A stretch of DNA of 60,188 bases. It comes from Promethearchaeota archaeon (GTDB taxonomy: Archaea > Asgardarchaeota > Lokiarchaeia > Sigyniarchaeales > SOKP01). Every line of letters begins with the position of its first letter. Position 1 is the first letter of the stretch. Location of the stretch: the NCBI GenBank assembly GCA_016839765.1, contig JAEOTP010000077.1, positions 1 to 60,188 on the forward strand. The letters are read 5' to 3'. Shown here piece after piece: positions 1-60,188 of this stretch. The translations under genes were made by a program, and so were the position numbers. The notes under the pieces were generated by a model. It was not told where the DNA came from. It saw only the letters and a program-made list of their open reading frames with translations, and searched no databases.

Positions 1-93
1 TTTTAATTAGAAAAGCAAATATTAAAGCCATAACTAATATTTATTTATCCCGATTTTATAGTTATATTAATTATAATACAATAAATTAAAATC

Positions 94-1632
94 ATGAAGC
101 TAAAAGTAAAAAAAGTAAATTATGAAACTGGAAATACTAAAGACGTTGTTTTAAATATTAAAGATGCTCAAGAACTCGGTCAAAAAGCGGGAGAACGAAT
201 CTACATAAGAAATAAAGAATCAAAGTCAATTGAGAGTGAATTTTGGGTTGCAATAATCCAGATAGATTATTCTAATTCTATTGTAGAATCAGGTGAAATA
301 GGGATTTTTCTTGATATTTTAAAGGAAAAGAAAAATCTAAAAGATGGAACAATTATTTCAGTAAAACCCGCAGATCCCCCTGATTCTTTTAGATTTATAC
401 AAAAAAAGATAAAAGGGAAAAAACTTAACAGTGAAGAAATAAATAATTTTATTTCAGATGCTGTTTCAGGATCGTTATCCCGAATAGATTTAGCTGCTTT
501 TATAACTGGGGTTCAAATAAATGGAATGGATAATGAGGAAATGACGTCATTAACGTTAGCAGAAGTTAGAAGTGGAGATATCTTTTATTTTGGTATGGAT
601 GTCTATGACAAACATAGTACAGGGGGAGTACCAGGGAATAAAGTATCTTTAATTATTGTTCCAATTGTAGCTGCTGCGGGCTTAACGATCCCAAAATCAT
701 CTACAAGAGCTATTACTTCACCATCAGGAACAGCTGATTCAATGGAAGTATTAGCTCCTGTTACTTTTAAATCAGATGAATTAAAAGAGATTGTTTCAAA
801 AGAAAAAGCTTGCATTATTTGGGGTGGTGCATTAGATATTGCGCCTGCTGATAATATTTTAATTGAAATTGAACGTCCTCTTCATATGGATCCTATCGGT
901 TTAATGATTCCCTCTATACTCACTAAAAAACTTAGCATGGGCGTAAAAAAGCTTGTTTTAGATATTCCTGTTGGTGAGGGTACTAAATTCCAAACCCCTG
1001 ATAAAGGTAAACAATTTGCTTATTTATTTAAAGAAATTGCTGCCAATGTAGGAATTGAAGCAGAATGTGCGCTGACCTTAGCACATCAACCAATAGGCCA
1101 TGCAATTGGACCGGCTCTCGAAGCAAAAGAAGCTTTAACTTTACTGCGAGATTATTCTGCAGGTCCAAATTCTTTAATCGAAAAATCTACTGATTTAGCA
1201 GGTATGCTGCTTGAAATGGCTGGTAAAGCTCAAAAGGGGTCAGGTCAAGTTTTGGCAAAAGAAATACTACGATCTGGTAAAGCTTATGAAAAAATGAAAA
1301 GCATTATTGAAATTCAAGGTGGAAGTTCTGAGATAAAACCTGCTGATATTGAGGTTGGCCCATATCTAAAAGAGTTTTTTGCAACCAAAGAAGGATACAT
1401 TGTTGAGGTTAAAAATACAATAATAAATCAAATGGCAAAAGCTTTAGGGTGCCCTAATTCAAAAAGTTCGGGTGTAGAAATTATAAAAAAACAAGGTGCA
1501 AGATTGAAGAAAGGAGATCTTATTTGCCGAGTTTATTCTCATAGTCAATCTAAATTGAAAAAAGCAGAAAAAATATATAATGCATCAGGAGGACCAGTAA
1601 CTCTGGGCGGTATGGTAATGGAGAAAATTTAA
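94..1632 (+). CDS. deoA: AMP phosphorylase (archaeal thymidine-phosphorylase family)
   Basis: The 512-residue product belongs to the nucleoside phosphorylase family II. The archaeal AMP phosphorylases use phosphate to split AMP (also CMP, UMP) into base and ribose-1,5-bisphosphate. Seen: an N-terminal archaeal-type extension of about 90 residues, then the phosphate-binding segment KHSTGGVPGNKVS near residue 172 and SPSGTADSMEVLA near 210, the archaeal versions of the KHSTGGVGDK signature. The C-terminal barrel-sandwich part ends in SGGPVTLGG. Length matches the archaeal AMPpase type rather than bacterial DeoA (about 440). In archaea this enzyme feeds ribose-1,5-bisphosphate isomerase and form III RuBisCO; a RuBisCO-family gene lies at 12.8-14.2 kb, but the isomerase is not in this window. 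Cytosolic. The next gene begins 27 nt downstream on the same strand. Confidence 0.93.
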   Translation: MKLKVKKVNYETGNTKDVVLNIKDAQELGQKAGERIYIRNKESKSIESEFWVAIIQIDYSNSIVESGEIGIFLDILKEKKNLKDGTIISVKPADPPDSFRFIQKKIKGKKLNSEEINNFISDAVSGSLSRIDLAAFITGVQINGMDNEEMTSLTLAEVRSGDIFYFGMDVYDKHSTGGVPGNKVSLIIVPIVAAAGLTIPKSSTRAITSPSGTADSMEVLAPVTFKSDELKEIVSKEKACIIWGGALDIAPADNILIEIERPLHMDPIGLMIPSILTKKLSMGVKKLVLDIPVGEGTKFQTPDKGKQFAYLFKEIAANVGIEAECALTLAHQPIGHAIGPALEAKEALTLLRDYSAGPNSLIEKSTDLAGMLLEMAGKAQKGSGQVLAKEILRSGKAYEKMKSIIEIQGGSSEIKPADIEVGPYLKEFFATKEGYIVEVKNTIINQMAKALGCPNSKSSGVEIIKKQGARLKKGDLICRVYSHSQSKLKKAEKIYNASGGPVTLGGMVMEKI

Positions 1633-1659
1633 AGAAAATATAAATACATTAAAAAAAGT

Positions 1660-3162
1660 ATGCCTTTAACTCCTAGAGCAATTTATAATGATGTAAAAAA
1701 CAATGATCTAGATAAAACTTCAGCCTTAGAACTAATAATTATTTTAATTGAGAATACTGAAGATGTCAAAACTAGATTAGAATGTATAGATATATTAGAA
1801 AAAATTAATATAACAAATAAAAGAGTCTTTAAATTCCTAGAGAATCTTTTGATATCTGATTCTAATGAAAGAATTCGAAGTTTATCAGCAAAACTTCTGA
1901 AAAATTTGTTTTTAGAAGATGCCATACCGCCAATGAAATGGGCTCTGAAGAATGAAACCTCACTTAATACTTTGATATTTATTATTACTTATTTAAGTGA
2001 GATTGAAAGCATCAAAGCCAGAACATTTTTAATTAAAAAAATGAATGAAATTAATAAAAAGAAATATAAATATAATCTAAAAGATATTATTGAAGGATTA
2101 GATATTCAAAATCTCTCAAATAAAGAGTTAGCTGAAATTTTAATAAATTATTATATAATCTCTTCATTAAAACTAAAATTTGGCTACGTTAAGTTCGATA
2201 AAAATGAAAGCGGTGCAATAATTAATTTAGATTTATCCAACGTTGAATATCAAGGCCTGGGTTTAAACAAATTAAATGAATCTCTTGAGTCTATATTATC
2301 ATTAACTTTCCTCAAAAAGCTTGATTTGAGCAATAATCATTTAAAACTATTACCTGACAATATCAATCAACTTAATTCACTAGAACAGCTTGATTTAAGC
2401 TTTAATAGCCTAACATTCCTCCCTGAATCAATTGCAGCATTCTCTAGTCTTAAAATCTTAAATTTAAAATCTAATCATATAAAATTTTTACCAGAATCAT
2501 TAGGTTCTTTATCTAATCTTGAAACACTAATTTTAAGAGACAATTTTCTAAGAGAGTTACCAGAATCGTGTAGTAGTTTAAATTCATTAAGAATTTTGGA
2601 TCTTCATCATAATAAGTTATCTGAAATTAATAATAATTTATCTCGTCTCACTAACCTAAAGGAACTTGAACTAGGATGGAATAACTTAAAAGAAGTCCCT
2701 AATATTATAAAGGGTTTAAAATCTATTACGAAATTAAGTCTTGGTCGAAATGATTTAAATATCATACCAGATTGGATAAAATCTTCGGAATCTCTTAAAA
2801 TGTTACATTTATATGATAATCTATTAACGAGGCTTCCCGATAGTTTTCACTTTTTAAACAATTTGGAAGAATTAAATCTTAGGAATAATAAATTTACTGA
2901 ATTACCTCATTGTATTTCAAAATTAACATCACTTAAAATTCTAAATTTAAGTTGGAATAATATAGATTTCATTCCAAATTGGATTGATTCTCTTAAATCT
3001 CTTGAATTATTAAATCTTTGGGGGAATAACTTAAAAGAAATTCCTGATTCAATAGAATCCCTTCAAAATCTAAAAACCTTATATTTAAATTTCAATAAAA
3101 TAGATGATTTATCTAAATCTTTGCGAGTTTTAAAGGAAAGAGGGGTAACAATTAAAATTTAA
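1660..3162 (+). CDS. HEAT-like/leucine-rich-repeat protein, paralog 1
   Basis: A 500-residue protein with two parts. Residues 1-170 are an alpha-helical region with HEAT-like features (ENLLISDSNERIRSLSAK, then a PMKWALKNE motif). From about residue 185 to the end there are roughly 12-13 leucine-rich repeats of 23 residues of the type LxxLxLxxNxLxxLPxxIxxL. The N-terminal part is shared with the proteins at 3.3, 4.8 and 11.8 kb, so this is a local paralog family made by tandem duplication. No signal peptide or membrane helix is visible, so it is probably cytosolic and a protein-binding scaffold. A TATA-like AAATATAAATA about 20 nt before the ATG suggests a nearly leaderless transcript. The binding partner is unknown; a link to the small GTPases typical of Asgard genomes is only inference. 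Confidence 0.8.
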   Translation: MPLTPRAIYNDVKNNDLDKTSALELIIILIENTEDVKTRLECIDILEKINITNKRVFKFLENLLISDSNERIRSLSAKLLKNLFLEDAIPPMKWALKNETSLNTLIFIITYLSEIESIKARTFLIKKMNEINKKKYKYNLKDIIEGLDIQNLSNKELAEILINYYIISSLKLKFGYVKFDKNESGAIINLDLSNVEYQGLGLNKLNESLESILSLTFLKKLDLSNNHLKLLPDNINQLNSLEQLDLSFNSLTFLPESIAAFSSLKILNLKSNHIKFLPESLGSLSNLETLILRDNFLRELPESCSSLNSLRILDLHHNKLSEINNNLSRLTNLKELELGWNNLKEVPNIIKGLKSITKLSLGRNDLNIIPDWIKSSESLKMLHLYDNLLTRLPDSFHFLNNLEELNLRNNKFTELPHCISKLTSLKILNLSWNNIDFIPNWIDSLKSLELLNLWGNNLKEIPDSIESLQNLKTLYLNFNKIDDLSKSLRVLKERGVTIKI

Positions 3163-3285
3163 ATATACGACTTACATTTCACCTCAAGATAAATAGTAAA
3201 AGTCAATAATTAAAACCACTTCATATTATTGTCCCTTCGGATTAAAAATAAAAAATTTAAAAATTATTGCAAATTTCGAGACTTA

Positions 3286-4785
3286 ATGGAATTACCTCCA
3301 AATATAGTTTATGATAGCTATCTTAATAATGAAATAGACAAGTCTTCAGCTATAAATCAATTAATTTCACTAATAGATAATAGTGAAAATATAAATGATA
3401 GAGTCAAAAGTATAGTTGTTCTGGGAAAAATATCGGCGGTAAATCCTCGCGTTTTCAAACTCTTAGAAAATTTATTAATATCTGACAACCATGAAATAAT
3501 TAGATTTAACGCATTAAATATACTGAGAAAAAATTTTAAAGATAAAATACTTGAACCATTTGCTTTTGCGCTTAATCATGAGAAATCATTGAGATGTCTA
3601 TTAACTATAACAAATACTTTAGGTGAAATAGATAACCATCAGTCAAGAATGATACTTATTAATAAACTAAATACAATAGAAATCAGTGATTTTAAAAGCC
3701 ATTATAGTAATCTATTTAAAAGAATAAATATACTAAATTTTTCTATTAATGATCTTGCTGAAGTTCTTAAGAATTATTTAATCATTTATCATTTAGAAAA
3801 AAAATACGGTAAATTAGATTTTAAATTAAGTAAAGGGGTAATTACAGAATTAGATTTATCCGAATTAAGTAGTAGTGTATATGGATGGAGCATTTTAAAA
3901 AAAATCCCCGAATTCATAACAGAATTAAACGCATTGAAAGTACTTGATTTAAAGTTTAATCGATTAAGCTTCATTCCACAATCCATAAGTATATTAACTT
4001 CATTAATTCATCTTGATTTAAGCTATAATAAAGTTAGTGAGCTTCCAAATGAAATAGGAAACTTAAAAGCATTAAAACATCTCAATCTAAGATATAATCA
4101 ATTGACACATGTTCCAGATTCAATAGGGAATCTTAAATTTCTTAAAATCCTAGATTTAAGATCGAATAAATTAAATTCCTTACCAAAATCATTAAATCGG
4201 CTTTCGAGTTTAGAAGTTTTAGATTTATATGGAAATCAGTTGAAAAATATCATTATTTCATTAAAACGATTATTATCACTAAAATATTTAGAGCTTGGCT
4301 TAAATAAATTGGAAAAGTTCCCGACTTGGATAAAATCTTTAAAATCGATTACAAAATTGGGATTAGGGGGAAATAAATTAAAACAATTACCGAATTGGAT
4401 TAGTTCACTGAGATCACTTAAAACTCTTCATTTATACGACAATGAATTAATAAATCTTCCAAAATCTATTGGGTCATTATCATCTTTAGAAGAACTTACA
4501 TTATGGAATAACAGATTAACTACATTACCTAAATCATTTAGTTCATTAAAATCTCTTAAAAAATTAAATTTAAGCTGGAACAATTTTGAAGAATTACCAG
4601 AATGGTTTGGCTCTCTCCATTCATTAGAAACATTAAGTTTATGGGGTAATAAATTAAATGAACTCCCTCAATCTATATCTGATTTATCTTCACTTAAAAT
4701 ATTAGATTTAAATTTTAATTATATAGCTGAAATTCCAGACTTTTTGAAAAATTTAGAGAAACGAGGATTAATTATCTATAAATAA
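3286..4785 (+). CDS. HEAT-like/leucine-rich-repeat protein, paralog 2
   Basis: Paralog of the preceding gene: helical N-terminal domain (about residues 1-165), then about 13 LRRs of 23 residues. I place the start at the ATG at 3286 because the product then begins MELPPNIVYDS, which lines up with the starts of paralogs 1, 3 and 4 (MPLTPRAIYND, MIDLDPNKIYED, MNLTPQKIYEK). An in-frame TTG at 3229 would add 19 basic residues that no paralog has. LRRs with a Trp (FPTWIKSLKS, LPNWISSLRS, LPEWFGSLHS) recur at matching places in paralogs 1 and 2, so the repeat arrays were duplicated as a whole. Cytosolic scaffold by inference; function unknown. Confidence 0.8.
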   Translation: MELPPNIVYDSYLNNEIDKSSAINQLISLIDNSENINDRVKSIVVLGKISAVNPRVFKLLENLLISDNHEIIRFNALNILRKNFKDKILEPFAFALNHEKSLRCLLTITNTLGEIDNHQSRMILINKLNTIEISDFKSHYSNLFKRINILNFSINDLAEVLKNYLIIYHLEKKYGKLDFKLSKGVITELDLSELSSSVYGWSILKKIPEFITELNALKVLDLKFNRLSFIPQSISILTSLIHLDLSYNKVSELPNEIGNLKALKHLNLRYNQLTHVPDSIGNLKFLKILDLRSNKLNSLPKSLNRLSSLEVLDLYGNQLKNIIISLKRLLSLKYLELGLNKLEKFPTWIKSLKSITKLGLGGNKLKQLPNWISSLRSLKTLHLYDNELINLPKSIGSLSSLEELTLWNNRLTTLPKSFSSLKSLKKLNLSWNNFEELPEWFGSLHSLETLSLWGNKLNELPQSISDLSSLKILDLNFNYIAEIPDFLKNLEKRGLIIYK

Positions 4786-4811
4786 TAATTGCTAAAAAAT
4801 CGTCAAATAAA

Positions 4812-6194
4812 ATGATAGATTTAGACCCAAATAAGATTTATGAAGATCTCCTTGATAAAAGGATTGATAAATCATCAGCAATTAATAAATTAATTATCCT
4901 AATAGAAAATAGTAATAGCATCCCAATTAGATTTAACAGTATTCAAATTTTGGCAAAAATCGGGGAAAATTTTGAAAATAAAGGAATTTCTAAAAAAAAA
5001 ATATTCAAACTATTTGAAAATTTAATGCTCTCTGATTCTAATGAGAAAATAAGAAATAGTGCTGCAAAAATCTTAGGGGCCAAATTTTTAGAAGATTCCT
5101 TAAATCCTATGAAATGGGCACTTCAACATGAACAGTCTCCTCTCTGTTTAGACACGATCTTTCAAACGCTTCTTAAAATAGTGAAAAATCTGGGAAAAAT
5201 TGAGAATCGGTTCTCAAAATTTATTTTAATTCATGAATTAAAACAAATGTCTGATAAGGATTTTAAAATTGGCTTTGAGAATATATTAGAAAAGAGAAGA
5301 TTTAATAACTTAACTAATTATGAATTATCTTTAATTTTACTAAATTATTTTTCGATAACGTATTTGAGAAAAACGATTTGGCGTTTAAATTATACTATAG
5401 AAAATTGTAAAGTTATTCAATTAGATTTTCAGTTTAAAGGTCTAATAACAGTTCCTGAGGCAGTTCAAAATCTAGATTCTCTTAAAATTTTAAGCTTAAG
5501 GTACAATCAAATTACACATATACCTGAATGGATTACAAAATTGAAATATTTAGAAAGTATTAATTTAAATGTAAACACCATAAATCAATTACCTGAAACA
5601 ATTGGTTCACTTTCCAATTTAAAACAGCTTACTTTATGGAAAAATGATCTTGAGGTACTTCCCGATTCAATATGTAATTTAAAAGCTTTAAAAATCTTAA
5701 ATTTAAGGTTAAATCAATTAAAAGAATTGCCTCATAACATTGGTAATTTAAAGCATCTTCGTGAATTAAATCTTCATGATAATAAATTAAATACCTTACC
5801 GAATTCGATTTCAGAACTTACTTCTTTAGAAAAATTGAATTTAAGTTGGAATCTATTCCAGACCATCCCAAATTCACTTAGTTCACTTTCTAAGTTAAAA
5901 ATTCTCGATCTTGAAAGAAATGAATTAAGTTATATTCCAGAAACAATTGGTAAATTAGAAAAGCTGCAAATGATGAATTTGAGTGATAATAAATTATCAA
6001 CAATTCCAAAAACAATTGGTTTGCTTAATAGCTTAAGATATTTAAATTTGTCTAGAAATAATATCGAACATCTCCCAGAATCATTACTTTCTATTACATC
6101 TTTAAAGGAATTAAATTTAACAGATAATAAATTGAAAGAAGTGCCAGTAGGTTTAAAAAAGTTAGAAGAAAAGGGCTTAATTATTTATATTTAA
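4812..6194 (+). CDS. HEAT-like/leucine-rich-repeat protein, paralog 3
   Basis: Third tandem member, 460 residues, starting 26 nt after paralog 2. The helical N-terminal domain carries small insertions relative to the others, such as a Lys-rich ENKGISKKKIF segment near residue 60, but keeps the PMKWALQHE motif. About 10 LRRs follow and the protein ends with the family's KLEEKGLIIYI type tail. The array is shorter than in paralogs 1 and 2. It converges on the DNA ligase gene with only 5 nt between the stop codons. Function unknown; LRRs point to protein binding. Confidence 0.8.
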   Translation: MIDLDPNKIYEDLLDKRIDKSSAINKLIILIENSNSIPIRFNSIQILAKIGENFENKGISKKKIFKLFENLMLSDSNEKIRNSAAKILGAKFLEDSLNPMKWALQHEQSPLCLDTIFQTLLKIVKNLGKIENRFSKFILIHELKQMSDKDFKIGFENILEKRRFNNLTNYELSLILLNYFSITYLRKTIWRLNYTIENCKVIQLDFQFKGLITVPEAVQNLDSLKILSLRYNQITHIPEWITKLKYLESINLNVNTINQLPETIGSLSNLKQLTLWKNDLEVLPDSICNLKALKILNLRLNQLKELPHNIGNLKHLRELNLHDNKLNTLPNSISELTSLEKLNLSWNLFQTIPNSLSSLSKLKILDLERNELSYIPETIGKLEKLQMMNLSDNKLSTIPKTIGLLNSLRYLNLSRNNIEHLPESLLSITSLKELNLTDNKLKEVPVGLKKLEEKGLIIYI

Positions 6195-6199
6195 TATTA

Positions 6200-7957
6200 T
6201 TATTGAGTTTCATATAAGCTTTTTATTTCCTCAACAGTTGTTACATCTTTTGGACCCTTTTCTGGACGAATTCTTTGAAATACAGGAAATCTCATAGAAT
6301 AACCCAAAGAAGAAAATTTATCACTAACAGTAATTTCATCACCAAATATTTCAATAACAATTTCTGGTATTAACCACTGATCTGGTTTATCATCACATAT
6401 AACATCACTTGGTTTTTTTTCGACTTCATACTTCTTCACCTCACTCTTTAGTGTTTCCATTATTTCGTCAGTCCAACCTGATGCTATACGAGTAAAAGCT
6501 TCAAATTTGTCATTTAAAGGATCATAGACTGCTCCAATATAGGTTCCATACCATCCCTTTCTGCGTCCTCTACCATAAAATGCTCCAACTAGAACCACAT
6601 CAACTGTATCAGCTAACTTTCCACCTTCTAGTCCTTTTAACTTTATCCAGAGAAAACCACGATTTCCTGCTTGATAAAAAGAGTCATTCTTTATAGATTT
6701 GATAATTATACCCTCGGTTCCTGCATTTCTTGCTTCATTAAAGAAATCTAGCATCTCTTCTGTGGAATTGATTTGTTTTGAGTCAACTAAGCGGATTTCA
6801 TCTTTCTGTTCTACAATTTCTTCAAGCTTTTTCCTACGTTCAGGATAGATTCTATCTATATATGACTCATCCCCAATCATTAATATGTCAAATAAAAATA
6901 TGCTTACGGGTATTTCTTTAGAAATGTCTTCAATATCATATTTTCTTCGCCTTCTACTTAACACTTGGAATGGAAGCATTTTTTCATAAAAGTGATCCAT
7001 TGCTACTACTTCTCCTTCAAGAATAACCCTTTTTGCTTTAATTTTATCCCTAATAACTTGACAAACATCAGGATACTGTTCAGAAATTTCAAGTAATCTT
7101 CTTGAAAATAACAAAATCTTCTCTCCCATTTTGTGAATTTGTAATCTTTCACCATCTAATTTATATTCAGCAACACATGGTTTTCCTAACTTATCAATAA
7201 TTTCTGAATAAGAAACACGAGATGCAAGCATATTTCGAACAGGTGTACCGTAAGAGATTTTAATCTTTTTTACTTCTTCTATTCCCTTTTTCGCTAAAAT
7301 TAGAGTAACGTCTCCCAAATCAGGATGTTGATTGTATGCCTTCTCAATAAAATCTCTTGCTTTTTTATCCCCTATAAATCCTTGTGCTAAACCATCAATG
7401 ATTGTTAAAGTTGATACTCCCACTCTTAAGGTCGATGTTATTATTCTTAATAGATATTTTGTTTCAATAGGAGAACATTTTCTCATCAAACTACGTAGAA
7501 TTCCTAATTTGATATCTTGAGAACCAGAACCTTCAGTTTTAGCTATTTTTTGTAACGCAGAATATAATTCGGATATCTCTAAAGATGATTCTGATGCTTC
7601 CATATCTTTATCAAAATCAAATAAAGATTTTTGTTTTTTCTTCTTAGAAAGAATTAGTTCTGCTGTAGCACCTATATCTCCTTCTTTTAATAAAATATTT
7701 TTTATTTCTTTTCCATTAATACCTGAATGGAGCGATAAAGCCTCAATTATCATCTTTTCAGCAAGTCCTAATTTGGGAAATTGCTTAATATTGGAAACAA
7801 GTTGGCCTTGCAGTAAGTAGATGATTTTATCTAAATCAGAAAAATCGTTTGTAGTTTTAATATCTAGAAAAAAATTTGAGAGAATATCAATCATTTCAAG
7901 TCTTTTTGATGTGCTCTCTAACTTAGAAAATAAATCTGCTAACTTTTTGAATTGCAT
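6200..7957 (-). CDS. lig: ATP-dependent DNA ligase
   Basis: 585 residues, the usual length for archaeal/eukaryotic-type DNA ligase I. It seals nicks in duplex DNA using ATP (some archaeal members also accept other nucleotides). Seen: N-terminal DNA-binding region (1-230), the nucleotidyltransferase motif I KLDGER with the AMP-accepting lysine at residue 266, motif III (SIFLFDILMIG region), motif IV (GTEGIIIKS), motif V (WIKLKG) and an OB-fold C terminus with RFPVFQRIRPEKG. All key motifs are intact. It is transcribed leftward and stands alone; the gelsolin-like gene upstream is separated by 113 bp. Confidence 0.96.
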   Translation of the reverse strand: MQFKKLADLFSKLESTSKRLEMIDILSNFFLDIKTTNDFSDLDKIIYLLQGQLVSNIKQFPKLGLAEKMIIEALSLHSGINGKEIKNILLKEGDIGATAELILSKKKKQKSLFDFDKDMEASESSLEISELYSALQKIAKTEGSGSQDIKLGILRSLMRKCSPIETKYLLRIITSTLRVGVSTLTIIDGLAQGFIGDKKARDFIEKAYNQHPDLGDVTLILAKKGIEEVKKIKISYGTPVRNMLASRVSYSEIIDKLGKPCVAEYKLDGERLQIHKMGEKILLFSRRLLEISEQYPDVCQVIRDKIKAKRVILEGEVVAMDHFYEKMLPFQVLSRRRRKYDIEDISKEIPVSIFLFDILMIGDESYIDRIYPERRKKLEEIVEQKDEIRLVDSKQINSTEEMLDFFNEARNAGTEGIIIKSIKNDSFYQAGNRGFLWIKLKGLEGGKLADTVDVVLVGAFYGRGRRKGWYGTYIGAVYDPLNDKFEAFTRIASGWTDEIMETLKSEVKKYEVEKKPSDVICDDKPDQWLIPEIVIEIFGDEITVSDKFSSLGYSMRFPVFQRIRPEKGPKDVTTVEEIKSLYETQ

Positions 7958-8070
7958 AAGATTCTCTATGTATTTTTCGATTAGAAATTAAGAATAATTA
8001 CTCTATTATTATTAAATAAATATCACTATAAATTTAAATAACAATATTAAAAAAATTTAGAAAAAAAAGA

Positions 8071-8940
8071 TTATAATAATTTTGAAAGCTCAACAAACTT
8101 CTTTTGAATTTCAATTTTAATATTAGTAGAGATTCCAGAAAATGAGTCTGACGTGAATCTTATTTTCCCTTCGGATATTGAAAATTCACATACTTTCCCA
8201 TCCATGTGTTCTACTGAATAATTACCATCATCCTTTTTAGATACCCAGATATCGTTAAAGAATTCAGTTATAGCTATTAAAACAAATCCTATTTTTGCTT
8301 GAACGTCAAGATCTAGTACCTTTTCTGGTGCGATATCTACTTTAGGTACTGTTTCAGTTTTTACTGATACTTCTGGTTTAGCATTATATTCAGAAGCATG
8401 TCTTATAGCAGGTGAGGCTACAACTGGTGCTTCCTGCTTAATAACCGGAGCAGATTCAAATTTAACTTCTGGAACTGGCGCGGGTTTAGGTTTTACTGGG
8501 GTAAATTTGGGTTCTGGTTTCGAAACAGCTTTAATAGGAACTTGCTTAGCTCCCTCAATATCAAAAGTGATGATAAAATTATCCAAATCCTTAAATTCTC
8601 TATTTAATATATTTTGTAGTTCCTCATTTAATTTTGTAGTTTCAGGGTCTCTTCCGATCTTCCTTTGATCTATTTCTTTCAAAAGTTTTATATCTCTACC
8701 AATTATACTCTTTCCTGCTACATATCCATGACCTTTTAAAGATTCAGCCTGTCTAAGAGCAGTTCTTCTAGCCACCAATCCCTGTCTTGATCCATGCCAT
8801 AAATACAAAGAAGAGGATCCTTCATCAAGAATTATTATATTTTTATCTGGTGAAAGATTATCGATATTCCATTTAATAGGTTCACTTACACCACCTTCTA
8901 GCACTTCAAACATTAGTGCGAAATCCATTTTTAACTCCAC
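8071..8940 (-). CDS. Gelsolin-like domain protein
   Basis: 289 residues in three parts. Residues 20-80 fit a single gelsolin repeat: a hydrophobic strand IIILDEGSSSLYLWHG followed by an Arg/Ala-rich helix (VARRTALRQAESLK). This matches the family pattern xxLDxGxxxYxWxG...RxxAxxxA. Residues 130-200 form a Pro/Lys/Val-rich low-complexity linker. The last 85 residues are a small alpha/beta domain I do not recognise. Asgard gelsolin-like proteins are known to act on archaeal actin, which gives a plausible role, but calcium-binding residues cannot be judged by eye. The start has GGAGTT seven to twelve bases before the ATG. An alternative is an unrelated small alpha/beta domain that mimics the pattern. 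Confidence 0.6.
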   Translation of the reverse strand: MELKMDFALMFEVLEGGVSEPIKWNIDNLSPDKNIIILDEGSSSLYLWHGSRQGLVARRTALRQAESLKGHGYVAGKSIIGRDIKLLKEIDQRKIGRDPETTKLNEELQNILNREFKDLDNFIITFDIEGAKQVPIKAVSKPEPKFTPVKPKPAPVPEVKFESAPVIKQEAPVVASPAIRHASEYNAKPEVSVKTETVPKVDIAPEKVLDLDVQAKIGFVLIAITEFFNDIWVSKKDDGNYSVEHMDGKVCEFSISEGKIRFTSDSFSGISTNIKIEIQKKFVELSKLL

Positions 8941-9079
8941 ATAAAATGATTATAATTATGCTAACAATAGTATTATAAGTTTAATATTTTTAGGAAATTA
9001 AAAAATTAAGTTTTCAAAAATGATTTATTTTTTTAAGATAATAAACACAATTATCATATTAATTAATATCTAGTGATAT

Positions 9080-9292
9080 TCTGCTGGGACTAATCATATC
9101 CTTCCTACTTGTGGAAATGCAAAAAGGTATTCTGGGCTGAGCATTTATCACTTTTTAAATATTATTGATATATTAAGATCTACTAAAGAGAGATTGAAAA
9201 TCTTATGTAAATCAGCAATTAGAATTGCTCAATTTGAATGTTTTCAAGCATATAAAAAATCTATTGAAGAAAGATTAAAAGAAAAAAATTAA
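9080..9292 (+). pseudogene. hisD: Remnant of histidinol dehydrogenase (C-terminal end)
   Basis: This stretch reads as 70 codons beginning SAGTNHILPTCGNAKRYSG and ending in a stop. It matches the C-terminal end of histidinol dehydrogenase, whose hallmark is (V/S)AGTNHVLPTGGxARxYSGLS followed by two helices. Stop codons precede it in frame, and the expected GDY just before it is present only with one base missing (GAT-AT instead of GAT-TAT). The other roughly 350 residues are absent. It lies 85 bp upstream of hisC on the same strand, the usual hisD-hisC order, so this looks like decay of a histidine operon gene in place. A complete hisD may exist elsewhere in the genome. Confidence 0.82.
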
Positions 9293-9348
9293 AATATATA
9301 AAGAAATAACATATTTATTAAATTACTTGATTAAAGCATTATTCAGAT

Positions 9349-9358
9349 ATTTATATAA
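9349..9358 (+). promoter_or_regulatory. TATA box of hisC, probably leaderless
   Basis: ATTTATATAA-type TATA element centred about 24-26 nt before the hisC ATG at 9378. In archaea transcription starts about 22-27 nt after the TATA centre, so the mRNA would start at or next to the ATG. No Shine-Dalgarno sequence is present. This also shows hisC has its own promoter after the loss of hisD. Confidence 0.5.
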
Positions 9359-9377
9359 TCGAACTAGGTTATAAATT

Positions 9378-10469
9378 ATGGATATACCAGATTTATTTAA
9401 AAATAGTCTTAAGAAATATAGTCCTTACGAACCAGGAGAACAACCCGATGAAGATGGATGGATTTTATTAAATACTAACGAAAATCCATACCCTCCTGTT
9501 CCTGAAATTGTGGAAGATATAAAAGATGCTATTGGAAATGGTGAAGTGCTAAGAAAGTATCCTGATTCTCTAGCACTTGAAGTAAGAAAAGCTGTTCTTA
9601 ACCAACTTTTAAGAGATAAAGATACTCTTACAAATAGAAATAGTATTTTCATTGGTAATGGTTCAGATGAGATTTTTGATATTATATTTAAGGTTTTTAT
9701 AAATCCTGGAGATGAAATTGTTGTCTTTTATCCCACTTATGGATTTTATAAAGTATTAGCTAATCTTTATGATGCCAAAATAAATGAAATAAAACTAAAT
9801 GATGATTTTACCGTACCAGAATCTGCTTTTAATGTAAAAGGAAAATTAATGTTTATTAATTCACCAAATAATCCTAATGGTAAATCATTTCAAAATTCAA
9901 CCATTTTGAAATTATGTGAACATTTTTCTGGAATAGTAGTTGTAGATGAGGCTTATGCTGATTTCTCGGATTTTACCTGTTTATCATTATTAAAAACCAT
10001 AAACAATTTAATAGTATGTAGAACCTTCTCCAAAACATTTTCCGTTGCCTCAATGAGAATTGGTTATGCCTTAGCTGACTCAATAATAATAAAAGAGATG
10101 AATAGAGTCAAATTACCATACAATACAAGTTATCTCGCACAAATCACAGCATTGTTATGTATAAAATATAGAAGGAAAATTTTTGAGCAAAACAAAGAAA
10201 TTATTTCAGAAAGAAAGAGATTGACTGAAGAACTGAATAAATATAATGGTATAAGTGTAGTTCCTTCAGATGCTAATTTTATATTTATAAAATTTGATGA
10301 TAAATCAACCACCCTTAAATTTTTATGGGATTTGAAAGATATGAAAATCCTAGTACGCCACTTTAGTCAACCTGGATTATATAATTATATTAGGTTAACA
10401 ATAGGGACAGAAGAACAGAATAACAAATTTCTGGCTGCTTTCAATGGAATTGCAAACAAATACTTATAA
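9378..10469 (+). CDS. hisC: Histidinol-phosphate aminotransferase
   Basis: 363 residues, a fold-type I PLP aminotransferase. It converts imidazole-acetol phosphate plus glutamate to histidinol phosphate in histidine synthesis. Seen: LNTNENPYPP near the N terminus (substrate-binding signature of HisC), FIGNGSDEIFD (PLP phosphate loop), INSPNNPNG, VVDEAYADF (Asp for the pyridine nitrogen) and CRTFSKTFSVASMRIGY, with the Schiff-base lysine in FSK. Length is normal. It is preceded by a hisD remnant and followed by an unrelated zinc-ribbon gene. A broader aromatic aminotransferase role is possible for this family. Confidence 0.93.
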   Translation: MDIPDLFKNSLKKYSPYEPGEQPDEDGWILLNTNENPYPPVPEIVEDIKDAIGNGEVLRKYPDSLALEVRKAVLNQLLRDKDTLTNRNSIFIGNGSDEIFDIIFKVFINPGDEIVVFYPTYGFYKVLANLYDAKINEIKLNDDFTVPESAFNVKGKLMFINSPNNPNGKSFQNSTILKLCEHFSGIVVVDEAYADFSDFTCLSLLKTINNLIVCRTFSKTFSVASMRIGYALADSIIIKEMNRVKLPYNTSYLAQITALLCIKYRRKIFEQNKEIISERKRLTEELNKYNGISVVPSDANFIFIKFDDKSTTLKFLWDLKDMKILVRHFSQPGLYNYIRLTIGTEEQNNKFLAAFNGIANKYL

Positions 10470-10601
10470 TCTCATTACAGAGAAAATTTCATATATTGAC
10501 TGATCAAAATATTTATTATCAAAATAGTATTTATATCACTAATCTACTACTTTTAGCAGAGTTGATTAAAAATCCCAATATTTCCCTTTAAAGTAGATGA
10601 A

Positions 10602-11744
10602 TTGAAATGTCAATATTGTGAATATATTATTGTAAAACCCTATCCTAAGGATCAACTCTGCCCTAAATGTAGGAAATTTCTTCCTGAATTATATCAATAT
10701 GTAAATAATTCTGAAGCAGAAGTAAAGCCAGAACCCAAAGAGTTTGAGACTAAAACTTCAACTCTTAGTTCAAAATTTGAAGGAAAAATTAAAGTTAAAA
10801 CAAAAACAGATTCATTTTCGGTTTATGATGAGATAATTTATTTAAAAAATAAAGAGGAATATGTTAAATTTTTAGGTATTACCTCTGTAGAAAGAACTCC
10901 TTTATTTAATAATAATCATCGATATAATTATCTTTTAGAATTGACAAATAACTTAGATTACATTGCAACAAGTATTCTAGGTGGAGAATTAGATAAAATG
11001 CTTCTTACTACTGATAAAAAAATTGAAGAAAAATGTCAATTCTATGTTAAGGATAACATTATCTATATTGTATATGGAATCTTTCCTGATAAAAAAGGTA
11101 AATGGATACTAGAGCAAATGGCAAAAAATTATTCTGGATTAATTCGTGGTAAGGATGTAGATAATTTTACAAAACTTGATAAGTATGAAATTGATAATAA
11201 GTTTAAGGGCTTTCTTAACTCCATGTTAAATGAATATCTAAGTTTACAGGAAGTATTTACAGACCAAGAGATCCCTTATGTAGAAGATTGGATTCGAGTT
11301 GATTATTTAGGACTATCTTCAATGTCGATAGGCGTAATATCACTTCTTTTAGATGAACAAGGAAATCTAAATGTGGATGTACCTGGTGAATATGATAATC
11401 CTGCTGAAGAAATTGAAATGAAGGAATCTTTATTAACAGCTAAGATTGAAGCTATCGCAGCTAATACGTTAGGTAATACTGGCTCTTACCCTAGATGGAT
11501 AGCTGTGAAGTTAGGTTTTCAAAAATACCGATTTTTAACGTTTAAAAAGTATCAACACGACTATTTTCTCTCATTTTTATCTGAAGGAAATTTAAAGAAG
11601 ATTGAGTTAGTTGAGAAGAAAATTGAGCCCTATTTATATCATGGAATAGATACACCCTTTGCTGGTAATTTACGGCCTTTTAATAAATTAAAAGCTTCTG
11701 TAAAAGATGTAATTAATCACGTTCCCGGAAGAAAGTTTATATAA
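10602..11744 (+). CDS. Zinc-ribbon protein of unknown function
   Basis: 380 residues starting at TTG (10602). The N terminus has a clear zinc ribbon, CQYC (3-6) and CPKC (20-23). A charged Glu/Lys/Thr-rich linker (35-70) follows, then about 300 residues of mixed alpha/beta sequence with no motif I recognise. No signal peptide or membrane segment. It may be Asgard-specific. The gene has its own upstream region and is followed after 76 bp by the fourth LRR paralog on the same strand. An RNA/DNA- or protein-binding role for the ribbon is only a guess. Confidence 0.75.
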   Translation: MKCQYCEYIIVKPYPKDQLCPKCRKFLPELYQYVNNSEAEVKPEPKEFETKTSTLSSKFEGKIKVKTKTDSFSVYDEIIYLKNKEEYVKFLGITSVERTPLFNNNHRYNYLLELTNNLDYIATSILGGELDKMLLTTDKKIEEKCQFYVKDNIIYIVYGIFPDKKGKWILEQMAKNYSGLIRGKDVDNFTKLDKYEIDNKFKGFLNSMLNEYLSLQEVFTDQEIPYVEDWIRVDYLGLSSMSIGVISLLLDEQGNLNVDVPGEYDNPAEEIEMKESLLTAKIEAIAANTLGNTGSYPRWIAVKLGFQKYRFLTFKKYQHDYFLSFLSEGNLKKIELVEKKIEPYLYHGIDTPFAGNLRPFNKLKASVKDVINHVPGRKFI

Positions 11745-11820
11745 TTATCTTAACTCTTTTATTTTTTAAAATCTTTTATTATTTGTAATTAATACGATTT
11801 ATACTTCAAATATTTAAATC

Positions 11821-12789
11821 ATGAATCTTACGCCTCAAAAAATCTATGAGAAGCTAAATAATAACGATTTAGATAAAAAATCTTCAATTGATCTATTATT
11901 ATCAATTATTGAAAATTCTGATGAGGATCAATCGAGATTAGAGTCTATTGAAGTATTGAATAAAATTAGAGTCAAAGATGAAAAAATCTTTAAAATAATT
12001 GAAAATTTATTGGTTTCTGATTCAAATCCGGAGTTAAGAAATTCTGCTCTAAATTATCTCTTCCTCAATTATCAAGAGAGAGTGTTACCGCCTATAAAAT
12101 GGGCAGTTAAACATGAAACCTCTTATAAATGTTTAGTAGCTTTAATAAAAACTTTAGCAATGGTTGAAAATACTGAATCTAAAAAAATTTTGATAGAAGA
12201 GTTAAAAAAAATAAGAAAAGTCAAATACCTTAGTATTGAGAGGAGATATGAAAATAAAAAGTTTAAAAAGGGTATAAAAAGGATACTTAAAACGAGTTAC
12301 TTAGAAAGTTTTTCCCATAGTCATATCTCAGAAATAATTATTAATTTTTTAACGGTAAAACATTTATCAGAGAAGCTTCCTAATGTATATTTTGAACTAA
12401 ATCCAAAAAATTTATTAGTAGAAGAATTAGATTTATCAGATTATTTAGAATACGAGGTTAAGGGAACACCTTGGGGATGGAAAAATAATATTTCTAGTAT
12501 ATTTGAAATAAAAGGATTAAATCTTTTGAGAAACCTCAAGAAATTGGATCTCTCAAATAATCAAATTGAAGATATAAAAGAATTAAAAGATCTTAAATCG
12601 TTGACTCATTTAATCATATCAAATAATAAACTTAAGGATTTGAAAAATCTCAGTTTTCTTCAAAGTTTTCCTTATTTAGAATATCTAGATCTATGCGGTA
12701 ATAAAATTGTTAATTATATAAAACCAACTGACTTTAAACCTGAAATAAAAGTGGTCTTAAAAAGATATCTGGTTGAGAGATTTGAATAA
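11821..12789 (+). CDS. HEAT-like/short leucine-rich-repeat protein, paralog 4
   Basis: 322 residues. The first 165 match the helical N-terminal domain of the three LRR paralogs at 1.7-6.2 kb (MNLTPQKIYEK start, SDSNPELRNSALNYL, PPIKWAVKHE). Unlike them, only two or three LRRs follow, of the SDS22-like type (LKKLDLSNNQIEDIKELKDL), then a short capping end. It is thus a dispersed, shorter member of the family. TTTATAC about 26 nt before the ATG makes a leaderless transcript likely. Function unknown; the conserved N-terminal module is what unites the family. Confidence 0.75.
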   Translation: MNLTPQKIYEKLNNNDLDKKSSIDLLLSIIENSDEDQSRLESIEVLNKIRVKDEKIFKIIENLLVSDSNPELRNSALNYLFLNYQERVLPPIKWAVKHETSYKCLVALIKTLAMVENTESKKILIEELKKIRKVKYLSIERRYENKKFKKGIKRILKTSYLESFSHSHISEIIINFLTVKHLSEKLPNVYFELNPKNLLVEELDLSDYLEYEVKGTPWGWKNNISSIFEIKGLNLLRNLKKLDLSNNQIEDIKELKDLKSLTHLIISNNKLKDLKNLSFLQSFPYLEYLDLCGNKIVNYIKPTDFKPEIKVVLKRYLVERFE

Positions 12790-12837
12790 ATTAAAAAAAG
12801 AAGAAAATAAAAAATAAATTAATATTTGAATTTCACA

Positions 12838-14208
12838 TTATACTGACGTAAATTCAGTCTTTTTACCAACACCAAACAAACCTAGTGCAGTACCTAATTC
12901 TTTATGTTCTTTACCATAATCTCTTACAGAAATACCATTCATTACAGCATCAATCGCTTGTCTAAATGCTTTTGCCCCTGCAATAGGACCATCTGGGTGA
13001 GCGTGAATTGCACCACCACTACCAATCATAATATTTGTCCCTAAATCTTGAACACATTTTTCAACCAAACTAGGGGTAATGCCACCAGATGGCATTGGTA
13101 GGGTTCTTTTAATATGTGGAGCATTACGCATTGGCATAACCATTTGTCGAGCAGTTTCCTTGAACCTATCTGCCATTGTAGGTGCTTTACCATATGGTGC
13201 TGGATGTACTATTGTATCACACCCAGCTAATCTTCCAAATTTACCAAGGATTAAGGGACTTGAAATACCACTGAGAGGATCTTGGTAAAAAGCTCCTGCA
13301 AGATCCATGTGTCCTAAAATAGGGACCTTAACAGAAGGATCTTCGGCTAATTTCCTCATGGCAGAATATCCTGTTGAAATATGATTAACCATTAAAGCAT
13401 TTGCTCCATGTTCTTGTACGATGTCTGCTAACTCAAACATTCTTTCGACTCTGTCAGTTATGTTAACTGTATAGAGAGTTTTTTCACCTTTTTCGGAATC
13501 TGCTCTATCTAAAGCTTCCATAAAAGCAGTTACTCTTTCAGTGATAGGATTAAACGCGACATCTGCGATTAATTCATCATCTTTTATAATATCACAGCCA
13601 CCTACCGCCGCTTGGTAAGCAAGTTCAGCACCAATTTTTGGACCAGAATATACGCAAGGTTTAATCATGTTGTTTAGTAGTGGGCGTTCTTTAACTCCTA
13701 AAATCTTCCTAATTCCCACATCTCCAAATTTGGGTCCCTTAAATTCCTTTAAAAATGCTCTGGGAAATCGAACATCAACCATCTTTAATGGACCTCCCAT
13801 TGAAATATTTCCATATATGGTCGTAAAGAGCATAGGAAATTGGGGCTTAAAGTTTAAAGGAAATGCTATTTGTACAACATATTGATGCATTTTAGGGTTA
13901 CCAAAAAAATCTTCTACACCTTCATATTCAAAATCTGGAATTCTCCACCATCCAATTACTTTTGCTACATGTTTTCTTCGTTGTTCTGGAGTTTCAGCGG
14001 GAACAGGAACAAAAGTACCTGTTGATTGTTCAATGCAAACAGCTTGCATCATATAAAACGCATCCATTTTTCTATGAAGCATTGCACTATAAGTAGCAAC
14101 GATATGATTCTCGTAATCAATATCTTCTGGAAGAGCATTAGGTTTGGAAAGATTTTCTAAATCAAAATCATCAAATTCTGAGGGAATTTTTTCATCCAAA
14201 TTTATCAC
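12838..14208 (-). CDS. RuBisCO large-subunit family protein (form IV-like or divergent form III)
   Basis: 456 residues with the complete RuBisCO large-chain architecture. Conserved catalytic features: IEQSTGT near the N terminus (Glu60/Thr65 equivalents), YGN (Asn123), MIKP (Lys175), KDDE with the carbamylated lysine equivalent at residue 209, GHMD (His294), HPAPYGK (His327 and a loop-6 lysine like Lys334), PSGG (Ser379) and GSGG. Departures: IKPC replaces IKPK (Lys177 to Cys), and the Arg after His294 is Met. These substitutions favour a RuBisCO-like protein (form IV, enolase/isomerase roles) over a true carboxylase. The conserved N-terminal STGT and loop-6 Lys keep form III possible. AMP phosphorylase, a partner of form III enzymes, lies 11 kb away. 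Confidence 0.8.
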   Translation of the reverse strand: MINLDEKIPSEFDDFDLENLSKPNALPEDIDYENHIVATYSAMLHRKMDAFYMMQAVCIEQSTGTFVPVPAETPEQRRKHVAKVIGWWRIPDFEYEGVEDFFGNPKMHQYVVQIAFPLNFKPQFPMLFTTIYGNISMGGPLKMVDVRFPRAFLKEFKGPKFGDVGIRKILGVKERPLLNNMIKPCVYSGPKIGAELAYQAAVGGCDIIKDDELIADVAFNPITERVTAFMEALDRADSEKGEKTLYTVNITDRVERMFELADIVQEHGANALMVNHISTGYSAMRKLAEDPSVKVPILGHMDLAGAFYQDPLSGISSPLILGKFGRLAGCDTIVHPAPYGKAPTMADRFKETARQMVMPMRNAPHIKRTLPMPSGGITPSLVEKCVQDLGTNIMIGSGGAIHAHPDGPIAGAKAFRQAIDAVMNGISVRDYGKEHKELGTALGLFGVGKKTEFTSV

Positions 14209-14361
14209 AATTTTAAATTTTTAATATAGTAAATGAAATAATCCATGGAAAAATAATATTTTTATGGAAAACCTAAATAAAAAACTGGAAAAAATTTATA
14301 GTTAATAAATTACGTATTTAGATTTTAAAAGTAGAAAGAAAAAAAAATAAATAAAATTAAG

Positions 14362-15465
14362 TTAATCTTTTGATTTTGCTGTAGATTTTAGGTCTAAGTA
14401 AGAATTCTCAAGTACACTTAAATATTCAATTAATACTTGGCTAGCTTTTGACTTTTTCTCATACTCTTCTTTGATAACATTTAGTAAATATTTAGGAAAG
14501 ATAAGATCAACATAGAAATCAGAAAGTAGGGCGTAATACTCATTGTTCCGTTCATCTTGAAACACTTGAATCATTTTGCTTTCCCAAAGCATCTTTAATA
14601 CCTCATCAACGTCATCTACACCTTTCTTTTTAAGCTTTTCAAGATCATTTCGAGTAACTATTGCGGTTCTTAATAAACGGAGAGTTTCATATACTTGAGG
14701 ATTAATTATAACATCAATTATAGTAAGATTGTCTTGTTCCGAAGGACGATAGTTTTGAAAAAATCTCTTAGATTCGGTACGATAATCTTCTGCTAATTGA
14801 GCTGGCAATCCTCTGTCAGCAGGATCCTTTAAAAGTTGTACAGGAGGTACTCTCATCATTATAATATCATTTGTAAGGAAAATAAGTTCTGAAGGCATCC
14901 CTTTTACAGATGCTTCTTTTATAATGTCACGTTTTATCAATTCAATTAAAACTCCTTCTAAATCAACGAAACCTTGTTTATACTTGTCTTTAAGCCAAAC
15001 CATGAGTTCTGATTTAGACACTACACCTTCTTCTCTTAAACGATTAATGATCATTCTCTTTATTTCATCTTGATAAGTAATTGCTAAGCGCTGCTCATCG
15101 TTTAATGTAGGATAAACAGATAACCTTTGAAATAGTGAAGGAATTAATCGAAGATAAGCATCCTCGTCAAGATTCTGTAAGATTATTCTGGAAACATCCA
15201 CTAACCCACTTTCATAAGCATCAGGATCATCATCTAGATTTAATAGAAGAAGGATATAATATCCCTTATCAGGACCGGTATAATACGAAGCGATATTAAG
15301 GGATCCTACCATTAGACTAATCATACCCGATTCTCCGCTATATTCATGTGTACTATATACTTGCATCAAAGTTTTATCTGAAATATTAATTTCTTCTGGA
15401 TATTTGGCTAAGATTTCTGTACCTACTCTTTCATCCCATTTCATAACAACTAAACCTACTGGCAT
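14362..15465 (-). CDS. Longin-like/winged-helix candidate, coupled to the surface protein
   Basis: 367 residues, soluble. The first 120 (MPVGLVVMKWDERVGTEILA onward) alternate strands and helices as in longin/roadblock-like domains, with a hydrophobic YYILLLLNLDDD strand. Residues 130-330 contain two or three helical segments that look like winged helices (GVVSKSELMVWLKDKYKQG; AIVTRNDLEKLKKKG). I do not recognise the family. The ATG follows directly on the TAA of the 1429-residue surface protein, whose last codons supply its Shine-Dalgarno site. The two are therefore almost certainly made together, and this may be the cytosolic partner of the membrane protein's tail (inference). Confidence 0.65.
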   Translation of the reverse strand: MPVGLVVMKWDERVGTEILAKYPEEINISDKTLMQVYSTHEYSGESGMISLMVGSLNIASYYTGPDKGYYILLLLNLDDDPDAYESGLVDVSRIILQNLDEDAYLRLIPSLFQRLSVYPTLNDEQRLAITYQDEIKRMIINRLREEGVVSKSELMVWLKDKYKQGFVDLEGVLIELIKRDIIKEASVKGMPSELIFLTNDIIMMRVPPVQLLKDPADRGLPAQLAEDYRTESKRFFQNYRPSEQDNLTIIDVIINPQVYETLRLLRTAIVTRNDLEKLKKKGVDDVDEVLKMLWESKMIQVFQDERNNEYYALLSDFYVDLIFPKYLLNVIKEEYEKKSKASQVLIEYLSVLENSYLDLKSTAKSKD

Positions 15466-18400
15466 TTATAATCCACCTCCTTCAAATTCACTTGGCTCAG
15501 GGAGTTGTTTACCCTTCTTTCTTTCAACACCTAAAATATCTCCTAATGATAATCCTAGCATTTCCCATTTATCTCCTACCTTTTTCACCACATATTCTTC
15601 TTTGGAGGGATATAAAAGAGATTCAGAAACAGTTTTCTTACTTTTTATATCACTTCTCATTTCTCTAGCTCTTTTTACAAAAGTTGGAATCCTTGCCTTC
15701 TGAATAGCGCGATATGCTACTAGGCTTCCTACAACAGCCACAACACCGATTACAATCATCAAGAAGTAAAACATGGGGAAACCAGGAAAGATTTCAGTCA
15801 TTTTTACATCAATAAATATGCTTCTAGTAGTATCACTATAGTTTGCTTTCTCAATGTGAAGGGTGGTTGTTAGTCTTTCATTAGCAAAAAATGCATCTGG
15901 TAATATCGCATCTGGAACAATCACAGTATATGATCCATCTCCATTATCAGTAAAATTATATCTAGTTCCACTTACCATTAAATAAACTGTTGCATTAGTT
16001 ATAGGTATAGTATCAATTGGATCAGTTAGGGAGATATCAAAACTTAAAGCATTACCAGATACTACTGACACTATATCTGTATATCCAATCTCGAAATCTC
16101 TTGGAATGATGTTAAGAAAGATGATAGCATCCCTTCTAACGTAATTAGTTTCGCTAAAAGTGACTATTAAGGTATAAGTTGCTATTTCTAAATTTTCTGT
16201 ATTAAAATCTAGTTCAAAGTACCCATTGCCCAAGTCATTCAACTCAACAATTCCATTGTCAACAACGACTCCACCAATTTCCTTCTCCCATGCACATTCC
16301 TTCACGTCAATATTTGACAAACCAGTTCCACTTTGTTCCACAGTATATTCAAAGTAAAATATCTGAGGTATACCAATAAAAACATCGTAAGTATCATATA
16401 AAGCTGCCGTTCCATTCAATCGAGTATTGATTTCAAAGATCTTTAATGGGAGTATAACCGATTTAGTCTCATAGTTCTGTTTGGATGCAGATATTTGAAT
16501 TAAATAATCACCATAAATAGGAAATTGTGAACTACTTAATTCCAATCTATATAAACCTCCTGTTCCATATGGAATAAGCGATCCTGTGACCCCACTTACT
16601 CCAAGACCATAATATTCAACATCAGCTCCATCTATATCCTGATCAGGGTCAGCATATATATCAGAATAGTGAACATCTAATGTAATGAGATCATTCCAAT
16701 AAACTTGAATTTGACTAGCATTAGGAGTTAGACTAGAAGGTCTGTCTAAAAGTGTGAAAGTTATCGAAGTAATATTAGTGATATAACCTGGCTTTGAAGC
16801 AATTATTTCCATTGTATAAGTCACTCCTGCTACCCAACTGGTACCCCCTGGTTCAATGGGATTAGAGGTATCAGCTAGTAGACTATATACACCATTTCCA
16901 GCCTCACTAAAAGATAAAGTAGCTGTATTAATCTTAGTAGTTCCTATCTTAATGTTATAATTCACTATACCATTAGTTATTGGATTACCGTATACTGGTA
17001 AGCCATTTTGAGTGTATGTATAATTTACCCAAACATTAAAAGTATCACCAACGATTGCAGCATCTGTTCCAGAAGAATCTAAATAAAGGAATGATTTAAA
17101 AGTATCTCCAGTAGTGACATTAACTATTGTTTCGAGATATTGATCAAATAACAGAGTGATTACTCCATCATTTGGAGTTGGATCTAAATCATCATCACAA
17201 ACTAAATTCATATACTGAGTACCATGCCATGTCACTGTTAAACTCATATTACCAATATTGGTGATATTATTCCAATGGAATATAAGATTTCCTAAAGAAT
17301 CAGTATATTCAGAGCCTAATAATGTTGGTCCAGATCCATCATCAACAGTAAATGTAATATTTGCTCCTACAACATATTCTTGGAATAAACCAGAATCAAC
17401 TCTGTGAAATGATAAATTTAAAGATGTCAATTCTGTATTTATAAATGCTAAATTATAAATCCCATAGGTATCTACTGTGGTTTCATTGAGTTCTATGGTT
17501 TGTGGGCTTGTTATGGTTAATTCTTGGCCATAACGTATATAAGATGCATTTACGATGTAAGTTCCATTTGCTAAACGATCAAAAACAGTTTTGCCAAACT
17601 CGTCAGTTTGTTGAGACCAAGAAATCGTTGGATTGGTAGCATTCCAAACTGTAATTGTTGTTTCAGGTACTAATCTATCATCAATATCCGTTACATTTAC
17701 CTCTAAAGTGTAGAAGAAACTATCTTGCTTATAGAGATAAACATTTAAAGGTTCTCTTAATGTGGAAAGCATATCATCAAAATGCTGAATCATACCAGCA
17801 TTATCTAAAGTTCCAGTTTCATTTACTCCATCAATTAATTCCCAGAAATAAAGATATAGCTTATAATCTTCACCACCTACATTATTATCTAAATCATTAA
17901 TAGATCCTGGAACAAATTCTACTACACCATCGTTATAAATAACATCTCCTCTTAAATAATTAATATCCATAGAAAAAATGTCTGATAATTCATACCCTTC
18001 GATAAAAATTCCTAGAGCATCTTTTGAGGGATCTGGACCGTTATGAATAATAGTATAGTTTTCAGCAACAAAGTTAGAAGTTCTTATGTCTTTTTGTAGA
18101 GTTCCATCATAGACATACAAAAATTCATTATGATCGTTTAATCCTGTAAGATCATAATAAGTATTAAGTGCAAACATTCTATCTAGTGTTGAATTGAACT
18201 CATTATCAAAGTATATACTACGATTAACGCTCCAAAGATTATAATCATAATAAAAGGTACAAGTATCCTCTACATGCATATCAAAAGCAGTTGTCCAATC
18301 AATCTTGTAACGAGAAAATACTTGACCATTTTGGCCATTTCCCAATGGACTAATAGTTTGAATGCTAGAAGGCATAGAACCAAATTTATAATCTTCAACC

Positions 18401-19755
18401 TCTTGATCAGTTAAAAATGTATTGTATACTGCAACTTCATCAATGATACCCTTAAAGTATTGATTAATATGCTCTGAAGCTCCTATAGTGAAAGGACTTC
18501 CTTCTGCTTGGTCTATATCTGTCGCTCCAGCCCAGGTAGTTGAATCTGGATACCACGTATCTTGAATAAAAACTTCAACGAGACCATTTCTATATCGTAC
18601 AGCGACAAAGTACCATCCACCTGTAGTGGTGATTTTACCAGCAGGTCCGAAATCAGCATATCTATCATCAGTTTCAGTATCAAGATAAACGTGAACATTA
18701 CCCTCGTTGTTAACACCTATTTCAAAATTATCATTATACGAATCACTTGCTTTCGCAAGGAATACATTTTCTGTTTGATGATTAGTTGCTCCACCAGAAA
18801 TCTGACTTGGATTTATCCAAGCACATGCCGTAAATTCATTACTTAAATCGTCAAATGGATCTCCAACATCTTGTAATCCACTAGCATAGCTTACAAAATC
18901 ATTTCCATCAAATTCCATACCATATTGTACTCTTCCGTTTACATATTGCGGATCTCCATTAAGTGAGCCCTCAGGTTCATTACCAGTTGAATCAGAAACA
19001 GAATTTTCAAAATGGGCTAAAAATTTTAGACTTGGATCACTTAATTGTTTTTCAGGTGATAATGATTTATTCAAATGAAAATTGTATCCTAACCTTTCAC
19101 ATTTCGTTACTGATAATCCTTGTTCAAGTTCTAATTCATAATCAGTACCAACCGTTACTGTGAGAGTACCACCTGCTAATAAACTAGAAAAACCAGTATT
19201 ATAATCTAGCTGATTAATACCCTCTGAATTTTCATTATAATATAGAAAATATGTTTTATTTGTTCCTGCTGGAACATCAGCAATAAAGGTTATCGTACAT
19301 GATTTTATGAAATTTGCATCATATTTTGTAATATTCCACATTTGCATTGGAATAGGATTGCTCCATTCATCATTACCCGTCACATTAAATGTTACTAATC
19401 TTTCAGTGTTTTCATAATGTTCATTTTCTCGAAAGGTGAAATATATATCAATTGGCTGATATCTATCAACATAATCCTCTTCTTCTAAGATAAAACCAAC
19501 ACGAAATCGGAAAGTTTTATTCCACCATAATGCTAAATCATATTTATCATTTTGATGAATAACATCAGAAGTTTTTGGAGAAAAAATGGTTCCACCAAAA
19601 TCATCACCCCTACTGACGTTATCATCTGTAGGTGAATCTATACTTTCTTTAACATTAGTTGTATCCGTTAAGAATGTAGCAATAAAAGCTGGTGTTAAAA
19701 GTATTAGTAAAAATATAAGAGAGTATATCGATTTTCGTTTTCTTTTTGTATTCAT
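15466..19755 (-). CDS. Large cell-surface protein with LamG-like and Ig-like domains
   Basis: 1429 residues. Residues 1-35 are a basic stretch followed by a hydrophobic helix (signal peptide or anchor). Residues about 75-210 resemble the DUF2341 type domain (WWNKTFRFRVGF). A LamG/concanavalin-like domain follows at about 240-450 (GMEFDGNDFVSYASG, WYFVAVRYRNGLVEVFI, IDEVAVYNTFLTDQEV). Residues 640-1310 contain repeated beta-rich Ig/invasin-like modules with many N-x-S/T sequons. Near 1340 a transmembrane helix (FYFLMIVIGVVAVVGSLVAY) is followed by a basic cytoplasmic tail of about 75 residues. So it is a type I-like membrane protein exposed outside, perhaps binding carbohydrate. It is coupled to the cytosolic gene downstream. 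Confidence 0.82.
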   Translation of the reverse strand: MNTKRKRKSIYSLIFLLILLTPAFIATFLTDTTNVKESIDSPTDDNVSRGDDFGGTIFSPKTSDVIHQNDKYDLALWWNKTFRFRVGFILEEEDYVDRYQPIDIYFTFRENEHYENTERLVTFNVTGNDEWSNPIPMQMWNITKYDANFIKSCTITFIADVPAGTNKTYFLYYNENSEGINQLDYNTGFSSLLAGGTLTVTVGTDYELELEQGLSVTKCERLGYNFHLNKSLSPEKQLSDPSLKFLAHFENSVSDSTGNEPEGSLNGDPQYVNGRVQYGMEFDGNDFVSYASGLQDVGDPFDDLSNEFTACAWINPSQISGGATNHQTENVFLAKASDSYNDNFEIGVNNEGNVHVYLDTETDDRYADFGPAGKITTTGGWYFVAVRYRNGLVEVFIQDTWYPDSTTWAGATDIDQAEGSPFTIGASEHINQYFKGIIDEVAVYNTFLTDQEVEDYKFGSMPSSIQTISPLGNGQNGQVFSRYKIDWTTAFDMHVEDTCTFYYDYNLWSVNRSIYFDNEFNSTLDRMFALNTYYDLTGLNDHNEFLYVYDGTLQKDIRTSNFVAENYTIIHNGPDPSKDALGIFIEGYELSDIFSMDINYLRGDVIYNDGVVEFVPGSINDLDNNVGGEDYKLYLYFWELIDGVNETGTLDNAGMIQHFDDMLSTLREPLNVYLYKQDSFFYTLEVNVTDIDDRLVPETTITVWNATNPTISWSQQTDEFGKTVFDRLANGTYIVNASYIRYGQELTITSPQTIELNETTVDTYGIYNLAFINTELTSLNLSFHRVDSGLFQEYVVGANITFTVDDGSGPTLLGSEYTDSLGNLIFHWNNITNIGNMSLTVTWHGTQYMNLVCDDDLDPTPNDGVITLLFDQYLETIVNVTTGDTFKSFLYLDSSGTDAAIVGDTFNVWVNYTYTQNGLPVYGNPITNGIVNYNIKIGTTKINTATLSFSEAGNGVYSLLADTSNPIEPGGTSWVAGVTYTMEIIASKPGYITNITSITFTLLDRPSSLTPNASQIQVYWNDLITLDVHYSDIYADPDQDIDGADVEYYGLGVSGVTGSLIPYGTGGLYRLELSSSQFPIYGDYLIQISASKQNYETKSVILPLKIFEINTRLNGTAALYDTYDVFIGIPQIFYFEYTVEQSGTGLSNIDVKECAWEKEIGGVVVDNGIVELNDLGNGYFELDFNTENLEIATYTLIVTFSETNYVRRDAIIFLNIIPRDFEIGYTDIVSVVSGNALSFDISLTDPIDTIPITNATVYLMVSGTRYNFTDNGDGSYTVIVPDAILPDAFFANERLTTTLHIEKANYSDTTRSIFIDVKMTEIFPGFPMFYFLMIVIGVVAVVGSLVAYRAIQKARIPTFVKRAREMRSDIKSKKTVSESLLYPSKEEYVVKKVGDKWEMLGLSLGDILGVERKKGKQLPEPSEFEGGGL
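15473..15480 (-). promoter_or_regulatory. Shine-Dalgarno site inside the end of the upstream gene
   Basis: On the minus strand GGAGGTGG lies 7 nt before the ATG at 15465 and encodes the Gly-Gly residues at the C terminus of the surface protein (...GGL-stop). It is the best match to the anti-Shine-Dalgarno sequence I see in the window, and it ties translation of the second gene to the first. Confidence 0.7.
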
Positions 19756-20028
19756 GTGTTCATTACCATTTTTTTCAAAATTATTTCTAATTATTCTTAT
19801 AATTTAGATTTTTTAACTTTATTAATACCACTTTTCATATTTAACTTTTTATCATACAAAAGATATATATATAAAATTTGTACGAAAAAGAAGCGTCTTA
19901 CATCAAACAAAAACTAAAGAAATTAATATTTAGAGAGTACAAATTAAATGTAATTTGTAAAATATGATTTTTTGAAATGAAGCCCTTTTAATCATTTTTG
20001 ATTACAAAATGATAATTTGTATGTAATT

Positions 20029-20661
20029 CTATTCTTTTTTTAATAAAAGAAAGATTTTCCGTTTTTTAGCATTGTTTGGATTATCAATTATGAAATTACC
20101 TTTAAAATTGGTGTTACTGATAAAGAGATTTCCAATTTTTTCCATAATTTCATTATTTTTAGGATAAAATTGAATGACTGCTTTGCTATTATTTTTTAAA
20201 GTTTTATAGAATGATTTGGTGAGTTTAATCAGCAAAGCTTCCATTTTTTTGTTGTAAATATCTCGAAAAATCCATTGTAATGCTGATATTGAAATAATAG
20301 CATCGAAGCTATTAGGCTTAAACGGAAGATAACACATATCTGCCACTAAAGGATTAACTTCAGTAAGATTGTAGCATATCAAGAAATCTGAAATAATATC
20401 AAGGGCAACAATTTCAAAGCCAATTTCTTTTAAATACAAAGCAGCAAATCCAGGACCACAACCCGCATCTAAAATTCTAATTTTTGACGATCTTATTTCT
20501 AATAATTCTAAAGCTCTCATCGTTATTTTCTCCTGAATTCTCATCATACTTTTTGACTTTGCATATTTTTTAATGTTTTCTGAGTTGAAATAATCCTTAA
20601 CATTCTCAAAAAGCTCTTCAGGTCTCTTTGTTTTTATATCAAAATAGAATCTTTCTTTCAA
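20029..20661 (-). CDS. SAM-dependent methyltransferase (class I)
   Basis: 210 residues with a Rossmann-type methyltransferase core. Motif I is RILDAGCGPGFAALYL near residue 63, an acidic motif II (IVALDI) follows, and SFDAIISISALQWIF is the motif IV region. The ALQWI segment resembles BioC/ubiquinone-type methyltransferases acting on small molecules, and also the WBSCR22/Bud23 type rRNA methyltransferases, which share a Lys-rich C-terminal tail like the one here (NNAKKRKIFLLLKKE). I favour the Bud23-like possibility slightly because the next gene encodes ribosomal protein S25e, but substrate cannot be decided by eye. No membrane segment. Confidence 0.8.
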   Translation of the reverse strand: MKERFYFDIKTKRPEELFENVKDYFNSENIKKYAKSKSMMRIQEKITMRALELLEIRSSKIRILDAGCGPGFAALYLKEIGFEIVALDIISDFLICYNLTEVNPLVADMCYLPFKPNSFDAIISISALQWIFRDIYNKKMEALLIKLTKSFYKTLKNNSKAVIQFYPKNNEIMEKIGNLFISNTNFKGNFIIDNPNNAKKRKIFLLLKKE

Positions 20662-20806
20662 ATTCGTTTAACTCTATAGAGTAATGTTTTGACATGAAAA
20701 AAACTAAGGCTTCAATATTAAAACAAAAATTTTATTAAATTTTAAATATTTCATATCCTAATCAGCTTTTTATTTTCACAAGATACAATTTAGTGCGTGG
20801 TAAATA

Positions 20807-21106
20807 TTGTCTGAAAAAGAAGAAAAAACACTGGTAAGAAAAGCTACCTTAAGTTTAAGAAGAAAATACGGAAGAACTAAGCAAATTGATATTCTTGAGA
20901 GAGATGCTTTCATACCTAGCTCATTGGAAAAAGAAATAAGGAAATCAATTACAAAAAAAAAGACAATTTTAGCTTCAGATATAGCATTAAAGTATGATAT
21001 TAGATTATCTACAGCAAAATTACTATTGAAGCAATATCAAGAGGAAGGTTTAATAGAACTATACGATCCTTCTTTAAAATTGAAAATTTATGTACCAAAA
21101 TCTTAG
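20807..21106 (+). CDS. rps25e: Small ribosomal subunit protein S25e (eS25)
   Basis: 99 residues: a basic N-terminal arm, then a winged-helix domain (TILASDIALKYDIRLSTAKLL, EEGLIELY, LKIYVPKS) that lines up with archaeal and eukaryotic eS25 (TPYALA...GISVARKILKEL...YI). eS25 binds the head of the small ribosomal subunit. It occurs in eukaryotes, Thermoproteota-type archaea and Asgard archaea but not in bacteria. The start must be the TTG at 20807, since a stop lies two codons upstream in frame and no ATG is available. It is followed by tRNA-Ser. Confidence 0.85.
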   Translation: MSEKEEKTLVRKATLSLRRKYGRTKQIDILERDAFIPSSLEKEIRKSITKKKTILASDIALKYDIRLSTAKLLLKQYQEEGLIELYDPSLKLKIYVPKS

Positions 21107-21206
21107 TTTTTATAACCTTATTGGAAAAGATTTTATATTTTTTGTCATTAGTTTTTCATAGATATAATAACTACAACTTATTCAATCAGACCTTTAATTT
21201 AATTAA

Positions 21207-21307
21207 GCAGATGTAGCCTAGCTGGTAAGACGCCGGCCTCGAGTGGTTAAATCACCAAGAGAGCCGGTGCGCGTAAGCGCACGAGGGTTCGAGTCCCTCC
21301 ATCTGCG
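21207..21307 (+). tRNA. tRNA-Ser (anticodon CGA) with intron
   Basis: Acceptor stem GCAGATG/CATCTGC, T-arm GAGGG-TTCGAGT-CCCTC and a long class II variable arm (GTGCGC-GTAA-GCGCAC) are all clear. The anticodon stem is CCGGC (21233-21237) / GCCGG (21263-21267). After removing an 18-nt intron the loop is CTCGAGA, so the anticodon CGA is at 21240-21242 and decodes UCG. The unpaired base after the acceptor stem is G, as in archaeal tRNA-Ser. CCA is not encoded. Leu, the other class II tRNA, is excluded by the anticodon. Confidence 0.95.
21244..21261 (+). other. tRNA-Ser intron, 18 nt, canonical 37/38 position
   Basis: Eighteen extra bases sit one base 3' of the anticodon. TGGT and ACCA within the intron can pair to form the short helix expected of an archaeal splicing (bulge-helix-bulge) site. 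The flanking GAG repeat means the exact cut could shift by up to three bases and still give the same mature loop. It is among the shorter tRNA introns one would expect. Confidence 0.85.
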
Positions 21308-21328
21308 TTAATTTGTTTTGATGATAGG

Positions 21329-22405
21329 GTGATAATTATAGGAAAGAAAAATTTGATTGTTTTAGGAGAATTACATCAAGATTTGTATTATGAAAGTGTT
21401 TTTTATGAACAATTAGTAGAGAAAATTGTAGCTAATTTATTGAATTTTACTAAATATAATCCAGATGATTTAAATACAAAAGTTTTAGAAAAAATTGTAA
21501 AGAGAGGCTTTTCAGAAACGTCAAAAAAAATTGTAGGACATTGTTTTTTCAAACGCGGAGGTAATGGTAATAACTCATCTGAGTACATCATAAAACTTGG
21601 AATACCCACAAGGTTGATCTCTGTTATTGGAAGAGGAAGTGAGTGGATGATTTCTGAACTGAATGAACAAGGAATTGATACACGCTATATATTTCAAATC
21701 GATGAAATCACTCCCGTAAGCACAATTATCAAATCGAACTTTACTACTAAAATTCACTTAGCTCCAAATTTAAAGAATAAAATGAATTTTGAGGGAATTT
21801 CTATTAATGAGACTGCTTTTAAAGATGGCAAAATAATACTTTCAACTCCTATAGCATACAAATTCATAAATTTATTTAAAAAAGCCTCAAAATTAGGATT
21901 AATAACCGCATTTAATATTGAAACACAAAAAATTCAAAACCTTGAGCAATTAACTGAGCTGATTCAAGAGAAACAGGATATTTTCTTCTTAAATTTAAGA
22001 GATGCTTATTTCATTCTAGATAATAAACTCCCCATAGATGAAATTGATCAAAATTTTGAAAAATTCGCTAAAATTAGAATTTATACTGCAGGGAAGGATG
22101 GATCTTATGTAAAAACAGATAATTTTACTATTGCTTTTCCAGGCATAGAAGTTTCTGCAATCATCGATAGAACAGGAGCCGGAGATTGCTATGCTGCAGG
22201 ATTTTTATCTAAGCTATATGAATTAGTAGAAAATAAAAAGGCATTAGAAGGTTTAATCACATCAAATAATTCATCAAAATTAAAGGAAATCTTGCAGAAA
22301 TGTACAAAGTATGCTACTTTTGCTGCTATCTATAAAATTACAAAACAAACAGCTCCAGTTAAAGAGGAAATGGAAAATTTTATCCAAAAATTTAAATTTA
22401 CATAA
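21329..22405 (+). CDS. PfkB-family (ribokinase-like) kinase
   Basis: 358 residues. The C-terminal signature DRTGAGDCYAAGF near residue 280 contains the catalytic Asp (GAGD) and the anion hole of PfkB sugar/nucleoside kinases. The N-terminal part contains a GGNGNNSSEYIIKLG segment, the equivalent of the GG-xxN-A substrate-binding motif, at about residue 76. The N terminus is extended by an unusual insertion of about 45 residues between the first strand (LIVLGELHQDLYY) and this motif. The substrate is unknown (sugar or nucleoside). The GTG start at 21329 lies 22 nt after the tRNA. The gene converges with the Rag-like GTPase gene, 2 nt between the stops. Confidence 0.85.
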   Translation: MIIIGKKNLIVLGELHQDLYYESVFYEQLVEKIVANLLNFTKYNPDDLNTKVLEKIVKRGFSETSKKIVGHCFFKRGGNGNNSSEYIIKLGIPTRLISVIGRGSEWMISELNEQGIDTRYIFQIDEITPVSTIIKSNFTTKIHLAPNLKNKMNFEGISINETAFKDGKIILSTPIAYKFINLFKKASKLGLITAFNIETQKIQNLEQLTELIQEKQDIFFLNLRDAYFILDNKLPIDEIDQNFEKFAKIRIYTAGKDGSYVKTDNFTIAFPGIEVSAIIDRTGAGDCYAAGFLSKLYELVENKKALEGLITSNNSSKLKEILQKCTKYATFAAIYKITKQTAPVKEEMENFIQKFKFT

Positions 22406-22407
22406 TT

Positions 22408-23343
22408 TTATTGTATAATTTGCATAATAATATTTTTCATTTGGGGTCTTGCGGCTTCAATTTTATCTAATAGTTCTATTGTTTTATTCAAATTATTTTC
22501 ATCCTCTTCGATTATAAACAATAAATAAAAATCCATCTTTCCAAATTTTAACACCTCGACTATTCCAGAATATCTATCTCCATTATTAAATTTATCAGAG
22601 AACTCTAACAAAGTTCTGTTTTCGGCCATAACTTTCTTTTGTGCTTCAAGATACTTATCATAGATTCTTATTTTTTCTCTTAACTGCAAATGTGGGCGAT
22701 AATATTCACCAATGGTTATTCCTTTAACATCAAATAGGGCAATTAAAATAGCATTATAATTTTTGCATATTTCAGAAAATAAATTTGAGACCATTTCTAT
22801 TTTTTCAAATAATAAGGAAAGTCCACTCGAAAATGCATCCATTATCGACTTTATATCAAAAATAGTTGTTTCAAAGAAAAATATATTAAAATCAAGACTA
22901 TATCTTATCAAAGCTTGCTTCAAAGTTAAAACCCTTGAATTAATCACTTTATCTTTAATTAATTGGGGATCAAATTTATGGAATAAAACGCAAATTGGTG
23001 GATACTCTTGTTCTTCTTTAAGAAACAATAAAATCTGATCCAAATAATCTATCGATTCTACATAACGATCGAAATCTTGTGCATCAATAATATAAAAGAT
23101 AATATCAGATCCGCTGATATATTTAGTTGGTTTTCTTAAATACTCTTCTCTATACTGAAGTTGGCCACCAAAATCCATCCTTATGAATTCAATCCCTAAA
23201 AATTTAAATGCATCTCTTGCTATTTTCCTTGTTGGCATTAATTTTGATACTTCTTCTTCAAAACCAAATCTCTTTGTAATTGCAGTAATTATGGATGTTT
23301 TTCCGGCATTATCAAGTCCCATAAAACTAACTTTGCGGGGCAT
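22408..23343 (-). CDS. Rag/Gtr-like GTPase with C-terminal roadblock-like domain
   Basis: 311 residues. The G domain has P-loop GLDNAGKTS (9-17), DFGGQ (57-61) and, in place of NKxD, HKFD (122-125). HKxD is the mark of eukaryotic Rag/Gtr GTPases, which sense amino acids upstream of TORC1. The rest (about 190-311) has a strand/helix pattern (NAILIALFDVKGITIGEYY ... MDFYLLFIIEEDEN ... helix) like the roadblock/LC7 domain that Rag proteins carry at the same place. The Arf-like P-loop is an alternative affiliation. It ends a leftward gene series (28.4 to 22.4 kb). Its 5' leader and first 11 codons recur at the coiled-coil gene at 29.7 kb. Confidence 0.83.
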   Translation of the reverse strand: MPRKVSFMGLDNAGKTSIITAITKRFGFEEEVSKLMPTRKIARDAFKFLGIEFIRMDFGGQLQYREEYLRKPTKYISGSDIIFYIIDAQDFDRYVESIDYLDQILLFLKEEQEYPPICVLFHKFDPQLIKDKVINSRVLTLKQALIRYSLDFNIFFFETTIFDIKSIMDAFSSGLSLLFEKIEMVSNLFSEICKNYNAILIALFDVKGITIGEYYRPHLQLREKIRIYDKYLEAQKKVMAENRTLLEFSDKFNNGDRYSGIVEVLKFGKMDFYLLFIIEEDENNLNKTIELLDKIEAARPQMKNIIMQIIQ

Positions 23344-23502
23344 AACTTCCCATCAAATTGCTTTTTTTTTAGAGTTAATATAGTCTACCAATATCTACTT
23401 TAAAATAATAATTGTGATTGGTCTTATTATATTTATTTGATTTTCCTAGGAAAAATTAGAATTTTTTTTTAAATAGTCTAAATAGAGGAAAATTTTAAAA
23501 AA

Positions 23503-23784
23503 TTAACCTCCGGAGATTGGAAAGGATAAATAAAGTTTATCTCCATCGTTTAATTCTGTTTTATAATTTTTCAGGTATGTAATATTTTTACCATTAAGAA
23601 GTATCACCATTATAGGATTAAGCTTTTTTTTATTTTTACTTAGGATGCTTCCATTTAATTTTTCTCTATATTCCGCTAAAAATTGAGAAATTATTTCACC
23701 GACAGTTCTACCTTCATATTCGATGGTGTTCTTTTTAATTTTTAAGGCGAACATGTTCAATAAATTTAATGTAACTTTAGCCAT
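23503..23784 (-). CDS. Ubiquitin-like sulfur-carrier protein (MoaD/ThiS/SAMP type)
   Basis: 93 residues ending exactly in Gly-Gly (LYLSFPISGG), as needed for adenylation and thiocarboxylate or isopeptide formation. The fold pattern is that of MoaD: MAKVTLNLLNMFALKIKK ... VGEIISQFL ... IMVILLNGKNI ... LNDGDKLYLSFPISGG. Members donate sulfur for molybdopterin, tRNA thiolation or thiamine, and some archaeal ones also tag proteins. The neighbouring ThiI-like gene (111 bp upstream on the same strand) suggests a tRNA-thiolation or related role. The start has a good GGTGA site (GGTGAAATTTTATG). Confidence 0.85.
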   Translation of the reverse strand: MAKVTLNLLNMFALKIKKNTIEYEGRTVGEIISQFLAEYREKLNGSILSKNKKKLNPIMVILLNGKNITYLKNYKTELNDGDKLYLSFPISGG

Positions 23785-23895
23785 AAAATTTCACCAGCTT
23801 TTCTTGGTAAGAATTGCTTATTTTATTAATGTTTATTCTATTTCTTATAAAACTTAATTCATTTTTAATATTTTTTCTAATAAAAAGTAAATATG

Positions 23896-25110
23896 TTAAA
23901 AGATTTTAATATGCTCAATATTTTGAAGATTTTGTTGAATTAAATCATTTAATTCTAAGGATTGATATAATTCTTTTAATCTTTTTAAATCAAATTCTTG
24001 ATTTTTAGGTTTAAAATCACAATAGTCGAATTCTTTTAGATTAGGTGAAATTTTTTTGTGTAAATCATCAATTTCATTCAAGTCTAATCCAATTATTGGA
24101 GTAAAAATTGGATAAATTGAAAACAAGTAATTTAATGCAATTGAATTAAAATCAACATAATCAGGACATAGTGTTGAATTATTCAAACTAACTCCATCAG
24201 TAATAGCTCTGATATTAGTATTAGAACTTAAAGTTTCTATTAATTTTGATAAAATTTCAAGTCTTATTAACTTACAAATTCCACAAAGATACTTCTTACT
24301 TTGGATTTTTCTTTCCACAAATTGTATAATATTAACAATATTGATTTTTTTTAACGAAAATTTGAAAAGTGGAACATATTGGGCTAACTCTTTCCAATTT
24401 GATTTCCAAATATTAAAGGCCTTCTTATTATGCGTTATTTCAAATAAAACTGGATAAATTACACAGCCTCTTTTCATTAATAGAAAACTAGAAATTAGAT
24501 CGTTCAACCTTCCAATATCCATTACTACGACTTTTTTTTGATTTTCAATAGGTAAACCTCCCCAATTACTTTTGATAATATCAGTAAATATATATGAAAA
24601 ATCATCTCGAATTTCTACAAAAATAACTTTTTTGGGAGATGTTAAATTTACTTTTAACTCTAAATTCGAAAAAGTATCAAGAATTGTTTTTCCAACAATT
24701 TTTGCCACGTCCATAGAAGTATAATCATGTTTCCCAGACCTTTTAACTCGTATGGCAAATTTATCACCTTTTTTCAATATATATCTACCTACTTCAATAG
24801 CTCTTTCACATATGTTTTCCAGTCGATTCGATGTTCGTAAAGCAGGACTAGCGGAATAAATTCCAAAAACATTTTTTATTACTTCTAGTGCTCTAGGTAT
24901 ATCCTCATTTTTGAAGAAAAAGAGAACACGAGAAGAATCCTTACTTAACTGATATTTATGAAAGGGGATATTTCTCTTTTTTAACATTTTTCTAATGTTA
25001 TTTATTAAAATTTTTAGCATTCGTATCTTTACTTTCTGGGATTTTAGCCAAATCTCCCCATAACGAATAAGAATCAAGTTATATTGTTTTAGAATATATG
25101 AATTTTCCAT
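23896..25110 (-). CDS. ThiI-like protein with a degenerate PP-loop
   Basis: 404 residues aligning along the whole of ThiI (tRNA 4-thiouridine synthase): an N-terminal ferredoxin-like part, a THUMP RNA-binding domain (about 60-175, with SGKHDYTSMDVAKIVG) and a PP-loop-type C-terminal domain. The ATP pyrophosphatase signature SGGxDS, expected after KKVVVMD near residue 198, reads DIGRLND, so the ATP-binding loop is lost. A CxxC pair (C276, C279) is kept, and the GESLGQ region is altered to DGVSLNN. It may bind tRNA without activating it, or use another chemistry; a partner could supply activation. The ubiquitin-like sulfur carrier is next door. No rhodanese domain, as in archaea generally. Confidence 0.75.
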   Translation of the reverse strand: MENSYILKQYNLILIRYGEIWLKSQKVKIRMLKILINNIRKMLKKRNIPFHKYQLSKDSSRVLFFFKNEDIPRALEVIKNVFGIYSASPALRTSNRLENICERAIEVGRYILKKGDKFAIRVKRSGKHDYTSMDVAKIVGKTILDTFSNLELKVNLTSPKKVIFVEIRDDFSYIFTDIIKSNWGGLPIENQKKVVVMDIGRLNDLISSFLLMKRGCVIYPVLFEITHNKKAFNIWKSNWKELAQYVPLFKFSLKKINIVNIIQFVERKIQSKKYLCGICKLIRLEILSKLIETLSSNTNIRAITDGVSLNNSTLCPDYVDFNSIALNYLFSIYPIFTPIIGLDLNEIDDLHKKISPNLKEFDYCDFKPKNQEFDLKRLKELYQSLELNDLIQQNLQNIEHIKIF

Positions 25111-25178
25111 ATTATGATAATAAATTTCTACTAATCTTTATAAATTCTGATTTGAGAAATACCTGACATTAACGAATA

Positions 25179-26780
25179 TCAAATTATAACTGAAATATAG
25201 TAGTTTCCTATAAGTTTTATTTCTCCAGTTTTTAAATTGTGTTGTTTCAATACAACTAAGCCCTTTTCAAAGATTTCTATTTCAATAAAAACAGGATCAA
25301 AATGTTTAGAACCAATATTTCCTCCATTTGAAAATACGGTATTCTCAATTTTAACATTAAATGATATACTTGGAGAACTATTTAAAACTAAATCTAATTG
25401 AGAACGGGCAAATTGAGATAAAACATCTCCCGAATCTATCAATTCAGTCCTCCAAACGCTTAATGGGGTAGGAATTAAGGTATGGAAACAACAAACTCCA
25501 AATATTTTCTCATGACTTAAAGAGAGTACCTTCTCAATAAAATTATTTAATCGTTTTCGTCCAATAAAGCCATCAGTAGAATCGATTCTAGTTGAATTAA
25601 GCCCCTGAAAATACAATTTATCATTTTCATACAATGGATCAAATTCACCGATATATTGACTCCAATATTCCCATGCTGGAGGTTTTGAATCAGTATACCC
25701 TGGAACAACTAAATATGGGTGCTTTAATTGATTTAATTTTTCTTTTGCAATTTTAAATTCTTCCTTGTAGCTATTTTGAGTCAAATTTCCAGTGTGAACT
25801 ACTAAATCGACATCAGCAAGTTTATTTATATTTTCAATAGCTTTATCAAAAACAATTGGGTTCTCTTGAGAAGTTTCTGAAACTAATGAATTTGATAATT
25901 GCACAAACCTACATTTAGGTTTTTTACTTTTTTTAAGCTCTAATGGAACATAATAATTAATCTCCCGAAAAATTTCTTTTTTGGAATTTGAATCTAAAAC
26001 AGGTATTATCTTAAAACGAATATTATTTTCTTCTATGTCAATAATAGAATAAGAAAATAAATCTCTATATCTAGTTTTGTTACAACAGAAAGTTCCCGAA
26101 TTAAATATTAATAAATCTTTTTCGCTACTACTAACGGTATATAAATTAGCAATATGTCGATGACCATTTAAAACTAAATCAGCTTTTGCATCTAATAACA
26201 TTTTAAGCATATCTCCTGAATCATCTATTGCTGATCTTTCTTTTCCTGTATGGGGTATTGGGATAAGCTGGTGGTGAAAACAGACAATTTTAAATTTATC
26301 TTCCCTTTCTGGCGCTACTAATCTTTTCCGAACTGCTTCTCGAACATTATGATGGATTATACCTCCTGGTAGATCTGGTTTCGTGCTATCTATTCCGATG
26401 ACATACATCTCTTCATCTTCGTATTCATAATGCCTCCTACCAATCATTTCCTCGAATAATAAATATCCAACATTAAGACTATCATGGTTACCAATTATTC
26501 GCATAAAAGGGGCATCTGATATAGGTTTAAACTTCTTGAATTGTTCCATTGCGTATTCATACTCTAATAAAGTCCCTGTATGGGTTATATCACCTAAATG
26601 AAGGAAAAGAGATACATCTTTAATTTTATTAATTTGTTCAATACCTATATTATACGCATGAAGGTTAAAAGCTCCTTCCCAACGGGTTATATGAGTGTCT
26701 GAAACAATTACAAGTCTTTTCTTTTTATTAACCTTCTCTGAAATTTCCACCTTTAAACTTTTTTCTGTTATCATAATCAT
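25179..26780 (-). CDS. Tandem metallophosphoesterase, second domain inactive
   Basis: 533 residues made of two calcineurin-like phosphoesterase domains. The first (about 20-290) has all metal ligands: SDTH, GDITH, GNHD, FHHQ and GHRH. The second (about 290-520) keeps the fold and landmarks (VVHTGNLTQ, VVPGYTDS, CFHTLIPTP, IDSGDVL) but SDTH is SNS, GD is GN, GNHD is GYTD and GHxH is SSPS, so it cannot bind the metals. It looks like an internal duplication with a pseudoenzyme half that may be structural or regulatory. The substrate is unknown. The gene directly follows the acyltransferase gene (stop and start are adjacent), so they form an operon. Confidence 0.85.
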   Translation of the reverse strand: MIMITEKSLKVEISEKVNKKKRLVIVSDTHITRWEGAFNLHAYNIGIEQINKIKDVSLFLHLGDITHTGTLLEYEYAMEQFKKFKPISDAPFMRIIGNHDSLNVGYLLFEEMIGRRHYEYEDEEMYVIGIDSTKPDLPGGIIHHNVREAVRKRLVAPEREDKFKIVCFHHQLIPIPHTGKERSAIDDSGDMLKMLLDAKADLVLNGHRHIANLYTVSSSEKDLLIFNSGTFCCNKTRYRDLFSYSIIDIEENNIRFKIIPVLDSNSKKEIFREINYYVPLELKKSKKPKCRFVQLSNSLVSETSQENPIVFDKAIENINKLADVDLVVHTGNLTQNSYKEEFKIAKEKLNQLKHPYLVVPGYTDSKPPAWEYWSQYIGEFDPLYENDKLYFQGLNSTRIDSTDGFIGRKRLNNFIEKVLSLSHEKIFGVCCFHTLIPTPLSVWRTELIDSGDVLSQFARSQLDLVLNSSPSISFNVKIENTVFSNGGNIGSKHFDPVFIEIEIFEKGLVVLKQHNLKTGEIKLIGNYYISVII

Positions 26781-27518
26781 TCAAACGTTCTTCAATTTCG
26801 CAGGATGTCCCGAATAAATTAAATTTTCTTCTAAAACATCATCATAATTAGTATAAGAATGCGCTGATAATTTAGCATTCTTTTTAATTAAGGTACCAGG
26901 TAAAAGCACACATTTGGCTCCAATTAGAACATCATCTTCAACTACGATTTTCTTAAGAATAAAGTGGTCTTGTTCAATTCCAAAAGTAATCATTGTTGAA
27001 TTCATACCAATTATTACGTTTTTACCGATAGATACAAATTCAGATGATATCCAACTGTTATCACATATAACTTTTCTCCCAATTTTTACTCCAAAAAATC
27101 TGAGAGTAAATCTATTCTTAAACCAAGGAAAAGGATTCGTTGCTGTTATATATAATGGCCACTTTTTAATGATATTTCTTATGTTCCAATAAAGATAGTC
27201 TTTATCTTTTATATCTCTCTTAAATAAGCCTTCTTTTGGATAATGTAATAAATTAATTAATCTCAAAAAAAGACTGGAAAATAAAACTGCACTAAATTGA
27301 AGCAAGTAGATTAAAAGTAAGAAATTAAATGGTAAAAATAGGAAAAAGATTAAAAATAATCCATTTCCCCAAATATAAATAAAATAATAATATTCAAAAA
27401 TAGAACACGGAAAGAAACTTGCGATAATTATTAGAATATATAAGATTAAATACTTATTTCTAATCCTCTCATCAATTGGAGTTGGCGAGTCTCCTTTCAG
27501 ACTAGCAGGTTGGAACAT
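26781..27518 (-). CDS. Membrane hexapeptide-repeat acyltransferase 1
   Basis: 245 residues. Three hydrophobic segments occupy about 25-100 (ILYILIIIASFFPCS, LFLIFFLFLPFNFLLLIYLL). From about 135 to the end there is a left-handed beta-helix with the typical hexapeptide pattern (FFGVKIGRKVICDNSWIS ... IGKNVIIG ... VEDDVLIGAKCVLLPGTLI ... KLSAHSYTNYDDVLE ... GHPAKL). Such proteins O-acetylate surface sugars or lipids. The gene lies between a paralog (3 nt upstream) and the phosphoesterase (no gap), suggesting a three-gene operon for envelope or lipid modification (inference). Confidence 0.82.
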   Translation of the reverse strand: MFQPASLKGDSPTPIDERIRNKYLILYILIIIASFFPCSIFEYYYFIYIWGNGLFLIFFLFLPFNFLLLIYLLQFSAVLFSSLFLRLINLLHYPKEGLFKRDIKDKDYLYWNIRNIIKKWPLYITATNPFPWFKNRFTLRFFGVKIGRKVICDNSWISSEFVSIGKNVIIGMNSTMITFGIEQDHFILKKIVVEDDVLIGAKCVLLPGTLIKKNAKLSAHSYTNYDDVLEENLIYSGHPAKLKNV

Positions 27519-27521
27519 TAA

Positions 27522-28373
27522 TTAATCCTCCTCCTTATTAGAATTATTTATCTTCTCCTTTATTTTTTCAGCTTTTTCCCGAGATTCTTCCAAACTTTGA
27601 ATTGGAAGGTTAATACTTACAGGAGTACCAACGTGAATTAAATCACTTTCTAATTCCTGTCCTATCCATGTATAACTATTTACCCCTAGTATAGCTCTAT
27701 CTTGCATAATTGTCCCTGGAGCTACTATAGTATGTGGACCTACAACGCACGCCTCTCCTATTTTTACTCTTTTAATGAGTATTTTATCATGATAGATTAA
27801 GTGTGAAAAAATGCATATATTTAAAGAAGTCATCGTAAAGTTCCCTATTTCAACAAATAATGGATCCACATATCCTTCATATAACACTACATTCTTTCCT
27901 ACCTTAATGCCAAATAATCGATAAAAAATTATGTCCATCCATGGTAAGGGTAAAGCTCTAGCTAACCATAATGGAAAATAAGCAGTCCAAAATTTTCTGT
28001 GCGTATACTTCCATTGTTTACTCCTTCTTTCAAAAACACCCTCTTGAGGTGGCGATAACTTATTTAATATTTTAAAAATTACTGCTGAAAACACAATCAC
28101 TGTAAATGTAAACAGAAAAATATTTCCATATATATTCAAAGGAACTAATAACCAATAATACCAAGCCGGTGTTGGTTCAAGCGAATAAAACTCAGATCCT
28201 GTTAGGAGGTAATAAAGGCTGTTAAGAAACCAGAGATTTACTAAAATTAAAACAATCCCTCCTATAAATAATTGCAAAATAATAATCAATGTAAATGGAG
28301 TTTTATACACTCCTGAACTTGATAAGAATTCAATTTCAGTATTAGTTTCGGACCCCTCTTCCATTTTTTTCAC
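27522..28373 (-). CDS. Membrane hexapeptide-repeat acyltransferase 2
   Basis: 283 residues, paralog of the next gene. Two strong membrane helices lie at about 24-60 and 70-100. A left-handed beta-helix follows with FGIKVGKNVVLYEGYVD, VEIGNFTMTS, IGEACVVGPHTIVAPGTIM and ILGVNSYTWIG. This matches the transferase domain found at the end of Pls/PosA-type peptide synthetases and in colanic-acid-type acyltransferases. It is the first gene of the operon leading to the phosphoesterase. GTGA lies 7 nt before the ATG. Substrate not known. Confidence 0.82.
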   Translation of the reverse strand: MKKMEEGSETNTEIEFLSSSGVYKTPFTLIIILQLFIGGIVLILVNLWFLNSLYYLLTGSEFYSLEPTPAWYYWLLVPLNIYGNIFLFTFTVIVFSAVIFKILNKLSPPQEGVFERRSKQWKYTHRKFWTAYFPLWLARALPLPWMDIIFYRLFGIKVGKNVVLYEGYVDPLFVEIGNFTMTSLNICIFSHLIYHDKILIKRVKIGEACVVGPHTIVAPGTIMQDRAILGVNSYTWIGQELESDLIHVGTPVSINLPIQSLEESREKAEKIKEKINNSNKEED

Positions 28374-28582
28374 TTAGTTTCTATAAGGATAGTTTATAAT
28401 ATTTTAGTTACCACAAGATAAATAATATTTTATATTATAGTTATATTTTCCATATACCATAATTTAAATATTTAATACCTCATAAAAGAAATAAATAAAA
28501 AACAGATACCTTATATAATACTTAAAGTCTAAAAAATTGTATAATAAAAAAAAATTCAAAAATTAAGATTTGGTGAATTAGA

Positions 28583-29461
28583 GTGACAATAGATTGGGCT
28601 AAAGCTGAAGAGCATCCTGATAAAAGTCAAAAGGTTGAAGGACGCTTCTTATTAGATTTAAGAGCAAAAGTTAATGATTTAGAAAAACAATTAAGCGAAA
28701 ATAAAAGTGAATTAAGCCGTACTCAAACCGATCTCAATTCAACTAAAGATGCTCTTGAAAAAACTGTTAATGAGCTTAATACGACTAAAGAAACATTAGA
28801 TAATGCAAATTCTGAGTTGAATGAGACAAAGGCAGCATTAGAAAATGAAAGAGCTCTTAGTAAAGAAAAAGATGATACCATCAGCAATTTGACCTCTGAA
28901 AAAGAAAATTTAGGATCTGATCTTAATGATGCCAGCTCTAAAGTAAGTGAGCTGGAAGAAAAACTATCTGAATTAGATTCTGCTAACTCTAGAATTGCTG
29001 AACTAGAAAGTCAATTGACTGAGGCTCAAAATAGTGGAGCATCAAGTCAAGATCAAATTAGCCAATTAACGTCGGAAGTTCAAGATTTAAATTCTAAGCT
29101 TACAACACTTCAAGAAGAAAATAATAATTTAAACGGACAATTAAGTGAATTAAATAATATGCTACTTCAGAAAGATAGTCAAATTCAAGACCTTTCAAGT
29201 GGTTTGGTAGAAAAGGATAAATTAGTTCAAGCTCAAACTGCTCATATAGAGGAGGTTGAAGGTGAACTTCAAGATTTGAAACCACCTGAGATGGGTGCGG
29301 GAGGATTTGCTAGCGAGGAAAGGATTACTTGTCCGATGTGCGGAGCAGTTGGCGGGAATATTAAAACTGTAGAAGATAAGTCAAAAGTCTTGTCGTATGT
29401 AGGCCACATTCCTATGTATGCAAAGAAGCACGTTTGTAAAAAGTGTGGCTACGAATTTTAA
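28583..29461 (+). CDS. Coiled-coil protein with C-terminal zinc ribbon, paralog 1
   Basis: 292 residues. Residues 25-235 are an almost unbroken coiled coil rich in Leu, Ser, Glu and Asn (DLEKQLSENKSEL, LNSTKDALEKTVNEL, ISQLTSEVQDLNSKL). The last 50 form a zinc ribbon: CPMCGAVGG and CKKCGYEF, 40 residues apart. The start is GTG, preceded by GGTGA. No membrane segment. It is an elongated cytosolic scaffold or tether by inference, reminiscent in form only of eukaryotic golgin-like tethers. The next gene is a close paralog in which the first 37 residues are replaced. Confidence 0.8.
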   Translation: MTIDWAKAEEHPDKSQKVEGRFLLDLRAKVNDLEKQLSENKSELSRTQTDLNSTKDALEKTVNELNTTKETLDNANSELNETKAALENERALSKEKDDTISNLTSEKENLGSDLNDASSKVSELEEKLSELDSANSRIAELESQLTEAQNSGASSQDQISQLTSEVQDLNSKLTTLQEENNNLNGQLSELNNMLLQKDSQIQDLSSGLVEKDKLVQAQTAHIEEVEGELQDLKPPEMGAGGFASEERITCPMCGAVGGNIKTVEDKSKVLSYVGHIPMYAKKHVCKKCGYEF

Positions 29462-29645
29462 GCAGATCTGAAATTTTTTTTAATTATTTATTTTTAATAT
29501 TTACTTTTTAGGAAGTTATTCCGAAAATTTTGTGTTTTTGGTTTTTAAATTCTTAATTAAACATTAATTCACTTCTTATTTTTACTATGAAAATAAATTA
29601 AATATAATAAGAATAAATTTCACTATTATTTCAAAGTATATTTTA

Positions 29646-29724
29646 GTAGATTATATTAATTGAAGGATAAAAAGCAGTTTGGTGATTTTATATGCCTCGC
29701 AAAGTTAGTTTAATGGAACTTGAT
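29646..29724 (+). repeat. 5' leader plus 11 codons shared with the Rag-like GTPase gene
   Basis: Read against the complement of 23311-23388, the first 33 coding bases of the two genes are identical at 30 positions (both encode MPRKVS(F/L)M). The upstream region matches in patches too: GTAGAyTATATTAAy and AAAGCArTTTGrTG. The GTPase and coiled-coil proteins are otherwise unrelated, so the segment was copied from one gene to the other. A shorter version of the leader (AAAGCAATTTGATAGG) also precedes the TrmB gene at 45621. Confidence 0.75.
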
Positions 29725-30531
29725 GATCTAGAAAAACAACTAAGAGAACATAAAAGTGAATTAAGCCTTACTCAAGCCGATCTCAATTCAACTAAGGATG
29801 CTCTTGAAAAGGCAGTTAAAGAGCTTAATACAACTAAAGAGACAGTAGATAATACAAAATCTGAGTTGAAAGAGATAAAGACAGTATTGGATGATGAAAA
29901 AACTCTCAGTAAAGATAAAGATGATACCATCAGCAATTTGACCTCTGAAAAAGAAAACTTAAAATCTGATCTTATTAAAGCCAACTCTAAAGTAAGTGAG
30001 CTGGAAGAAAAATTATCTAAAGTAGAACCAGATTTAGAATCTGCTAATTCAAGAATTTCTGATTTAGAAACTCAATTAACTGAGGCTCAAAATAGTTTAG
30101 CATCGAGTAAAGATCAAATTAGTAATTTAACTTCAGAAGTTCAAGAAATTCAAGAATTAAATTCTAAACTCACAAGACTTCAAGAAGAAAATAATGATTT
30201 AAACGGACAAATAGGTGAATTAAATAATCTTATACTCAAAAAAGATAATCAAATTCAAGAACTTTCAAGTAGTCTGGAAGAAAAGGATAAATTAGTTCAA
30301 GCTCAAATTGCTCATATAGAAGAAATCGAAGGTGAACTTCAAGAATTGAAACCACCTGAAATTGGTGCGGGAGAATTTGTTAGCGAGGAAAGGATTACTT
30401 GTCCGATGTGCGGAGCAGTTGGTGGGAATATTAAGAATATTGAAGATAAGTCAAAAATCTTATCCTATGTAGGCCACATCCCAATGTACGCGAAGAAGCA
30501 CGTTTGTAAAAAATGTGGCTACGAATTCTGA
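29692..30531 (+). CDS. Coiled-coil protein with C-terminal zinc ribbon, paralog 2
   Basis: 279 residues, a close paralog of the preceding gene from DLEKQL (residue 12) to the end. The zinc ribbon is nearly identical, with CPMC and CKKC. Its first 11 residues, MPRKVSLMELD, differ from paralog 1 and match the start of the Rag-like GTPase (MPRKVSFMGLD), where they form the first strand before the P-loop. Here the P-loop itself is missing. GGTGA lies 6 nt before the ATG. It looks like a gene duplicate that acquired the promoter, leader and first codons of a GTPase gene. The stop codon is TGA. Confidence 0.8.
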   Translation: MPRKVSLMELDDLEKQLREHKSELSLTQADLNSTKDALEKAVKELNTTKETVDNTKSELKEIKTVLDDEKTLSKDKDDTISNLTSEKENLKSDLIKANSKVSELEEKLSKVEPDLESANSRISDLETQLTEAQNSLASSKDQISNLTSEVQEIQELNSKLTRLQEENNDLNGQIGELNNLILKKDNQIQELSSSLEEKDKLVQAQIAHIEEIEGELQELKPPEIGAGEFVSEERITCPMCGAVGGNIKNIEDKSKILSYVGHIPMYAKKHVCKKCGYEF

Positions 30532-30607
30532 AAATGTTTTATTCTTTTTTTTTTAAATTTTATTCGTTCTTAAACTTTTATTAGCATTGAAAGTTATTAA
30601 TACAATC

Positions 30608-31912
30608 ATGGATAATAAAAAAAAATATATTGGGTCATTACCCCAAAAAGAATTACTCAAGTTATATGCGAAACATGTTAATGGTCCAAAAGTTCGATTT
30701 TTCAAGGCTGCTGGTTTAGGAGTAATCCCTGGTGAAAGAAAAGGTATTATGCTTAAAACTTTAGCTGGTCCAAGACAAACAGATCCTCCATTAGAAATTT
30801 ATAATTGTCGTTCTTCAGGAGGAGTTTTTAATCTGGGGCATTGTAATCCAACGATAGTTAGAACTCTTAAAGAAGCCTTAGATGCTGGGTTAGATCTTGG
30901 TGATCACCAATTATTATCAGAACAGAGGGCTCTTTTGGGTAAAAAAATGGCAGAATTATTACCCGGAGATATTAGCAAAACTACATTTGGGGTAAGTGGA
31001 GGTGAAGCAATAGATTGTGCCATAAAATTTTCGAGAGCATATACCAAAAGAAAAGAATGCGTTTCCACTATAGGAGGATATCATGGTCATACTGGGTTTG
31101 CTTTAGCTACCGGAGATCCAAATTTCAGAGATAATTTTTTATGGAGTTTCCCTGAATTTAAACAAGTCCCTTTTGGAGATGCAGAAGCTATGAGAAATGC
31201 TGTAGGAGAAAATACAGCCTGCGTTATATTCGAGACAATTCCAGCAACAGCTGGTGTCTTACTTGCATCAAAAGGTTATTTTTCAGAAGTGCGAGAAATA
31301 TGCAATGAAACAGGCGCTATGATGATTATTGATGAGGTCCAAGCTGGCCTGGGGAGAACAGGCCATATGTGGGCCATTTATGGAGGGGTATATCCAGATG
31401 AAAAGGTAATTCCCGATTTTATGGTTTTAAGTAAAGGAATGAGTGCGGGAATCTATCCCTTATCTACTTGTAGTTATAAACCATTCATAGAAAAAGCCGT
31501 ATTCAAGGATGACCCTTTCATTCATATTTCCACGACAGGAGGTGCTGAGTTAGGATGCGTTGTTGCGCTAAAAATGTTAGAAATTCAATCAGATCCAAAG
31601 TTTTTAGATCACGTAAGAAAAATGGGAACAATTTTTGGTGAAGGGCTTGAGAAAATCAAACAGGAGTATTCTGATTTAATTAAAGAAGTGAGAGGAAGAG
31701 GTCTGATGTGGGGTGTTGAATTCTATGAAGAAGAAGATAGTCTATTAGCGATGATTTCTATTATAAAAGAGGGTGTATTATTGAACTACTGTGGAAATAA
31801 AAAAGATACATTAATTATTATGCCCCCCTTAATAGTAGAGAAGGGTGATTTAGAAGAAATTTTAATAAGAATTAGTAGAGGGGTCTTAAAATTAAAAAAT
31901 TTAAAGAAATGA
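30608..31912 (+). CDS. Class III PLP aminotransferase
   Basis: About 434 residues from the ATG at 30608; a TTG at 30587 would add seven. It belongs to the acetylornithine/4-aminobutyrate/beta-alanine aminotransferase group. Seen: GGVFNLGHCNP, the PLP phosphate loop GVSGGEAID, YHGHTGF, IDEVQAGLGRTG and the Schiff-base lysine in VLSKGMSAG. Substrate cannot be told by eye. Nearby genes for an ADP-forming acyl-CoA synthetase and a hydroxyisobutyrate-type dehydrogenase suggest an omega- or beta-amino acid, but they are not in one operon. The stop is TGA. Confidence 0.88.
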   Translation: MDNKKKYIGSLPQKELLKLYAKHVNGPKVRFFKAAGLGVIPGERKGIMLKTLAGPRQTDPPLEIYNCRSSGGVFNLGHCNPTIVRTLKEALDAGLDLGDHQLLSEQRALLGKKMAELLPGDISKTTFGVSGGEAIDCAIKFSRAYTKRKECVSTIGGYHGHTGFALATGDPNFRDNFLWSFPEFKQVPFGDAEAMRNAVGENTACVIFETIPATAGVLLASKGYFSEVREICNETGAMMIIDEVQAGLGRTGHMWAIYGGVYPDEKVIPDFMVLSKGMSAGIYPLSTCSYKPFIEKAVFKDDPFIHISTTGGAELGCVVALKMLEIQSDPKFLDHVRKMGTIFGEGLEKIKQEYSDLIKEVRGRGLMWGVEFYEEEDSLLAMISIIKEGVLLNYCGNKKDTLIIMPPLIVEKGDLEEILIRISRGVLKLKNLKK

Positions 31913-31973
31913 TACTTTAAATAATTCTTTAAATTTTTTTATAAAAAAAATTAAGTGGAGTTTAAAAAATATC

Positions 31974-33392
31974 TTACATTTTTGATTTTTTTTCTTGATG
32001 AATTTTTTCTCGTTGTGCTTTTACCTGCTTTAATCTCTCGCCATCTAAGGGATAAAAGTATATCGCTATAATCGCAATTACTAAAGCTATTGCGGGATAA
32101 ATAAACATTAAACTAAGAAGACCAAATTCAATTTCAGGAGTAATACTTCCTGTAAAATATTGATAATCAGCAATTAGAAAGACAGGACCTATAATAAGGA
32201 ATACAAAAACAGTAGCAAATCGTTGAAAGAAAATATTCACACCATAATACCCACCTTCTCTACGTACTCCCGTCTTTACCTCGTCCTCATCAATTATATC
32301 TGCTATAATTATGTCAATGATATATAATGAACCCGATAAACCAATCCCTATCAAGAAAAATACAATAAATGCAATTACTTCTAAAAATGGCATAGTTGAA
32401 TTAAGGAAAAATAACGGAGCAAGAGAAATAATCCATACACTCATTGATATTAGCCATGATTTTCTTGGACCTAATCTTTGAACTAATGGTTTCCATAAGA
32501 GGGTCATAAAAAGTGCTGCTGATAAGAATGTTGCGCCCAATAATAAAGAAATCATTAATGGGTTTTCAAATCCTAAAATAAATTCACCATATAAAGGGAC
32601 TATCACAGGTAGCATCCCATATACAAACCAATTTGCTATTTCTGCAGGGATATATCTCATAAAGCTTTTACTTTTGACACAAATTTTAAGCGTATTAAAA
32701 AAATTTGGAGCTTTTTTATAATCCTCGCGAAATTCAACCCTTTCTTTTGGAGAAAATTTTATAAAGAGCAACCCCGGTATTATAACCACAATTGCTACGA
32801 TTATTCCATAAAGAGGATATTCTCCTGGTTGTGGACTTGTATAACTTGAAATAAATAGCCCAGGCATAATAAAAGCGGCGATTAATCCAAAGATTGCAAA
32901 TAATTGCCTAACATTATTACCCTTTGTTCTTTCTTCCTCAGTAATGAAAATTTCAGGATATAAAGCAGTATAATTAATGTCATACATCGTAAAAAATAGT
33001 TCAAAAACAATGATAATGACAAGAAAGTATATATAATTCACGATAATATCGGTAAATCCCCAACTAGCTGGTGGTGTGAATAGCAAGAACAATATTAATG
33101 CAATAGGGAACAGAGAAACCATTATCCAAGGAAAGCGACGCCCATATTTGGTATGAGTTCTATCTGAAAAATGTCCAATAAATGTATCATTGAAGCTATT
33201 CCAAATTGACCATATAATAAAACCAAAAGATATCCAAAAAATTTCGATTCTAACGACAGCAAAATAAAATGTGAATGTAAGAAATATAAATGATTGATAA
33301 GATGCAATATCTGATAATTGTCCAATTCCGTATGCAGCTGCCCGTTTATATGAGAATTTTTTCAGTTCTAATTTCGAATTTTCATTAACCAT
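31974..33392 (-). CDS. GPH-family (MelB-like) sugar:cation symporter 1
   Basis: 472 residues with about 12 membrane helices. Family marks are the early GIGQLSDIASYQSF region, WNSFNDTFIGHFSDRT after helix 2 (the WNxxNDxxxGxxSDxT signature of glycoside-pentoside-hexuronide transporters) and GRRFPWI. The C terminus ends FYPLDGERLKQVK, as in the other copy at 37 kb, followed by a Lys-rich tail. It imports a sugar or a similar compound with a cation. A GTGA site precedes the ATG. It converges with the aminotransferase gene. Confidence 0.88.
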   Translation of the reverse strand: MVNENSKLELKKFSYKRAAAYGIGQLSDIASYQSFIFLTFTFYFAVVRIEIFWISFGFIIWSIWNSFNDTFIGHFSDRTHTKYGRRFPWIMVSLFPIALILFLLFTPPASWGFTDIIVNYIYFLVIIIVFELFFTMYDINYTALYPEIFITEEERTKGNNVRQLFAIFGLIAAFIMPGLFISSYTSPQPGEYPLYGIIVAIVVIIPGLLFIKFSPKERVEFREDYKKAPNFFNTLKICVKSKSFMRYIPAEIANWFVYGMLPVIVPLYGEFILGFENPLMISLLLGATFLSAALFMTLLWKPLVQRLGPRKSWLISMSVWIISLAPLFFLNSTMPFLEVIAFIVFFLIGIGLSGSLYIIDIIIADIIDEDEVKTGVRREGGYYGVNIFFQRFATVFVFLIIGPVFLIADYQYFTGSITPEIEFGLLSLMFIYPAIALVIAIIAIYFYPLDGERLKQVKAQREKIHQEKKSKM

Positions 33393-33545
33393 AAAATTTC
33401 ACAATAATTTTTTTATAGGATGATATTATTTCTCTTATCTCTTAATAAATTTTTTATTATTATTTAAGATATTATACAACAATTGTTATAGAATAAGATT
33501 AATCATAAAGAAATCTTGAATTGTAATGATCTCTAATCAATTTCG

Positions 33546-34994
33546 ATGGTTAAAATGGATTTAGAAAAATTATTCAAACCTAAGTCAATGGCAGTCGTTG
33601 GTATTTCAAAAAAAAATCCCTTAAGTCCCGGAAGAATCGTTTTACTAAAAAATGAATTCGAAATGAATGTTAAAGTTTACGGAATCTATCCAACTGGAGG
33701 AGATATAGAGGGAGTTCAATTATATGAAAATTTAGAAAAATTGCCTGAAATTCCTGATCTTCTTGTAATCGCCGTAGGACCTGATGATACTTTAGGATAC
33801 ATTCAAAACTGCGCTGATCTAAATATTCCAGCAGCTGTTATAATAGGTGGAGGTTTTGCAGAAATAGGTATAAAAGGTAAGAAAAGACAAGACAAGTTAG
33901 AAAAAGTTGCATTTGATAATAATATTGCGGTGCTTGGTCCTAATTGTCTTGGAGTGTACGCTCCTCCATTGGTTGATACAATATTCTTACCTACAGAACG
34001 TATTACGCGCCCACCAAAAGGTTCCGTGGCATTGATTAGCCAGAGTGGGGGTGTGTTAGTTGATCAATTCTTTGTGAAGTTTAATGAAAGAAATATAGGT
34101 GTTTCCACAGCAGTTTCGATTGGGAATCGGGCTGTTGTTGATGAAGTTATGTTACTTGATTATTTTAGTAAGGTTGATCCTGATACGTCTAATATCGCAT
34201 TCTATTTAGAAGGTTTTAAGGAGGGTCGGGCAAGGGAATTTTTAAGACTTGCAAGGGAATCTGAAGATACGGTTATTGTATTTTTTGGAGGAAAAACACG
34301 GGAAGGAAAAGTAGCTACGCTTTCTCATACAGCTAGTTTAGCCGGGGATTTCAAGATTATGTATTCCGCTTTAAGACAGAATATGGTTATTTTGCCGCAT
34401 TCTGAGAGAGAATTATTAACTTCTCTGAAAGTGTATGATGTTCTCTCTCATCGAAAAAATCCTTTCGGTGATAACGTTATCACCTATGGTAATGTTGCAA
34501 TCGTTTCAGTATCTGGTGGTCATGGAGTACTTGCAGCAGATATGTTAAGAACATACGGGTTAAACCGTGTTGATTTTAATAAGGAAGAAAAAAATCAAAT
34601 GAAAGCGTTGATGAATCCTGTAGCACGAGAAATCGCATCATTCAACAATCCAATAGATTTAACCGGATCTGTTTTAGATACTGATATTGAAAATATAATT
34701 AGATATTTATCTGATATTGAAAGAATAGAGTGCATTATCCTCCTATTACTACCCTATCCACCAAATATATCTTTCCAAATCGGGAGGAGAATCGCAAATA
34801 TTATATCAACAAAGAGAAAACCCGTTGTTTGTTTTGTTCCCTATGTACCAAAATATTCCTTGATAATTGAATCATTGGAATTAGCTTACATTCCAGTTTT
34901 TCATTCCATAAAAGAGGCAGTTCAAGCTGTTTCTGCCCTAAAACAACGTACAAGAATTGATAGCGTTAAGAAAGGAAATGTTTATTGGGACTGA
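33546..34994 (+). CDS. Acyl-CoA synthetase (ADP-forming), alpha-type chain
   Basis: 482 residues. It contains the CoA-binding Rossmann domain (FKPKSMAVVGISKKNPLSPG), a succinyl-CoA-synthetase-like domain with VLGPNCLGVY, and ALISQSGG. The LSHTASLAGD segment holds the phosphorylated histidine. ADP-forming synthetases turn acyl-CoA, ADP and phosphate into acid, CoA and ATP, an energy-gaining step in peptide and sugar fermenters. The ATP-grasp beta part is not fused and not in the window, so a separate beta subunit is needed. ATG at 33555 is an alternative start. The stop is TGA. Confidence 0.88.
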   Translation: MVKMDLEKLFKPKSMAVVGISKKNPLSPGRIVLLKNEFEMNVKVYGIYPTGGDIEGVQLYENLEKLPEIPDLLVIAVGPDDTLGYIQNCADLNIPAAVIIGGGFAEIGIKGKKRQDKLEKVAFDNNIAVLGPNCLGVYAPPLVDTIFLPTERITRPPKGSVALISQSGGVLVDQFFVKFNERNIGVSTAVSIGNRAVVDEVMLLDYFSKVDPDTSNIAFYLEGFKEGRAREFLRLARESEDTVIVFFGGKTREGKVATLSHTASLAGDFKIMYSALRQNMVILPHSERELLTSLKVYDVLSHRKNPFGDNVITYGNVAIVSVSGGHGVLAADMLRTYGLNRVDFNKEEKNQMKALMNPVAREIASFNNPIDLTGSVLDTDIENIIRYLSDIERIECIILLLLPYPPNISFQIGRRIANIISTKRKPVVCFVPYVPKYSLIIESLELAYIPVFHSIKEAVQAVSALKQRTRIDSVKKGNVYWD

Positions 34995-35069
34995 ATTTTC
35001 TATTTTTTTTATTAGAATAACTTTTAGTAATTTATGTGTATTATGATAAACAATTTCATAAAATTATTT

Positions 35070-35078
35070 TTATATAAT
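35070..35078 (+). promoter_or_regulatory. TATA box of the hydroxyisobutyrate-type dehydrogenase gene
   Basis: TTATATAAT element about 27 nt before the ATG at 35101, so the transcript should begin within a few bases of the start codon. GGTAAG nearby is too close to the ATG to be a typical Shine-Dalgarno site. Confidence 0.45.
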
Positions 35079-35100
35079 TAGTCAAAAAAGGTAAGCTATT

Positions 35101-35985
35101 ATGAATGAAAAAATTGGGTGGATAGGTACAGGTGTTATGGGAAAGTCAATGTGTATGCATATTTTAAAAGCGGGATATGAAATATTTGTGTATAATCGGA
35201 CAAAAGAAAAAGCAAGAGAATTGATTAAGGCGGGTGCTAAGTGGTGTTCTAGTCCTAAAGAAGTAGCTAAACAATGTGATATTATTTTCACAATTGTAGG
35301 ATTTCCCCAAGATGTAAAGGAAGTATATCTTGGTGAAAATGGAATTTTAGGTGGTATTGAAAAGGGGTCAATAATTGTGGATATGACTACTTCGGAACCC
35401 ACATTAGCTCAAACAATCTACGAAAAGGCAAGGAAATTAGCTGTTTCTTCTATAGATGCTCCTGTATCAGGTGGGGATGTTGGAGCTCGCGAAGCTACTT
35501 TAGCAATTATGGCAGGCGGAGATAATGAAACTTATGATAAAATTTTACCCTTTTTTAAATTGATGGGAAAAAATATTGCATACATGGGTAAGGCAGGAGC
35601 AGGGCAGCATACTAAAATGAGCAACCAAATTCTTATTGCTACAACTATGATAGGTGTTGTCGAATCTTTATTATATGCATATAGAGCTGGAAATGATTTA
35701 AATGAAGTAATTAATGTAATTGGAAAAGGTGCTGCTGGATGTTGGTCAATCAACAATTTGGGCCCAAGAATTGTGGATGGTAATTTTGATCCGGGATTTT
35801 ATATAAAGCATTTTATCAAAGATATGGGGATAGCGCTACAAGAAGCCAAACAAATGAATTTATCTTTGCCAGGACTAGCCCTTGCTTATCAATTTTATAT
35901 TTCAGCTACAGCTATGGGATTAGAGAACCTCGGAACTCAAGGTCTTTATAAGGTATTTGTTAAAATGAACGGAATAGAGATATAA
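35101..35985 (+). CDS. 3-hydroxyisobutyrate dehydrogenase-family oxidoreductase
   Basis: 294 residues. The NAD(P)-binding fingerprint is GWIGTGVMGKSMCMHIL, then the substrate-binding SIDAPVSGGDVGA and the catalytic lysine in KAGAGQHTKMSNQ. This fits beta-hydroxyacid dehydrogenases (3-hydroxyisobutyrate dehydrogenase, tartronate semialdehyde reductase and relatives). They oxidise a beta-hydroxy acid to a semialdehyde with NAD(P)+, or the reverse. Asn after the Tyr (VYNRT) rather than an acidic residue at the end of strand 2 leans to NADP(H). It converges with the Fe-S protein gene. Confidence 0.88.
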   Translation: MNEKIGWIGTGVMGKSMCMHILKAGYEIFVYNRTKEKARELIKAGAKWCSSPKEVAKQCDIIFTIVGFPQDVKEVYLGENGILGGIEKGSIIVDMTTSEPTLAQTIYEKARKLAVSSIDAPVSGGDVGAREATLAIMAGGDNETYDKILPFFKLMGKNIAYMGKAGAGQHTKMSNQILIATTMIGVVESLLYAYRAGNDLNEVINVIGKGAAGCWSINNLGPRIVDGNFDPGFYIKHFIKDMGIALQEAKQMNLSLPGLALAYQFYISATAMGLENLGTQGLYKVFVKMNGIEI

Positions 35986-36004
35986 ATAATAAATGTTCTC
36001 TAGA

Positions 36005-36820
36005 TTAAGAGACATCAATTACTTTTTCAATTTGTTTAATTGATTTTAGCACAAAATTTTTCTCTTTTATTGTAAGTTTAATAGCATTCTGAGGACATAC
36101 ATCGACACATCGTCCGCATCCGCGACATTCTAAACTAATTTCTGCACGATTGTTATTTATATGAATTGCATCGACAAAACATATATCTTTTAAACAGGTA
36201 CCACAGCCAATGCAAGCATCTGTCACTTTTACTTCTACTCCCGGCATTTTCTGTATTTTTGAACCGATCATTGGTGCTAGAACGGGTGAAACTCTCCATA
36301 AACAACAACAAGGATCACAATTACAAATTGAAAGTAGTTTATTACCTGGATTTACTCCTAACCATTGCTTATCCAATAAATTTCGCCCTATCATATGAAC
36401 TAAACCTGCTTCTCTGCATTTTTTTATATGCCCAAGAGCTTCTTCTTTTGTTACTAGCCTTCCTAATTGAGGATTAATTCCTAAGACAGCCTCTCCTAAG
36501 AATAAACAGCCTAGATCACGGGGATAATTTTCACATTGCATAGATTCCCTACAAATACAAAAATTCATTATCCAATGGTATTTAGATTTATGAATAAAAT
36601 ATTCTAAAACTTGAGATGGGAGAACTATGTCTGATTGCTTTTCAATCTCTTTATTTATAGCAATAACCTTATCTAATGGTAAATAAATGATATCATCCCC
36701 TTTGAATAACAAGAAATCGAATAAATTACCAAGAATCGGAATCCTAGTTAGTTTGGCTATAAATTTTATATTAGGAAATACTTTTTTTAGTAATTTAACA
36801 AACCATAGAGGCCTTGCCAT
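36005..36820 (-). CDS. Cys-rich [4Fe-4S] ferredoxin-domain protein
   Basis: 271 residues. The C-terminal part carries two [4Fe-4S] motifs: CIGCGTCLKDIC near 200 and CRGCGRCVDVCP near 230. The middle has a distinct Cys-rich signature: CICRESMQC and a later single Cys in GCLFLGE (about 108-125), then CNCDPCCCLW near 166. This layout recurs in uncharacterised anaerobe proteins and probably binds a further cluster. There is a hydrophobic patch but no clear membrane helix near the N terminus. Its electron-transfer partner is unknown. GTGA precedes the ATG. Confidence 0.8.
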   Translation of the reverse strand: MARPLWFVKLLKKVFPNIKFIAKLTRIPILGNLFDFLLFKGDDIIYLPLDKVIAINKEIEKQSDIVLPSQVLEYFIHKSKYHWIMNFCICRESMQCENYPRDLGCLFLGEAVLGINPQLGRLVTKEEALGHIKKCREAGLVHMIGRNLLDKQWLGVNPGNKLLSICNCDPCCCLWRVSPVLAPMIGSKIQKMPGVEVKVTDACIGCGTCLKDICFVDAIHINNNRAEISLECRGCGRCVDVCPQNAIKLTIKEKNFVLKSIKQIEKVIDVS

Positions 36821-37001
36821 AAAAATTTCACAAGGTTTATCTTCAATTTAATGATAAAATTGAATATCTTTTATTAGATTTTAAATTTTTTATATATTCC
36901 ATTAAATCTGCTCTTTATTTATATTTTAAAATAAACAGTGAGTGTATCGTCTTGATAATAATGTATAAATTAAGAATTCAATAGTTTATCGTGTAATATC
37001 T

Positions 37002-38411
37002 TTAATCAATAGAATTACTGAATTTATCATCATATAATATTTTAATCTCTTTCTTCAACTTTTTTAATTTCTCACCTTTTAATGGATAGAAATACATAAG
37101 AATTATCGAAATTGCTACAAAAATTAATGGAACCAAGGCAGCTCCCAAACGTATACCCAAAATTGCATTTTGCGATTGAATAGGTTTACTACCATCATAC
37201 CCAAAATAGTCTAAAAATAGGGTAAAAATGAAGATTAAAATAGACTTAGAAAGAGCTACACAAATAGCATTGATTCCAAAAAATATTCCTTCATTTCTTG
37301 AATTTGTTCTTAATTCATATTCATCAGCAATATTACCAATTAAGGGCATTATTAAAATCCAATGAGCGTTCGTTCCTACTATTATAAATATGTAGCTCAT
37401 AACCATTAACCAATAGTTTTTAATGATCAATAAGCTAAGACATCCTAATAAAGTTAGACTCAAAAAAATAATAAGCGTTTGGTTAACACCTATCCTTTTA
37501 CTTGTTAATCTTACAACAAGATAAGCAATAAAGGCTGCTGGAAGTGAAATAGCTCCTGCTAAAGTAGCTAATAAACCTGATACCTGAATAACATCATCAA
37601 TGTAATAAAATAAGAAAGTCAAATATGTTTGAGCCACACCGCTCATTAGAAATGTGTAACAAATAAAAATAATAAAAGCCCGTGATTTAAAAGTCTCTTT
37701 AATGATATGTTTTAGATTAAGGAAATCTCTATCTTTATAAATTCCTAAAGGTTCTTTTAAACCCTTTATTCCATAGATTAAAAAAAAAGTACTAGTAAGA
37801 CCTAAACCACTAAACATTAGAAGAATAGCTATAATTGGAGTATCTTTAGTTAAAAAATATAATGGGAGAAGGTAAGAAAGAACTCCTAAAAGAGTTTGAA
37901 ATATCATACTAACAATTACGATTGAAGACCTTTCATTATCATCATCTGTAATTGACACTAATAAACTATTTCTGTTAATCATAAAAATGGTTAATCCAGT
38001 ATCAAAAAGAAATAAACCTGTTAATAATATGAAAAAAATAAGAATCTGATCCCATGTTGGATTTACTAAATACAACAAAAAAAATCCCCCTATTAGAAAG
38101 GGTAATGATTTCCACATCCAGTGAAGTCTTTTTCCTTTACCTTCTATCGGTCTCTTTTTATCTGAATAATAACCAAAAAGGGGATCATTTATAGCATTCC
38201 AAAAACCGTATAACAAATATACAATTCCAAATAAAACCTCGGGAAATAAAATAAAATCAGTATAATAGGTTAGTAGTGAAAAATCAATCAGACTTTGTGC
38301 TAATGTAGCACCTGCAATTGAAATTCCAAAATATGATTTTTGATTAAAGGAGACTTTATGACTAGATATAGTAATTTCACTTTTTACCTTCTTCCTTCTT
38401 CCAAGAACCAT
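37002..38411 (-). CDS. GPH-family (MelB-like) sugar:cation symporter 2
   Basis: 469 residues with about 12 membrane helices, the same family as the gene at 32 kb. The signature is YGFWNAINDPLFGYYSDKK, followed by GKGKRLHWMWKSLPF, and the C terminus includes FYPLKGEKLKKLKK. It lies 91 bp downstream of the glucose-6-phosphate isomerase gene on the same strand, which supports a sugar as cargo. Codon and base use look like the neighbours. Confidence 0.86.
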   Translation of the reverse strand: MVLGRRKKVKSEITISSHKVSFNQKSYFGISIAGATLAQSLIDFSLLTYYTDFILFPEVLFGIVYLLYGFWNAINDPLFGYYSDKKRPIEGKGKRLHWMWKSLPFLIGGFFLLYLVNPTWDQILIFFILLTGLFLFDTGLTIFMINRNSLLVSITDDDNERSSIVIVSMIFQTLLGVLSYLLPLYFLTKDTPIIAILLMFSGLGLTSTFFLIYGIKGLKEPLGIYKDRDFLNLKHIIKETFKSRAFIIFICYTFLMSGVAQTYLTFLFYYIDDVIQVSGLLATLAGAISLPAAFIAYLVVRLTSKRIGVNQTLIIFLSLTLLGCLSLLIIKNYWLMVMSYIFIIVGTNAHWILIMPLIGNIADEYELRTNSRNEGIFFGINAICVALSKSILIFIFTLFLDYFGYDGSKPIQSQNAILGIRLGAALVPLIFVAISIILMYFYPLKGEKLKKLKKEIKILYDDKFSNSID

Positions 38412-38502
38412 TAAATATAATATTATTTCTTTCGGTTAAATAGATTAATATAAAGAGGAGAATAAATGAATTAAATAAAATCCTTAATATTTACTTTTAA
38501 TA

Positions 38503-39078
38503 TTATTGTTTCCATTTTGGGTTATCTATTATTTCTGGTTTTCCATCTCTTTCAATTATTAATTTTCGAAAACCTTTTGTTTCAATAGTTTTATAATCAT
38601 GTCCTGCATCTGCTCTAAATGCAAAAAACATAATTAATGGTTCATTATTATCAATATTAATACTTCTATGAGCAAATCTGGGAGGTACATAAACAGAAAG
38701 TCCTGGCTTCATTTCCTGGAATTCAACTTCACCCTCAGGATTTTCCATCAATAAGTATCCATGACCTTTAATACAGTAATATATTTCAGCAGTATCAATT
38801 TTCGCATGAAAATGTCCTTTTGTCATGAAATATTCATTACCTACTTTACCAGGATAAAGAATAGTGGTTCCATACGCTAATTCTCCAGGATTTTCTGGCA
38901 TTCCTAAATCATAAAACTCATATACTACAATATCACCCGAATTTAGCATTTCTTTTAATTTACTATTATCAAGATACATTCCTTCCATATCAGACAGAAT
39001 TCTTTTTATTGAATTTCTATCAGGTGATAATCCATTATCAAGACTAAACTTTATAATGAAGGATTTTTCATTTTTCAC
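38503..39078 (-). CDS. pgiA: Glucose-6-phosphate isomerase, archaeal cupin type
   Basis: 191 residues, the normal size for the cupin-type isomerase (fructose-6-phosphate to glucose-6-phosphate, glycolysis and gluconeogenesis). Seen: YGTTILYPGKVGNEYFMTKG, then the metal-binding GHFHAKIDTAEIYYCIKG with two His and the Glu, PPRFAHRS with the last His, and a FFAFRADAGHDY end. This family is unrelated to bacterial Pgi and is typical of Euryarchaeota, so its presence may reflect transfer or old inheritance. Cytosolic. Confidence 0.93.
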   Translation of the reverse strand: MKNEKSFIIKFSLDNGLSPDRNSIKRILSDMEGMYLDNSKLKEMLNSGDIVVYEFYDLGMPENPGELAYGTTILYPGKVGNEYFMTKGHFHAKIDTAEIYYCIKGHGYLLMENPEGEVEFQEMKPGLSVYVPPRFAHRSINIDNNEPLIMFFAFRADAGHDYKTIETKGFRKLIIERDGKPEIIDNPKWKQ

Positions 39079-39095
39079 TTTTTCCGCCTCATTTC

Positions 39096-39170
39096 TTATC
39101 TTGCTTCTGCAACAATTCTATATATTTCACCAAATTTTGGTTCGTTAGTTAGTATCCCCATGGCGTCCAT
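39096..39170 (-). other. Short ORF or gene remnant upstream of pgiA
   Basis: Between pgiA and the divergent gene at 39306 lies a 24-codon reading frame, starting MDAMGILTNEPKFGEIY and ending with TAA 18 nt before pgiA. Composition is protein-like, less Lys/Asn/Ile-only than random AT-rich sequence, and a run of nine T (minus strand) directly precedes its ATG. It could be the C-terminal end of a lost gene or a leader peptide. I do not recognise the family. Confidence 0.3.
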
Positions 39171-39305
39171 GAAAAAAAAACCCTTTAAAAATAAAAAGTT
39201 AACTAAACAGTACTTAAAATTGTTATCAATTCAATGATATCACAAGATAATTTTATATAGATTAGAAATGTAAATTTTATTTACTTACATCGGATTAAAA
39301 AAAAC

Positions 39306-40268
39306 ATGAAAATCAATATTGACCTTTTAAGAGAGTTAGAACAATCTATTGACATATTTCATCCAGAAAAAGGAAAAATCCCTATAAAAATGTTAGGTTT
39401 TGGAGAAATAAGTTTAGTTTTTAAAATATTAGATGATTCTGAACATTTAGCTTATAAAAGAATCCCAATATTTGATAATGAGCACCAAGTAAAACGCCAT
39501 ATATGGGCTTATAGAGAATATAATAAACTCCTTAAGGAGAGAGTTGGGTTAAACCTTCCGGATTATGATGTTGCGTGGTTTAAAGATCAGGAAGGAAAAA
39601 TTCAGTTTTATTGTGTTCAAAAGAAAATCAACTCAGATTCTGTTGGAAATAGAGTTATCCATGTTTTAAAGAATGATGAAATTAAAACTTTAGTGCTTTT
39701 GGTGATGAGAGAGTTAAAAAAAGTATGGGGATTTAGTAAGAAAAATAGCGTTATAGATTTAGGTCTTGATGGGCAAATTTCTAACTTTGCCATAATTAAC
39801 TATGACCCGAACAACCCCAAAGTGAATTTAGATACAAAATTATATTATTTAGATACGAGCACTCCAATGATAAGAGTTAATGGAATAGAAGCAATGGAAG
39901 CGGTACTTTTTCTAAAAAGTGCCCCTTCTTTTTTGAGATGGCTACTAAAAGCCCTTTTTCTTGAAGAAACAGTTGGAAGATATTATGAATGGAGAAAAGT
40001 TACCATAGATCTTATTGCAAATTTCTTTAAAGAACAAAGACCTGAATTAATACCTAGTTTAATTAGACTGGTAAATAAATTTTTTAGAGAAGAAGCTCCT
40101 GAATTTGAAATAGAGCCTATAACCTTTGAAGAAGTTCAGAAATACTACAAAAGTGATAAGAATATATGGGTTATCTTCCAAAGTGTAAGGAAATTTGATC
40201 GATATCTTAAAACAAAAGTATTTAAGAAAAAATATGACTTCTATCTTCCAGAGAAAATAAAAAGATGA
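39306..40268 (+). CDS. Protein-kinase-like fold protein, unknown substrate
   Basis: 320 residues with kinase-like landmarks: a Gly-rich segment MLGFGEISLVFKI, an ATP lysine in LAYKRIP, a catalytic-loop-like LGLDGQISNFAI (Asp and Asn spaced as in DxxxxN) and a metal-Asp-like LYYLDTST. This resembles aminoglycoside-phosphotransferase/atypical kinase folds more than eukaryotic protein kinases. A DUF family (possibly DUF6206) is my recollection, not checked. The C-terminal 100 residues are helical. It lies 34 bp upstream of a hydroxyacid dehydrogenase gene on the same strand. The stop is TGA. Confidence 0.55.
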   Translation: MKINIDLLRELEQSIDIFHPEKGKIPIKMLGFGEISLVFKILDDSEHLAYKRIPIFDNEHQVKRHIWAYREYNKLLKERVGLNLPDYDVAWFKDQEGKIQFYCVQKKINSDSVGNRVIHVLKNDEIKTLVLLVMRELKKVWGFSKKNSVIDLGLDGQISNFAIINYDPNNPKVNLDTKLYYLDTSTPMIRVNGIEAMEAVLFLKSAPSFLRWLLKALFLEETVGRYYEWRKVTIDLIANFFKEQRPELIPSLIRLVNKFFREEAPEFEIEPITFEEVQKYYKSDKNIWVIFQSVRKFDRYLKTKVFKKKYDFYLPEKIKR

Positions 40269-40302
40269 AGTTTTTACTCCTTTTCATTTAAAACTTAAAC
40301 TA

Positions 40303-41442
40303 GTGATGAATATGGGTTTTAAACCAAAAGTATACTTCACTTCAAATGTCTTTACTCCTTCTGAAATTGGTTCTAACGATAAGATTAATCAAAAAATTAG
40401 AGATAATATAAAAAAATTGTGGAATATGCTAAGCAATATTGCTGAATTAAAAATTTTTAACGGTAGGTTTCCGACAGAAGCGGAATCTCAAAAGGATATT
40501 GAAGAATTTAACCCTGATATGATAGGATGTCATCTAAGCCATAAAATCTCTGCAAATATTCTAGAAGAATCCAATGTTTTTGTGATATGTACTTCAACTG
40601 CAGGGTATAATCATATCCAAAAAACTCAAAATGATGATATCCTTATCACACACACTCCTGGTGTGCTTCACAAGACTGTTGCGGATTATACCATAGCATT
40701 AATTATGGCAAATTTAAGGAACTTAATTGATCTCCACAATGATCTTTGGAATGGAAACTGGTCTACTAATAATAAATGGGACATTGATCAAAATTTATCT
40801 TCAGTAATTTCCAATAAAATTCTTGGCATTGTTGGTCTAGGAGAAATTGGAAAAGAAGTCATAAAAAGATTGTACCCTTGGGGTGTAAAAATTTTGTACC
40901 ATGATATTATTCGGATCAAAGAATTTGAGAAGATATATCCTAATATCGGATTTAAGGATAAAATAGAAGAAATCTTTCAAGAATCAGATATAATAAGTCT
41001 CCATATTCCATTGAACAAATTTACTAAAAAAATTATCAATAGAGATTTATTGAAATTAATGAAAAAAAATGCACTTCTAGTGAATACTGCTCGTGGGCTT
41101 GTACTTGATTTCGACGCTCTATTAGATCTTTTAGAAAAAAAGGAAATCCAAATTAATCTCGCAATTGATGTCTTTCCCATCGAACCAATCGATATTGAAA
41201 CACTCAAAAGGTTAAATAAAATTAAAAAAATCCAACCAGAAATAAGAATATTATTATTGCCACATAATGCGAGTGCAGACGCAGATACTCGAGGAAAAAT
41301 GATTACTATGTTTTTAAATGACATTATTAAAATAATAGAATCAAAATCATTAGAGGATCTTAGAGAAATTCATTTAATACCAGAACAAAAAAGTGAAATA
41401 TCTAAGAAAAATTGGAGAATATATAATTATTGGGAAAATTGA
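40303..41442 (+). CDS. D-isomer-specific 2-hydroxyacid dehydrogenase
   Basis: 379 residues. NAD-binding domain: GIVGLGEIGKEVIKRLYPWG (GxGxxG) with an acidic residue at the end of the second strand (YHDI). Catalytic residues: Arg in NTARGLVLD, the Glu of IEPID and His in LLLPHNASAD. These are the marks of phosphoglycerate/hydroxypyruvate/formate-type dehydrogenases. The N-terminal part has an insertion of about 30 residues. The substrate is not determined. It ends with TGA six bases before thpR, so probably one operon. Confidence 0.88.
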   Translation: MMNMGFKPKVYFTSNVFTPSEIGSNDKINQKIRDNIKKLWNMLSNIAELKIFNGRFPTEAESQKDIEEFNPDMIGCHLSHKISANILEESNVFVICTSTAGYNHIQKTQNDDILITHTPGVLHKTVADYTIALIMANLRNLIDLHNDLWNGNWSTNNKWDIDQNLSSVISNKILGIVGLGEIGKEVIKRLYPWGVKILYHDIIRIKEFEKIYPNIGFKDKIEEIFQESDIISLHIPLNKFTKKIINRDLLKLMKKNALLVNTARGLVLDFDALLDLLEKKEIQINLAIDVFPIEPIDIETLKRLNKIKKIQPEIRILLLPHNASADADTRGKMITMFLNDIIKIIESKSLEDLREIHLIPEQKSEISKKNWRIYNYWEN

Positions 41443-41448
41443 ATTTTT

Positions 41449-42021
41449 ATGATTCGCACGTTTATTGCTATAGAATTAAAAGATAAAGATACAATTGAAA
41501 AAATAACTTCATTTTCTTCAAGGTTAAAACAAAATCAACCAAAAATTAAACTAGTGGAACCAATAAATCTTCATATTACATTAAAATTCTTAGGAAATAT
41601 TCCTGAATCTATAGCACCAAAAATCTATAAAATTTTAAAAGAAGATATAAATGGATCGATCTTCCAAGGAAAAACACTTGAATTTAAAATGAAGGGTGTT
41701 GGCCAGTTTAATAGATATTCAGTATTGTGGATAAAACTTATTGGCAATATACAGTTCTTACAAAATGTTAAAGAGAAAGTCGAACAATTGTTATATGAGA
41801 AATTAGACATTAAATATGATAAAAGAAAAGAATTTAAAGCACATTTAACTATTGGAAGGTTAAAATCCAAAAATATTAACTACAATAATTTTAATATATT
41901 TAAAAAATTAATTCAAGAAAACAGGAATTTAGAGTTCGGCACTTTTAAAATAAATGAAGTCAAATTAAAAAGGTCAGTCTTAACTCCAAAAGGTCCAACA
42001 TATTCTGATTTGGTTTACTAA
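41449..42021 (+). CDS. thpR: RNA 2',3'-cyclic phosphodiesterase
   Basis: 190 residues of the 2H phosphoesterase family. Both catalytic motifs are intact: HITLKFLG near residue 42 and HLTIGRLK near 126. It starts MIRTFIAIEL, the typical beginning of archaeal ThpR/LigT. The enzyme opens 2',3'-cyclic phosphates on RNA to 2'-phosphate and is linked to tRNA processing, relevant where tRNAs have introns as here. The stop and the next gene's ATG are adjacent (TAAATG), so they are co-translated. Confidence 0.93.
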   Translation: MIRTFIAIELKDKDTIEKITSFSSRLKQNQPKIKLVEPINLHITLKFLGNIPESIAPKIYKILKEDINGSIFQGKTLEFKMKGVGQFNRYSVLWIKLIGNIQFLQNVKEKVEQLLYEKLDIKYDKRKEFKAHLTIGRLKSKNINYNNFNIFKKLIQENRNLEFGTFKINEVKLKRSVLTPKGPTYSDLVY

Positions 42022-42741
42022 ATGTCAATATCTCCTATTAAAGCAATTGTTTGGGATTTGGATGGAACATTAATTCATTTTAAAATCGATTTTATAAAAG
42101 CAAGAAAAGAAGCAATTAAAATTTTTCAACAAAACGGAGTTCCTGAAAATTTACTTTCTCTAAAAACTAAAACATTGGATAATGCTAAAATTGCCAGAAA
42201 TTTTTTTGAAATAATGGGAATTTCAGAAAGTAAAATAAATGAAATAATGGATGACGCAAATTCAGCTATAGCTAAAGTAGAGTATGAAGCAGCTATAAAT
42301 CCGACTATGGTGAAGGGCATTGACAAAGTACTGGAATTTGCTAAGAATCATGATCTTAAACAAGCAATTTTTACATATAATACTCAAGAAAATGCCCAGG
42401 TTTCTTTAGCAAATATTAATCTCTTACATTATTTTGAATTCATAGTAGGTCGGGATAATATAAAAAACCCTAAACCACATCCAGATCATTTAAAGCTAAT
42501 ATGTGATAAATTCTCAGTAAAAACTCAAGAAGTAGTAGTTATTGGAGATATGGGAAGAGATATCGAAGCCGCACTAAATGTTGGGGCACATTCAATCCTA
42601 ATATATACTAAATTATCAAAATATTTTAAATCAAATGCTTATAAAAAGGCAGATCTTATAATTAAACCAAAAGAAATTCCGTTTAAATTAATAGAGGCAC
42701 TTAAAAAATTATTGGAGATAAATAAAAAAAATTATAAATAG
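42022..42741 (+). CDS. HAD-family phosphatase (phosphoglycolate phosphatase-like)
   Basis: 239 residues with motif I VWDLDGTLI (nucleophile Asp), motif II threonine in AIFTYNTQ, motif III lysine in NPKPHPDHL and motif IV VVIGDMGRDIEAA. A helical cap lies between I and II. Phosphoglycolate or another small phosphate ester is likely. It directly follows thpR without a gap. Confidence 0.88.
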   Translation: MSISPIKAIVWDLDGTLIHFKIDFIKARKEAIKIFQQNGVPENLLSLKTKTLDNAKIARNFFEIMGISESKINEIMDDANSAIAKVEYEAAINPTMVKGIDKVLEFAKNHDLKQAIFTYNTQENAQVSLANINLLHYFEFIVGRDNIKNPKPHPDHLKLICDKFSVKTQEVVVIGDMGRDIEAALNVGAHSILIYTKLSKYFKSNAYKKADLIIKPKEIPFKLIEALKKLLEINKKNYK

Positions 42742-42815
42742 AATTTATACTATTAATGACATAAATCTAATTTAATAATAGAATTTTATTATAAAAAAAG
42801 GGTTTAATTTTTAAA

Positions 42816-43076
42816 ATGGGAAGAATAGAGTTTGACCTTGATGTCCTTAAACCGCACCAACCTGACAATTTTGACTTAGCAAAAGCTTTAGAAGAGATCC
42901 CTGGAGTAAAATTTGTCCAAATAAAAGTTGACGAAATTGACCAGAAGACAACCTCTGTTTTTATTACTATAAAAGGAACGGATGAACTTTCGCTGGATAC
43001 TCTTAAATCGGCTTTAGAAGATATGAACTGTGCTCTACATAGTGTAGATAGAGTCCAAATCGATAAAAGGACCTAA
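42816..43076 (+). CDS. DUF211 family protein
   Basis: 86 residues, matching the small archaeal DUF211 family (ferredoxin-like alpha/beta fold). Features are IEFDLDVLKPHQPD, the valine/isoleucine-rich VKFVQIKVDEID strand and DMNCALHSVDRV near the end. No known enzymatic role. It is downstream of the HAD gene with 74 bp between and probably has its own promoter. Confidence 0.8.
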   Translation: MGRIEFDLDVLKPHQPDNFDLAKALEEIPGVKFVQIKVDEIDQKTTSVFITIKGTDELSLDTLKSALEDMNCALHSVDRVQIDKRT

Positions 43077-43118
43077 TTTATTATATCATTTTTTTAATAT
43101 AAATTAATTATTCCAAAA

Positions 43119-43481
43119 ATGTCTCAACAAACAGCTCCAAAAGTATTTAAAGTAATAGAAGAAGATGGAGAAATTGATGATGAATTAGATTATGCTTTAA
43201 TGAATTATTTAATACGAAATAGAGGGCCAGGATATACTGCTTGTCAACCTAAACTTGTTGAATTAGAAAGTGGTAAAAAAGCGATAAGGATGGGTATCGA
43301 TAATACCTTTATTGATAAAGATAATAAAATAATGGGACTAGGGATCGTAGGAAATTTAATTATTGATTATGATACTTTACAAGTCCTCTATTGTACCCCA
43401 ACCGAAGAACTTGAACAAAATGTTGATAAATTAAAAAAAGCAGGGGTTCAACCACAACCTAGACCTAAAGGAAAATATTGA
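43119..43481 (+). CDS. Conserved small protein of unknown function
   Basis: 120 residues, soluble and acidic at the N terminus (EEDGEIDDELDYALM) with a basic Pro-rich tail (QPQPRPKGKY). A central IRNRGPGYTACQPKLVELESG and KIMGLGIVGNLIID suggest a compact beta-rich domain. I do not recognise the family. TTAATATAAAT about 25 nt before the ATG indicates a leaderless transcript. The stop is TGA. Confidence 0.65.
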   Translation: MSQQTAPKVFKVIEEDGEIDDELDYALMNYLIRNRGPGYTACQPKLVELESGKKAIRMGIDNTFIDKDNKIMGLGIVGNLIIDYDTLQVLYCTPTEELEQNVDKLKKAGVQPQPRPKGKY

Positions 43482-43581
43482 ATTTTGCAAAATTAATGTG
43501 TACTTTCCTTTATAAAAGATTCATTATTTCTTATTATAGAAAAGATTTATTTTTAATCACATTCTAAACAGTACAAAGAAA

Positions 43582-44112
43582 ATGTCAATTAAAGAAAGTA
43601 AAATCACACATTTAATAAGAGAATACTTAATTCAAGAAGGTTTATTAAGGCAAAATTTACCTGATAGTGAAAAAAAACTTGAGTTTGGATTTCAATTCGC
43701 TTTTCCCCCTGGACCTGTTGGCCAGAATATGTTTGTATTAAAACCAAAACAAAAAAACCTAATAGTAATATCCTGCCGAATTCAAATATCACCTCAACAC
43801 GTTAGTGCTTTAAATTCTTTAAAGGATAATAAGAAAATGCGATTCTTTATGGATTTGCGAAAGTTTTTCTTATTAAAGGATATCTTTTTTAGAATAGATA
43901 TTCAAAATAATAGATATGAGATAAGTGATCAGATTTTTCTTAAGAAAAATGATACAATTTCAAAAAATTCTTTTTTTAGGAGCGTACGTAAAGTTTTTAC
44001 ATGTGCAGCATATTCAAACATGATATTAAGCGATTATTGTTCAACTAAAATAAAACCAGAAGATTTCTCTAAAACTAAAGATTTTAACTCAGATTTTTCT
44101 CTCTATTCATAA
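43582..44112 (+). CDS. Uncharacterised protein, DUF2299-like
   Basis: 176 residues. An N-terminal helix (KESKITHLIREYLIQEGL) is followed by strands and the segment FGFQFAFPPGPVGQNMFVLKPK. This resembles the archaeal DUF2299 family with a secretion-chaperone-like fold (a recollection, not a search). It is cytosolic. Its TAA overlaps the ATG of a frame (44112) that runs into the HIT gene, see that entry. Confidence 0.55.
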   Translation: MSIKESKITHLIREYLIQEGLLRQNLPDSEKKLEFGFQFAFPPGPVGQNMFVLKPKQKNLIVISCRIQISPQHVSALNSLKDNKKMRFFMDLRKFFLLKDIFFRIDIQNNRYEISDQIFLKKNDTISKNSFFRSVRKVFTCAAYSNMILSDYCSTKIKPEDFSKTKDFNSDFSLYS

Positions 44113-44155
44113 TGAGTAATCCTATTAATGGTGTATTACAATTTTTCAAAAATGG

Positions 44156-44659
44156 TTGCGTGCTTTAGGAAAACTTGATTATGTTCAAGGAAATGCAAGA
44201 CCAGACGTAAAATGTATATTATGTTCTGTGAGAGATAATGATGAGAGAGTAGTCTCGTTAAAAATTTATCATGATAATATGCTTTTCATTTCTTTAAATC
44301 TCTATCCGTATAATCCAGGTCATCTTATGATTGTTCCAAATAAACATCTCACTAAATTTACAGATCTTACAAGAGAGGAATTAATCCATATAACAAGGAC
44401 AATACAAGGAGTACAAATGCTTTTGGATGATCTCTATAACCCAAAAGGATATAATATTGGAATAAATCAAGGAAAAATTGCTGGTGGTAGTATAGAACAT
44501 ATCCATATCCATATTGTACCTCGATATAGTTCTGAATTAGGTTATATTGATATTGTGGGTAAAACAAGGGTAGTTCCAGAGGGTTTAAATTCAGTGAAGA
44601 AGAAATTAGGAGAAAGAATTGATAAGTATCTAAATAATGAATTTTTTAAAAATTTTTAA
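44156..44659 (+). CDS. HIT-family nucleotide hydrolase/transferase
   Basis: 167 residues from TTG 44156. It has the zinc-ribbon-like CILC near residue 19, LYPYNPGHLMIVPNKH, and the histidine triad HIHIHIVPR, so it hydrolyses or transfers nucleotidyl groups (Ap4A or AMP-derivative type). The start is uncertain. Family members begin with a Trp-Arg/Leu helix, which here (KWLRALGKLDY) begins upstream of the TTG. An ATG at 44112, overlapping the previous stop, reads MSNPINGVLQFFK and would join this frame if the five A at 44148-44152 were six (or three). Either a homopolymer error or a true shift is possible. Confidence 0.85.
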   Translation: MRALGKLDYVQGNARPDVKCILCSVRDNDERVVSLKIYHDNMLFISLNLYPYNPGHLMIVPNKHLTKFTDLTREELIHITRTIQGVQMLLDDLYNPKGYNIGINQGKIAGGSIEHIHIHIVPRYSSELGYIDIVGKTRVVPEGLNSVKKKLGERIDKYLNNEFFKNF

Positions 44660-44712
44660 ATTAAAATAAGAAAAATTAAAAAAAAATCTATAAGTTTTAA
44701 AAATTAACCAAG

Positions 44713-44952
44713 TTATCGAGTAGCGTTTCTTACATCTGCTGCAGTAACTCGCTTTCTTTTGTCAGCTTTACAAATCTTTAAAGCGTCCTTTGTCGCGTCT
44801 GCGGCTTTATTTTCTAAGAAGCCAATTAGCTTATCTAAAGCTTCAGCAGCAACTAAATCAGCGCCTTCTTTTTTCATCAAACGTCTGATTGGTGCTTTTG
44901 CTATGTAAGTCTCTCCCTTCTTAGCTTTTGGAGCAGGTTTCTTTTTAGCCAT
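44713..44952 (-). CDS. Archaeal histone with a Lys-rich N-terminal tail
   Basis: 79 residues. A 15-residue basic tail (MAKKKPAPKAKKGE) precedes one histone fold: AKAPIRRLMKKEG (helix 1), ADLVAAEALDKLIGFLENKAADATKDAL (helix 2, written here in parts: ADLVAAEALDKL, then GFLENKAADA) and KRVTAADVRNATR with the RxTxxD-type loop. It binds and wraps DNA as a dimer or longer multimer. Most archaeal histones lack tails; tails are reported in some Asgard and other lineages. GGAGG precedes the ATG by about 9 nt. The lone gene is followed by 676 bp without genes. Confidence 0.92.
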   Translation of the reverse strand: MAKKKPAPKAKKGETYIAKAPIRRLMKKEGADLVAAEALDKLIGFLENKAADATKDALKICKADKRKRVTAADVRNATR

Positions 44953-45628
44953 AATTACATTCCTCCACTTATTTTTTTATTATATTCTTGTTTTTTTTTG
45001 ATTGATAATTAATATTAACTACTCATTTCTATTATATAAATGTTATGTTTCGAAATGATACTTTAAGGAAGTTTCATCAATAGAATTTTTTAGATCTGAA
45101 ATGTGCTAAATATATTTAGACCGACAAAATGCCACTATTAAAATAAATTTTTAATTTTTATTAAATAGCAAATAAATTTTTTTCGATTTCATTTATTTAC
45201 TAGATATTAATTTCAACAAGAGATATTAAATATATAATATAATAGTTGATATAAGATGAAATTTTGAAGTTAGTGAAAAAATGAAAAATTGCAATATTTG
45301 AATACGTAGGGGTTATTTTTATTCACACTTATTAAATTAATTGAAATACAAATATTATTGATAAAATTAGAGTTATGAAAATTTATATAAAATTTTTCTA
45401 ATTTATGGCTCAACTAAAGGTAGAATTAAAAAAATTAACTCAAATTATATTTCTAGTGTCTCAATCTAAGAGAACTTTAATACCATAATAGTTTATAGAA
45501 AAAATATTTAAAAATTATTATGATCTAAGAATAGTTGAGATTATTTGAAAAAGATTCGAACTTTTTTCTAAATATAAAAATTAAAATATAAAATGTTAAA
45601 TAAGTTATTTAAAAGAATATAAAGCAAT
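44953..45628 (+). other. 676-bp gene-free AT-rich region
   Basis: Lies between the divergent histone and TrmB genes. I see no reading frame with protein-like composition, no tRNA and no obvious long inverted repeat. It should hold the histone promoter (right after 44952) and the TrmB promoter (AT-rich stretch at 45570-45610). A TTTATATAAAA element at 45381-45391 could be a further promoter for an unseen short RNA. It is the longest region without a gene in the window. Confidence 0.5.
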
Positions 45629-45640
45629 TTGATAGGAGAA

Positions 45641-46495
45641 TTGACACTTAGTCAAAATATCGAGGAACTTGAAGAATCTGAGATTGAAGACGCTTTACAA
45701 ACTCTTGGTTTTACTAAAAACGATTCAAAGGTATTACTCACTCTCGCTAAATATAAAATCCTTAGTCCTGCAGATATTGCAAAATTTTCTGGAGTAGATC
45801 GTGCAAGAGTCTATGATAGTCTTAATAGGTTAATCGAAAAGGGATACATTCAGAAAGAACCAATAAAACGTGGTGCAAATTATCAAATTATTCCTATTGG
45901 AAAGATATTTAAAGCAATCCGAGAGGAGTATAAACAAAAAATTAATGAAACTCTTATTATTGAAAAAGCGATAAGTGAGTTAGAGGTCAAATCAGATGAA
46001 TTTGAACCACGAGTATGGGCTATAGGTGATAGAGATAAAATTAGAAAAAAGATTAAAGAACTTATTGAAACATCACAAAATCGAATTTACTTCATTATAA
46101 CTCCCGATTTACTTATGGAAGAATTAGGAGGATATGAATGGATACTCAAACTATTATGGAACAAAAAATTCTCCTCAAATACTCAGATAATTTTAGCGTT
46201 AAAATATTTTGAAGGTCTTAAAGAAGAAATTAAAAAATTATTGAAAATATCCGTAAAAATTCATTCAATAGAGGGTGATAGTGTAATACCCTTTGGATTA
46301 TTAATTACAGATAATGATTTCCTACTTACAACTTTAGATCAAGTAAGCGAAGCCCCAGAATACACCTCAGGTCTATGGTTAGAAAATGGACATCAAAAAC
46401 AGATTATGGGCTATGAGCACCTTTTTAAACATTTTATAACCTCAGAATGTAAAGAGATCAAATTAACGACTAAAAAAGGGGCACTGGAAGCATAA
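45641..46495 (+). CDS. TrmB-family transcriptional regulator
   Basis: About 284 residues. The N-terminal winged helix (DALQTLGFTKNDSKVLLTL, ILSPADIAKFSGVDRARVYD, LIEKGYIQKEP) is typical TrmB. A coiled-coil linker and a C-terminal effector domain (IGDRDKIRKKIKELIETSQ, GLLITDNDFLLTTLDQ) follow. I place the start at TTG 45641. The leader AAAGCAATTTGATAGG directly before it matches the leaders of the Rag-like GTPase and coiled-coil genes, and the other candidate (TTG 45629) lies inside that leader. TrmB proteins usually sense sugars; targets are unknown here. Confidence 0.82.
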   Translation: MTLSQNIEELEESEIEDALQTLGFTKNDSKVLLTLAKYKILSPADIAKFSGVDRARVYDSLNRLIEKGYIQKEPIKRGANYQIIPIGKIFKAIREEYKQKINETLIIEKAISELEVKSDEFEPRVWAIGDRDKIRKKIKELIETSQNRIYFIITPDLLMEELGGYEWILKLLWNKKFSSNTQIILALKYFEGLKEEIKKLLKISVKIHSIEGDSVIPFGLLITDNDFLLTTLDQVSEAPEYTSGLWLENGHQKQIMGYEHLFKHFITSECKEIKLTTKKGALEA

Positions 46496-46606
46496 AATTC
46501 TAAAAATACATTTTAAAATATGGATAATATAAAAAAAATATATATAAAACCAATATTAATTTATTAACCAATTCTTTGCAGATATTGTGAATTAGAAAAA
46601 TCTAGG

Positions 46607-47173
46607 GTGATAGGAATAAGCTATCGAGGAAAAGCATTGATGGTTGGCTCTCCTAATGTTGGGAAAACTAGTCTCCTAGCTCGTTATGTGGACAATAAAT
46701 TCAGTGAAGAATACCATCAAACTATAGGAGCAAATTTTTTGATAAAAGAAATTGATCTAAACGAGATTATTGATAAAATTAATATAGGTAATCCTGAATT
46801 AAAGAAAGATATTAAAGATAAAGGGTTTAAATTATACTTCTGGGATGTAGGAGGTCAACAAGACAAGCTTTTCGCAAATGAATATTACTTTGTTCAAGCT
46901 GTTGGAGCTATGGTCGTTTTTAGTTTAAGTTCTTATGATACATTTAAAGATCTCGATTTTTGGGTCTCTAAATTAAAAGAACTAAGTGGAGAAGTACCAT
47001 ATATCCTTGTTGGCAATAAGACAGATTTAAGAAGGGAAGTTGCTAAAAGCATGGCTGAAAAAAAGGCTAAAGAATTAGGGGTTGAATATTATGAAACTTC
47101 TGCAAAATTAAACCAAAATGTTGATATGGCTTTTGAAAGGCTATCAATTCAAATTTTGAATAATTTAAAATAA
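46607..47173 (+). CDS. Ras/Rab-like small GTPase
   Basis: 188 residues. All G motifs are intact: P-loop GSPNVGKT (14-21), a switch I Thr in HQTIGANF (39), WDVGGQ (79-84), NKTD (137-140) and TSAK (164-167). Between switch I and G3 there is an extra 20-residue stretch (EIIDKINIGNPELKKDIK). There is no C-terminal cysteine for prenylation, so membrane attachment, if any, differs from eukaryotic Rabs. GTG start at 46607. TATATATAAAA upstream is a likely TATA box. Confidence 0.9.
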   Translation: MIGISYRGKALMVGSPNVGKTSLLARYVDNKFSEEYHQTIGANFLIKEIDLNEIIDKINIGNPELKKDIKDKGFKLYFWDVGGQQDKLFANEYYFVQAVGAMVVFSLSSYDTFKDLDFWVSKLKELSGEVPYILVGNKTDLRREVAKSMAEKKAKELGVEYYETSAKLNQNVDMAFERLSIQILNNLK

Positions 47174-47244
47174 TTTCTTATTATCCTTATTTATAACTTA
47201 AATTAAATTTAGCTGAATATTAAAATTTTAAATATTAGAGTTCA

Positions 47245-47976
47245 ATGAGTTTTCTATTAATCCCTATAGCTCCATTATCAAGAACAAAATCTCGTCTTAG
47301 AGATTGCTTTTCCAAAGAGCAACTTAAAGATTTAACCCTTGCTATGTTTAAAGATTTAGCTAATAAACTGGAAAAGGTTGACATTTTTGATCAAAAAATT
47401 GTATATTGCAACAGTTCAGAAATATTAGAACTCGCGGATGAATATGGATTAAGAGGTATCAAAGAAGATTTGACTACCCCTAGAAAAAATTTTGATGCTG
47501 TAATCAGAGATCTTAACGAAATAGCTATTTCAAAGTTCAAAGCTAAAGAAACTATATTTATCTTTTTAGACACTATTTTGATTTCAGTAAATAACTTTTA
47601 TGAGCTTTATTCTCTTATAAAAGATCATCAATTAATTGTATGTCCTGCAATACATTCTGCAGGAATTTCAGTTCTTGGGAGAAACCCGCCTGATATAATA
47701 ACCACTTTCTTTTCAGAACCAGATACTCCTTCACTTCTGGCTCTCTTAAATAAAGCAAATGATTTAAATTTAAAAATAGCAGTTTATGATTCTTTTCGTG
47801 CGGGTTTTGATATTGATATTAAACAAGATTTAGTTTTAGCATATGAATATTTAAAAATCCTTAATTTAACAAACACAGAAACTTATAAATTCTTAAAACA
47901 AAATTTAAAAATATCTTTACTTAAAAGAAATTTAAGAGATAATAGAGATTTTGAATTGAGGGAGTTAGAATTATAG
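47245..47976 (+). CDS. cofC: 2-phospho-L-lactate guanylyltransferase-like protein
   Basis: 243 residues. It begins FLLIPIAPLSRTKSRLRDC, the nucleotide-binding start of CofC, and has PAIHSAGISVLGRNPPDIIT and FDIDIKQDL, matching CofC's PDRxxGTNxLLxxPP and DIDTPxDL. CofC makes the guanylylated lactate or phosphoenolpyruvate precursor of coenzyme F420. That fits the FrhB-like F420 oxidoreductase at 58.5 kb. The expected DxP motif is altered to LDTILI, so activity is likely but not certain. Confidence 0.75.
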   Translation: MSFLLIPIAPLSRTKSRLRDCFSKEQLKDLTLAMFKDLANKLEKVDIFDQKIVYCNSSEILELADEYGLRGIKEDLTTPRKNFDAVIRDLNEIAISKFKAKETIFIFLDTILISVNNFYELYSLIKDHQLIVCPAIHSAGISVLGRNPPDIITTFFSEPDTPSLLALLNKANDLNLKIAVYDSFRAGFDIDIKQDLVLAYEYLKILNLTNTETYKFLKQNLKISLLKRNLRDNRDFELRELEL

Positions 47977-47980
47977 ATAC

Positions 47981-49240
47981 TTAAAAAGAAAAGGTTATAT
48001 TTATCTTTATATCTTCATTTAATATACTTTTTACTGCATTCTGGAACTCTTCTCTTTCATTTTTTAATGCAGCCAAATATCTCATATAATCCTTATTCTT
48101 TCTATCTAGATCATTTTGAATATGCTCTAATCTCACAGAATTTGTTGAAATTTGATTTTTAACATCTTCTAATTCTTCAGATAATCCCGCATCTTTTACT
48201 TTTGCTTCTAATAACTTAGTTTCTTGCTTTAATTCATTTAATTCATCAATAAAGTTAAAAATCTTTTTTTCTTCGAAAATAGAATTAATATGCTCAATCG
48301 TTTTTTCCTTTGTATCAGTCTTTAGATCTAACTTATTCTCTTCTAAAACATGGCGTAATTGGACTAATAAATTTGAAAAATTTGGTAAATCTTGTCTTTC
48401 ATTACGAAGAGTTTTTATTGGATCTTTAAGGAAGTTTTTTAAGAAATTCATATTAAGATTTGATATATAAATCGTTTCTTTTACCAATTCATGTTTCAAC
48501 TTTTTTAATGCTTTTTTAAAACCTAATTGATCATTGATTTTCATTCTTAATTTAAATCGTTTCTCTTTTTTTTTTTCTAAATCTGAAAATAATGTATTTT
48601 TTTCTAGCTCCATTAATTTATTACTTAATTCTTCCTGATGGGTTTGATGCTCTTCTAATTGGTTTTCAAATTCTTCTAAATCTACTTTTGCATGTTCAAT
48701 ATTTTCTCGCAAACTAAAAAGTTTCGGTAATTTTTTAAGCAAGGATTCAGCATCTCTAAGATCCTCATATTTTTTTCTTAAGAATTGATCCAATACCGCT
48801 TGTTTTTTTTGAATTTTACGTGTGATATAATTAAGTTCTTTTATTTCAGGTTGTACTTCTTTTTGAAACTTAGGTAATGCTTTTCTTGCGATTTCATTTA
48901 TGTTAGTGAATAACTTTTTAATTGAATTTAATAAACTCATGATGCTATCATAGTTTAATTCTTCTTCTGGAATTTCTATCTCATCAATTTCTTTCCTGAT
49001 GCGATCAGAGAAAAAGTGTAAAGATTTTAAAGCTTTTTCTTCTATTTTTCCCTCTCCCGCTTCTAAAAAATGATCCATACAAACTTTGATCTCTATTAAA
49101 CCATCTCTTATTTCTGATATAAGTTTCTGAACCGCTTTTTTTACTTTTACAAATCGAGAGTCTAATCGACTCTTATAAAAATCTTCAAATTCCTCTAATA
49201 TTACTTCAATCATTTTATATCTATTTTTTTCTAGATTCAA
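47981..49240 (-). CDS. Coiled-coil protein of unknown function
   Basis: Up to 419 residues, almost all helical with long coiled coils (about 130-260 and 330-410); no membrane segment, zinc motif or ATPase motif. The start at 49240 overlaps the end of serS by 20 nt. The Met at 49213 would start cleanly 7 nt after the serS stop and is equally plausible. It is the last gene of the leftward hdr-serS series. SMC-like or ESCRT-like assignments are not supported by any motif I can see. Confidence 0.7.
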   Translation of the reverse strand: MNLEKNRYKMIEVILEEFEDFYKSRLDSRFVKVKKAVQKLISEIRDGLIEIKVCMDHFLEAGEGKIEEKALKSLHFFSDRIRKEIDEIEIPEEELNYDSIMSLLNSIKKLFTNINEIARKALPKFQKEVQPEIKELNYITRKIQKKQAVLDQFLRKKYEDLRDAESLLKKLPKLFSLRENIEHAKVDLEEFENQLEEHQTHQEELSNKLMELEKNTLFSDLEKKKEKRFKLRMKINDQLGFKKALKKLKHELVKETIYISNLNMNFLKNFLKDPIKTLRNERQDLPNFSNLLVQLRHVLEENKLDLKTDTKEKTIEHINSIFEEKKIFNFIDELNELKQETKLLEAKVKDAGLSEELEDVKNQISTNSVRLEHIQNDLDRKNKDYMRYLAALKNEREEFQNAVKSILNEDIKINITFSF

Positions 49241-50540
49241 TTAATTTTTTATTATTCATATATTTCTGTAAAACTCTGGGAATTCTTACAGAATGATCTT
49301 CATTTTGATAATTTTCTAATAAACAGCAAATTGTACGTTCCGTGGCGATTGCTGTGGAATTTAATGTGTGTACAATCTGCTTCTTTTCTTGAGTACCAAC
49401 TTTTCCCATTCTAATTTTTAATTTTCTTGCTTGATAATCAAGACAATTACTGCAAGAAACTAATTCTCTATACGCCTGCGAACTTGGGAACCATCCTTCA
49501 AGATCGAATTTCTTAGCAGCATTATCATTTAACGCTCCTGAAGCTATATTAACAATTCTATAAGGAATTTCTAATTCTTTAAAGATTTCTTCTGTGTTAG
49601 CTAATAATTCCTCGTGAAATATCCAAGAATTATCAGGTTTACAGAATATATACTGTTCTACTTTTTCAAACTGATGAACTCTAAATATTCCTAAAGTATC
49701 TTTGCCGTGAGATCCTGCTTCTCGTCTAAAACACGTAGAAACTCCAGCATACTTAATTGGTAAATTTTTAGGTTCGATTATTTCGTTAAAATGATAAGCT
49801 GCCATAGTTTGTTCTGCTGTGGCAATCATATAGAGATCTTCATCTTGAATTTTATACAATTGTTCTTCAAAATCTGCCAATTCCGCAGCTGCTTTAATTA
49901 CATCGTATTTAATAAAAAATGGGGGCCACATGGGAGTATAACCCTTGGAAATTAATTTGTCTAATGCATATCTCAATAGTGCAAAATTTAAGGATACGAT
50001 ATCACCTTTTAAATAATAAAATCTCGAACCAACTACTTCAGCTGCTTTCTTTGTATCTGCTCCATCAATTTCGGAGATTAAATCAACATGAGATAATGGG
50101 TTAAACTTAAACTTAGGTATATCTCCCACAACTCTCACAATTTCATTATTTTCTTCAGTTTCTCCAATTGGAACGGACTGATGCAAAATATTTCCAACAA
50201 TATAACGAAACTTTTCCCTTTGTTCTAAATATTCCACCTTATTTTTTTCTAACTCATCAATTCTTTCCTTAATTTTTATTGAGTTTAATTTAGCCTCTTC
50301 AACTTTATTAATTTCTCCGGATTTCTTAAATTGGCCAATCAGAATTGAGATTTCGTTTCTTTGTCTTTTTAATTCTTGAAGCTCTTTTAATACTTCTCTC
50401 CATTTTTTATCATAATCTAAAACTTTTCTCGCATTAGATGGGTCTTTAAATCTTTTTTCTTCCGAACCAATTATCTTTTCCAAATCATTTCGATATAATT
50501 CAATGTCGAGCAAATAAAATTCCCTCGAAATTTTATTCAT
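49221..50540 (-). CDS. serS: Seryl-tRNA synthetase (standard type)
   Basis: 439 residues. An N-terminal helical arm (about 25-110, tRNA-binding coiled coil) is followed by a class II core. Motif 2 is FRREAGSHGKDTLGIFRVHQ and motif 3 lies near ENYQNEDHSVRIPRVL. This is the common type, not the rare methanogen type with a zinc-bound active site. It charges tRNA-Ser, and in selenocysteine-using organisms also tRNA-Sec. The gene overlaps the small upstream ORF by 8 nt and follows a Cys-type hdr-mvh set. Confidence 0.95.
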   Translation of the reverse strand: MNKISREFYLLDIELYRNDLEKIIGSEEKRFKDPSNARKVLDYDKKWREVLKELQELKRQRNEISILIGQFKKSGEINKVEEAKLNSIKIKERIDELEKNKVEYLEQREKFRYIVGNILHQSVPIGETEENNEIVRVVGDIPKFKFNPLSHVDLISEIDGADTKKAAEVVGSRFYYLKGDIVSLNFALLRYALDKLISKGYTPMWPPFFIKYDVIKAAAELADFEEQLYKIQDEDLYMIATAEQTMAAYHFNEIIEPKNLPIKYAGVSTCFRREAGSHGKDTLGIFRVHQFEKVEQYIFCKPDNSWIFHEELLANTEEIFKELEIPYRIVNIASGALNDNAAKKFDLEGWFPSSQAYRELVSCSNCLDYQARKLKIRMGKVGTQEKKQIVHTLNSTAIATERTICCLLENYQNEDHSVRIPRVLQKYMNNKKLIESRKK

Positions 50541-50718
50541 GCTGAATCCGTTCAGCTATTGTTGAGCGAAGAAGAGCCGTTTTTATTTTTATTTTATCGT
50601 AACCTACTTTGTCAATAATTTTCATTATTTTTATTCTCCTGGCTTTACCTTTCAAGCCTTCCTCAAGCATAAATTGCTTAGCAAATTCCTCTTTCTTATT
50701 CTCTTCTGATTCAGACAT
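50533..50718 (-). CDS. Small protein overlapping serS
   Basis: 61 residues, highly charged and helical (KKEEFAKQFMLEEGLKGKARR, split after residue 28 by RRIKIMKIIDKVG). It lies between mvhD (44 nt away) and serS (8-nt overlap), both on the same strand, with an ATG start and no competing frame. I think it is real because of the tight operon packing. Family and function are unknown. Confidence 0.6.
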   Translation of the reverse strand: MSESEENKKEEFAKQFMLEEGLKGKARRIKIMKIIDKVGYDKIKIKTALLRSTIAERIQHE

Positions 50719-50762
50719 TACTTAAAAATATTCTTGGTAATAAAAAAATTTAATCAGAATTT

Positions 50763-51197
50763 TTACTTTCGTAAAGGGCCCAATTCCTTTATTTCACTAG
50801 TAAAATCAGTGATTACCTTGGCAAACCTTTTTCCTTCGGAAGCACTTACCCATTCTAACTTGACGCGTTTTTCATTAACACCTAACTGCTTTATAATTAT
50901 GTTATACAACCTTTCAAAACGGTCTCTTGTATATTCATTTCCAGAGATGTAATGGCAATCACCAATATGGCATCCACTAATAAGAACACCATCAGCACGA
51001 TTTTTTAAAGCCCTTAGGACAAAAGCAGGATCCACTCTTCCAGAGCACATAACTCTTATTATTCTAACATTTGGTGGATATTGGAATCTAGAAACTCCTG
51101 CTAAATCAGCCCCAGCATAACTACACCAATTACAACAAAAAACCAAAATATAGGGCTCAAAATCTTCCTTCTCAACTTGTGATACTGCTTTTGTCAT
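50763..51197 (-). CDS. mvhD: MvhD-like Fe-S subunit (cysteine form)
   Basis: 144 residues of the MvhD/HdrA-associated [2Fe-2S] family, which carries electrons from a hydrogenase or formate dehydrogenase to HdrA. Seen: FCCNWCSYAGADLAG (about 20-35), RVMCSGRVDPAFVL, and LISGCHIGDCHYISGN near 78-92. All ligand positions are cysteine. It lies 1 nt downstream of the large HdrA gene. It is the cysteine counterpart of the UGA-containing copy at 57991-58425 and nearly the same length. Confidence 0.92.
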   Translation of the reverse strand: MTKAVSQVEKEDFEPYILVFCCNWCSYAGADLAGVSRFQYPPNVRIIRVMCSGRVDPAFVLRALKNRADGVLISGCHIGDCHYISGNEYTRDRFERLYNIIIKQLGVNEKRVKLEWVSASEGKRFAKVITDFTSEIKELGPLRK

Positions 51198-51198
51198 T

Positions 51199-54100
51199 TT
51201 ATAATTCCTCTAACGATTTAGTTTTCTCTAGCAAATATGAATCTATCATCACACCTATTTGGTCAAAATCATAATGCTTTACAGATATTGCACCGACTGG
51301 ACAGGTGGCAGCGCAAGTCCCACAACCTTTGCATAATGCCGAATTTATATATGATTGCTTTATATTCAAATCCAAATCTTCAAATTCCATTTTAGTATCC
51401 AAAAGCTCAATAGCATTATAAGGACAAGTTTCTACACATTTTCCACATCCAATACATTTATCTGGATTAACTTCAGATATTAAACCGGAAGTCTTAATCT
51501 GTTTTGCGCTTAAAAATCGACTAGCTCTACCAGCTGCACCACTTGCTTGTGAAATTGAATCCTGAATATTTTTCGGCCATTGGGCGCATCCACACAAGAA
51601 GATGCCATCAGTTGCAAAATCTAAAGGTCTTAATTTGACATGCGCTTCCAAGAAAAAACCGTTTTTGTCTATTGGTACTTTTAACATTTTTGCTAATTCT
51701 TCTAAATTATCTGCTGGAATCATTGGAGTTGATAATATTATTAAATCGGTTTGAAATTCTATTTCCTCTTGAAGATTCGTGTCAAAAACCTTTATTTCGT
51801 AATTTTCTCTGGCTCCCCTTTTTCTAGTAATTTCTGGTATATTAGTTAAATCATATCTCAAAAAAATTGCATCTTTTCTTCTTTGGCGATAATAATCTTC
51901 GAACTCCTTCTTAGCCATTTGCAAATCTCTATATAATACCGTAATTTCAAGTTCAGGCTTGATTTCTTTAAGTATATTAATATTCTTAATTGCTGTTGCA
52001 CAACAAATATTTGAGCAATAGGTAATCCCTTCTTTTTGTCTTGAATTCACACACAAAATGGTAGTTATTCGATTTATATTTTTTAACCATGCACCATTTT
52101 GATCTTTTAATTTTTGTTCTAGTTCTAGTTGAGTTATGACATTTTGATTTTTACCGTTATATTGGAATAAACCATTTGGTTTTAATTCCTTCCCTCCAGT
52201 AGCAACTATTATTGTACCAACTTTAAAATCATGAATTACTTTTTCTTTATCGCCTACAGCAATATCATAATTTCCTATGTAACCCTTAATATTCTCAAGT
52301 TTAGATTCTAAGAAAATTTTGATATTTTTATTCTTTTTTACTTTTTCAATTATTTCATTTAGAAAAATTGATCCTTTTTCTTGAATTGGAGATAGAATGT
52401 TAAGATAATTTAGAATACCTCCTAATTTATTCTCTGTTTCTACGAGGTATGTTTCAAATCCTTGTTCTGCGATGTTTAGCGCGGCACTCATTCCTGCAAC
52501 CCCTCCACCAATGACTAATGCTGAGGGAATAATATTAAGGGTTTCTTCTTTTTGTGGCTTTAAGAGTCTGGCTTTCGCTACAGCCATTTTTACAAGGTCT
52601 ATAGATTTTTCGGTAGCTGCTTCCCTCTCTGTCATATGAACCCAAGAACATTGATCTCGAATATTAACCATTTCAAAAAGATATTTGTTTAATCCTGCCT
52701 CTTGACAAGTAACCTGAAACAAGGTTTCATGTGTTCTAGGAGTGCACGAAGCTACTATGAACCTATTTAAATCATTTTCTTTAATAACTTCCTTTATTCT
52801 TTCCTGAGAATCACTAGAACATGAATATAAATTTGCTTCACAGTGAACTACATTTGGTAATTTTTTAATTTCTTCAACAACGTCTGGAACATCTACATAT
52901 TTTCCAATATTAATCCCACAATGACAAATTAAAACTCCAATTCTCGATTCTTCAGATGTTTTTACTTCCTTTTCTGGTTCTTCAAACTCCTTTTCTTTGA
53001 TCTGGGTAAATTTAACTGAGTTTAATAATGTTGCAACTTGTGATGCTACACCACTCGCATCTGCTACAGTCTCAGGGATATCCATTGGACCTTGACAAAA
53101 ACCGCATAAAAATATACCATCTTTTGAAGATTGTAATTTATTAAAGTAAGAACGTTCCTTGAAAAAATTATATTGATCAAGTTCAATCCCTAAAATCTCT
53201 GCTAATTCGTTTGTGCCTCTTGATGCTACTAAGGGTGATGCTAATACTACTAAATTTGCTTTAAAATCTTTAAATTCTCCAGTTTTTAAATCCTCATAAT
53301 GTATAAGTAAATCATTAGTTTCAGGATCTTCCCTAATTTGACTGATCTTCGTTTGGTAGTATTTTACTCCATATTCTTGCTGAGCCCGCTGAGTGAATTC
53401 ATAAAAATTCTTACCATAAGCTCTAATATCGTGTCTAAATACATAGCATTCTGATTTCTCGGAATGTTCTTTTGTTATAATTGCTTCTTTTGCTGTATAT
53501 GTACAACATACACTTGAACAATACGGTACTCCCTCATGTAAATCTCTTGAACCAGCACATTGAATAAAAGCAATTTTTTCAGGTTCTTCATGATCACTTG
53601 GTCTTAAGACATGTCCCCCGAAAGGTCCTGAAGCACATAAAATTCTCTCATATTCAAGAGCACTTACTACATTTTCATATTGGTACCCCCATCTTAAAGA
53701 TAATTTTTCAGCAGGCATCTCAAAACCAGTTGCTACTACAATAGCTCCTATATTGAGTTGAATATCTTGAGGTTTTTGTTCATAATCAATTGCTTCAGCT
53801 TCACAAACTTTTTCACAAACTCCACATACTCCTTTTGTTAATTTCAAACACAACTTAGGATCAATTAAATAGACGGGAGGGACTGCTTGAGGGAAGGGTA
53901 TATAAATGGATTTTCTTTTCCCTAGATTCATATCAAATAAGTTTGGAACTTCAATTTTTGGGCATTTTGTAGCACAATCTCCACAGCCTTTGCATTTTGT
54001 TTCATCAATATAGCGTGGCTTTTTAAGAATTGTGATAGTAAAATCTCCTGCCGCTCCAGTAATTTCTTTAACTTCGTGATAAGTTAATAATTCAATATTA

Positions 54101-54306
54101 GGATTTCTAAAAACCTCGACCATTTTAGGTGCGAGAATACATAAACTGCAATCATTTGTAGGGAATGTCTTATCAAGTTGAGCCATTCGGCCTCCAATTG
54201 AGGGAGTCCTTTCAACTAAAAATACTTTATAACCTAATTCGGTCAAATCTAAAGAACATTGGATACCAGCAATTCCTCCACCAATTACTAATACAGATCC
54301 TTCCAT
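51199..54306 (-). CDS. hdrA: Double-length HdrA-like protein (cysteine form)
   Basis: 1035 residues, about 1.5 times a normal HdrA. Residues 1-440 are an HdrA core without the usual N-terminal domain: GGGIAGIQCSLDL (FAD), FPTNDCSLCILAPKM, CKGCGDCATKCP and a second Cys-rich site (CGVCEKVC). Around 460 a typical HdrA N terminus starts (GVLICHCGINIGKYVDVP). A second FAD domain (VIGGGVAGMSAALNIAEQG, near 595) lacks the NDCSLC loop. The end carries two [4Fe-4S] motifs (CIGCGKCVETCP and CKGCGTCAATCP). So it is a fusion of two HdrA-type units, one degenerate at the FAD-proximal cluster. HdrA is the bifurcating flavoprotein of heterodisulfide reductase. Overlaps the HdrCB gene by 1 nt (TAATG). Confidence 0.92.
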   Translation of the reverse strand: MEGSVLVIGGGIAGIQCSLDLTELGYKVFLVERTPSIGGRMAQLDKTFPTNDCSLCILAPKMVEVFRNPNIELLTYHEVKEITGAAGDFTITILKKPRYIDETKCKGCGDCATKCPKIEVPNLFDMNLGKRKSIYIPFPQAVPPVYLIDPKLCLKLTKGVCGVCEKVCEAEAIDYEQKPQDIQLNIGAIVVATGFEMPAEKLSLRWGYQYENVVSALEYERILCASGPFGGHVLRPSDHEEPEKIAFIQCAGSRDLHEGVPYCSSVCCTYTAKEAIITKEHSEKSECYVFRHDIRAYGKNFYEFTQRAQQEYGVKYYQTKISQIREDPETNDLLIHYEDLKTGEFKDFKANLVVLASPLVASRGTNELAEILGIELDQYNFFKERSYFNKLQSSKDGIFLCGFCQGPMDIPETVADASGVASQVATLLNSVKFTQIKEKEFEEPEKEVKTSEESRIGVLICHCGINIGKYVDVPDVVEEIKKLPNVVHCEANLYSCSSDSQERIKEVIKENDLNRFIVASCTPRTHETLFQVTCQEAGLNKYLFEMVNIRDQCSWVHMTEREAATEKSIDLVKMAVAKARLLKPQKEETLNIIPSALVIGGGVAGMSAALNIAEQGFETYLVETENKLGGILNYLNILSPIQEKGSIFLNEIIEKVKKNKNIKIFLESKLENIKGYIGNYDIAVGDKEKVIHDFKVGTIIVATGGKELKPNGLFQYNGKNQNVITQLELEQKLKDQNGAWLKNINRITTILCVNSRQKEGITYCSNICCATAIKNINILKEIKPELEITVLYRDLQMAKKEFEDYYRQRRKDAIFLRYDLTNIPEITRKRGARENYEIKVFDTNLQEEIEFQTDLIILSTPMIPADNLEELAKMLKVPIDKNGFFLEAHVKLRPLDFATDGIFLCGCAQWPKNIQDSISQASGAAGRASRFLSAKQIKTSGLISEVNPDKCIGCGKCVETCPYNAIELLDTKMEFEDLDLNIKQSYINSALCKGCGTCAATCPVGAISVKHYDFDQIGVMIDSYLLEKTKSLEEL

Positions 54307-55586
54307 TATGATTTAACTTCTCCATTATTTTCTGAATCAATTACATGAATTAAATTTACTAAAAACTCAGAAAAATCTTTAATTTCTATAGAAGATAAAT
54401 CGTCATAATCCTTTTGAAGGCACGAGAGGTGCATAATACATTTTGGACACGATGTAACCAAAGTTGTACCTGCTTCTTTAGCTTCTAAAAGACGACTATA
54501 TCTTAGAGCTTTGGATCGCGTATTACAATTCATCCATGAACTAACACCGCAACATAATGCATTCTCTTTATTGTGTGTCATTTCTTTGAAAGAATAACCT
54601 AATCCCTCTAAAATGTTAAAAATTTCCCTTAATTTTTCTAAAAGGTTATTAGATTTTGGTAAAAATCTGCTCAACCTGCAAGGATCGTGATAAGTAAACT
54701 GAATATTAATATCGCTTTCATCTGGAGCTTTTAACTCTACTTTGCCTTGTTTTAACTTTTCATATACGTACTCAATTATATGTTTCACTTCAAATTTTTT
54801 ATCAAAATCTTCAAATAGTTTTGGATACTCCACTTTAAAAGTCCTATAACCTTCTGCGCAAGATGTAATAATTGTTGAAACGCTGGACTTTTCAAATAAG
54901 TCATAATTTTTCTTTGCTAATTTGATAAAAGCCTCAAAATTCCCTAATCCCCAGTATAAGTCGTGTCCACAACAGACCTCATCTTTAAGAACAACTATTG
55001 GACGATTCTCAATTTGACACATTATTTTAAGTGAGCTTATGGGAATTGGATCTACTTCTTGGAATTCAAATTTAAAATATGGTATGCAACCTACGAAATA
55101 TAGAATATCCCCTTTATCTGAAATTTTACATTCTTTTGGGACCCAATCAAGATTTTTATTCGGTTGGATATAAGGCTCGCTCAATATTTCTGATATAGTA
55201 GTATAAATACCTTTATGTGCAACGAATTGCTCTGGGTTTTGTTTATAATAATTTTTCATTTTATATTTTGCATTTCTTACAATATCAGCAAAATTTATAT
55301 CTTCGGGGCAATTTTGAAGGCAGCTATTGCATGTTAAACAATCCCATAAAACCCCACTACTGATTACTTTATCTTCAGACCCTTCTAATATTCTTTGAAT
55401 AATTACGCTAGGTACAAAACTTTGAACTTTACTAAGTTGGCATACGCCGCTACAACGAACACATTGATAACATTTACTCAATAGTTTTCTTAAATTTGGT
55501 TCGTAAATCTTGTCTAGATATAACTCTGAATCCTCTATGGATTGTTCAGAATTATCTTTTTGATTGATTTCTGTTATAAGCTTCAC
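54306..55586 (-). CDS. HdrC-HdrB fusion (HdrD-like) CCG-domain protein
   Basis: 426 residues. The N-terminal part is HdrC-like with two [4Fe-4S] motifs: CYQCVRCSGVC (near 41) and CLTCNSCLQNCP (near 84). The C-terminal part is HdrB-like with two CCG domains: FVGCIPYF...EVCCGHD and HDPCRLSRF...ALCCGVSSW...CPKC. These hold the noncubane clusters that reduce disulfides. The fused order is that of HdrD. It is the first gene of the leftward set. What disulfide it reduces in an organism without methanogenesis is unknown. Confidence 0.9.
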   Translation of the reverse strand: MKLITEINQKDNSEQSIEDSELYLDKIYEPNLRKLLSKCYQCVRCSGVCQLSKVQSFVPSVIIQRILEGSEDKVISSGVLWDCLTCNSCLQNCPEDINFADIVRNAKYKMKNYYKQNPEQFVAHKGIYTTISEILSEPYIQPNKNLDWVPKECKISDKGDILYFVGCIPYFKFEFQEVDPIPISSLKIMCQIENRPIVVLKDEVCCGHDLYWGLGNFEAFIKLAKKNYDLFEKSSVSTIITSCAEGYRTFKVEYPKLFEDFDKKFEVKHIIEYVYEKLKQGKVELKAPDESDINIQFTYHDPCRLSRFLPKSNNLLEKLREIFNILEGLGYSFKEMTHNKENALCCGVSSWMNCNTRSKALRYSRLLEAKEAGTTLVTSCPKCIMHLSCLQKDYDDLSSIEIKDFSEFLVNLIHVIDSENNGEVKS

Positions 55587-55971
55587 TAAAATATTTTAAT
55601 TCTTACTTCATATTATATTGAATCACTTTGAATATGATAAAAAGGGAATGAATTTATTTTTTCTGATTAGTTTTAATAATGGTAGTTCGGTATGAAAATA
55701 AATGTAATAAGCGCAGAGTTCTAGGGAAAATTTTAATATAGAGAGTACTGAGCTCTATTATTAAATATTTCTTTTCCATTGTTGTCATCATTAAAAAATT
55801 AAAAACCAATAGGAAAAATTGTAGTTTTAAGAGTTTTTCTTATTTAATATTGGAATTATATAGTCTAATCAGAAAGAATAAATTATTTCCTTTTTTTACT
55901 TAATCATTATATTTAAATCGTTAAATTTAAAACCAAATAAATCAAGGTGAAAGAATACAAGGGTGACATAA
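55587..55971 (+). promoter_or_regulatory. Divergent promoter region between the two hdr sets
   Basis: 385 bp separate the leftward cysteine hdr genes from the rightward UGA-containing ones. For the rightward set TTATATTTAAAT at 55906-55917 is a TATA candidate, giving a leader of about 35 nt with GGGTGA (55961-55966) before the ATG at 55972. A near-central palindrome ATAGAG-(9 nt)-CTCTAT lies at 55738-55758 and could be an operator that switches between the two sets. No gene fits in this stretch. Confidence 0.45.
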
Positions 55972-57969
55972 ATGTCTGATAAGCAGACCATTGTTAGAAT
56001 AGGCGTTTATGTATGCAGGTGAGGAGTAAATATTGGAGCTACGGTAGATTGTGATGCTGTGAAAGATGCTGTTGAACATCTCTCAAATGTCGCAATTACT
56101 AGAGTAAATGACTTTACTTGTAGTGATCCTGGACAGAAAATCATCAAAAATGATATTTTAGAGTTAGATTTAAATCGCATTGTTGTTGCTGCTTGTACTC
56201 CAAAAATTCATGAATCCACTTATCGTGCTGTCTTAATTGAAGCTGGATTAAGCCCTTATTATTTTCAGATGGTTAATTTACGTGAACATTGTTCATTTGT
56301 ACACGGAGATGACAAGAGAGGTGCCACTGAAAAGGCGATAAGACTAGTTATAGCAGGAATAAACCGTGTTCGTGAGTTAGAGAGTATTCCCCGGAAAGTT
56401 ATACCAGTAGAGAGGGCAGCTTTAGTAATTGGTGCTGGAATTGCTGGAATGAATGCTGCGTTAGATTTAGCAAACCAGGGAATAAATGTTTATTTAGTTG
56501 AAAAAGAACCTACTATTGGTGGAAAAATGGCACAATTAGATAGGATTTATCCAACGGATGATTGTGGAATATGAGTACTTGCTCCAATAATGGTTAATGC
56601 TTCGAAACAACCAAATATAAATTTATATACTTATAGCGATATCGTCGAATTTAGCGGAATTCCTGGTAATTATAAAGTTAAAATAAGAAAAAATCCTCGT
56701 TATATTGATGAAAGTAAGTGTACTGGTTGTGGCTTATGCACATCCAAATGTCCTATAAAAATACCCGATGAATTTAATAGAGGGATCGGTGATAGGTGTG
56801 CTGTTTACATTCCCTTCCCTCAAGCTGTACCAAAATATGCTGTAATTGACAAGTCTGTTTGTATTGACTGCAAAAACTGCCAAAGAATATGCCCAGCCGA
56901 AGCAGTTGATTTTGAACAAGAACCACAATATATTGATATAAATGTGGGAGCTGTAATAGTCGCTACAGGTTATGATGAATACCCAATTATCGAAACTAAT
57001 GAGTACAACTATGGATTATATCCTGATGTAATCACTCAAATAGAACTAGAACGGATGTTAAGTCCTATTGGTCCAACCGATGGTCATGTGTATAGAATTT
57101 CTAATGGAGAAATCCCAAATACGATTGTTATGATTCAATGTGTCGGTTCAAGATCAGTAAAAGAACTTCCCTATTGCTCTGGAGTGTGTTGCAATGTGGC
57201 TCTTAAAAATGCACAATTATTAAAGCAAGAGTATCCTGACATGGATGTTGTTTTGTTTTACATTGATATTAGGACAACAGATAAAGGAAACGAGGAATAT
57301 TATAGAAGAATAAGAGATACGGGGATTAGAATGATTCGAGGAAAAGTCGGAGAAGTATTGGAAGACCCTGAAACGAAAATGCTAAAAATTCGGGCATTTT
57401 CATCTTTAACAGGTGATATTATTAAACTTAACGCTGATTTAGTTGTATTGTCTACAGGTATGATACCTTCAAAAGGTACTATTGAAATTATAGACTTAAT
57501 GGGTTTAGCTAAAGGTCCAAATGGATTTTTAACTGAAATTCATGGATGTCTAAGCCCTCAAGAAACGAATAATATGGGAATTTATATTTGTGGGGCTGCA
57601 GCTGGACCAAAGAACATCCCTTATTCCGTATCAACAGCTTTAGCGGCAGCAAGCAAGGCTGCTACTCTGCTATCGCACGATACTATAAACCAAGAATTAT
57701 TGATTGCAGAAGTGAAAGAAGAACTTTGTATGGGATGCCATAGATGTGAAAAATTGTGTTATTATGAAGCAATAAAAGTAGGTGAAAACAATATTGCAAT
57801 TGTAGATGATTTAAAATGCAAAGGTTGTGGCGTGTGCGCTACATCGTGTCCCGCGAGAGCGATTGACCTAAAATACTATAGAGACAAACAATTCATCGAA
57901 GAAATTAAAGGAATCAGTAGTAGCGAAATTGAATCCATCCAAGAAGCACCAAAAATTGAGGAAGAGTAA
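55972..57969 (+). CDS. hdrA: HdrA with two UGA-encoded selenocysteines
   Basis: 665 residues if UGA at codons 17 and 201 is read through. Codon 17 gives VCR-U-GVNIG, where the cysteine copy in this window has ICHCGINIG. Codon 201 gives YPTDDCGI-U-VLAP, where the other has FPTNDCSLCILAP. The frame is continuous and fully HdrA-like on both sides: FAD motif VIGAGIAGMNAALDL near 150, CTGCGLCTSKCP, CIDCKNCQRICP, and C-terminal CMGCHRCEKLC and CKGCGVCATSCP. Length is that of standard HdrA. UGA is a normal stop elsewhere here, and selenocysteine in HdrA near the FAD-proximal cluster is known in methanogens. Read as ordinary stops, it would be seen as three broken pieces. Confidence 0.92.
56020..56022 (+). 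other. UGA codon read as selenocysteine, HdrA residue 17
   Basis: TGA in frame between TGC AGG and GGA GTA AAT ATT GGA. The matching residue is cysteine in the HdrA of the leftward set (CHCGINIG). Confidence 0.88.
56572..56574 (+). other. UGA codon read as selenocysteine, HdrA residue 201
   Basis: TGA in frame within DDCGI-U-VLAPIM. It corresponds to the second Cys of the NDCSLC motif, a ligand region of the cluster next to FAD. Confidence 0.9.
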
Positions 57970-57990
57970 ATAATTTAGAGGTTAATTCAT

Positions 57991-58425
57991 ATGGTTGATT
58001 CAGAAAATAAGAATTTTAGAAAAATTATTGCTTTTGGATGCGATAAATGAGGTTATTCTGCTGCGGATTTAACTGGAACTACGAGAAAAACATACTCAAC
58101 TGATTTTCACTTAATTCGAGTTAGATGTACAGGAAGAGTTGGTATTCATTTAATTATGGAATGTTTTTTGAATGGTGCTGATGGAGTAGCTATTATATCA
58201 TGAAAAGAAGGAGAATGTGAATATGGTAGTGGTAACCTTAATACCTATGAGCATATTAAGCTCTTGAAACGGTTATTTAAACATCTAGGGATTTCCGAAA
58301 ACAGGATTCAACAATATTTCTGTTCAGCAGCAGAGGTGGAAAAATTCATCCAATCAGTAGAAGACATAACAACCAAAATTTATGAACTCCCACCTATACC
58401 TAAACAAAAACTTAATCCGAAGTAG
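57991..58425 (+). CDS. mvhD: MvhD/VhuD-like Fe-S subunit with two UGA-encoded selenocysteines
   Basis: 144 residues if UGA at codons 20 and 71 is read through, the same length as the cysteine copy at 50.8 kb. Alignment with it: FGCDK-U-GYSAADLTG against FCCNWCSYAGADLAG; RVRCTGRVGIHLIMECF against RVMCSGRVDPAFVLRAL; IIS-U-KEGECEYGSGN against LISGCHIGDCHYISGN. Both UGAs replace cysteine ligands of the electron-transfer cluster. It starts 21 nt after the hdrA stop and ends with TAG. It accepts electrons from a hydrogenase or formate dehydrogenase partner and passes them to HdrA. Conventional gene calling leaves this stretch empty. Confidence 0.92.
58048..58050 (+). other. UGA codon read as selenocysteine, MvhD residue 20
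   Basis: TGA in frame in GCDK-U-GYSAADL, replacing the third Cys of CCNWC in the cysteine paralog. Confidence 0.9.
58201..58203 (+). other. UGA codon read as selenocysteine, MvhD residue 71
   Basis: TGA in frame in IIS-U-KEGEC, at the place of the first Cys of GCHIGDC in the cysteine paralog. Confidence 0.88.
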
Positions 58426-58485
58426 GATGATCCTACCAAAAAAATTATAGTTGGGAGGAAACTAACTCATAGCCTGAGCTTTCGG
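58417..58485 (+). promoter_or_regulatory. Candidate SECIS element in the mvhD 3' region
   Basis: A foldable region begins at the mvhD stop codon. An outer helix CCGAAG (58417-58422) can pair with CTTTCGG (58479-58485). An inner helix TCCTACCA (58431-58438) can pair with TGGGAGGA (58452-58459) with one A-G mismatch, closing an A-rich loop (58439-58451). ATGA (58427-58430) sits directly before the inner helix, as in eukaryotic-type SECIS elements, but I do not see the matching GA on the other strand. A 15-nt palindrome GTAGGATGATCCTAC (58422-58436) offers a competing fold. As hdrA has only 21 nt before mvhD, one element here would have to serve both genes. Confidence 0.35.
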
Positions 58486-58520
58486 AATTAAAAATTAGAT
58501 TAATTATTAATATTATAAAG

Positions 58521-60014
58521 ATGGAATCAAAAGGAACTATTTCATGGAACTTTTTAAAGGATATAGCAGATACTTTAGATTCATATAGGATACGCCTCTT
58601 AATAGATGCTAAAAATGAAATTATTAGTTCTGCTATTTATGATGAAGAACAATATTATCAAATACTTCTTCAGATGATTGACGTAGAAAGAATGAAATAT
58701 TCCCTATTTAATTATTTAAATACCGAAGAAAATCACAATTTTAAATCCCTAAAACAATTTTCTAAACAAAATTCAATTGATATTAAAAAAACTCTAAGCT
58801 TTTTAGAGTTATTGAGAAATGAGAGACTAATCAAGGTAGAATATATTCATAACAATAATGATACTACTGAAGGAAATTCTAGCGATTTAACCATTAAGGA
58901 TTTATCAATTAGAAGTTTACAACTAATTCCTTCTGAAGTTAAATCTATCTACGAACCAGTAAAAGTTGTTTATGAGACTAACAATTGTTCTGGGTGTGGA
59001 TTGTGTGCTGGTATCTGTCCAGTTAATTGTATAAATATCTATAATGGGTTTGGAAAACTTGATGAAGATAAATGTATAAGATGCGGATTATGTTATTATT
59101 TTTGCCCAAGGACCTACTTACCTGTAAATTTATTAAATATGACCCAAAAAGATACTTCTAAATTAGAAAATTTTCCTAAAATAGGTTATTACCTAGAGGT
59201 ATATTCGGCTAGATCTAAAATAAAGGAAATCTCTAAAGTATGTCAAGATGGTGGAATTTCAAGTACGTGTCTCTATTTTTTGTTTGAAAGAAATGAGATA
59301 GATATTGCATTGGGAGCAAAAATGAGTCGAACTCCGTGGCGACCAGAACCAATATTAATTAAAAATAAAGAAGATATATTGAAAACTGCCGGAACAAAAT
59401 ATGTAAATAATCCTACTCTCAGCTTGTTAAATGAATTGAATAAAAATTCCAGCAAAATAGCTGTTGTTGGAGTTCCTTGTATGATGCAAGCTTTATTAAA
59501 ATCAGAAATTTATAATATCGGAATCCCCTCATTAAATCAGGTAGAATATAGAATCGGTATTTTTTGCATGGAATCATTTTCTTATGAATCCCTATTAAAA
59601 ATCTGCGAAACTTTAAGTGTAGATATTAACAATGTCCGGAAAACTGATATTAATAAAGGTAAATTTTTTGTATATACTCATAAGGGAGAAGATTTATCAA
59701 TTCCAATTAAAGAAATATCTCATTTAGCAAGAGAAGATTGTGAGATTTGCTTTGATTTAACTTCTGAGTCGGCTGACATATCAATTGGTTCAATTGGAGC
59801 ACCATCAGGTTGGAATACTGTTATAGTACGAACACCAAAAGGAAAACAATTATTTGATGGATTGGTAAAAAATAATTTGATTGAATTTAAAAAGATTACA
59901 GAAGTTCAACCCGGATTACCAATGGTTGAAAAAATTGCCAATTCAAAGAGAAATAAGTGCTCTAAACATATCGCTAAAAAAGAAGGCGAAAACAAGAGAA
60001 CTCCTAATTATTAA
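58521..60014 (+). CDS. FrhB/FdhB-like F420 oxidoreductase with N-terminal extension
   Basis: 497 residues. Residues 1-150 are a helical, winged-helix-like extension (FNYLNTEENHNFKSLKQFSK, ISLELLRN-type helices) I do not recognise. Two [4Fe-4S] motifs follow: CSGCGLCAGICP and CIRCGLCYYFCP (about 155-200). Then comes the FrhB domain: VCQDGGISSTCLYFL, VVGVPCMMQAL and CFDLTSESADISIGSIG. FrhB-type subunits bind FAD and F420 and move electrons between F420H2 and iron-sulfur partners. It lies 95 nt after the UGA-containing mvhD on the same strand, pointing to an F420-coupled HdrA complex. CofC is 10 kb upstream. Confidence 0.85.
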   Translation: MESKGTISWNFLKDIADTLDSYRIRLLIDAKNEIISSAIYDEEQYYQILLQMIDVERMKYSLFNYLNTEENHNFKSLKQFSKQNSIDIKKTLSFLELLRNERLIKVEYIHNNNDTTEGNSSDLTIKDLSIRSLQLIPSEVKSIYEPVKVVYETNNCSGCGLCAGICPVNCINIYNGFGKLDEDKCIRCGLCYYFCPRTYLPVNLLNMTQKDTSKLENFPKIGYYLEVYSARSKIKEISKVCQDGGISSTCLYFLFERNEIDIALGAKMSRTPWRPEPILIKNKEDILKTAGTKYVNNPTLSLLNELNKNSSKIAVVGVPCMMQALLKSEIYNIGIPSLNQVEYRIGIFCMESFSYESLLKICETLSVDINNVRKTDINKGKFFVYTHKGEDLSIPIKEISHLAREDCEICFDLTSESADISIGSIGAPSGWNTVIVRTPKGKQLFDGLVKNNLIEFKKITEVQPGLPMVEKIANSKRNKCSKHIAKKEGENKRTPNY

Positions 60015-60128
60015 AAATATATGATATTTGAAATTATCTCGAAATCTTCTTTCTTCTATTCTAAACCATAAAATTAATATTAAATTTCACATTAAAAAGT
60101 ATATCATTAATATTTATTTGGAATTAAA

Positions 60129-60188
60129 ATGAGTTCTATATCTCCAATTAGACCCAAAAACTTTCGTGAAAAAGTATTTTTCAGAAAA
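60129..60188 (+). CDS. Start of a gene cut by the window edge
   Basis: An ATG at 60129 opens a frame of 20 codons (MSSISPIRPKNFREKVFFRK) that runs off the window without a stop. It follows the FrhB-like gene by 114 bp on the same strand. It is too short to identify; given the context it may be another electron-transfer subunit. Confidence 0.4.
   Translation, partial: MSSISPIRPKNFREKVFFRK

Follow-up and report, generated by a model that had tools for sequence, protein, structure and literature searches.

A putative double-selenocysteine HdrA encoded with a double-selenocysteine VhuD and a single downstream SECIS element in a Lokiarchaeia genome

Genes and features of the hdrA locus

The window, which is the entire 60,188-nucleotide stretch of DNA analyzed here, belongs to an assembly of 3.32 Mb in 96 contigs that is 95.9% complete. 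It contains an hdrA gene and a vhuD gene, each with two in-frame UGA codons, a SECIS element at the end of vhuD, and a gene for an FrhB/FpoF-like protein. The features are listed below.

55972..57969, forward strand: hdrA, 665 aa, with two in-frame UGA codons read as Sec (U17 and U201); assigned from NCBIfam and the alignment with solved HdrA proteins
56020..56022, forward strand: UGA codon 17 of hdrA, in the motif CRUG; position 13 of 5odc by alignment
56572..56574, forward strand: UGA codon 201 of hdrA, in the motif DCGIUVLAP; position 197 of 5odc by alignment
57991..58425, forward strand: vhuD/mvhD/frhD, 144 aa, with two in-frame UGA codons read as Sec (U20 and U71); Pfam FlpD PF02662, E 1.5e-37
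58048..58050, forward strand: UGA codon 20 of vhuD; this column has 135 U, 37 C and 1 G in 173 distinct sequences
58201..58203, forward strand: UGA codon 71 of vhuD; this column has 132 U and 41 C in 173 distinct sequences
58416..58422, forward strand: 5' arm of the SECIS lower stem (UCCGAAG), within the end of vhuD; its partner is UUUCGGA at 58480-58486
58427..58462, forward strand: SECIS core and apical hairpin, with AUGA, a 9-bp stem (58431-58439/58451-58459, one mismatch), loop AAAAAUUAUAG and AAC
58466..58478, forward strand: SECIS side hairpin CUCA-UAGCC-UGAG, from covariation in the family
58521..60014, forward strand: FrhB/FpoF-like protein with a 4Fe-4S domain; PF04432 E 2.6e-42, PF04422 E 6.9e-19, PRK09325 E 1.5e-85 (above cut-off)

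The first-pass annotation of this DNA described one HdrA frame whose sole interruptions are UGA codons 17 and 201, and that description holds. The frame at 55972-57969 on the forward strand is open except for TGA at these two codons, and it terminates in TAA. Without recoding, translation table 11 yields two frames, 56059-56574 and 56590-57969. The best NCBIfam model for the protein is NF040770 (HdrA2, E 7.3e-241), with a score of 801.5 bits that lies below the cut-off of 1100; this model also spans the VhuD part. The protein can be aligned over nearly its full length with the solved HdrA proteins 5odc, 9sfi and 8rvu, and it has the HdrA architecture of an N-terminal Fe-S domain, an FAD domain, and inserted and C-terminal ferredoxin domains. 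Its UGA at the Cys197 column is aligned with Cys in homologues.

Both TGAs are kept in all five relatives used to calculate dN/dS (L031, L032, L033, L209 and L004). For codons 18-200, dN/dS was 0.062-0.125 in each of the five comparisons. For codons 202-650 it was 0.062-0.132 in the four of five comparisons that gave a value, L032 being saturated. These values of 0.06-0.13 indicate purifying selection on the frame past each UGA. The nearest HdrA among named records is L031, from a Lokiarchaeota MAG, with 96% identity.

The first-pass annotation also used a neighboring gene as a cysteine copy, 2-4 kb away. This gene (51199-54306, reverse strand) was rejected as a Cys isoform, as it consists of two HdrA copies fused in a different architecture. 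By eye, the Cys197 motif is in its first half and the N-terminal domain in its second, and neither half has both. Passages of PMC9012536 describe complementary HdrA fusions of a similar sort, with the halves in the opposite order.

The double-UGA vhuD and the shared SECIS element were not part of the first-pass finding. In VhuD, the other conserved Cys columns (17, 46 and 76) contained no Sec in the 173 distinct sequences. The FrhB/FpoF-like protein at 58521..60014 is the probable electron-input partner in the hdrA-vhuD operon.

The SECIS element and the Sec machinery

The AUGA of the SECIS core starts one base past the vhuD stop and is followed by the 9-bp hairpin with its A-rich loop. The element lies downstream of hdrA and vhuD on what is putatively a shared transcript. 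It fits the type I eSECIS-like model, with AUGA_AA, 9 bp including one mismatch, and an 11-nt loop; PMC11227280 gives this model as a GA_[G/A]A core, an upper stem of 7-15 bp with no more than 2 mismatches, and an apical loop of 8-20 nt. A covariance-model match covers 58409-58504 (E 1.0e-11), the window sequence itself being in the model. With this model the genome has seven matches at E < 0.01, and each of its four TGA-bearing hdrA loci has one of them; the model includes the window's own element and relatives of the other genome elements. In a separate scan, 87% of the 150 scored Sec-bearing loci were above the 95th percentile of shuffled sequence, compared with 0 of 20 scored Cys-only loci. 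The scan detected no clear SECIS at 19 of 157 Sec-bearing HdrA genes. Several of these are close to where the fetched sequence stops, and at least one of them, the C43 paralogue, has an element.

The structure was examined in an alignment of 67 of 89 dissimilar elements. The 22 elements outside this alignment, and so outside the pair counts, include those of Sigyn-, Jord- and Freyarchaea as well as a group whose side hairpin is AUGG/CCAU. RNAalifold, with no structure supplied, predicted the 9-bp stem and a second hairpin of 3 bp on its 3' side, and all 12 pairs had changed on both sides among the 67 elements. With the side hairpin lengthened to 5 bp, 90.3% of cells could pair, compared with 70.0% in shuffled and 37-51% in slid alignments, and the covariation score was 0.629 versus 0.244 for shuffles, which ignore relatedness. 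The side helix alone was paired in 83.1% of cells. Scored per sequence, the side hairpin had a mean of 10.4 versus 7.9 when shuffled, with about 24% of shuffles scoring as high on average, and for the window's own side hairpin 60% of shuffles reached its score. These per-sequence scores only modestly exceed the shuffles, and the support for the side hairpin is the covariation in the alignment. The same is true of the window structure as a whole, since the minimum-free-energy fold of the window element is a different pairing and not the SECIS hairpin. The element of L004 folds into the apical and side hairpins, and the stretch of L006 that was folded did not include its element.

The Asgard hdrA/vhuD SECIS resembles a three-way junction made of the lower stem, the apical hairpin and the covarying side hairpin. 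The side-hairpin loop holds GC or GT in 134 of 138 elements from the scan. Sections 6, 7, 13 and 14 of Huang 2024 (PMC11227280) make no mention of a side hairpin. Also, in 38 of 127 hdrA-vhuD operons, vhuD first meets an in-frame stop at the UGA of the AUGA core itself.

Codon 17 and the SECIS core are 2407 nt apart in the window and 2000-2466 nt apart over 138 loci. With one element per locus, a single SECIS appears to act on four UGAs in the window and on six in the operon of C43.

The first-pass annotation would have abandoned its reading if the genome lacked Sec machinery or a tRNA-Sec, and both are present. The tRNA-Sec is on contig C34, at 62.1 bits, above the Rfam cut-off and in agreement with ARAGORN, and it is adjoined by SepSecS (474.9 bits, above cut-off). 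SelD is above its family cut-off and has an in-frame TGA of its own. There are also good candidates for PSTK and EFsec. The PSTK candidate, at 167 of 290.5 bits, is below the NCBIfam cut-off, and its best solved match is an L-seryl-tRNA(Sec) kinase (E 3.1e-29). The EFsec candidate is in two pieces.

C34 1-123: N-terminal piece of EFsec, on the tRNA-Sec/SepSecS contig
C75 1-1111: further piece of EFsec

The end of C34 encodes the start of a GTPase (IGLFGHIDCGKT), and the opening frame of C75 matches residues 125-480 of the archaeal SelB 4ac9 (E 7.3e-49), a much better match than EF-Tu or EF-1 alpha. The two pieces would be a single EFsec gene cut by the contig ends. The candidate is below the NCBIfam cut-offs, its match to TIGR00475 being weak and the search of solved structures clearer. 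The EFsec model PF21208 had no match in the window genome, which says nothing, because it had none in any control either.

The genome contains other possible selenoproteins. A candidate family of small membrane selenoproteins occurs at C12:3643-3834 (about 1321-1512 in L238; relatives L246-L265). Its members have about 60-65 aa, one hydrophobic, probably membrane-spanning segment, and a C-terminal GGGU with a Cys 2-4 residues further on, a layout presumably like that of the eukaryotic SelK/SelS. The C12 frame is followed by a SECIS of the hdrA/vhuD type (E 6.6e-10). Matches at E<0.001 with one TGA each were found in 21 of the 79 genomes of the order, the weakest of which could be chance. GGGU together with a downstream SECIS-like hairpin was found in 15 of 20 fetched loci, the other 5 giving nothing by the filter. 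The candidate is not among the seven Asgard families named in the main text of PMC11227280. There are two further SECIS matches (loci L239 and L240). The match at C46:21470 follows a short VhuU-like frame (FDCULSC), and the match at C20:10819 (E 0.0019) follows a frame with VGC-TGA-TGA.

Sec and Cys across HdrA homologues

HdrA sequences were gathered from 220 loci. A filter on length and N-terminus was passed by 197 of 225 HdrA-like frames, and removal of exact duplicates left 183 distinct HdrA sequences with an intact N-terminus. One of the two search patterns used to collect contigs demanded Cys at column 17, and part of the sample was taken in order of resemblance to the four-Sec copy (among the matches listed, the first 30 loci and a further 80 places). 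Because this pattern and ranking bias the sample, the Sec counts are not population frequencies.

Four columns contained Sec or Cys and nothing else in all 183 sequences: column 17 (149 U, 34 C), column 50 (44 U, 139 C), column 75 (58 U, 125 C) and column 201 (157 U, 26 C). The alternation of U and C at residues 17 and 201, which the first-pass annotation had proposed as a check, is thus found without exception. All 416 TGAs within the HdrA body (columns 9-648) are at conserved Cys columns. These four columns account for 408 of the 416 Sec codons, and the remaining eight are at conserved Cys columns 300 (4), 303 (3) and 619 (1). Outside the body, three TGAs are at columns 651-652 and the others are before the start or after the end. 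Sec was absent in the 183 sequences from the conserved Cys columns 15, 198, 250, 253, 256, 260, 297, 307, 390, 402, 406, 407, 586, 589, 592, 596, 616, 622 and 626.

The number of Sec residues per protein was none in 26, one in 7, two in 78, three in 37, four in 33 and five in 2. Counted at columns 17, 50, 75 and 201 only, 26, 7, 79, 41 and 30 sequences had 0, 1, 2, 3 and 4 Sec. Two UGAs is the commonest state in this biased sample. Sec at 17, 50 or 75 without Sec at 201 was found in 0 of 183 sequences (U201 being present in 157), and Sec at 201 alone was found in seven, five of them from bacterial records. Sec additionally at Cys columns 303, 300 or 619, in ferredoxin-type motifs, was observed in L127, L135, L194, L154-L157 and L151, two of these proteins having five Sec in all. 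L154-L157 have four Sec at 17, 75, 201 and 300, which is a different set from that of C43.

The window genome has eight full-length HdrA matches including the window gene, four with TGAs (2, 2, 4 and 2) and four without. The closest full-length copies (74, 51 and 45% identity) likewise carry TGAs, and the Cys-only copies are at most 44% identical. One additional match, with one TGA and two TAA, overruns the start of the fused HdrA gene. In the C43 paralogue, Sec residues 16, 49, 74 and 199 correspond to columns 17, 50, 75 and 201. Matches at least 67% identical to the C43 copy occur in at least 49 of the 79 genomes of the order; among the matches listed, 34 have four TGAs, two have five, eleven have three and two, both partial, have one.

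Parsimony reconstruction of Sec gain and loss used a FastTree phylogeny with a Cys-only sequence as its root, and ties were settled in favor of Cys. Column 201 had 3 gains and 1 loss, column 17 had 1 gain and 2 losses, column 75 had 8 gains, and column 50 had 6 gains and 7 losses.

Interpretation, alternatives and known systems

Judged from sequence, it is very likely that the window gene encodes a double-Sec HdrA in an operon with a double-Sec VhuD and an FrhB-like protein, that one SECIS element serves the four UGAs, and that both Sec residues of HdrA probably lie at one intersubunit cluster. The first-pass reading as a double selenoprotein is supported in this respect by the machinery, the SECIS element and the alternation of Sec and Cys. 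By alignment, U17, C50, C75 and U201 of the window protein are positions 13, 46, 71 and 197 of 5odc. In PMC9012536, Cys197 of one HdrA ligates the cluster in the N-terminal domain of the other, and a figure legend in the same paper places this N-terminal-domain cluster in the branch presumed to lead toward ferredoxin. Window U201 aligns with this partner-subunit ligand. U17 and U201 probably ligate the same intersubunit cluster, in the ferredoxin branch, because U201 would be lent to the N-terminal cluster and U17 is itself in the N-terminal domain. Columns 15, 17, 50 and 75 of that domain are all invariant as Cys or Sec, and 17, 50 and 75 were chosen as putative ligands over 15 because only these take Sec. 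The simplest reading is that a single intersubunit cluster is ligated by columns 17, 50, 75 and 201, with Sec at two of them here and at all four in C43.

In the proposed mechanism, which takes its trans ligand and electron path from papers on other HdrA proteins, the double-Sec HdrA would be the FAD subunit of an electron-bifurcating complex of the heterodisulfide-reductase type, encoded in one apparent operon with the double-Sec VhuD and the FrhB-like input protein. The one SECIS just 3' of vhuD would specify Sec at each of the four UGAs, which reach back to about 2.4 kb upstream of it. The FrhB-like module, F420H2- or similar-dependent, would feed VhuD and the bifurcating FAD of HdrA; MvhD and a homologue are described as binding a [2Fe-2S] cluster near this FAD (PMC12350162). 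One HdrA subunit would lend U201 to the iron-sulfur cluster in the N-terminal domain of its partner, and the remaining ligands would come from U17, with columns 50 and 75 in paralogues. Selenium may tune the potential of the cluster, its transfer rate or its oxygen tolerance, and Sec ligands in both VhuD and the HdrA cluster may tune the electron path. A bolder reading, which we favor by a small measure, is that the intersubunit cluster has been converted ligand by ligand from Cys to Sec, from two in the window to four in C43, giving a two-subunit [4Fe-4S] cluster held wholly by Sec and a single SECIS for up to six hdrA-vhuD UGAs.

The UGAs could also be real stops, making the gene a pseudogene or a source of short pieces by re-initiation after each UGA. 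The division of the gene under table 11 accords with this. However, we consider it highly improbable given the dN/dS beyond the UGAs, the retention of the UGAs in related genomes and their confinement within the body to Cys columns, and the presence of both SECIS and Sec machinery. That UGA encodes another residue such as Trp, or is generally read through, would account for UGA inside several HdrA genes of the window genome, yet the aligned residues are Cys alone and never Trp. Moreover, seven further raw frames of at least 150 codons in the window (of 44, uncurated) end in TGA, which makes a general sense code for UGA a poor fit and agrees with the dismissal of UGA as Trp in the first-pass annotation. 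The genome also has four full-length Cys-only HdrA matches without TGA and a dedicated tRNA-Sec with SepSecS, and this possibility is scarcely credible.

A different question is what the Sec residues do. They may both be redox-active selenols, in the pairs C15-x-U17 and C198-x-x-U201, and not cluster ligands. The partners C15 and C198 are invariant, and text in PMC11291895 describes CxxU/UxxC motifs in Asgard selenoproteins. This is unlikely, although it deserves consideration, as Cys197 is given as a cluster ligand in PMC9012536. Sec also occurs at columns 50 and 75 (44 and 58 of 183) with no conserved Cys near, and the rare Sec at Cys 300, 303 and 619 is in ferredoxin-type CxxCxxC motifs; for these reasons cluster ligands fit better than selenols. 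It might also be that only U201 is functional and that U17 is drift or a regulatory UGA through which translation responds to selenium status. In 9sfi, column 17 is Cys and column 201 is a non-standard residue (X), and the seven sequences with Sec at 201 alone, mostly bacterial, are in keeping with this idea. On the other hand, U17 has a single gain and two losses by parsimony, is present in 149 of 183 sequences, and has Cys as its sole replacement, so we regard a dispensable U17 as quite improbable. Ligation of one cluster by both U17 and U201 remains the preferred reading.

If this reading is correct, HdrA offers an electron-bifurcating enzyme in which the apparent ligands of a single iron-sulfur cluster form a natural series of 0-4 Sec, and the reason why cells bear the cost of selenium for electron transfer could then be tested directly. 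The reading points to a protein metal center held partly or wholly by selenium. It is also relevant to the Asgard archaea, in which SECIS elements look like those of eukaryotes, and to the service of several distant UGAs by one SECIS, at about 2.4 kb here versus the 70-1500 nt quoted for archaea in PMC9499178.

Several parts of the system are in print, namely Sec-HdrA, Asgard hdrA-frhD pairs, a shared eSECIS-like element and multi-Sec VhuD (PMC11227280, PMC9723677, PMC13188914, PMC1794560). The first-pass annotation was correct that Sec in HdrA (PMC1794560 and others) and Asgard selenoproteins (the hdrA-frhD pairs of PMC11227280) were known before. A sentence in PMC9499178 states that archaeal selenoprotein genes encode one or two Sec and does not name HdrA. 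The main text of PMC11227280 contains none of the phrases "two sec," "multiple sec" or "more than one sec," the supplementary tables being outside this coverage. A literature search that did not extend to Mariotti 2016 (the main Lokiarchaeota paper) or to supplements found no report of more than one Sec in HdrA.

The Sec-HdrA of Methanococcales and some bacteria resembles the window protein as an HdrA with Sec and with vhuD/frhD in the operon (PMC1794560, PMC11097638, PMC2933860, PMC11227280). In 9sfi there is one non-standard residue, at the 201 column, whereas the window family has Sec also at 17 and, in paralogues, at 50, 75, 300, 303 or 619. The Asgard hdrA-frhD pairs described by Huang 2024 (PMC11227280) share with the window the gene pair, the short spacing, a shared type I element and its AUGA_AA core. 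Multi-Sec FrhD/VhuD in some archaea (PMC13188914) covers the window vhuD, and the statement is on FrhD/VhuD, not HdrA. In the HdrABC-MvhADG complex 5odc, as described in PMC9012536 and PMC6019823, the N-terminal cluster of one subunit acquires its final ligand, Cys197, from the partner subunit. This complex has Cys at all four columns, whereas in the window family two of the apparent ligands, and up to four in paralogues, would be Sec.

Follow-up and report, generated by a model that had tools for sequence, protein, structure and literature searches.

A selenocysteine (Sec)-containing FrhD/MvhD/VhuD next to a Sec-containing HdrA was reportedly first described in Lokiarchaeota by Mariotti in 2016, in a paper whose abstract is said to list five families, of which three contain several Sec. 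MvhD is a [2Fe-2S] protein that supplies the HdrA flavin with electrons (PMC6019823). In Methanococcus, hdrA and vhuD are located in one operon (PMC11097638). HdrA2-type bifurcating complexes combine HdrBC and an electron-donor module with an HdrA that has FAD and Fe-S domains. According to the accessible sections of Huang 2024 (PMC11227280), Sec-HdrA and Sec-FrhD/MvhD/VhuD are the most abundant selenoproteins of Asgard archaea and are always adjacent, and one SECIS element is common to almost all Sec-HdrA/Sec-MvhD pairs, with AUGA_AA variants in Lokiarchaeia. A review from 2026 (PMC13188914) assigns two Sec to VhuD and one to HdrA, and reports multiple Sec in FrhD/VhuD. Given these two precedents, the kind of protein and the gene pair dealt with here are already known from Asgard archaea and methanogens.

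In this study, we analysed a stretch of 60,188 nucleotides (hereafter the window) from a Promethearchaeota archaeon and confirm that it holds, between hdrA and an FrhB-like gene, a hidden mvhD gene with two in-frame UGA codons (Table 1). The source genome comprises 3.3 Mb in 96 contigs and encodes eleven FlpD copies, three of which contain two UGAs each.

Table 1. Coordinates of the Sec module, its SECIS element and neighbouring genes in the window
Feature	Position	Strand	Basis
hdrA, 665 aa, two Sec codons; standard ORF calling yields two pieces	55972-57969	+	HdrA2 profile
UGA, HdrA Sec 17, CxUGxN	56020-56022	+	conserved in module HdrAs
UGA, HdrA Sec 201, TDDCGIU	56572-56574	+	conserved in HdrAs examined
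mvhD/vhuD, two Sec codons, 144 aa, ATG to TAG	57991-58425	+	translation with TGA as U, FlpD profile, orthologs
UGA, MvhD Sec 20, CxxU motif	58048-58050	+	U in orthologs and paralogs, X in 9sfi_K
UGA, MvhD Sec 71	58201-58203	+	U or C in orthologs, X in 9sfi_K
SECIS element	58414-58488	+	covariation, covariance model
SECIS lower stem	58417-58421/58481-58485	+	CCGAA/UUCGG; overlaps last mvhD codons
SECIS AUGA core	58427-58430	+	
SECIS upper stem, 8 bp, with A-rich apical loop of 11 nt	58432-58439/58451-58458	+	
SECIS side hairpin, 3' side of internal loop	58465-58469/58475-58479	+	
FrhB-like F420 hydrogenase/dehydrogenase beta subunit with ferredoxin domain	58521-60014	+	PF04432 144.7 bits, PF04422 68.2 bits
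Cys MvhD copy, 144 aa	50763-51197	-	
Cys-only Hdr cluster	50763-55586	-	
Seryl-tRNA synthetase gene	49221-50540	-	

The initial annotation had described the mvhD stretch as empty to standard ORF calling and as an MvhD gene upon read-through, and both statements hold. Within the gene the table-11 ORF listing contains no ORF of at least 60 aa, and the frame read through UGA is unbroken over 144 residues. Its length equals that of the Cys copy in the same window, as had been noted, and both UGAs fall on cysteine positions, residues 20 and 71 being two of the five invariant Cys of the family. A frame of 144 codons free of TAA and TAG was obtained in 8 of 20,000 Markov sequences of matched composition, and the probability that both UGAs fall within the five invariant Cys columns is approximately 0.001. 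The rarity of such a frame, together with the placement of the UGAs, makes chance a poor explanation.

The profile search of the read-through translation that had been proposed as a check identifies a member of the MvhD/FlpD family. The protein scores 128.8 bits against Pfam FlpD (PF02662; gathering threshold 22.3) and matches solved MvhD/VhuD chains with E values of 1e-23 to 1e-27. The predicted model (pLDDT 88.1, pTM 0.84) superposes on Methanothermococcus MvhD (5odc_D/5odh_D) with a TM score of 0.83 and an rmsd of 1.2. In 41 sequences, positions C17, U20, C46, U71 and C76 are always occupied by Cys or Sec. Assignment to the methanogen VhuD equivalog was dropped: with NCBIfam NF045873 (F420-non-reducing hydrogenase VhuD) the score of 127.1 bits does not reach the curated cut-off of 215, and the protein is therefore not filed as a narrow-sense VhuD of the Vhu hydrogenase.

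The gene upstream of mvhD encodes an HdrA whose match to the NCBIfam HdrA2 model (801 bits) covers model positions 1-644; Sec-MvhD covers positions 642-774 of the same model, and the two genes are separated by 21 nt. The initial annotation had counted four Sec codons over the two neighbouring genes, and these are found as U17 and U201 of HdrA and U20 and U71 of MvhD. U17 is present in every module HdrA whose N-terminus lay in the retrieved DNA, and U201 is retained in those ortholog and paralog HdrAs that were inspected. Counting UGAs after the N-terminal motif in 43 orthologous HdrAs gave two in 31, three in ten and four in one; one partial copy shows one, and the HdrAs of paralogous modules have two to four. 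The extra UGAs (loci L091, L092, L094, L095, L100, L120; L116, L124, L127-L129; L132-L135, L138, L140) are nearly all situated at conserved Cys, in the motifs CxxCxxU, AxUTP, FLUTD and CVEU. One in L128 coincides with a Leu and is possibly an error in the sequence.

Directly behind mvhD we find a SECIS element which includes the last codons of the gene (AAU CCG AAG UAG). For the Asgard eSECIS-like type I, the accessible part of PMC11227280 gives an AUGA core, [G/A]A on the 3' side, an upper stem of 7-15 bp and an apical loop of 8-20 nt without ministem; the present element agrees with this type, having the AUGA, eight covarying pairs and an A-rich loop of 11 nt. In the alignment of 38 distinct sequences on which structure and covariation were assessed, both sides change at 12 of 18 pairs, and 94.5% of the cells pair as compared to at most 58% when the partners are slid. 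The covariance model matched 14 Sec loci outside its training set with E values of 1.2e-6 or better and two more Sec loci weakly (E 0.016 and 0.044). Among 34 Cys-MvhD loci it gave no significant match. Both-side changes are seen in all three helices of the held-out set as well, to be read with caution since this alignment was fitted to the model. The model did not match the paralog Sec loci L141, L142 and L144-L149 (eight loci). These form a third group of Sec HdrA-MvhD paralogs, in which a different AUGA hairpin is visible by eye. A gathering-threshold Rfam scan of the window returned one ordinary tRNA only and no SECIS family, for which reason the element was modelled in this analysis. An unfiltered scan of 55500-60188 detected a single SECIS (88 bits; next hit 13 bits) and no second one at the 3' end of hdrA. 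A covarying SECIS directly 3' of mvhD and specific to Sec loci thus bears out the selenocysteine reading put forward initially. In the loci L103 and L104 the stop codon of mvhD is a UGA within the AUGA core of the element, so that there one UGA must terminate while two upstream are read as Sec.

That standard ORF calling finds no gene at this place would fit a decaying mvhD duplicate with UGAs as real stops. The related genomes speak decisively against it. The close orthologs with named records are Lokiarchaeota MAGs, the nearest 97% identical, and two UGAs are present in the majority of best matches from 65 genomes belonging to the same GTDB family. The frame is intact in 44 orthologous Lokiarchaeota loci, which answers the call for a conservation check; a TAA that looks internal in some matches is an earlier C-terminal stop in those strains and breaks no frame. 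C17, C46 and C76 are unchanged across these loci. UGA is confined to the two Cys columns: residue 20 is Sec in all 44 ortholog and all 20 paralog loci, at residue 71, 40 of the ortholog loci have Sec and 4 have Cys. The dN/dS ratio is 0.036 to the nearest ortholog, with a median of 0.11 for pairs with moderate dS, and the SECIS is conserved behind the gene. Decay at homologous loci had been named as the outcome that would overturn the gene; with U/C exchange, no frame breaks and purifying selection, the locus passes this test, and we regard a pseudogene as ruled out. The rarity implied by the initial annotation did not stand up. Two further two-UGA MvhD genes exist in the same genome, nearly all relatives carry such genes, and both the family and the gene pair have been published (PMC11227280, PMC13188914).

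Several genes of this genome read through UGA, as would also be expected if the codon were reassigned genome-wide, for instance to Trp or Cys, with no SECIS involved. Yet UGA is the ordinary stop of seven other long ORFs in the window (the HdrA fragment not counted), the MvhD read-through UGAs all coincide with Cys positions, and the genome has both a SECIS and Sec machinery; we therefore consider reassignment ruled out. The machinery, in line with the predicted Sec decoding, includes adjacent genes for tRNA-Sec (62 bits) and SepSecS (475 bits; contig C34:4361-5826), a SelD gene with one in-frame UGA, a PSTK-like kinase with a full-length match below the curated cut-off, and a SelB fragment at a contig edge, which scores 170 bits with solved SelB 4ac9 as against approximately 50 bits for any EF-Tu. 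The marks of a selenoprotein gene are thus found together, i.e. UGA at the Cys positions of homologues, a 3' SECIS and the Sec machinery (PSTK below cut-off, SelB partial). A further alternative concerns which UGAs the element serves. With the hdrA UGAs 1.9-2.4 kb from it and in another cistron, it might act on mvhD only, and hdrA might have an own unrecognised signal or be read through less efficiently. We think this improbable: one element, at 88 versus 13 bits, is all that the unfiltered scan of hdrA, mvhD and the FrhB-like gene reveals, just 21 nt lie between hdrA and mvhD, and a shared SECIS is reported for almost all such pairs in the accessible part of Huang 2024 (PMC11227280). Next to the Hdr cluster, on the minus strand, is a gene for seryl-tRNA synthetase, an enzyme that charges tRNA-Sec as well.

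We are thus highly confident that the gene is a functional two-Sec mvhD/vhuD, decoded by means of a SECIS element, in a Sec-HdrA/Sec-MvhD/FrhB module. What the sequence data show is the gene with its conservation and U/C exchange, the structure of the RNA, the Sec machinery and the order of the genes. In vivo, SelB would carry Sec-tRNA-Sec, and the SECIS adjoining the 3' end of mvhD would direct insertion at the mvhD UGAs. Most likely this element also acts on both hdrA UGAs, located 1.9 and 2.4 kb upstream of it in one mRNA. The encoded protein would be a small [2Fe-2S] subunit which passes electrons to the HdrA flavin, with Sec replacing two of its five invariant Cys and probably taking part in cluster ligation. 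It would join Sec-HdrA and the FrhB-like subunit in a soluble module. As in flavin-based electron bifurcation of the HdrA2 type, electrons would move between F420/F420H2 (at FrhB), MvhD and the flavin of HdrA.

Concerning the neighbourhood, the FrhB-like gene starts 95 nt behind mvhD, and the gene order HdrA-MvhD-FrhB is conserved in orthologs. A full-length FrhB-like homologue follows mvhD in 40 of the 44 ortholog loci; in L116 the FrhB match is cut by the contig end, and the other three show no match in the 0.8-1.1 kb available. HdrA, MvhD and the FrhB-like protein are encoded side by side, and HdrBC-like is found in a divergent cluster upstream. This Cys-only cluster adjoins the Sec module and encodes HdrBC-like, a double-length HdrA (1035 aa) and the Cys MvhD. 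The module most likely serves to move electrons between F420 and the flavin of HdrA by way of MvhD, going by gene order and homology and by analogy with HdrA2 and Hdr complexes (PMC6019823, PMC12054007).

Among the described systems, the pairs of Huang 2024 (PMC11227280), as far as its accessible sections go, are alike in having the same two adjacent Sec genes in Lokiarchaeia, with one eSECIS-like element behind the pair that has an AUGA_AA or AUGA_GA core and an A-rich apical loop. These sections contain neither a count of Sec per protein nor a side helix of the SECIS, whereas the present locus has four Sec and a third covarying helix. VhuD and HdrA of the methanogen Vhu/Hdr complex (9SFI/9T1S) also resemble the Lokiarchaeal proteins. 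The solved VhuD 9sfi_K has X (non-standard) at the positions aligned to both U20 and U71, and the solved HdrA 9sfi_A has X at the U201 position; a search of the accessible literature for a paper on 9SFI/9T1S found none, and we infer that these residues are Sec. The differences are that the U17 position is Cys in methanogen HdrA and Sec in the Lokiarchaeal one, that the third partner is a hydrogenase in methanogens and an FrhB-like subunit here, and that the Lokiarchaeal SECIS is eukaryote-like. A lokiarchaeal SECIS on its own was not functional in M. maripaludis (PMC11881835). Methanosarcina HdrA2, an HdrA-MvhD fusion for F420H2-dependent bifurcation, is similar in that its model is covered along its length by Sec-HdrA and Sec-MvhD and the partner is likely F420. 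In contrast to it, the present module is divided into two genes, has four Sec positions and a separate FrhB-like subunit, and has no HdrBC gene adjoining on the same strand.

Possibly new are the third covarying helix of the SECIS and the presence of up to four Sec in related HdrAs. No description of a third SECIS helix or of a multi-Sec HdrA was found in the literature, as far as the accessible parts of the sources go, and Mariotti 2016 may cover both. We tentatively suggest, as an idea still more doubtful than secure, that one SECIS with a third covarying helix (a three-way junction, its lower stem overlapping the last mvhD codons) directs Sec at four to six UGAs in two cistrons, up to 2.4 kb upstream, and that the Lokiarchaeal HdrAs so served have as many as four Sec in conserved Cys positions, as against the single Sec given for HdrA in the 2026 review.

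With this finding the Lokiarchaeal inventory gains a well-supported electron-transfer module with multiple Sec, one that is lost in standard annotation, where hdrA is split in two and mvhD missed. The three-helix SECIS alignment provides a testable structure for the transition from the archaeal to the eukaryotic SECIS, and the module lends itself well to studying how several UGAs in two cistrons could be served by a single element.

Follow-up and report, generated by a model that had tools for sequence, protein, structure and literature searches.

How are four in-frame UGA codons, spread over two neighboring cistrons, read as selenocysteine (Sec), and can one SECIS element serve all of them? 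This question is raised by an hdrA–mvhD pair in a 60,188-nucleotide stretch of DNA (the window), which is contig 59 of the 3.32 Mb genome that we searched; this source genome is lokiarchaeal, and its MvhD is 97% identical to a protein of a Candidatus Lokiarchaeota MAG. The hdrA gene (55972–57969, plus strand) contains UGA codons at 56020–56022 (residue 17) and 56572–56574 (residue 201), and mvhD/frhD (57991–58425, plus strand) contains two more at 58048–58050 (residue 20) and 58201–58203 (residue 71). The genes are separated by 21 nt, hdrA ending at 57969 and mvhD starting at 57991, so that the reading in the initial annotation of a short spacer and of four UGA codons in two cistrons is borne out. 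Pfam assigns the FlpD domain (MvhD, 128.8 bits) to the MvhD product and FAD/4Fe-4S domains to the HdrA product. The same window holds a second hdrA–mvhD pair on the minus strand (50763–54306), without UGA and without element, with the cysteines of which three of the four UGA codons (HdrA 201, MvhD 20 and MvhD 71) align; the alignment does not extend to HdrA 17. Our answer, to which we assign a probability of roughly 0.88, is that 58417–58485 is a lokiarchaeal SECIS at the 3′ end of a presumed hdrA–mvhD transcript, composed of a stem P1, an AUGA_AA kink-turn-like P2 arm and a side hairpin P3, and that each of the four UGA codons, two in each cistron and the farthest 2.4 kb upstream, would be read as Sec with the help of this one element.

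Architecture and conservation of the element

The element runs on the plus strand from CCGAA to UUCGG (58417–58485), and its parts are given here in the register of the orthologue alignment A1 described below. P1 pairs CCGAA (58417–58421) with UUCGG (58481–58485). The AUGA at 58427–58430 forms the 5′ side of the putative kink-turn-like core and lies opposite AA at 58460–58461, which is GA in other loci; an AUGA_[G/A]A core type is described for Asgard elements in the excerpted text of PMC11227280. P2 pairs 58432–58439 with 58451–58458, with a mismatch A58435·G58455 in the window copy, and is capped by an A-rich apical loop of 11 nt (58440–58450), the A-run itself covering 58438–58444 with its first two A paired in the model. 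The side hairpin P3 (58465–58479) pairs 58465–58469 with 58475–58479, A58465 and C58479 being unpaired in the window copy, and its loop, UAGCC, contains the conserved GC at 58472–58473. An ATGA just before an inner helix and an A-rich apical loop had been noted in this region before, and both are present as described. Two other pairings were considered and dropped: an AUGA_GA core with a displacement of P2 by two positions, for which the orthologues fix the register otherwise, and the pairing of the mvhD stop with CUA in the junction, which, judged by eye on A1, several relatives break. The stop codon in question, UAG at 58423–58425, falls inside the element, and a ribosome ending mvhD would have to disturb P1. 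Elsewhere the stop is placed upstream of the element or is supplied by the UGA within AUGA, and the overlap is therefore not essential.

Alignment A1 was made with MAFFT, on sequence only, from the 3′ regions of 47 loci, comprising the window and 46 same-family relatives and corresponding to the best-scoring 47 search rows, one genome each (50 loci were read, of which L012 corresponds to the window, and the paralogues L071–L073 were set aside from A1). The element is present at all 47 orthologous loci, and the region singled out in the initial annotation, 58417–58485, spans exactly one such element. AUG is invariant in the 47 rows, as are three apical-loop A, and the last A of AUGA is kept in 46. 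The exception, L066:2754–2824, has AUGC as its core and lies behind an mvhD with a single UGA; one UGA instead of two is found in the mvhD of five of the 47 loci (L033, L037, L038, L060 and L066). RNAalifold on A1 found P2, with all eight pairs changed on both sides somewhere, and did not pick P1 and P3 unaided; these were added by hand to the A1 structure before pairs were counted. With the structure thus completed, the paired cells amount to 93.7% and double changes are seen at 12 of the 18 pairs, none of 500 shuffles matches any of the five measures, and sliding the registers by 1–3 columns lowers pairing to 30–57%. P1 is nearly invariant in A1 and so is little informative there. Compensatory changes at all five of its pairs are seen in other loci, in alignment A2, which holds 66 elements and, having been fitted to the covariance model R1 and hence biased towards it, shows pairing in 96.8% of cells, with double changes at all 18 pairs and P3 paired in 93.3%. 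R1 was built from the 47 orthologous elements, the window's own included, so that the score of 58417–58485 against it (83 bits, E 1.1e-21) is partly by construction; the next-best R1 match in the 60 kb reaches 12.6 bits. Covariation among relatives, which the initial annotation had put forward as the check on its proposal, is strong.

Single-sequence folding is too weak to decide the matter, and the case for the element rests on its relatives. Of the two segments earlier put forward for folding, 58380–58520 gives a z of −1.73 and 57960–58000 shows no structure (z 0.94); the element folded alone (58417–58485) gives a z of −1.89, with 8 of 200 shuffles folding as well. The minimum-energy fold of the window copy (−15.9 kcal/mol) is a different fold with a hairpin GUAGG-AUGAU-CCUAC, the conserved structure being at −10.9 kcal/mol, and the mean pair probabilities in this copy are 0.90 for P1, 0.35 for P2 and 0.06 for P3. 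With its competing hairpin and the A·G mismatch (58435, 58455) in P2, the window copy is among the weaker folders: across the 47 single folds, the mean pair probability is above 0.5 in 37 for P1 and in 36 each for P2 and P3, and P2 reaches 0.93 in L013, the nearest relative. Because energy rules ignore kink-turns and proteins, we regard the competing fold of the window copy as a caveat and not as a refutation.

Association with UGA-containing genes and the Sec machinery

A search of the source genome with R1 returned nine matches, seven at E ≤ 2.5e-4 and the other two close to E = 1. The seven comprise the window; C43 and C35, each behind an hdrA and mvhD that both contain UGA; C33, behind hdrA alone; C46, behind a VhuU-like peptide (RCFDCULSCAAH); and C12 and C20, behind new candidates. 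Eleven mvhD homologues are encoded in this genome, and the element accompanies all three of the UGA type and none of the eight UGA-free ones, none of the nine R1 matches adjoining any of the latter. At E ≤ 0.001, R1 matches are found in 61 of 61 family genomes. Sixty further elements were fetched, 54 of which lie behind an ORF with in-frame UGA (10 of these 54 assignments were sorted by eye) and five of which are truncated by the end of a contig or a stretch of N (L132, L135, L138, L141 and L145); one, L181:121–185 (52.8 bits), lies behind the gene of a two-span membrane protein without internal UGA. A second model, R2, built from 66 elements, matches at E ≤ 1e-4 in 57 of 195 phylum genomes, namely 46 from the own family and 11 from outside it, and of the 138 R2-negative genomes none of the 20 listed is of the own family; the exact form of the element is mainly a family-level feature. 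R2 missed the SelD element of the source genome itself, which was seen by reading the 3′ end, and model-based element counts are for this reason lower bounds. Two elements about 470 nt apart occur at G036:C27.

The source genome encodes tRNA-Sec (C34:4361–4449, 62.1 bits against a gathering score of 47) and SepSecS (C34:4669–5826, 376.9 bits), the tRNA-Sec lying about 220 nt upstream of the SepSecS gene (G000:C34:4361–5826). A Sec-type SelD with one UGA, in the motif HGUSC, is found at C51 (185.4 bits). This locus (G000:C51:93524–94549; L245, L251) carries a type II-like element with a P3 of CCACC-UGCAA-GGUGG, and it is this element that the models miss.

Candidate selenoproteins behind the element were judged against the seven Asgard families of PMC11227280, as excerpted. 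From that list a protein some 150 residues long with the motif VGC-UGA-UGA-EK (G000:C20:10367–10825; L094, L203) is absent. A homologue of this tandem-UGA protein occurs in 48 of 61 family genomes, and 63 of 66 matches hold two or three UGA, the other three being fragments that end before the site; the UGA codons are adjacent in all 12 loci read, with the element downstream in 11 of them, all except L214, which is truncated by the contig edge. Its AlphaFold2 model has a pLDDT of 81, and a fold search against the PDB gave 593 matches at E ≤ 10 and none at E ≤ 0.001, with SAMP1 (4hro_B) at E 0.048 and a probability of 0.92, which for a beta-grasp fold is only a hint. Consecutive or adjacent Sec goes without mention in the excerpted part of a 2026 review (PMC13188914), and a literature search on selenoproteins with tandem UGA returned no relevant report. 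Another set is formed by short, single-span basic membrane proteins whose GGUxC-like tail immediately precedes the element, of which 12 were collected (G000:C12:3646–3895 (L092); L150, L153, L154, L156, L157, L162, L163, L168, L184, L185 and L186); the corresponding profile matches in 39 of 61 genomes at E ≤ 0.01, several of these matches being weak or without UGA. Elements are also preceded by one protein ending in CGUGY and by a pair of two-span proteins whose spans flank an Ala-Sec-Gly (L159, L173, L183), a set too small for a claim. Pfam returned nothing above cut-off for six candidate proteins.

Alternative readings of the structure and its reach

The ATGA, inner helix and A-rich apical loop of the initial annotation stand, and the conserved structure as a whole is, on the comparative evidence, a three-way junction of P1, P2 and P3 and not a single stem. 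Should P3 be an artefact of AU-rich sequence or of model fitting, the element would be an ordinary two-stem eukaryote-like SECIS, a reading with which several observations agree: RNAalifold picks neither P3 nor P1 on A1 unaided, the probability of P3 in the window copy is the low value given above, A2 was fitted to a model, and a review, in the part consulted, gives the Loki SECIS one apical loop (PMC9499178). A1, however, was aligned without structure, and yet P3 is paired there in 87.2% of cells with four of its five pairs doubly changed, and in most of the single folds it exceeds a mean probability of 0.5. The selD elements offer a separate view. For these, the alignment used sequence with no structural input (A6, 25 sequences from 30 loci, two of which are cut by contig ends, with the type I-like L265, L268 and L276 left out), and RNAalifold, given no structure, itself predicts P1, P2 and P3 in this alignment; with a ministem added by hand, 96.9% of cells are paired, P3 is paired in 97.6% and three of its five pairs are doubly changed, and of 500 shuffles 44 reach the number of further pair types and none reaches the other four measures. 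In the tandem-UGA family, moreover, the P3 stem is flipped from CCC/GGG to an AGGA/UCCU-like form with the loop GC kept in 10 of 11 rows, L211 being the row without P3 fit. As judged from these alignments, P3 covaries in the hdrA/mvhD elements and, independently, in the selD elements, and we hold the two-stem reading to be improbable.

The three-arm element could also be the SECIS of mvhD only, hdrA using another signal, in its 5′ leader or coding sequence, or unaided reading. Measured to AUGA, the mvhD codons are at 377 nt (58048) and 224 nt (58201) and the hdrA codons at 2405 nt (56020) and 1853 nt (56572), the latter two beyond the 70–1500 nt quoted for archaeal UGA–SECIS distances in the excerpted PMC9499178, a source that also reports a SECIS in the 5′ UTR of one methanogen gene. 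In line with such a signal, the hdrA leader (55852–55971) is conserved at 67–82% across 16 relatives when taken in 20-nt blocks, with a peak at 55872–55891; it is without SECIS model match, and its conservation, as a promoter or other signal, is unexplained. Against a second signal stands that no better SECIS was found in coding sequence or 5′ leader, the possibility on which the initial annotation had staked its proposal: with models run without filters over 55400–60188, a search that sees elements like the models' own, the next match scores 10.1 bits against 83, and no Rfam 15 SECIS family, which would detect elements like those modelled, is matched at E ≤ 10 over 55900–58700. That hdrA can be a target of the element is best supported by 14 loci, one of them in the source genome, in which a UGA-containing hdrA has the element right behind it with no mvhD between (G000:C33:17274–17342 (L091); L127–L131, L133, L134, L137, L139, L140 and L142–L144). 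The element lies 1–10 nt after the stop in 13 of these, and in L128 the frame enters it; about 120 nt past the element was fetched except for C33, and a further two hdrA ends are truncated where their contigs stop. At C33 the next long ORF after the element is not mvhD, and blastn matches hdrA through base 1963 and resumes at window 58408–58487, so that the locus reads as one that probably lost mvhD and kept its tail and SECIS; its P1 is CUGAA/UUCAG, a compensatory change. These loci, together with the lack of a better match elsewhere, support the earlier proposal of one element for both cistrons, and make an element restricted to mvhD unlikely. At C43 (L071) there are four UGA in hdrA and two in mvhD, and a single element was found, behind mvhD; if all were read, six Sec codons would depend on one SECIS.

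A structured element at a 3′ end may, finally, have nothing to do with Sec and act as a terminator or in some other 3′ UTR role, and not all elements are UGA-tied, the ORF at L181 lacking an internal UGA, which speaks against our main reading. The element nevertheless tracks UGA-type genes in the source genome (3/3 against 0/8), lies also behind the unrelated VhuU-like, SelD and Prx-like genes, and holds AUG and its three apical A invariant. The next gene, moreover, an FrhB/FdhB-like gene at 58521–60014 (PF04432, 144.7 bits), starts 35 nt downstream and by its closeness may share a transcript with the element. A function unrelated to Sec we therefore consider very improbable.

Comparison with known SECIS elements

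Asgard eSECIS-like elements of hdrA–frhD clusters are reportedly also treated in Mariotti et al. 2016. From eukaryotic SECIS types I and II, as excerpted from PMC11227280, the lokiarchaeal element shares AUGA, the kink-turn-like core, the apical-loop adenines and the 3′ UTR place. The likeness to eukaryotic elements proposed in the initial annotation holds for the AUGA and the A-rich loop and stops at the core: the window copy has AA on the 3′ side in place of the GA_GA quartet, with GA in some relatives, the Rfam search over 55900–58700 gave no SECIS family, and the side hairpin P3 is absent from the eukaryotic form. By analogy with the proposal for eukaryotes, a factor on the SECIS would bring EFSec and Sec-tRNA to the ribosome at the UGA, the core of P2 acting as a kink-turn-like site and P3, with its steady GC loop on a changing stem, as a second contact. 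According to the literature consulted in excerpt, no SBP2 is known in archaea and no SECIS-binding factor has been identified there; P3 as a second conserved arm could serve as an RNA bait in the search for such a factor and offers a clear mutational test.

The methanogen SECIS, in the excerpts available, likewise occupies the 3′ UTR, with one element serving two vhuD UGA codons and with hdrA and vhuD as neighbors. On inspection of A1 and A2, its GAA_A bulge with G-C clamps (eaSECIS) is not conserved here, and in Methanococcus maripaludis a SECIS of lokiarchaeal origin proved non-functional (PMC11881835, as excerpted), a point against our main reading.

The closest relative is the Asgard eSECIS-like type I element of PMC11227280 (Huang et al. 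2024), with which, in the excerpted text, the window copy shares the AUGA_[G/A]A core, the upper stem, the A-rich apical loop and the place behind frhD. For the published core GA_[G/A]A the window copy has AUGA (58427–58430) opposite AA (58460–58461) in the 47-locus register; for an upper stem of 7–15 bp with at most two mismatches, eight positions with one mismatch; for an apical loop of 8–20 nt, 11 nt (58440–58450); for a place from 30 nt upstream to 600 nt downstream, a start 8 nt ahead of the final nucleotide of the mvhD stop codon; and for an energy below −5 kcal/mol, −10.9 kcal/mol for the conserved fold, from which the minimum-energy fold at −15.9 differs. The same source describes one eukaryote-like SECIS common to hdrA and frhD in Asgard, and an Asgard SECIS has been argued, in the passages available, to link to the eukaryotic form. 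The kind of signal claimed in the initial annotation is thus supported and is already known from print for Asgard (PMC11227280, in excerpt), P3 and the hdrA-only loci being additions. The key-region model in that source consists of core, upper stem and apical loop, its main text (figures and supplements aside) makes no mention of a second hairpin, and none of the titles and abstract openings found on SECIS with a three-way junction or extra stem describes P3, which here is part of the conserved structure. The statement in the excerpted text that hdrA and frhD are always together has exceptions in the hdrA-only loci, which make the shared-element claim testable by comparison. As far as this literature goes, the side hairpin P3 with its GC loop and the hdrA-only loci appear to be new. 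At somewhat better than even odds, we propose that lokiarchaeal SECIS elements form a three-way-junction class in which a P2 kink-turn arm is joined by P3 as a second conserved arm with a GC loop, found with HdrA/MvhD, hdrA-only, VhuU-like, Prx-like, SelD and new families; that P3 may be the site of a factor substituting for SBP2; that one element may serve up to six UGA codons, as at C43; and that the covariance model, by finding lokiarchaeal candidates that seeding with known families would miss, exposes unlisted selenoproteins, including one with two adjacent Sec.
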